Translations under genes and position numbers: made by a program
IMG/VR virus record: IMGVR_UViG_3300027782_000466
Coordinates: 1 to 20,002 of that record
Reading direction: 5' to 3' (one strand)
Length of the DNA stretch: 20,002 nt
Origin: a virus
The notes under the pieces: generated by a model
Seen by the model: only the letters and a program-made list of their open reading frames with translations
Databases searched by the model: none
What the model was told of the DNA's origin: nothing
Shown here: one piece after another, positions 1-20,002 of the stretch
Layout: each line of letters opens with the position of its first letter
Position numbering within the stretch: the first letter of the stretch is position 1

Positions 1-1844
1 AAGCCCACCACATTACATCCTGTTCTCTGTTTTAATAACTTGAGAAATGCACCAGTAATATTTTGCTGGAAAGAACCTTCATTTAATATAACCTGATTCT
101 TTGTTTTAGGATCACGAATAACATATATCTCATTACAAGAACCATATCTCTGTCTGGTCAAACCTCTCATAGGTACAAGCTGTTCTTCAGCAGTATGTGT
201 TACCGCATCGTTGAATGGAATACCTTCTATTGGTAGATTACGATATACCATGTTACCGCCATGTCCTTCACCATCAGTTAGGAATACAGCATTAACAAGT
301 TGTAGCTTATATTGTTTTTTGAATTCTGGAATAATTTCCATGGCAGCAATAACTGCTTCATTGAGTGGGGTACCACCAAGGCAGAACCAATTCAATCTAT
401 GATGACCAGTAGTCATATACAATAGTGCACTACAAGCATACGAATATTCAGATGCAGACATTCTATTAGAAAGTATGTTTAACAAGTTACACTTATCTAG
501 GTAAATATTACCATCTTTCCAAGTTTCTTTCATCCAATCATGTTGGTCATATTCGGATGAAAAGGCATATACATCAAAAGGAATATTAACCTTCTTGCAA
601 AAGAGTGTTAGGTTAATTAACTGTTTGACTGTATTGTTAATATTTTCGGACATTGAACCTGACCAATCTAAGAACATGACCAAGCCATGAGATTTGCCTT
701 CAGCAACTACTGTGGCTTTCTTGAAGATATCCTCATTGAACACATAAGAATAAATCTTAGACATATTCAATTCACCAGTTTTGGCAATAGATGTGCGTTT
801 CATTTGGTCAGCATTTTTGCGCATCTCAAATTCTTTGGCTAGATATGATACAACTTTAGTTGAATCTTTCCTAGTTTTTTGGAAACTTACAGGATCAGTT
901 GCATATTCTGCAGCTTCGGCTTTATATCTTTTCCATAATTGTTTATATGGAATAATCATTTTATCCAAGTTGATGGATGGAATATTGCCGTAATAATATT
1001 CTCTACCTGTATTCGCATATAATCTATTTTGGTTTCTTTCATACGCTTCATCGGTATGAGATTTAATATCATTGTGACCTTCTACGCCGGCACCCTGAGT
1101 TCCACTTTGTTCATTTTCTTTAACTTCATCCGATTGCTGAAATGTATCTTCATCATAACTTCCTTCTGGTGAATTAGGTTTAAATTCCATTTCTTCAGTT
1201 TCTTCTTCAGAATCTTCATAACCATCATTATCAAATTCTTCATCTTCTTCTTGGTCACCAGATTCTACTCTTTTCTTCTCCGCTTCTTCGGCTTGGTCTT
1301 TCATAAACTGACCAATTCTTATTGCAAGCTCAATTACATCATCATAGGATTGTGTTGATTCAATTTCTTTTAAGAGTGAGGTTTCTTCTTCATTGAATTT
1401 AATACCTTGAGTGGGTCCGCCTTTGCAGAAAAGGTTAACACGGTCAATGAAGTTTAGTGTATTCATATCAACGCCAGCTGTACCAAAGAAATCTTTTGCG
1501 ATTAATTCGGAATAACCACGGACAAATGAGGCACGAATACCAGGATATTTGTTTTTGATTTTACGCTCAATACGGGAATCTTCCAGTACATTCATCATTG
1601 ACATGGACAATTTTAATTCTACCGCTTTTCTTATACCTTCTTCTGGAGTGTATAATGCGTGGCCAACTTCGTGACCACATAAAAGGTCATAAAGATAACC
1701 AGAGATATTATTATCTAATATTGGTAATGTTAAAATACGATTCTTAACATCAAACATAGCAGTTGGTACTTGCCGCTGTTCTACGATAAGATTTTCTGTG
1801 GCCATCAATTTGGCAAGTAACGATTTAGATTCTATAAGTTCCAT
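1..1844 (-). CDS. CobT-like VWA-domain protein with HExxH motif (3' end cut by window)
   Basis: About 614 codons are visible; the ORF is open at base 1, so the C-terminus is missing. The start is the ATG at 1844, with GGAG 6-7 nt upstream and a promoter just before it. Seen in the translation: HEVGH at residues 58-62 followed by NVLEDSRIE at about 85-93, the arrangement of a zinc metallopeptidase-like site. A strongly acidic linker spans about residues 190-225. A C-terminal von Willebrand factor A domain has a MIDAS DWSGS at 393-397 and FLTDGEG around D524. Known: CobT of cobaltochelatase and other VWA partners of MoxR AAA+ ATPases share the acidic linker and C-terminal VWA layout. It lies just downstream of an AAA+ gene and shares its promoter type. 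I infer an ATPase-VWA remodelling pair; a true cobalt-chelatase role is doubtful because no CobN is visible. Confidence 0.85.
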   Translation of the reverse strand, partial: MELIESKSLLAKLMATENLIVEQRQVPTAMFDVKNRILTLPILDNNISGYLYDLLCGHEVGHALYTPEEGIRKAVELKLSMSMMNVLEDSRIERKIKNKYPGIRASFVRGYSELIAKDFFGTAGVDMNTLNFIDRVNLFCKGGPTQGIKFNEEETSLLKEIESTQSYDDVIELAIRIGQFMKDQAEEAEKKRVESGDQEEDEEFDNDGYEDSEEETEEMEFKPNSPEGSYDEDTFQQSDEVKENEQSGTQGAGVEGHNDIKSHTDEAYERNQNRLYANTGREYYYGNIPSINLDKMIIPYKQLWKRYKAEAAEYATDPVSFQKTRKDSTKVVSYLAKEFEMRKNADQMKRTSIAKTGELNMSKIYSYVFNEDIFKKATVVAEGKSHGLVMFLDWSGSMSENINNTVKQLINLTLFCKKVNIPFDVYAFSSEYDQHDWMKETWKDGNIYLDKCNLLNILSNRMSASEYSYACSALLYMTTGHHRLNWFCLGGTPLNEAVIAAMEIIPEFKKQYKLQLVNAVFLTDGEGHGGNMVYRNLPIEGIPFNDAVTHTAEEQLVPMRGLTRQRYGSCNEIYVIRDPKTKNQVILNEGSFQQNITGAFLKLLKQRTGCNVVG

Positions 1845-1867
1845 GTATTCTCCGAGTTAATAGAACC

Positions 1868-1895
1868 ATTATACAGGAACCACGGTCGGTGTCAA
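1868..1895 (-). promoter_or_regulatory. sigma70-type promoter P1 for the VWA gene
   Basis: On the minus strand, TTGACA (1895-1890), a 16-nt spacer and TATAAT (1873-1868): both hexamers are perfect consensus. The predicted transcription start is near 1861, giving a leader of about 17 nt to the ATG at 1844. The -35 and first half of the spacer are nearly identical to promoter P2 at 3266-3293. Confidence 0.9.
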
Positions 1896-1916
1896 CCATG
1901 GTGTTGTTTTCATACA

Positions 1917-2111
1917 TCAATAATCTATACCAAAATAACGGCATAGTATTTCTTCAGTTCGGTAACCTTTTTTTTCTACAATATCTACACATTTATATAT
2001 TAATAGTTCCGCAAAGGTATCAAGTATGCCATCAATGTCCTCTGGATCATTTTCATCGATGGCAACTTTTTTTAATTTCTCAAGTGCCGATTTATCCCTT
2101 TTACGGGACAT
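1917..2111 (-). CDS. small hypothetical protein, 64 aa
   Basis: It lies between the AAA+ ATPase and VWA genes and its ATG overlaps the end of the ATPase gene by 11 nt, so it is probably translated by coupling; no clear Shine-Dalgarno is seen. The product is charged and predicted helical: a basic N-terminus (MSRKRDKSALEKLKK) followed by an acidic stretch and a helix ending in YFGIDY. I do not recognise the family. Its position in the ATPase-VWA pair suggests an accessory role, but that is inference only. Confidence 0.7.
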   Translation of the reverse strand: MSRKRDKSALEKLKKVAIDENDPEDIDGILDTFAELLIYKCVDIVEKKGYRTEEILCRYFGIDY

Positions 2112-3237
2112 TTACTTGATTGATACTTGTATTAGCAGGAGATTCTACGGTAACATCAACTTTAGAATACAAGTCTAAGAATGCCGTTTTAGTTTCTTCA
2201 TCAAAACGGTTAACACATAATGTAATGGCTTTCATTTTATCACCAAAGATTTTGAAAGCCTGTGCAATGTGTACCAAACGGCGAGTGGAGATAATCTCAT
2301 CTGTTGCGCCTTGGCTAAAAGATTGCCGAACTACATCAGCCCATTGTACCAAATTCTCAACGAATACTTGGTCATCAATTAACGGAGAAAGGATTTTCTT
2401 CTCTGTTTTAGCATCAGGATAATTCTGTTCAACAGTAATAGGAAACCGTTCTAGGAACGCATCATCTAAAATCTGTGATAGATATCTACCCTCATCACTA
2501 CCACGACCTTTGGTGTTTGCTGTACATACAACATTAAAACCTTTAGCTGGATATACCATTTCACCAGTTTTCTTATTGTAGTATGGTTTACCTTCTAATA
2601 TGCCTTGTAAACATAATAGTTTATTGGAACCACGGTCAACTTCGTCAATCAGTAATACTGTACCACGCTTCATAGCGGTGATTACGGGGCCATCATGGTA
2701 AACTGTATTACCATTAATCAAAGCAAAGCCACCAAGTAAATCGGATTCATCAGTTTCAATACTGATATTAACACGGACACATTCACGGTCTAATTCAGAA
2801 CAAACTTGCTCAACCATCAATGTTTTACCATTACCTGATAAACCAGTAATGAAGATAGGATAGAACATTTTTGTTTTTAGAATGTTACGCAAATCTTTGA
2901 AAAAGCCAAAAGGAACATAATCAGGATACTTAGCAGGAACAGAAGGCTCATTATCATCAACCATTTTAGGTTGTCGTAATTGCACAACATTTTGATATGC
3001 TACTTCCATTTCAGGTTCTTCCTGTTTAATTGATTCCTTTTTTGCAATTGTTTTACCAGATGATGGCACTTTGTAATATCCTCTACCATGGCGAAATTCT
3101 GATTTGGTTACTAACCAATAAGGATAAGGTGCGCCAGATTCACTTACCACTTCAGCAATACCGTCTCTAGTTACAACGGCATTATTGCCAAATATTCTTT
3201 CACAAGCCTCAACGAAAGACAGAGCATTTTTATTCAT
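2101..3237 (-). CDS. cobS: MoxR/CobS-like AAA+ ATPase
   Basis: 378 aa starting at the ATG at 3237. AGGA 8 nt upstream and the position of promoter P2 favour this start over an in-frame TTG at 3255, which would lie only about 4 nt from the predicted transcription start. Seen: Walker A GLSGNGKT at about 132-139, Walker B LLIDEVD at about 195-201, sensor-1 TAN at about 239-241, and the arginine-finger region DDAFLERFP at about 258-266. An N-terminal domain of about 100 residues precedes the ATPase core. Known: proteins of this type are annotated cobS in T4-like marine phages and belong to the MoxR clade, which works with VWA proteins. The VWA partner follows two genes downstream. Cobalt-chelatase activity is not implied by the sequence alone. 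Confidence 0.88.
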   Translation of the reverse strand: MNKNALSFVEACERIFGNNAVVTRDGIAEVVSESGAPYPYWLVTKSEFRHGRGYYKVPSSGKTIAKKESIKQEEPEMEVAYQNVVQLRQPKMVDDNEPSVPAKYPDYVPFGFFKDLRNILKTKMFYPIFITGLSGNGKTLMVEQVCSELDRECVRVNISIETDESDLLGGFALINGNTVYHDGPVITAMKRGTVLLIDEVDRGSNKLLCLQGILEGKPYYNKKTGEMVYPAKGFNVVCTANTKGRGSDEGRYLSQILDDAFLERFPITVEQNYPDAKTEKKILSPLIDDQVFVENLVQWADVVRQSFSQGATDEIISTRRLVHIAQAFKIFGDKMKAITLCVNRFDEETKTAFLDLYSKVDVTVESPANTSINQVNVP

Positions 3238-3265
3238 AATATAGTTCCTAATCAAGTAAAATAAT

Positions 3266-3293
3266 AGTATAACACAACCACGGTAGGTGTCAA
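3266..3293 (-). promoter_or_regulatory. sigma70-type promoter P2 for the AAA+ ATPase gene
   Basis: Minus strand: TTGACA (3293-3288), 16-nt spacer, TATACT (3271-3266). The predicted start near 3259 leaves about 22 nt before the ATG at 3237. The -35 hexamer overlaps the TGA stop (3292-3290) of the upstream small gene. The -35 and spacer match P1 at 17 of 18 bases. Confidence 0.9.
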
Positions 3294-3499
3294 GCTAGTT
3301 GTTGTTTATTGGCAACACTCTTGTTCATTTGACGCATGGCCGCACTTAAATTAATAAGATGGATTGAACTATGTTCCCTTTTAACAGTAATAGTATCACC
3401 TTCTTCCCAATCGCTTTCGGCAAGCAATTCTGGTGGAAATGTTAAAATACTATCTCCCGAGCCATCTTTAGCATCTTTAACTATTGTTTGATAAATCAT
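3290..3499 (-). CDS. small AbrB/MazE-like protein, 69 aa (putative DNA-binding)
   Basis: Start ATG at 3499 with AGGA about 9 nt upstream; it overlaps the stop of the preceding gene in an ATGA junction. The central part (ILTFPPELLAESDWEEGDT, then ITVKREHSSIHLIN) follows the pattern of AbrB/MazE/SpoVT swapped-hairpin domains: a beta strand, 'P-x-E-L-L', a 'W-x-E-G-D' turn and a final beta strand. Known: members of that superfamily bind DNA as dimers and act as transition regulators or antitoxins. No toxin gene is evident next to it. A role in regulating the flanking promoters is possible but is inference. Confidence 0.65.
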   Translation of the reverse strand: MIYQTIVKDAKDGSGDSILTFPPELLAESDWEEGDTITVKREHSSIHLINLSAAMRQMNKSVANKQQLA

Positions 3500-3669
3500 T
3501 GAAACATTTCCTTTCGTTTTTGGTAGTCGGATAAATCATTTTCCATTTGTGTTAGATTAGCCCACTTCTTAGTGGCTATATCTAGGCGCTTCCAATCAGG
3601 TATTTCACCATCATCTGTGATGGCACTAAGCCAAATATATTGGCCAGTTTGTGTATTTTGCTCATTCAT
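3496..3669 (-). CDS. small hypothetical protein, 57 aa
   Basis: I place the start at the ATG at 3669 (MNEQNTQTG), which has AAGGA 7 nt upstream; the longer reading frame to 3726 has no such site. It overlaps the upstream gene by 8 nt and the downstream gene by 4 nt, so it is part of a coupled run of tiny genes (4200 to 3290). The product has a YIWLSAITDDGEIPDWKRLD core with one tryptophan on each side of an acidic turn. No family recognised. Confidence 0.68.
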   Translation of the reverse strand: MNEQNTQTGQYIWLSAITDDGEIPDWKRLDIATKKWANLTQMENDLSDYQKRKEMFQ

Positions 3670-3850
3670 GCTTTTTTCCTTCGGTTTTATCAAAAATTTG
3701 CTGAGAAATTGATGTTGCCAACTCATCCGCCAGCTTCGGATTGAATTTTACTAAAAAATACGCAACATCATCAATAGGTAAGTGCTTCAAATTAAAAATT
3801 ACCGAGTCAATACCTTGATAAATTTGCGTTTTTTCGTGTTCCATTAGCAT
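3662..3850 (-). CDS. small hypothetical protein, 62 aa
   Basis: The start is set by a strong GGAG Shine-Dalgarno 7-8 nt before the ATG at 3850 (MLMEHEKTQ), overlapping the stop of the upstream gene. The frame remains open further upstream, but that part lies inside another gene. Predicted mostly helical: DSVIFNLKHLPIDDVAYFLV, then an NPKLADELATSISQQIF helix. No recognised family; it belongs to the same cluster of small coupled genes. Confidence 0.68.
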   Translation of the reverse strand: MLMEHEKTQIYQGIDSVIFNLKHLPIDDVAYFLVKFNPKLADELATSISQQIFDKTEGKKHE

Positions 3851-3852
3851 TT

Positions 3853-4200
3853 TTATCTCCTCATGCTTGAAATTTCTTTTGCTTCGTTGTCGGTAAACAC
3901 AGGAACTGCGTTGGACTTGTGCATTGTTGCAACTCCCTTCATTTTTGCGCCTGTGTATGTGTTTCCATCTACTGATTTTGTGCAAGGAATGAATCCTGTA
4001 TCCAAGGACGCATATTTTGGCGTTTCTCGGCCAGGTGGGATCCTAGGTGATGGAAAAGGCTTAGAAATATTCTTAGGAAAGGCAATTATCCGTCTTCCTG
4101 ATATTTTATTGAGCGATTTGACCCAATCATCCTTTTGCTCTTGCTGAGCTTTAGATAATTTCTTTGGTTTGGATTTTGGAATATAACCGTATATCATCAT
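3853..4200 (-). CDS. conserved-type hypothetical phage protein, 115 aa
   Basis: First gene after promoter P3. Start ATG at 4200 with AAGGA 8-9 nt upstream (an adjacent second ATG is also possible). The N-terminus is lysine-rich (YGYIPKSKPKKLSKAQQEQK) and is followed by a proline-rich centre (PFPSPRIPPGRETPKYASLD) and a C-terminal threonine/lysine segment. The look is that of short conserved unknowns of T4-like marine phages, but I cannot assign a function. No transmembrane or catalytic motif is visible. Confidence 0.78.
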   Translation of the reverse strand: MMIYGYIPKSKPKKLSKAQQEQKDDWVKSLNKISGRRIIAFPKNISKPFPSPRIPPGRETPKYASLDTGFIPCTKSVDGNTYTGAKMKGVATMHKSNAVPVFTDNEAKEISSMRR

Positions 4201-4227
4201 AATAGAGTCCTTTCAACTAAGAAATCC

Positions 4228-4256
4228 ATTATACGATACTACAGGCTATAAGTCAA
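4228..4256 (-). promoter_or_regulatory. sigma70-type promoter P3
   Basis: Minus strand: TTGACT (4256-4251), 17-nt spacer, TATAAT (4233-4228). The predicted start is near 4221, with a leader of about 21 nt to the ATG at 4200. It sits in the 82-bp gap after the gene ending at 4283. Its spacer is unrelated to that of P1/P2. Confidence 0.88.
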
Positions 4257-4282
4257 TAGGTTTGTTGTATCAAAACAACATA

Positions 4283-4459
4283 TTACCTGTTTTCTTGTGT
4301 TTTGGTATTTTCGTCTATGTTTTTGAGAAAATCATCATAATTTTGATTTTTCAATTTTTTGATTTCTGCGTGCTCATTGCGATGCTTACGCTGAGGCATA
4401 TATTTGTAATCATCGTTATAATCTTGGTTCTTACGGAACTTTCCTACGAATTTTGTCAC
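4283..4459 (-). CDS. small basic hypothetical protein, 58 aa, GTG start
   Basis: A short gene read directly from the sequence. GTG at 4459 has a strong AAGGAG 6 nt upstream that overlaps the TAA of the preceding gene; stop TAA at 4285-4283. An adjacent in-frame TTG is less well spaced. The product begins VTKFVGKFRKNQDYNDDYKY and continues with a basic stretch (PQRKHRNEHAEIKKLKNQ), a 'YDDFL' helix and a polar tail. Small basic proteins of this kind are common among T4-like phages; the function is unknown. It fills what would otherwise be a 270-bp gap. Confidence 0.75.
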   Translation of the reverse strand: MTKFVGKFRKNQDYNDDYKYMPQRKHRNEHAEIKKLKNQNYDDFLKNIDENTKTQENR

Positions 4460-4469
4460 CAACTTCTCC

Positions 4470-4841
4470 TTATTTCATTGTTTCAAAAGTAATGCCTTTA
4501 ATTTTAGTTTCAGTCATATTGTTTAGATTATTATCCGACATATAAACCAATTGTGCATTTGGATAACATATTTTAGAAAGCTTGAGCAATTGCAATATTG
4601 TACCATCAGAATCATTAAATGTGAATATCTCATCAACACATCTTAAATTAGAAAGTATTTCTCGCCTTGTATCATAATTATGAACAAATCCACCTTGTGA
4701 CCATAACATCCACCAATCAGAATGTATTCCTATTACTAACCAATCACACATCCTCTTACACTTTTTCAAGAAAATAAGTTCCTCTAATGAGAGCGGATCA
4801 AACGCTCCAGAAGTGACTATTATTTTCTCCGTTCCTTGCAT
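4470..4841 (-). CDS. cytidylyltransferase-fold protein with lost HxGH motif
   Basis: 123 aa, starting one base downstream of the preceding stop. The N-terminus follows the nucleotidyltransferase superfamily (TagD/RfaE type): a beta strand, then GAFDPLSLEELIFLKKCK, where active enzymes have G-x-F-D-x-x-H-x-G-H. Downstream, WLVIGIHSD and YDTRREILSNLRCVDEIFTF match the second strand and the arginine helix of that fold. The catalytic histidines are replaced by S18 and E21, so catalysis by the normal route is unlikely. Known: intact homologues transfer cytidylyl groups to glycerol-3-phosphate or sugar phosphates. I infer a pseudoenzyme that may bind a nucleotide or a protein partner. Strong similarity elsewhere argues against a decaying gene. 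Confidence 0.78.
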   Translation of the reverse strand: MQGTEKIIVTSGAFDPLSLEELIFLKKCKRMCDWLVIGIHSDWWMLWSQGGFVHNYDTRREILSNLRCVDEIFTFNDSDGTILQLLKLSKICYPNAQLVYMSDNNLNNMTETKIKGITFETMK

Positions 4842-5267
4842 TTATGGTAGTAGTGTAGGGAATGCTTCCTTTATGAATTTATAATCTAAACCTCTCACAC
4901 CCAAATCTTTATTGAGTATACCCATGACCACTTCTGCTTCACGGGGCTCAAGCCTCTCTAGCAGTTGTAATAATAATTCATTTCTTTTTTGTGGAGTTAA
5001 TTGCTCAGCTGCAGCATTTCCTTTTTGGAAAAGATACATTCTACGCAACTCGGTAGATAGTTGATTACCTGATAATCCAGGTATATTGTCTTGCGCAATC
5101 TTATAACCATCAGGTATTTCATTGAGCAACCATTCACACTTAGGATGATAAGTTAATTCAAATACATCAACCAAAACTTTTGATAGATTTTTTTCTATTA
5201 TACTCATCCTATCTTTTTTAGACTTTGCTTCTTCAAACTCATCAAATACTTCGTATAAATTTTTCAT
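4842..5267 (-). CDS. conserved phage protein resembling DUF6433
   Basis: 141 aa; its ATG shares one base with the TAA of the RNase H gene (TAATG), so translation is probably coupled. Features seen: N-terminal helices (NLYEVFDEFEEAKSKKDRM), a central 'YHPKCEWLLNEIPDGY', then STELRRMYLFQKGN, QKRNELLLQLLERLEPREAE and a C-terminal GLDYKFIKEAFPTLLP. From memory this layout (RR-x-YLF, LLE-x-L-x-P-x-EAE, I-x-EAFP) matches a family of T4-like cyanophage proteins labelled DUF6433. No biochemical role is known to me. Proximity to RNase H suggests DNA metabolism. Confidence 0.78.
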   Translation of the reverse strand: MKNLYEVFDEFEEAKSKKDRMSIIEKNLSKVLVDVFELTYHPKCEWLLNEIPDGYKIAQDNIPGLSGNQLSTELRRMYLFQKGNAAAEQLTPQKRNELLLQLLERLEPREAEVVMGILNKDLGVRGLDYKFIKEAFPTLLP

Positions 5268-6112
5268 TAAAACTCCTCTATTACTTCCATTAAGTTCTTC
5301 AGTTTATGTTCAATAAAATAATTCAACAATTTACCTTTTGCTGGTTTTGTTTCTTCATAGGTATTTATAATTTTTTCTTTAATCTCTGCTGGGATTTTTG
5401 TTAGGTCAATTAATGTGCAATTTCTAGCAAAATTGGTTTTATCAGTTTCATTGTATAATTCCACATTTTCCCATAGATACTTATCTAATATTACTTTAGT
5501 AATTGGCTTCTGCCTCAAGTCACGGACAAAACAATCTGATGGTGAAAACATATTGGGTATGCCGTCACCTTTATCACCACGGATAATCTTCTCCTTGAGT
5601 TCTAGGATTGGATTCTCCGACTTTACATACTTCTTTTGTGATGGATTGTATTGCTTAACATTGGTACCATATTGTTGTAACTGTAGGAAGTCACCATCAC
5701 TTGATAGAATCAAAATCTTCTGGTCACGAGCATAGATTGGTACTAATGTGCCAATAATATCATCAGCTTCAGCACCTTCAACATCAATTACTTTATATGG
5801 GAAGTTTTCTTTAAGTTCTAATTTGAATTTGGCTAGCATATCAAAAATAAAATGCCAATCTAAATCGGATTTTTCTCTGGTCTTTTTACGACTTGCTTTG
5901 TAGAATGGAAAAAACTCTTTGCGCCAATATTTTCTATTATCACAGCATAATATTACTTCTCCATATTCACCTTTGAAATTCTTAACATGATTACGAATAA
6001 TATTCAATACCATATGCCGAACTAAAGGTTCTTCTAATTTGGTATTTTTCTGTGCTGAGATTTGTGCCATAAGTCCGGCAAGTAACACTTGGTTTAAGTC
6101 TACGAGTAACAT
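5267..6112 (-). CDS. rnh: T4 RNase H-type 5'-3' exonuclease (FEN family)
   Basis: 281 aa (T4 RNase H is about 305). The acidic metal-binding residues of the FEN/T5-exonuclease family are visible in order: D5 (LLVDLNQ), D58 (CCDNRKYWR), E112/E115/D117/D118 (VEGAEADDIIG), D139/D141 (SSDGDFLQL) and D180/D183 (RGDKGDGIPN). In T4 this enzyme removes RNA primers and adjacent DNA from lagging-strand fragments. It is the first gene after promoter P4 and is followed without a gap by the DUF6433-like gene. The Shine-Dalgarno is weak (GAAAG about 8 nt upstream). Confident in the family; substrate range is inferred from T4. Confidence 0.93.
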   Translation of the reverse strand: MLLVDLNQVLLAGLMAQISAQKNTKLEEPLVRHMVLNIIRNHVKNFKGEYGEVILCCDNRKYWRKEFFPFYKASRKKTREKSDLDWHFIFDMLAKFKLELKENFPYKVIDVEGAEADDIIGTLVPIYARDQKILILSSDGDFLQLQQYGTNVKQYNPSQKKYVKSENPILELKEKIIRGDKGDGIPNMFSPSDCFVRDLRQKPITKVILDKYLWENVELYNETDKTNFARNCTLIDLTKIPAEIKEKIINTYEETKPAKGKLLNYFIEHKLKNLMEVIEEF

Positions 6113-6140
6113 AACAAACTTTCAATAGTTTCAAAACTCT

Positions 6141-6169
6141 ATTATATCACACTTCTATCAGTTTGTCAA
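6141..6169 (-). promoter_or_regulatory. sigma70-type promoter P4 for the RNase H operon
   Basis: Minus strand: perfect TTGACA (6169-6164), 17-nt spacer, perfect TATAAT (6146-6141). The -35 lies inside the last codons of the upstream gene, whose TGA (6149-6147) touches the -10. The predicted start near 6134 gives a leader of about 22 nt to the ATG at 6112. Confidence 0.92.
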
Positions 6170-6488
6170 ATATAGTATCAACAAATTTTTGGGAAGTGGT
6201 AGTCTTCCTAGCAACAATACCATACCAATCACTTTTTATCATATTGGAAATATACTCTAGTGGTTCCAAAAGTATGGCTTCAAATTTTTCTGGATCAATA
6301 AGTTTGCCATCCGAATCTTCTCTAAACAGGATGATATCAAACGAATCACCTAGTTTTGAGCCACCTATTTTTGTACCACCGTCTTTATAACAATTTGCCA
6401 TTACCTCAAGAGAATCTTTTTTATCTCCTGATATGAAAGTAATGGTATCGTATGGGTGTTCACTTATACTCCGTAAGAATTCTAGCAT
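6147..6488 (-). CDS. hypothetical protein, 113 aa
   Basis: Start ATG at 6488, preceded closely by AAAGGA; it overlaps the end of the GIY-YIG-like gene by 29 nt in another frame. The product is a mixed alpha/beta protein with YDTITFISGDKKDSLEVMAN, a glycine-rich turn (DGGTKIGGSKLGD), a strand (FDIILFREDSDG) and C-terminal helices. No motif lets me assign a function. Its 3' end contains the -35 of promoter P4, so the last codons are under double constraint. Confidence 0.75.
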   Translation of the reverse strand: MLEFLRSISEHPYDTITFISGDKKDSLEVMANCYKDGGTKIGGSKLGDSFDIILFREDSDGKLIDPEKFEAILLEPLEYISNMIKSDWYGIVARKTTTSQKFVDTIFDKLIEV

Positions 6489-6894
6489 TGTATCCTTTAA
6501 TGTGGTCTTTTCTAACTCTAACCATTATCCATGAGTTATAGTAGTTGTCATTTTCTAGGACATTATTCCTAAATTGTTCTTTAGCTTCAAGATATCCACA
6601 TTCACCTTTGGTAAGGCAAAGATGTAATATTTCTCTGTTAAAGTTTTCATGACCCAATTGTAACACATCTTTGGTCAGATTGTCACTACTCCCATAGTAA
6701 GTTTGCCAATTGCTTAATGCCTTATACTTCTTTTTCTTACCTTTGACTTGTTTGGTTTTGGCAGAGTAAAAGAATTTCTTGCCTATGTATTTTCTACCAT
6801 TCGTCAGATTAGTTATCTGATACACGAACCCGTAATTATTACCAACCAAATCTTCGGTAAAATCTTTGCCATTATATTTCCAATTTAGTCCCAT
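6460..6894 (-). CDS. GIY-YIG-like endonuclease
   Basis: 144 aa, overlapping the upstream zinc-ribbon gene by 10 nt. Residues 20-41 carry YGFVYQITNLTNG then RKYIGKKFF, which fits the GIY-YIG nuclease core (here GFVY...KYIG). A lysine-rich insert, a 'WQTYYGSS' segment and a helix with GYLEAKEQF follow; the glutamate there is the likely metal-binding residue. Known: GIY-YIG proteins in T4-like phages include homing (Seg) and repair nucleases. This one is short and single-domain, with no obvious DNA-binding module, so it may be a resident phage nuclease rather than a homing enzyme. The family assignment is good; the role is not known. Confidence 0.82.
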   Translation of the reverse strand: MGLNWKYNGKDFTEDLVGNNYGFVYQITNLTNGRKYIGKKFFYSAKTKQVKGKKKKYKALSNWQTYYGSSDNLTKDVLQLGHENFNREILHLCLTKGECGYLEAKEQFRNNVLENDNYYNSWIMVRVRKDHIKGYNARILTEYK

Positions 6895-7070
6895 TCCTCA
6901 TCTTCCAGTTCATCGTCATCCTCTATATAGTCCTCGGATAATTCTTCTATGGTTTCACCACAGAAGGGGCAATGTTCTGGTAATTCTTGTGAGACCATTT
7001 CTTCCATAAAATGTATAGTATAAGTTGATTCACAACTCAGACAATCTCCTGATAAAGTTTTCTCCGTCAT
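6885..7070 (-). CDS. small zinc-ribbon protein with acidic tail, 61 aa
   Basis: Start ATG at 7070 with AAAGGA 6-7 nt upstream, 12 nt after the nrdB stop. Two CxxC pairs (C10/C13 and C34/C37, the second as CPFCG) make a single zinc ribbon. The last 20 or so residues are almost all Asp/Glu. Small zinc-ribbon proteins with acidic tails are frequent in T4-like phages; partner and function are unknown. The acidic tail could mimic DNA or contact a basic protein (inference). Confidence 0.8.
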   Translation of the reverse strand: MTEKTLSGDCLSCESTYTIHFMEEMVSQELPEHCPFCGETIEELSEDYIEDDDELEDEEWD

Positions 7071-7082
7071 CTTTTTCCTTTT

Positions 7083-8066
7083 TTAAGCCCAAACTTCGTC
7101 CCAATTTCCTGATAGAGCTCCTTTGGCATAATCTGTTGCACGATTCTCAAAGAAATTGGTGTGTGTTGGTGCATTAATCATTTCCTCAACCCACGGTAAA
7201 GGATTCTTTTTCACTTTGAATACACCTTTGAGTCCAAGAGAAATCAGTCGGCGGTCACAAATATAACGAATATACTTTTTTACATCATCGGCTGTTAAAT
7301 CTTCCATGGCACCCATTTGAAATGCCAAGTCAATAAACTTATCTTCTAGTTCAACCATCTTTTCAGCTATAGTATATATCTTAGATTTTAATTCATCGTT
7401 CCAAATTTCACGATTTTCTTCAACATAAGTCCTAAACAACCTAATCATGGATTCACAATGTTGGGTTTCATCAACGATTGACCATGTTACAATCTGACCC
7501 ATACCTTTCATTTTACCGTGGCGTGGAAAATTTAATAACATAATAAATGAGGAGAATAATTGCATACCTTCAGTAAAGGCAGAAAATACTGCAATATGTG
7601 TAGCTGTGCTTTCTTTGGTAGAATTTTTACTAGCAACACCTAAAACATAGTCGTGCTTCTCAACCATCTCTTTGTATTCCATGAATTCATTGTATGTTGT
7701 TTCAGGTAAACCCAATGTTTCAATTAAATGTGAGTATGCGGCCACATGGAGTGCTTCACGAGCGGCAAAACCCATTAACATCATTCTTACTTCTGGTTGT
7801 GGAAAATATGGAAGATAGTTATTAACATATCCACCAGCCACATCAATATCACCTTGCGTAAAGAAACGGAAGATGTGCGTCAAGAATTGCTTTTCTTCTT
7901 TATTAAGTTTTTTCTTCCAATCTTTTACATCCTCAATCATTGGCACTTCTGTATGTAACCAATGTGATTGTTCATGTTTTAACCAAGCATCATAAGCCCA
8001 AGGATAATTGAAAGGCTTAAAATAAGTCCGTTGGTCTGTAATATTTAACTCTAATTTTTTAATCAT
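7083..8066 (-). CDS. nrdB: ribonucleotide reductase class Ia small subunit
   Basis: 327 aa. The di-iron ligands are all visible: D73 (FTQGD), E104 and H107 (EALH), E166 (TEGMQLF), E200 and H203 (VDETQH). Y111 sits four residues after H107, the position of the radical tyrosine (Y122 in E. coli). The spacings E166-E200-H203 equal those in E. coli NrdB, while the region between the two halves is shorter. The subunit makes the tyrosyl radical that NrdA uses to reduce ribonucleotides to deoxyribonucleotides for phage DNA synthesis. It is separated from nrdA by iscU and erpA in one run of genes. High confidence. Confidence 0.96.
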   Translation of the reverse strand: MIKKLELNITDQRTYFKPFNYPWAYDAWLKHEQSHWLHTEVPMIEDVKDWKKKLNKEEKQFLTHIFRFFTQGDIDVAGGYVNNYLPYFPQPEVRMMLMGFAAREALHVAAYSHLIETLGLPETTYNEFMEYKEMVEKHDYVLGVASKNSTKESTATHIAVFSAFTEGMQLFSSFIMLLNFPRHGKMKGMGQIVTWSIVDETQHCESMIRLFRTYVEENREIWNDELKSKIYTIAEKMVELEDKFIDLAFQMGAMEDLTADDVKKYIRYICDRRLISLGLKGVFKVKKNPLPWVEEMINAPTHTNFFENRATDYAKGALSGNWDEVWA

Positions 8067-8077
8067 ATCTTTTTTCT

Positions 8078-8401
8078 CTATGCGTTAAATGAGGACCCAC
8101 AACCACAAGTTGATTTTGCATTTGGATTACTAATAACAAATTGTGAATCAAATTTTTCAGTTTTATAATCCACTTTTGAACCGGTCAAATATTGTGCTGA
8201 AAATATATCAACAACAAATTTTGCACCATCTTTTTCAATAACAAAATCGTCATCACCTATATCTTCATCCATTGTAAATTTATATTGAAATCCACTACAG
8301 CCTCCTCCTTCAACAAACATTCTTACTGCTAATTTTGGATTTTGTTCAGTAGCAAGTAAATCTCTAATTTTATCTAATGCGTTTTCTGTAACTTCTACCA
8401 T
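8078..8401 (-). CDS. erpA: A-type Fe-S carrier, ErpA/IscA family
   Basis: 107 aa from the ATG at 8401 (MVEVTENALDK), which has GGAG 6 nt upstream; the longer frame runs back into iscU and is rejected. The three cluster-binding cysteines are present: C35 (GGGCSGFQY) and C99/C101 (STCGCGSSF). NPNAKSTCGCGSSF and the SxQYLxGxxVDY segment resemble ErpA more than IscA. Known: A-type carriers take Fe-S clusters from a scaffold such as IscU and pass them to apo-enzymes. The iscU gene lies one base upstream, and the pair sits between nrdA and nrdB. Probably a host-derived metabolic gene. Confidence 0.93.
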   Translation of the reverse strand: MVEVTENALDKIRDLLATEQNPKLAVRMFVEGGGCSGFQYKFTMDEDIGDDDFVIEKDGAKFVVDIFSAQYLTGSKVDYKTEKFDSQFVISNPNAKSTCGCGSSFNA

Positions 8402-8402
8402 T

Positions 8403-8789
8403 TTATACTCCACATGAACATTTAAGTTCGTAGTCTTTGATTGCTGCTTTGATTGCATCTTCAGCTAAAATAGAGCAATGAATCTTAACTGGTGGTAAAG
8501 CTAATTCTTCTGCGATTTTGGAATTTGTAATTGTTCCTGCTTCGGCAATTGTTTTTCCTTTAACCCATTCTGTAACCAACGAACTCGAAGCAATTGCAGA
8601 ACCACATCCGTATGTTTTAAACTTAGCATCCGTGATAACTCCTTCCTCTACTTTAATTTGAAGTCTCATCACATCACCACAAGCAGGGGCACCAACTAAA
8701 CCTGTACCAACATTTATTTCATTCTTATCAAAAGTACCTACATTTCTAGGATTCTCATAATGGTCTAATACTTTATCTGAATATGCCAT
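8403..8789 (-). CDS. iscU: Fe-S cluster scaffold IscU
   Basis: 128 aa from the ATG at 8789 (MAYSDKVLDHYENPRNVG), preceded by AAGGA overlapping the nrdA stop. All active residues are present: C37 and D39 (APACGD), C62 (YGCGSA) and C105 (KIHCSI). The HscA-recognition motif LPPVK is at about 98-102. Long stretches equal what I recall of proteobacterial IscU (for example YGCGSAIASSSLVTEWVKGK). The C-terminus ends unusually in ELKCSCGV, adding two cysteines. The protein should assemble 2Fe-2S clusters with host IscS, HscA and HscB, none of which is in the window. Probably acquired from a proteobacterial host. Confidence 0.96.
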   Translation of the reverse strand: MAYSDKVLDHYENPRNVGTFDKNEINVGTGLVGAPACGDVMRLQIKVEEGVITDAKFKTYGCGSAIASSSLVTEWVKGKTIAEAGTITNSKIAEELALPPVKIHCSILAEDAIKAAIKDYELKCSCGV

Positions 8790-8790
8790 T

Positions 8791-10581
8791 TCATCCTTCA
8801 CAGGCAATACAATCGTTACCTTGAGCAATCTGCGTCATATCTAGCTCTTTGATAACTTGTCTTTCAATCTTCTTAGAGACTTTATCGGCCTTACCAATCT
8901 TTTCAGAACGGCAGTAGTATAAAGTTTTAAGTCCCTTTTTCCATGCGGTAAAATGTATGGCATGGACATACTTAATATTGGCGTCAGGTCTAAAGAATAG
9001 ATTTAATGATTGTGCTTGGTCTATATATTGTTGTCTGTCGGAAGCTAACTCAACCACCCATCTTTGGTCAATCTCCATTGATGTTTTAAACACAGCCTTA
9101 TCATTCTCAGACATCCAATCTAAATGTTGAACCGAACCATCATTGGCGATAATGGATGACCAAACATCATTATACCAGTCGGCTGATTTTTCACTTGAAG
9201 CTTTAATTATCAATTCGTCTAACCATCGGTTCTTATTTAAAAATGCTCCCGATAAAGTGTCCTGCCTGTAAGCATTAGCACGATAAGGCTCAATACTAGG
9301 GCTAGTATTTCCCATGATGATAGACGAAGAAGCATTTGGAGCAATAGCCATAAGATGACTGAAACGCTTACCAGTCCCGCTAGCATCAGGAGCTTCACCT
9401 CGTTCTGTTCCCAATATTTGATTAGCTTCATTCAATCCCTCTCTAATAGATTTAAAAATACGATTATTTGTTACCTTGGCCATAACACCTTCAAAAGCAA
9501 TACCGTTGCGCTGAAGGTAAGCGTGGAATCCAAGAGCACCGATGCCAATAGAGCGTTCTCTCTCGGCACTATATCTTGCACGAGCAATAGTGTCTGGTGC
9601 ATTAGCAATAAAATAACTAAGGACATTATCAAGCATTTCGGCAACGTCTTTGAGAAATAATGGTTCATCTTTCCATTCATCATACGTTTCTAAGTTTAAA
9701 CTTGATAAACAGCATACAGCAGTTCTCTGTTCATTTGTCGGTAAAATAATTTCAGAACAAAGATTAGATTGGTGTACTTTCAATCCTTTATCTTTTAACC
9801 ATTGTGGCAATTCACGATTACTTGTATCAATGAAATGTAGATATGGTTCACCCGTCATCATACGGAGTTCCAATATCATTTGCCATAGATGTTTGGCTGA
9901 TACAGTCTCTCTGATTTCACCAGAATGTGGATCTTTTAAAACCCAATCATCATTGGCTTCAGGATCCAACATACAATTTTCAATGATGGTCATAAAGTCA
10001 TCGGTGATGTTAATACCGTGATGTAGATTTTGGCAACGCTGATTTGGATCGCCTGTTGGCTTTCTCATTTCAAGGAATGGAATTATATCAGGATGACTAA
10101 TATCAAGATATGCAGCATAAGAACCACGGCGAGTACGGCCTTGACGATAAGCTAAAGAACTTGCATCATACATTTTAAGGTGCGGCATAACTCCAGTAGA
10201 TTTATCATCGGCTGAACGAATTCCGAATCCGATGCCTACTCCGCCTCCTAACATCGACAACCAATTTGTTTCTGAAAGATTCTCGACTAGACCTTCCGCA
10301 GTATCTTCAATATAATTAAGGAAACATGATATAGGCATACCACGTTTAGAGCGACCAAAAGAAAGAATGGGAGTGCTATAAGATAGCCAATGCTTACTAG
10401 AATATTCATACAACCTCTGAGCGTGTTCGGTGTTTGAGCCGAATGATTTTGAAACGAAAGCAAACCGATGTTGTGGACTCTCCTCATCATCTTTCATGTA
10501 GCTTTCTCTAAGTCTTTTGATGCCAAGTTCGTCAAATAAAGAATCTCTTTGTAAATCAATGTTGATGCCTAGGTATTCCAT
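8791..10581 (-). CDS. nrdA: ribonucleotide reductase class I large subunit, no ATP-cone
   Basis: 596 aa (E. coli NrdA is 761). Active-site residues are visible: C86 (ISCFLN), N273/C275/E277 (SNLCSE) and C290 (AVCCLSS). The radical-transfer tyrosine pair lies in KTLYYCRS and the C-terminal redox pair is C591/C594 (DCIACEG). The protein starts about where the catalytic domain begins, so the N-terminal ATP-cone that binds dATP and shuts E. coli NrdA off is absent; the shortened length agrees. Start ATG at 10581 has AAGG about 8-9 nt upstream. The stop abuts iscU, giving the order nrdA-iscU-erpA-nrdB. It supplies deoxyribonucleotides during infection. Confidence 0.96.
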   Translation of the reverse strand: MEYLGINIDLQRDSLFDELGIKRLRESYMKDDEESPQHRFAFVSKSFGSNTEHAQRLYEYSSKHWLSYSTPILSFGRSKRGMPISCFLNYIEDTAEGLVENLSETNWLSMLGGGVGIGFGIRSADDKSTGVMPHLKMYDASSLAYRQGRTRRGSYAAYLDISHPDIIPFLEMRKPTGDPNQRCQNLHHGINITDDFMTIIENCMLDPEANDDWVLKDPHSGEIRETVSAKHLWQMILELRMMTGEPYLHFIDTSNRELPQWLKDKGLKVHQSNLCSEIILPTNEQRTAVCCLSSLNLETYDEWKDEPLFLKDVAEMLDNVLSYFIANAPDTIARARYSAERERSIGIGALGFHAYLQRNGIAFEGVMAKVTNNRIFKSIREGLNEANQILGTERGEAPDASGTGKRFSHLMAIAPNASSSIIMGNTSPSIEPYRANAYRQDTLSGAFLNKNRWLDELIIKASSEKSADWYNDVWSSIIANDGSVQHLDWMSENDKAVFKTSMEIDQRWVVELASDRQQYIDQAQSLNLFFRPDANIKYVHAIHFTAWKKGLKTLYYCRSEKIGKADKVSKKIERQVIKELDMTQIAQGNDCIACEG

Positions 10582-10612
10582 GTAATCGCCTTCTTCTTAT
10601 TGTTATTAAATT

Positions 10613-11620
10613 TCAAATCTTTTTCCAGTTCACAAACTCCATTTTCGCTCTTAAATTCACGAATGTATTTTTACTTATAATGTCTTGGATTTCGTCAGGT
10701 GAGAACCCATCCAGCACCATTTCATTAATGTCTTTAGAATCAATAAACTCTGGCCAAATCACTACATTGAAGTGATTATCAATAGCTAAATTTATTTTTT
10801 CTACTATCTGTTTGTTCCTAGGTTCATTATCAAATACCAAAGTTACTTGGGATTTATCAAATAATTTGGTAATAGATTCTAAGTTGGCGTCAGCGGTGGC
10901 CACAGCATTCTCTAAGAACATTGAGTCAATAGGACCTTCCACTACATATATCATTTCATCCTGGTTGATCCTATCAAGTCCAAACACTTTATCAAAGTCA
11001 TCATTAAGTTTGATTGTGATATACCTTAATTCTGATTTACCTAACGCTCTACCCTGAATAGCGATGAGATTCTTCTTACTATCATAGAACGGTATAACCA
11101 AGCGTTGGTCATCCTTATGTAGGTTCTCTTTTTCAATCCCCAAGGTTTCAATAAACTGCTTGAAGTCTGGCGCAAAGTATAGTTCCGATTCAAAAACCAT
11201 CGGGATTTTCCTACTCTTGATATATCTTTTTGCAAAATGTTCTTCTGGTAACGATTCAATCGATTCCAATCGTATTCTTTCCTTAAAGACTGGCTTTTCC
11301 TTTGCTTCTGAAAAGTCTGGCTTGGTGTAATTGCCACGTTCAGTTCCATTTCTATATCTCTCTAGTTGATATTCTTTTAGTAATGATTCATCCACTTGTT
11401 TTAGGAAGTTATAAAATGTGGTAGATACACTACAGTTATGGCACATATAAAAGTAATCGTCTTTTTTACGATACACAAATCCACGACATTTAGTTTTATT
11501 TTTTTGTGAGTCTCCACAGAGCGGACATCTGAAGTTATAGAGGTCAGTCTTTTTTTGGGTAAAACGCTGTAATTTTGGTGAAGCACGGAGCAGAAAAGTC
11601 CGGTCAATAAAAACACTCAT
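10613..11620 (-). CDS. DNA primase, T4 gp61 type
   Basis: 335 aa, close to T4 gp61 in length. The N-terminal zinc ribbon has C32/C35 (RCPLCGDS) and C60/C63 (MCHNCS). The TOPRIM domain follows, with E228 (VVEGPIDS) and D264 (LVFDNEP), the metal-binding acidic residues. Between them lie the DnaG-type elements QRLVIPFYD and IQGRAL. The protein makes RNA primers for lagging-strand synthesis together with the phage helicase, which is not in this window. The Shine-Dalgarno is weak (AAAG). It lies just upstream of nrdA, so replication and precursor supply may be co-transcribed. Confidence 0.92.
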   Translation of the reverse strand: MSVFIDRTFLLRASPKLQRFTQKKTDLYNFRCPLCGDSQKNKTKCRGFVYRKKDDYFYMCHNCSVSTTFYNFLKQVDESLLKEYQLERYRNGTERGNYTKPDFSEAKEKPVFKERIRLESIESLPEEHFAKRYIKSRKIPMVFESELYFAPDFKQFIETLGIEKENLHKDDQRLVIPFYDSKKNLIAIQGRALGKSELRYITIKLNDDFDKVFGLDRINQDEMIYVVEGPIDSMFLENAVATADANLESITKLFDKSQVTLVFDNEPRNKQIVEKINLAIDNHFNVVIWPEFIDSKDINEMVLDGFSPDEIQDIISKNTFVNLRAKMEFVNWKKI

Positions 11621-11636
11621 AATATAACTTTATAAT

Positions 11637-12047
11637 TTACTTGAAGAACCCTAGTGTATCAGGTTTTACATGAGAAATCAACCATGACAGCACTAAAATA
11701 CCACCGGCAATCATCCACTTCCATTGATTGAGTTTGTCTAAAGCTAATTTTTCTTCACTATTGTGTTTAGTCATTGCTTCACGGAGTAATTTAAACTCAT
11801 CCATAATTTTCTCATTGGAATGTTCCATTTTTTCCAAGACGGTATCTATCCTATCATGGAGCTCTTTTACATCATCATCTTTTTCTTTTCTTCTGGCGTC
11901 CATGTCAGTATAAACCTTTGCTATATGTCGGTCGTGTTGGTCTACAAGTTTTTCAATGACTTGGTCCATTTTATTACAAATTGCTGATAAGGTCAATACT
12001 TGGGTTTTTAAAACACCAACATCAACATTTATATCATTTTCAGGCAT
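11637..12047 (-). CDS. tail-anchored coiled-coil membrane protein, lysis block
   Basis: 136 aa; ATG immediately after the stop of the small secreted peptide gene. Residues 10-105 are a long heptad-rich helix (Leu/Ile/Val and charged residues: NKMDQVIEKLV, DRIDTVLEKMEHSNEKIMDE). One transmembrane helix follows near the C-terminus (WMIAGGILVLSWLI) with a short KPDTLGFFK tail. No enzymatic motif. Its position at the end of the endolysin/holin block suggests a lysis or envelope role, but it could also be an unrelated membrane protein. Confidence 0.78.
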   Translation of the reverse strand: MPENDINVDVGVLKTQVLTLSAICNKMDQVIEKLVDQHDRHIAKVYTDMDARRKEKDDDVKELHDRIDTVLEKMEHSNEKIMDEFKLLREAMTKHNSEEKLALDKLNQWKWMIAGGILVLSWLISHVKPDTLGFFK

Positions 12048-12048
12048 T

Positions 12049-12237
12049 TTATTTCTTCTTCTCTGGCACTTTAGTACCTTCTAATTTTTTATGTACCTTA
12101 ACATCTTTACACACTTTAGTCATTTTACCTTTTACTTCTTTGTCATGGCAAACACGTTTAGTTTCTGCTGCAACGCAACGAGTAGCAATTGCAAAAGTTA
12201 AGAGTAATAAACTTATTGTTAGTAATAGTGGTTTCAT
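12049..12237 (-). CDS. small secreted lysine-rich peptide, 62 aa
   Basis: Start ATG at 12237 with AGG about 7 nt upstream, 7 nt after the holin-like gene. The N-terminus is a clear Sec signal peptide (K2, then LLLTISLLLLTFAIAT), with likely cleavage after CVAA. The predicted mature peptide of about 38 residues is strongly basic, with two cysteines in RVCHDKEVKGKMTKVCKD that could form a disulfide in the periplasm. A third cysteine lies inside the signal region, but the -1 to -3 residues do not make a good lipobox. Function unknown; lysis or envelope context. Confidence 0.78.
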   Translation of the reverse strand: MKPLLLTISLLLLTFAIATRCVAAETKRVCHDKEVKGKMTKVCKDVKVHKKLEGTKVPEKKK

Positions 12238-12244
12238 TTTGTGC

Positions 12245-12613
12245 CTATAGTGCTGGGAAACTTGTAGTTATTCCTGTTGGCTTTGATACAGGCGCAGGTG
12301 TTGGTATAGGAGTTGGTGCAATTACTGTAACAGGATTAACTGCGGCACCAGCCATCTTCTCTTGTGTACGACCAAAGGCTGCAATACCTAACACGGCACC
12401 CATAGCCAAATGAAATAGTCCAGCACCTTGTAATGTTAGAGGCTGCCATTGGTTTGTAACTTGACCATGATTAACCGCTTGTAGAATACTCCATAGAACA
12501 GGGAATATGACCATGTCCATCATACAGACAATCATATACATCCAACCCATAGCTGGACGCCATTTCTTTTGCATCCAATCTTCGTCTTTTTTAATTTCTG
12601 TTGGTTCAATCAT
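12245..12613 (-). CDS. holin-like membrane protein
   Basis: 122 aa from the ATG at 12613 (MIEPTEIKK), which has AAAGG 8-9 nt upstream and follows the previous stop by one base; the seven extra residues of the longer frame are unlikely. At least two hydrophobic helices are seen: MGWMYMIVCMMDMVIFPVLW (about 22-41) and GAGLFHLAMGAVLGIAAFG (about 64-82). A positively charged start (KKWRP) precedes the first. The C-terminal tail is proline-rich (APTPIPTPAPV). The KKWRPAMGW start and central PLTLQ...G pattern recall three-helix phage or gene-transfer-agent holins. Located two genes from the endolysin, it is the best holin candidate. Confidence 0.78.
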   Translation of the reverse strand: MIEPTEIKKDEDWMQKKWRPAMGWMYMIVCMMDMVIFPVLWSILQAVNHGQVTNQWQPLTLQGAGLFHLAMGAVLGIAAFGRTQEKMAGAAVNPVTVIAPTPIPTPAPVSKPTGITTSFPAL

Positions 12614-12614
12614 T

Positions 12615-13076
12615 TTATTTACCTTTGTTTGCATTGTTCAAACGCCATTCTATAATGGAAATACGTTTGTCTAGTTCTGCTCTGGCAGCTGCCGATTCAC
12701 TAGCTACTCTTGCACGACTTAATGCAGATTCTTCTTTCAATGCCAGCATATCTTTAGTTCGTTCAAGTGTCATAGCAGACCTTGCCAATGCAGCTTCTTC
12801 TCTAATTTTTTCCATGTCAAGAGTTGTTCCTTGTGGAGCAATGGCTTTGTTCTCGGCACTTACTACTATGTTAATTTTATTTTTTAATGTTGTTAATTCT
12901 TGAGTGGTACTACTTAATGCTGACATGAGATATACGATACAACTAAACATAATGGGAATACCAGCAAATGTCAGTTTTTCAACCAAGGCACTTTTGCTAT
13001 TTGTTGAGGTTTGTGTTTCTTGTAAAATTTCTACTTTTTTAATTAAATTAGTAATATCTTGTTCTTGTGTGGACAT
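12615..13076 (-). CDS. membrane-anchored coiled-coil protein
   Basis: 153 aa; its ATG follows the endolysin stop by one base, with AGGA overlapping that stop. One transmembrane helix at about residues 35-53 (LTFAGIPIMFSCIVYLMSAL) is preceded by a short helix. A long Ala/Glu/Arg-rich coiled coil (EKIREEAALARSAMTLERTK, LSRARVASESAAARAELDKR) runs to the C-terminus. No family recognised. With the protein at 11637-12047 it gives this lysis block two single-helix coiled-coil proteins. It may have a spanin- or antiholin-like role (inference). Confidence 0.78.
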   Translation of the reverse strand: MSTQEQDITNLIKKVEILQETQTSTNSKSALVEKLTFAGIPIMFSCIVYLMSALSSTTQELTTLKNKINIVVSAENKAIAPQGTTLDMEKIREEAALARSAMTLERTKDMLALKEESALSRARVASESAAARAELDKRISIIEWRLNNANKGK

Positions 13077-13077
13077 A

Positions 13078-13689
13078 TTATGATCCTAGAATGTGTTTAG
13101 CGTGCTCATAGTGTTTCTTACGGTCTTCCAATCCAAGAGTACCACCATTTATACGTTTAGTCATAGTTTCAATATCACCTGAATCGGCATATTGATTTAA
13201 GTTGTTTGATTCCCAAAACCAGCAAGCTGATTGTGCTGCACCTTCAAATGTTTGAACATAATCAGAAACTTCTTCTGGAGTAATACCGATAGAATCGGCA
13301 AATGCTGTGTAGTTGTCTTTACCTGTGAGTTGGATTAAACCACGACCACAGTATCTCCAGCCGTCACCAGACGCTTCATCTCCATTACCCATACGACTAG
13401 CATAGGCACGGTTAGCGATGGCTTCTGGTTTATGTGCATATTGTTCTGCGATAGATGCTGGGAATTTTTTAGGCCACACTTTAGATAGTGTTTCGGACCT
13501 GTAATTTAGGTTCTCATGTAATGCTGTGAAACTGGCTGATTCATGAGCACATTGAGCAATAAAGGCTGCAATACGATTTGGTGTGTTGATTTCATAATCC
13601 GGTAATAATACCGATAGAGCCTCATACCATTGGTCTAGATATGGGTTTTTTGGAATTAGTTGTGATAGTTGTTCTTTTGTAATTTGCAT
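13078..13689 (-). CDS. GH19 (chitinase class I-like) endolysin
   Basis: 203 aa from the ATG at 13689, which overlaps the TGA of the spanin-like gene (TGATG). A GTG one codon upstream is less likely. Seen: N-terminal helix, then AQCAHESASFTALHENLNYR with E50 and E59 at the positions of the two catalytic glutamates of GH19. It continues with WRYCGRGLIQLTGKDNY (about 111-127), SACWFWESNNLN and TKRINGGTLGLEDRKKHY. Phage GH19 enzymes cut peptidoglycan glycan strands. No signal peptide is present, so release should depend on a holin, and a holin-like gene lies downstream. Confidence 0.94.
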   Translation of the reverse strand: MQITKEQLSQLIPKNPYLDQWYEALSVLLPDYEINTPNRIAAFIAQCAHESASFTALHENLNYRSETLSKVWPKKFPASIAEQYAHKPEAIANRAYASRMGNGDEASGDGWRYCGRGLIQLTGKDNYTAFADSIGITPEEVSDYVQTFEGAAQSACWFWESNNLNQYADSGDIETMTKRINGGTLGLEDRKKHYEHAKHILGS

Positions 13690-14273
13690 CACTTAACACT
13701 TTCAAATATTTGTTTTTGTTCTTTATACCACTCCTGCCATCCTTTCAATCTATTAACAACTTCATGATATGTACCATAATTCTCTATTACTGTTGTGAGG
13801 AGTTCAGCTGTTTTAATTTCGGAGGTTCCTCTAATAGTATCAATGGTACTTGAGGGAACTTCATTACGACTGGAACTGTCGTGCAAGCTGACACCAACAT
13901 TAGACAACTTACACTCATCAGTAATATATTTAGTAACCGCCTTAACATTTTCATTTGTAGTTTCCTTAATTATCTTCTCTTTGGTAACAATTTTAGTTAC
14001 AATTTTAACATTAGCTTCCGATGACTGAGCTTCTGCTTTTGCAACTTTAACTTCCATCTCTTTTACTTTGGCCAACCAAGATTCATTATTGCTTATTCCA
14101 CCTTCAAACCAAACTCCAATAACTAACGCAATAATACAAACAATTTTGATTGGTGTAGTATATTGACTTACAAATGGAATAAAAGAAAAAAACTGAGCTG
14201 CAATTAGACCTAAAATTGCAACGATTACAATTAAATGAAATATGAAATTAGGCAACCAATCAAGTATCCACAT
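13689..14273 (-). CDS. spanin-like membrane protein (Rz-like i-spanin candidate)
   Basis: 194 aa. Two hydrophobic helices at the N-terminus (FIFHLIVIVAILGLIAAQFF and IKIVCIIALVIGVW) precede a coiled coil (WLAKVKEMEVKVAKAEAQSS). A KIVTKIVTKEKIIKETT region, a CKLSNVGVSLHDSSSR segment and a final helix with VVNRLKGWQEWYKEQK follow. The final helix and its place directly upstream of the endolysin recall Rz-type inner-membrane spanins, which have one helix rather than two. No separate outer-membrane lipoprotein spanin was found. The small secreted peptide at 12049-12237 has no good lipobox. Confidence 0.75.
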   Translation of the reverse strand: MWILDWLPNFIFHLIVIVAILGLIAAQFFSFIPFVSQYTTPIKIVCIIALVIGVWFEGGISNNESWLAKVKEMEVKVAKAEAQSSEANVKIVTKIVTKEKIIKETTNENVKAVTKYITDECKLSNVGVSLHDSSSRNEVPSSTIDTIRGTSEIKTAELLTTVIENYGTYHEVVNRLKGWQEWYKEQKQIFESVK

Positions 14274-14274
14274 A

Positions 14275-14457
14275 TTATTGAGTGGGTTTACGTTTAGCCA
14301 TCGTAATTAATACTGGACCCTTTTTCTTTTTGAGATTAACACCTGGTTCTCCGCCACGACCACCTGTACCAGCAATTGCACCAGAACTTTGAACATTGGT
14401 GGGACCAGCAGACATAGCGATACCATCTTCATTAATAAATTGTTTAAAGGTTTTCAT
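14275..14457 (-). CDS. 60-aa peptide with T4-like capsid-targeting N-terminus
   Basis: Its ATG overlaps the preceding stop (ATGA). The N-terminus MKTFKQFINEDG closely resembles the capsid-targeting peptide of T4 internal proteins (MKTYQEFIAE), which the prohead protease removes after Glu10. Here I8-N9-E10 gives the same [IL]-x-E pattern. The rest is glycine-rich (SSGAIAGTGGRGGEPG) and ends in a basic tail (KKKKGPVLITMAKRKPTQ) that could bind DNA. I infer a small packaged internal peptide or capsid decoration protein. Start and size are supported by the tight overlap and by the conserved look of the N-terminus. Confidence 0.75.
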   Translation of the reverse strand: MKTFKQFINEDGIAMSAGPTNVQSSGAIAGTGGRGGEPGVNLKKKKGPVLITMAKRKPTQ

Positions 14458-14840
14458 ATTTTTAATAGTATCTCTGTAACTTTGGGATCCATCGGTATAT
14501 CATAAACTGATATATTCTTACCTTTGATACCATAAACAATTTCTGGCATTATCTGTAAATAACACAAAAAAGTCTTTAATATGTCATAATCTCGCTCATC
14601 AATTCTATAAAATAATATTCTTGATGTTGCTTCTGGACCAAAAACATTATTTAATAGAATAAGATGATTTAATATTAAGCGTTCTTTAAGAGATTTAGTA
14701 ATTTTATATCTGCGAAATAATCTCTTTAAGTATTTGGTTCTTTTGATATCACTTTCAAATTCTGACATAATACAGTTTGTAGATGAATAACATTTCATCG
14801 CATATATCGTAAAATTTTCATCATTTAAATCATCAAACAT
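14454..14840 (-). CDS. conserved T4-like phage protein of unknown function
   Basis: 128 aa. It begins MFDDLNDENFTIYAMKCY and continues with a basic helix (KRTKYLKRLFRRYKITKSLK) and ERLILNHLILLNNVFGPEAT then SRILFYRIDERD. It ends with LKTFLCYLQIMPE and IPMDPKVTEILLKI. I recall this succession in many T4-like marine phages as a conserved unknown, commonly near structural genes, but I cannot name a function. It is the first gene downstream of the intrinsic terminator at 14862-14881, yet no strong promoter is seen before it. It may depend on read-through. Shine-Dalgarno weak (GAAAG). Confidence 0.82.
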   Translation of the reverse strand: MFDDLNDENFTIYAMKCYSSTNCIMSEFESDIKRTKYLKRLFRRYKITKSLKERLILNHLILLNNVFGPEATSRILFYRIDERDYDILKTFLCYLQIMPEIVYGIKGKNISVYDIPMDPKVTEILLKI

Positions 14841-14861
14841 TATTATTCTTTCAATTGGAAA

Positions 14862-14881
14862 AACGGAGGTTTCCCTCCGTT
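14862..14881 (-). terminator. intrinsic terminator after the virion protein gene
   Basis: Minus-strand reading: a perfect 8-bp stem AACGGAGG / CCTCCGTT closed by a GAAA tetraloop, then a run of T (bases 14863-14859 on the plus strand are A). It lies 28 bp past the stop of the gene ending at 14910 and in front of the gene starting at 14840. Confidence 0.9.
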
Positions 14882-14909
14882 CTCATCAATATAAATTCAA
14901 AAATTTAAA

Positions 14910-15539
14910 TTATAGACCACCAAAAATGGCATTAGCACTAGTATTAGCAGAACTTGTATTTGAATTAACTACATTAGATAAAGCAACTAGTGTTTCTTTT
15001 AAGAAACGGACTGTACCATCGCTGTTAATCTTTCTTTGAATTAAGTTCCAACCTTGATTTATTGAACCAATTCTAGTATTAGCAACAGTAGAACCACTAC
15101 CGTATGTAGTACCTTGTGTATTCGCCATACGACCAGGACTTACTAAAATCGTATCCGAGAACACATTAGCAACTGTATTGGCAGCACCAGTGGTTGTATA
15201 TGTAATTGTGTTAGCAAAATAAATTGGAGCACCATTTAAGATAAGAGCTGTAACAGCACTTGTTAATACAACATTGGCACCAGAAATAGCTAAGACTGTA
15301 TTATTTGACTTAAAAAAAACATTTTCTCCTGATGTAGATAGTTTTACACCATCATCATAAACAAACTGACCAACGGTTATACCCGTTACATCAGCTACTC
15401 TGATTACTGTGTTTCCACCAGCAACTCCTCCTAAAACTCCAGTATTAGCTGAAGTTGTTTGAAGTGCCTTTCTAACCAATCTTGCTCTTGGAAATTTTGG
15501 TTCACTTGCTTCTGCGTCTGTGTTTCCCCATGATGGCAT
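14910..15539 (-). CDS. putative virion structural protein, Thr/Asn-rich
   Basis: 209 aa starting MPSWGNTDAEASEPKFPRAR, with an excellent AAAAGGAG 7-8 nt before the ATG. The composition is typical of beta-rich virion proteins: many Thr, Asn, Val, Ala and Gly (TVIRVADVTGITVGQFVYDD, then repeated 'NTV' strands). The C-terminus carries QGWNLIQRKINSDGTVRFLK and ETLVALSNVV before a Ser/Asn/Thr tail. I recall proteins with an MPSWGNTD start and a KINSDGTVR end in T4-like marine phages, where they are described as structural. It has its own late-type promoter, a 5' hairpin and a terminator. This points to abundant late expression, but its place in the particle is unknown. Confidence 0.82.
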   Translation of the reverse strand: MPSWGNTDAEASEPKFPRARLVRKALQTTSANTGVLGGVAGGNTVIRVADVTGITVGQFVYDDGVKLSTSGENVFFKSNNTVLAISGANVVLTSAVTALILNGAPIYFANTITYTTTGAANTVANVFSDTILVSPGRMANTQGTTYGSGSTVANTRIGSINQGWNLIQRKINSDGTVRFLKETLVALSNVVNSNTSSANTSANAIFGGL

Positions 15540-15552
15540 TTTTTTCTCCTTT

Positions 15553-15565
15553 TAACCTCGGGTTA
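15553..15565 (-). other. 5'-leader hairpin of the virion protein mRNA
   Basis: A 5-bp stem (TAACC / GGTTA) with a CGA loop, located between the late-type promoter and the Shine-Dalgarno of the gene at 15539. It would begin at, or within a couple of bases of, the predicted transcript 5' end. No T-run follows, so it is not a terminator. Confidence 0.5.
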
Positions 15566-15571
15566 TAGTAC

Positions 15572-15579
15572 TATTTATC
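15572..15579 (-). promoter_or_regulatory. T4-type late promoter
   Basis: GATAAATA on the minus strand, one mismatch to the T4 late element TATAAATA and a match to the NATAAATA form reported for T4-like cyanophages. The predicted start is about 5-6 nt downstream, near 15566, giving a leader of about 27 nt to the ATG at 15539. Placement before a structural gene supports it. Confidence 0.6.
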
Positions 15580-15583
15580 TTAA

Positions 15584-18151
15584 TTAATTATTAGGTGCTT
15601 TTTTCATATTATCTTTAGTGAAGGTACTCTGGCCACCCGGACGCTGTTTCATTGACGGATCAATCTCTACCATATCTCTTGGTTGACCTGTTAAGGTTGT
15701 TCCACCCTTCATTACTGCACGAGCATCAAATTTTGTATCGCTAGTATCTGCATTTTTGTCGGTCATCTTAAAATTAGGCTTTTTACCATAAGATTGTGTG
15801 GACTTATCGCCTTTTTCCCAATCCATCATATCTTCTTTCACATTATGATGTTTATATAGAGCCTTAATCATACGAGCAGATTTAGACATCTGTTTTTTAT
15901 CGACAGCCTCAGCAACACCATGTAGCTTATTAAATGCACGGTTAAGTCCAGTAGTTCTTTTATTAATAGTAGTTTTTAACTTATTTGCTTTTGTTGTAAG
16001 ATTTTGCTGGGCTCTATCTGTATTATCTTTATAAATCTCTGGACGCTTTTCAATGTCCTTTAATTCCGACTTACTATCTTTTCTTATTTCAGTTGATTTA
16101 TTCAAGTAACTTTTTAATGTGTCTTTGTTTAATTCATCCAATGTTTCTTCTTTAACATCATTGGCAAACTGTTTCTTGGTTGCTTTTACGATACCAGAGA
16201 ATCTCTTGTTACCTGTTTTGAAGTCTCCTGCTTTATCAGCAGCCGAGGCTTGTTCTCCAGCTTTCTTTTTGTAACTACCAAGAAGTTCGTTTGATAACTC
16301 ATTAACCACTTCTTCTGTACTCATACCACGCCTTTGAGAATCATGGTAATCTTTTTGTAATGTTTTTTGTTGTGGCGTTAGTTCTCTTTTAACACCTTGC
16401 ATTGGTGAATTTTGTGTTCGTATCTTACCCATGAATCGGTTGACTGATGCCGTCCTATTTTTCAAAACAACTTCTGGACTCTTTTTACTTGATGGATTAG
16501 CTTTACGTTCTTTGTCATATGTATTTACTGTATCATAATTCAATTCATCAATCTGTTCAACTTCTTCTTTTTGTGGCTGATTCTGTGTTGGTTTGTAACC
16601 CATCATACGAGAAATAGATGTTGATACATTCTTTGCTGAAACTTCTTTACCTTTTTTCTTTTTACCAACTTGAGCACCATGGAAGTCAGCTCTGCGTTTT
16701 TGGTAAAGAGATTGTACTGTATCATAGTTTAACTCATCAATTTGCTCAACTTCTTCTTTCATTTTCAATTCATCTTTTCTTTTACCAAAAGTCTTATGAA
16801 CAAGAGTATCTAATTTTTTATGAAATGAGGTTTCTTTTGTTTTTGTTATGCCAGCAGACTCTTTAACAACAGCATCATGTGGATACTTTTCAGAGAATTT
16901 GTTACCATCTCTTTGAACATGGACTGATTGACTATCAACCTTCTTTACTATTCCTTTTTTCTTACCAAAGAATTTAGAATTAACAGTAACGGAATCACCA
17001 ACTTTATGTTCTTCTTTTACTGCCAATCTATCTAAAGCACGGTTAACACCTCTCTGGCGTTTTGGTTCTAATTTAGAATACATATTACGTTGAAACCCAT
17101 GTTTCTGTTCTTGGTCATCACCAACTTTAGAAATATATCTCTCTACTTTATCTTTGGATATTTCATTGACCATTTCTTCTGTCATTTTTTCGTTTTTACT
17201 TACAAGGTAATTACCAACTGTATCAATATAATCTGTTGCTAAGGTAATCTTAGATTGCACCCACGCAGGTAACTGTTTCTCATAGTCTTTACCAATATGT
17301 GAACGAATCATGCCACAGGCACGCTCTAATTGTTCTAATTGGTTTAATACCATACTGCCTTCATCGTCCATCATATTACCCATAGCGATTGCAACATGGT
17401 TTTCACTAACAGATTTCCATCCGCCACCCATTGCTTTATATTTCTTGGATGCCCAACCGTTGGCGTAAGCTGAAGGATACACAGCAAATTTAGATTTTGC
17501 GGCTGCTTTAGCTCTAGCCCATTTTTCAGGACTAGTAGGAACATTTTTTTCTTCTATCTGTTCAACTTCTTCTGGAACACAATTTGGGACCATACGATTT
17601 CCTTTTTTCTTCATACCTTTTGCCGTGTAACCTGTCCAACAGGCTTCATTTGTTTCATCTTCATTCATTTCTTTTTCTCTTTCAGAATTACTTTTTCTTA
17701 ACGGGTGGTCTGGATTTTTATAAGGAGTTTTTCTCAATCCTTCAGAATCATAATTACCTGACTTCTTTTTAGAAATTGCTGTTGCGGCTGCAATCGCAGC
17801 TGCAGCACTTTCTGTTCTAACATTAATAGGAGCTCCACGTCTATCTGGATCTGGATCTTCTCTGCGTTTACGTCTTGCGGCTTTTGCACGACCTTCTTTA
17901 CCTATTGCATGCGCTTTAGCTTGCGGTAGACACTTTGGTTTACCTTCGCCAGGATCTCTTGCACAATCACCTTTGATGTTACCTTTGGTGTCCATGCGAA
18001 CCCATTTTTGACTAAACCATTTTCTTAAATCTTCATTTGTTTCATCTTCAGCGATACCATACTTTGCCGACCAAGGATCCATTGGATTAATTCCAAGTTT
18101 ACCTCTGGCCGGTTCAGGATTTCTTTTGATGATGTCCTTAAACTTTTTCAT
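15584..18151 (-). CDS. large modular prohead-core/virion-type protein, 855 aa
   Basis: The ATG shares a base with the upstream stop (TAATG). Domains seen: an N-terminal MKKFKDIIKR; a basic cysteine domain (about 41-100, KWFSQKWVRMD...KCLPQAKAHA...RRKRRE); a second conserved block (about 205-247, TSPEKWARAKAAAKSKF and VYPSAYANGWASKKYKAMG) resembling DUF5872; a helical region (265-318); and a KOW/SH3-like segment (382-430, VGDSVTVNSKFFGKKKG). Then come helical modules starting with EE-x-[VL]-x-E motifs at about 325, 467, 530, 613 and 669, most ending in an R-x-x-x-[VIL]-N-R-like segment. Extremely Lys/Glu-rich, with no transmembrane helix. Proteins of this style occur near T4-like head genes. 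Recurrent [ILV]-x-E motifs suggest prohead-protease cleavage. Function is inferred. Confidence 0.82.
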   Translation of the reverse strand: MKKFKDIIKRNPEPARGKLGINPMDPWSAKYGIAEDETNEDLRKWFSQKWVRMDTKGNIKGDCARDPGEGKPKCLPQAKAHAIGKEGRAKAARRKRREDPDPDRRGAPINVRTESAAAAIAAATAISKKKSGNYDSEGLRKTPYKNPDHPLRKSNSEREKEMNEDETNEACWTGYTAKGMKKKGNRMVPNCVPEEVEQIEEKNVPTSPEKWARAKAAAKSKFAVYPSAYANGWASKKYKAMGGGWKSVSENHVAIAMGNMMDDEGSMVLNQLEQLERACGMIRSHIGKDYEKQLPAWVQSKITLATDYIDTVGNYLVSKNEKMTEEMVNEISKDKVERYISKVGDDQEQKHGFQRNMYSKLEPKRQRGVNRALDRLAVKEEHKVGDSVTVNSKFFGKKKGIVKKVDSQSVHVQRDGNKFSEKYPHDAVVKESAGITKTKETSFHKKLDTLVHKTFGKRKDELKMKEEVEQIDELNYDTVQSLYQKRRADFHGAQVGKKKKGKEVSAKNVSTSISRMMGYKPTQNQPQKEEVEQIDELNYDTVNTYDKERKANPSSKKSPEVVLKNRTASVNRFMGKIRTQNSPMQGVKRELTPQQKTLQKDYHDSQRRGMSTEEVVNELSNELLGSYKKKAGEQASAADKAGDFKTGNKRFSGIVKATKKQFANDVKEETLDELNKDTLKSYLNKSTEIRKDSKSELKDIEKRPEIYKDNTDRAQQNLTTKANKLKTTINKRTTGLNRAFNKLHGVAEAVDKKQMSKSARMIKALYKHHNVKEDMMDWEKGDKSTQSYGKKPNFKMTDKNADTSDTKFDARAVMKGGTTLTGQPRDMVEIDPSMKQRPGGQSTFTKDNMKKAPNN
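16526..16570 (-). repeat. 45-bp repeat encoding EEVEQIDELNYDTV, copy 2
   Basis: Near-identical (about 40 of 45 bases) to the stretch at 16715-16759. Both copies encode the same 15 residues, KEEVEQIDELNYDTV, at the head of adjacent modules of the 855-aa protein. The differences are synonymous, so the protein motif is under selection. Confidence 0.85.
16715..16759 (-). repeat. 45-bp repeat encoding EEVEQIDELNYDTV, copy 1
   Basis: Partner of the repeat at 16526-16570, 189 bp away (63 codons, in frame). It marks duplication of a module within the gene. Confidence 0.85.
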
Positions 18152-20002
18152 TATTTAATTTTAGTTTTGTCTTGCACAGACTTCAATGCTGCTCTAGCTA
18201 AATTTCTAGCACGGGACATTGGTGTATGTACAGCACCAGATTTATCTTTTACATTTTTTTTAGTTTTTATATATGGTCCATCAAAAGGCATTTCATTTGA
18301 TTCTCTAGTTACAATTAAAGAGTTTAGATGGTCTGCTTTCCATTTTTTGAATTCATTGGATTTTGCATGACCAACTCTAGTATTTCTATCAACATACTTA
18401 GGATTGATACCTCTAGATAGTAAATATTTCATCAAATATCTATCTTCATCTAATGATTCAACCTCTTCATTGGTTTCTTTTTTACCAGCCAAGAAACTTT
18501 TGAAATTCTTAAAATCACTCTTTACTGTACCAACAACACCTTTTTTAGCAGGTTCTAGATTTTGTTTGGCAACATCATCCATCTTTTTTGGTGCAGCTTC
18601 ATCAATACCACTTCCATGAAACTTATCAGCAATATGCATGGCTATTTTTTCATGGTTTTCTTTTGGTTCGTTGGTACTTTTCAAATATTTCAAAGCTGAC
18701 TTGTGAATTTTATCATCATCACCGGCGTCATGATGATTTGGAGCGGAGTCGGAAGTTGTCCATTTATCGTAATGATGGTCAATTTCTGATTTTGAAACTT
18801 CATTCAATTCAAAGCCATTCAATTCAAAACTATTGTCTAAACGAGTTTTGGTAACACGCTCTTTATGAAATCTATGAGCAATAGCCCATGCTAGGTCTCC
18901 AAAGTGAGTGCCTGAACCGAAACGACTATGTGTAGTAGGGTTTGGTTCTTTGACAGTTTTCATATATTTCACAGCTGCTTTATGAATTGCGTGCAAGTCG
19001 CCTCCGATTTGAGGATTTTCATCAGTTGCTCTATCATTATCATTTGGAGCGTGTTCTGATTTTTTCCAAGCAGCAAGATGACGGTCTTCCTCTGATTTTT
19101 TTGAATCAAAATGAGCAGCGATATCAGCCGACGAAGGTGCGCCAACTGGAACTCCACGCCTATTTGGTGACCGCGGGATTTTCACTTCATCCAATTCAAC
19201 TTCTTCATTTTGTTTGGCATAATAAGCACCAAGAGCCATCTTCTGACGTTCTTTTGTGGACTTACCAGCAAACTTAGGATTTTTTGAATGAACAAAATCG
19301 TGAATCCAATCACCAGCAGTTGCATCTTTCTTCATTACTTCATTGATTGCTTTTTGGATTTCTTCAGATTCAACCAATGAATTGAGTAACTTACCAGCAA
19401 AAGTATCTTCTTTTACTTTCTTTCTACCACGGAGTAATTGAAAATCATGTGCATCAATTTTGTTATTTTTGTTGGCATCAATCTTATGCTGGTCGCCTTT
19501 CAATTCTTCTTTGCGTAACATTTTGAAATCTTCAGCATCAATTTTGTTATTTTTATTTTTATCAATCTTGTGCTGATTGCCTTTTAGTTCTTCCTTAACT
19601 TCAGTTTCTTCATTCTTAGGTTTATTTAAAGAAGATAGATGTTTATCTAAATCATCAGCTTGGCCGTGAGCAATTAATTGTCCTTTACCACCCTTAAAGT
19701 CTGATTCTGGTTTATGTTGCCATTCACCATAACGATTCATAGCTATGTGACCATGTTTTGGATGAGTGTATACTCTACCATAAGTTTGTTTTCTAATATG
19801 CCATCCAAGGTTTTCAGCATGAGATAGTTCTTTTTTTGTGGATGCATCATTCTTAGCTTGCAATTCTTCAACAGATTCATTCTTAGGTTGTGGTTTTGCA
19901 CCAAGTTGTCTTGAAGTAGGCACAGCATCATACTTGGGTCGTTTTTTTGAATCAGGCATCGCATCATACGAATGTGTTCTTTTAGGTTTATTAGAAAATT
20001 CC
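18151..20002 (-). CDS. large modular charged protein with EF-hand-like repeats (5' end cut by window)
   Basis: Open through the right edge: the codons before the ATG at 19957-19959 continue without a stop (KPKRTHSYDA, then MPDSKKRPKYDA), and that ATG has no Shine-Dalgarno. The true start therefore lies outside. From the ATG, seen in order: a domain with HAENLGWHIRKQTYGRVYTH and GEWQHKPESDFKGGKGQL (about 47-110); two 28-aa repeats with EF-hand-like loops (about 120-177); DWIHDFVHSKNPKFAGKSTKE and QKMALGAYYAKQ (about 216-249). Two diverged His-rich blocks follow (HKAAVKYMKT...AIAHRFH and HKSALKYLKS...HIADKFH, about 290-455), then a basic C-terminus. The same EE-x-x-x-[DE]E junctions as in the next gene recur. 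Probably a virion or prohead-core protein; function unproven. Confidence 0.82.
   Translation of the reverse strand, partial: EFSNKPKRTHSYDAMPDSKKRPKYDAVPTSRQLGAKPQPKNESVEELQAKNDASTKKELSHAENLGWHIRKQTYGRVYTHPKHGHIAMNRYGEWQHKPESDFKGGKGQLIAHGQADDLDKHLSSLNKPKNEETEVKEELKGNQHKIDKNKNNKIDAEDFKMLRKEELKGDQHKIDANKNNKIDAHDFQLLRGRKKVKEDTFAGKLLNSLVESEEIQKAINEVMKKDATAGDWIHDFVHSKNPKFAGKSTKERQKMALGAYYAKQNEEVELDEVKIPRSPNRRGVPVGAPSSADIAAHFDSKKSEEDRHLAAWKKSEHAPNDNDRATDENPQIGGDLHAIHKAAVKYMKTVKEPNPTTHSRFGSGTHFGDLAWAIAHRFHKERVTKTRLDNSFELNGFELNEVSKSEIDHHYDKWTTSDSAPNHHDAGDDDKIHKSALKYLKSTNEPKENHEKIAMHIADKFHGSGIDEAAPKKMDDVAKQNLEPAKKGVVGTVKSDFKNFKSFLAGKKETNEEVESLDEDRYLMKYLLSRGINPKYVDRNTRVGHAKSNEFKKWKADHLNSLIVTRESNEMPFDGPYIKTKKNVKDKSGAVHTPMSRARNLARAALKSVQDKTKIK
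19436..19603 (-). repeat. tandem 84-bp repeat, two copies, EF-hand-like
   Basis: Two adjacent 84-bp units encode 28-residue repeats of the form KEELKG-x-QHKID-x-NKNNKIDA-x-DF-x-x-LR. Each contains a D-x-N-x-N-N-x-I-D-x-x-D loop, close to the calcium-binding EF-hand/dockerin loop pattern. The unit boundaries are approximate. Confidence 0.85.

Follow-up and report, generated by a model that had tools for sequence, protein, structure and literature searches.

Two modular proteins encoded side by side on the 20,002-nucleotide stretch of virus DNA analysed here (the window) are predicted to be head-packaged cargo polyproteins that are cut at their linkers by a prohead protease, a reading to which we assign a probability of about 0.7. 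The modules and linkers of both proteins are genuine. Sequence comparison lends good support to the view that both are modular proteins associated with the head of a T4-like virus, and cleavage at the linkers by a protease of the gp21 type would best explain where a short motif is present in these proteins and where it is absent. Because the exchangeable small modules are joined by linkers that resemble sites for the head protease of the virus itself, the proteins are probably packaged in the head, to be cut into a mixture of small proteins for injection.

Results

Two mosaic proteins in a T4-like gene block

The source contig is a separate virus record of 20 kb with T4-like gene content, nearly all of it on the minus strand, and a cobS-like ATPase, nrdA/nrdB, RNase H, a primase, a holin and an endolysin were recognised on it. 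The host was left unassigned because the closest NrdA matches among isolate phages, at ~55-63%, are scattered over assorted phages. Cyanophage S-SCSM1 has a similar block outline (modular proteins, DUF7207, holin, primase, nrdA, nrdB), and S-CREM2 has the same outline as the window with the annotated holin absent. The DUF7207 gene of the window matched these two blocks with E = 1e-27 and 4e-22, respectively, and the S-SCSM1 primase matched the window primase with E = 5e-89. No direct homologue of the 602-aa or the 209-aa protein was matched among isolate phages, and a Pfam search with both modular proteins gave no match above cut-off.

Table 1. Features of the two modular proteins and the DUF7207 gene (positions in the window; a slash marks a predicted cut)
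Feature	Residues	Position	Strand	Remarks
855-aa ORF		15584..18151	minus	leader + A-B-C-D-E-E-E-E-E + C-terminal tail S
Leader	1-35	18047..18151	minus	ends in KYGIAE/; conserved in relatives
Module A	42-111	17819..18028	minus	LRKWF..KCLP..KRREDP
Module B	170-193	17573..17644	minus	CWxGY..VPNC
Linker EEVEQIEE/	194-201	17549..17572	minus	predicted cut after E201
Module C	202-246	17414..17548	minus	KNVPTSPEKW..YPSAYANGW; relatives weakly DUF5872
Module D	261-316	17204..17371	minus
E-type repeat 1	331-376	17024..17161	minus	opener EEMVNE/
E-type repeat 2	474-520	16592..16732	minus	preceded by KMKEEVEQIDE/ (E473); by eye
E-type repeat 3	537-590	16382..16543	minus	preceded by KEEVEQIDE/ (E536); by eye
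E-type repeat 4	619-660	16172..16297	minus	preceded by EEVVNE/
E-type repeat 5	674-743	15923..16132	minus	preceded by EETLDE/ (E673)
C-terminal tail S	755-832	15656..15889	minus	SKSARMIK..TGQxRDxVEIDP; conserved
Second modular protein		18151..20001	minus	616-aa open frame; N-terminus off contig end
602-aa ORF		18151-19959	minus	from first ATG
Two modules F		19429..19587	minus	EF-hand/dockerin-like, below Pfam cut-offs
Module G		19210..19320	minus	DWIHDFVHSKNPKF; between E207 (AINE/) and E258 (VELDE/)
Two M modules		18613..19098	minus	SEIDHHYDKW type; E387 (ELNE/) and E454 (GIDE/) flank the second
Module J		18328..18432	minus	LLSRGINPKYVDR; directly after EEVESLDE/ (E505)
C-terminal module I		18181..18252	minus	KDKSGAVHTPMSRARNLARAAL; without L/I-x-E before it
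DUF7207 gene		14454..14840	minus	same block; homologues equally placed in the S-SCSM1 and S-CREM2 virion-protein blocks

The first-pass annotation had described at least five modules in the 855-aa protein that open with EE-x-[VL]-x-E-[IL], with five places listed. All five listed openers hold EE...[IVL]-x-E and lie within one residue of the place given for them; three (residues 325, 613 and 668) fit the formula itself, whereas those at 466 and 529 are the variant EEVEQIDE-L. The three occurrences of the formula compare with a mean of 0.0 and a maximum of 1 in 2000 shuffles, and an extra site, EEVEQIEE at residue 194, brings the EEVEQI[DE]E variant to a total of three (shuffle maximum 1). The basic R/N/R segment that was said to close most modules is the KRxxG[LIV]xxAxxxL tail of module E. 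With a module-E profile from whose building the window proteins were excluded, and with the search space fixed at 1000, three E copies were detected in the 855-aa protein (338-376, 619-660 and 674-743; sequence E = 4.7e-10). DUF5872 was not matched in the 855-aa protein by Pfam, and its score on a relative's module C protein (locus L009) was 17.5 bits, under the curated cut-off of 27.5.

The neighbouring protein had also been called giant and modular; it is indeed a mosaic, of modules F, F, G, M, M, J and I, but the 602-aa ORF is incomplete, with its N-terminus truncated by the contig end, since the frames of loci L034-L036 stay homologous upstream of the contig edge and of the first ATG. The EE-x-x-x-DE junctions reported in it are present as EEVELDE at residue 252 and EEVESLDE at 498. 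Module F scored 23.2 bits with EF-hand_5 and 21.9 bits with Dockerin_1, under the Pfam cut-offs of 25.9 and 22.9, respectively.

Relatives were collected by four viral-contig scans (27, 80, 21 and 22 loci, partly overlapping); one scan, that with 80 loci, was free of the linker pattern, and the frequency of linkers is biased upwards because the other three patterns held part of the linker. The 156 sources yielded 2323 ORFs, with stretches of S-CREM2 and S-SZBM1 included; 1850 of the ORFs were unique, and grouping at 70% identity gave 1130 clusters. Of these, 189 hold one or more of the 15 module profiles, and 115 hold at least two module types. Alignment of the 855-aa protein with 12 relatives indicated that leader and tail are constant and that whole modules come and go between linkers; the end of locus L001 is 99% identical to residues 1-262. 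Relatives' proteins of the same kind include an NMNAT-like enzyme or a HicA-like domain, and in loci L020 and L016 the NMNAT-like domain starts proteins of ~1000 aa and is followed by other sequence.

The L/I-x-E motif is enriched between modules

The T4 prohead protease gp21 cleaves after Glu in L/I-X-E (PMC9026906). Such motifs had been noticed to recur at the module edges, and it is their placement that is unusual: all five [IL]xE of the 855-aa protein and all six of the 602-aa protein lie at module edges, whereas the bare counts are at chance (5 vs 5.2 and 6 vs 4.75 expected, respectively). The count alone was therefore rejected as evidence and only placement was taken as informative. In the relatives' set, 92 [IL]xE were found between modules against 53.1 expected (z 7.2), and 42 inside modules against 71.6. 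These 42 come from module D (31), the NMNAT module (6) and S (5), and the other 12 of 15 module families hold none. The 31 in the 32 interiors of module D are L-P-E and L-A-E sites conserved in relatives, which the window copy of D lacks. Other, unrelated proteins of the same loci carry [IL]xE at 1.27 times expectation.

Within -12 to +2 of the module start, where [ILV]xE is expected by chance in ~21% of cases, the motif was found for modules C (23/25), E (76/79), G (27/28), H (16/17), J (38/38), K (7/7), M (6/7), R (2/3), N (31/39), B (22/28), D (22/32), F (45/65) and A (14/21), and modules I (0/26) and S (3/24) are almost without a preceding site; these counts are not independent trials, because copies of one module share descent. 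A fixed register was seen before module C, with Glu in 24 of 25 copies and I/L three residues ahead of the cut in 22 of 25, and before module E, with Glu in 75 and I/L/V in 76 of 79 copies while the residue between them varies. Several copies of module H follow an [IL]xE that is not preceded by EEVEQ. Syn9 gp114, S-P4 and S-CAM22 share modules with these proteins; some of their junctions read V-A-E, Q-M-E or T-N-E, so that in several the Glu is kept and the [IL] three residues before the cut is lost, and their module H holds an internal L-N-E.

A homology-boundary test was given little weight, because the excess of [ILV]xE near boundaries (1174 of 2650 cases vs 696 expected) was accompanied by a rise in the control [KR].E (841 vs 475). 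The further controls gave 836 vs 700 for [AGST].E, 905 vs 788 for [ILV].K and 426 vs 470 for [ILV].D.

T4-format start peptides on related genes

The format M-x-x-[FY]-x-x-[hydrophobic]-[hydrophobic]-x-E starts 66 of 1073 ORF clusters with a closed 5′-end, against 0.59 expected (500 shuffles, maximum 4), and it occurs at 6.2% of starts vs 0.31% of internal Met. Residue 10 within the format is Glu in 66 clusters, Asp in 1, Lys in 1 and Gln in 0, and shifting the Glu to position 9, 11 or 12 gives 15, 13 and 9 clusters, respectively. In T4 IPIII, residues 4 and 7 serve targeting and residues 8 and 10 processing, which is blocked by Asp10 (PMC9026906). Modules are borne by 37 of the 66 start-peptide clusters, and 19 of these 37 have the NMNAT-like domain. 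Modules A, B and H were found both inside mosaics and in short genes behind a start peptide; in L001 the start peptide is present on both upstream genes, one for an NMNAT-like and one for a module-H protein.

In the 855-aa protein, F4, I7 and I8 of the T4 CTS format are present, residue 10 is Arg, and I-x-E occurs first at residue 35; because it lacks Glu10, we do not claim membership of the T4 internal-protein class. The true start of the 602-aa protein lies off the contig, and the CTS format was seen in sister genes in relatives. The linker M-K-E-E-V-E-Q-I-D-E may be a start peptide made internal by gene fusion: Met occupies the equivalent of position 1 in 17% of 120 linkers vs a background of 3.2%, as expected of an internalised start codon, yet it is absent from many linkers, and we offer this as an idea only.

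Homologues in virions and a protease in relatives

Module or linker homologues are present in three published virion proteomes, which are whole-virion data with head and tail not separated. In the S-CREM2 virion 52 proteins were detected, including ORF154 (cytidylyltransferase), ORF136, ORF137 and ORF160 (PMC10665884). ORF160 has the same A-B-C succession as the 855-aa protein, with [IL]xE ahead of each module and with junctions such as NLEE/KKNC and EISE/GKKD (B-C matched by BLAST, E = 9e-8; A by eye), and the C-terminal end of ORF137 is DUF6321, module H. In S-SZBM1, proteins _139 and _140, a cytidylyltransferase, were detected (PMC9146016), and _139 carries module B. For S-SCSM1, 45 virion proteins were detected (PMC9602691), and in the homologous block its record marks gp89, gp90, gp91 (NMNAT), gp92, gp93, gp95 and gp97 as virion proteins. 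Proteomics of S-SM1 likewise detected the cytidylyltransferase cluster T4-GC190 (PMC3037559). In six-frame translations of the three cyanophages with virion proteomes, outside ~99.0-103.0 kb of S-CREM2, the strict EEVE-linker occurred only twice, in S-SCSM1 gp89 (EEVENVDE/RYKG) and gp92 (EEVELDE/RTRY). Four of seven strict start-peptide genes were detected in virions (S-CREM2 3/3, S-SZBM1 0/2, S-SCSM1 1/2).

The first-pass annotation had proposed looking for a protease gene nearby. No prohead protease was recognised in the 20-kb window fragment. Of 13 relative records, the two longest, at 136 kb and 165 kb, gave a match to the gp21-type protease (PF03420), with gp22- and gp23-like genes adjoining it. 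The presumed MCP propeptide ends of five phages, as read from the sequences, are L-N-E/V, L-F-E/A, L-T-E/A, L-T-E/A and L-A-E/A. The late promoter TATAAAT[AG] was not enriched upstream of module genes (8/184 vs 53/855 for others), and the one TATAAATA in the window, at position 5362, is away from the two modular ORFs.

Predicted structure

Overall confidence is low for the AF2 models of both proteins (mean pLDDT 55 and 52). In the 855-aa model, mean pLDDT is 38 over residues 191-200 and 85 over 201-210, then rises to 96, with 85-96 across residues 201-250; the predicted fold of module C therefore begins directly after the predicted cut E201. The 602-aa model has islands at 188-257, 385-450 and ~570-600; sites E258, E387 and E454 are at island edges, but E197 and E207 fall inside a predicted helix. 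Comparison of both models with PDB folds gave no match at E <= 0.001, and with BFVD one of 80 matches passed 0.001 (A0A6J5M9Y1); further short matches, of 41-56 alignment columns, had weaker E values.

Discussion

From the letters alone, a head-core polyprotein cut into many small basic peptides had been proposed. Junctions that follow the gp21 rule, homologues in virions and the protease of two relatives agree with a head polyprotein. The products would, however, be more than small basic peptides from a scaffold core. The predicted fragments of the 855-aa protein are all basic (pI 9.2-9.9), whereas those of the 602-aa protein range in net charge from -5 to +14, and several modules are predicted to be folded. 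A cargo polyprotein therefore fits better than a scaffold cut to peptides, given these predicted folds, the NMNAT-like and HicA-like domains and the non-basic fragments.

It is unlikely, in our judgement, that the two are uncut modular head or virion proteins, a DNA-binding or structural string of beads whose acidic linkers are hinges that fit a short motif by chance. Such a protein would be found in virions without any cleavage, would hold the motif at a chance total, and would agree with the junctions of Syn9, S-P4 and S-CAM22 that lack a strict [IL]xE; it would account poorly for where the motif is placed and for its lack within 12 of the 15 module families, for the conservation of Glu and I/L ahead of modules C and E next to a variable middle residue, and for the several modules that also occur as single genes behind a T4-format peptide ending in the same motif.

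Far less probable is that the linkers serve recombination, as brief conserved DNA segments at which modules are exchanged, with the protease-like motif as a by-product. Module shuffling at the linkers is clear, and the codon difference among linkers (0.278) is slightly below that of random draws from codon usage (0.383); but linkers within one protein are synonymously as diverged (0.275) as those between proteins, so that it is the protein sequence that has been kept rather than a recent DNA copy, and the loss of EEVEQ with retention of [IL]xE before module H speaks the same way. Recombination joints are compatible with the cargo-polyprotein reading, and both can be true together. Slightly less probable still are non-virion host-takeover proteins with shuffled domains and early expression. 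The detection of module or linker homologues in three virion proteomes, and of T4-GC190 by S-SM1 proteomics, argues against them, even if the S-CREM2 authors allow for carry-over of abundant proteins (PMC10665884); the missing upstream late promoter and the HicA-like and NMNAT-like domains among modules and sister genes are what such proteins would lead one to expect.

If the proteins are cargo polyproteins, the constant leader would target them into the prohead core, the constant tail would close a chain whose small modules are exchanged among viruses, and a gp21-type protease would cleave after the Glu of [L/I/V]-x-E in the linkers. The modules would thus be freed, at ~50-270 residues each if L/I-x-E alone is cut, and may remain with the DNA, be ejected into the host like the T4 internal proteins and Alt, and act on the host there. 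Several observations speak against this reading: the [IL]xE conserved within module D of relatives, the L-N-E within module H of the isolates and their junctions that have lost [IL], the scarcity of sites ahead of modules I and S, Arg10 in the 855-aa protein, the lack of a late-promoter signal, the three start-peptide genes not detected in virions, and the low quality of the AF2 models.

In T4, each packaged cargo protein has its own gene. We tentatively suggest that T4-like aquatic viruses possess injected-cargo cassettes with fixed leader and tail, exchangeable payloads and internal copies of the cut site, through which one gene gives several capsid-delivered proteins. Equally tentatively, the payloads might be basic DNA-binding-like, HicA-like and EF-hand-like domains, with NMNAT-like enzymes encoded as sisters or fused. 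If true, start peptide and linker together would give a simple rule by which injected proteins could be picked out from the thousands of genes that lack annotation in the abundant T4-like marine viruses, and NMNAT-like proteins or SAM hydrolase in virions would be explained. Cyanomyoviruses are without Alt, gp67 and gp68 (PMC2984593), an old gap that would become a testable question. Among titles and beginnings of abstracts, subscription journals aside, no such polyproteins were found described, and the T4 review was the one paper found for capsid targeting sequence together with cyanophage.

Comparison with known systems

Like T4 gp22, gp67 and gp68, the proteins would be single chains with many cuts inside the prohead (PMC9026906); the fragments of those core proteins mostly exit the head, and unlike them the modules here are conserved, in several cases predicted to be folded, and in most cases lack internal copies of the motif. 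The inner-body and ejection proteins of phiKZ and SPN3US are likewise cut several times after Glu, by gp175 / gp245 (PMC9026906, PMC5694885, PMC10052503), though at S/A-X-E or A-X-E and within propeptides, and the cited passages describe no shuffled cargo modules. The cyanophage NMNAT-like or cytidylyltransferase virion protein (T4-GC190) shares the gene block, is detected in virions and, in S-CREM2 and S-SCSM1, begins with a T4-format peptide, but is an enzyme. The T4 internal proteins IPI-III and Alt share with this system the 10-residue start format with processing residues 8 and 10 (PMC9026906), here seen in sister genes, the L/I-X-E rule and, in relatives, a T4-type protease, and the modules here would likewise be small head cargo; in T4 each gene supplies a single cargo with a single N-terminal propeptide, whereas the proteins described here carry many modules per chain, joined by repeated internal linkers and shuffled between viruses.

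Targeting peptides and modules in related loci

The T4-format targeting peptide MKDFDSFLEE was found at the start of gp6, the SAM hydrolase of cyanophage S-CREM2, which has been detected in the virion, and this peptide would explain the route of the enzyme into the head. A targeting peptide also opens two NMNAT-like proteins of ~1000 aa from relatives L020 and L016, in which it is followed by further sequence that, in the L020 protein, includes a module-D-type stretch recognized by eye. In relative L027, a module following an EEVELLDE linker matched HicA_toxin (PF07927; residues 121-173) above the cut-off (E = 9.6e-10), and a similar module is present in L005. Inspection by eye further indicated an intein-like insert of ~240 aa splitting module C in relative L024 (DVYP/C...N/SAYANAW), which is unusual for a supposed structural cargo module, and an HNH-type endonuclease-like frame in relative L001, located between the module-H gene and the one for the second polyprotein.

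Coordinates of the features in the window and related loci
Feature	Locus	Positions
SAM hydrolase (gp6)	L164 (S-CREM2)	3837-5081
NMNAT-like protein	L020	7183-10371
NMNAT-like protein	L016	5834-8752
Protein with HicA_toxin match	L027	9257-11230
Module C with intein-like insert	L024	2951-4801
HNH-like frame	L001	2763-3239
NrdA	window	8791-10581

Identity of the window virus

The window NrdA was closest, at 55-63%, to those of an Alcaligenes phage, a faecal phage contig and pelagiphages, whereas the window's modular proteins resemble cyanophage ones; this may be a chimeric virus or a member of another host group.
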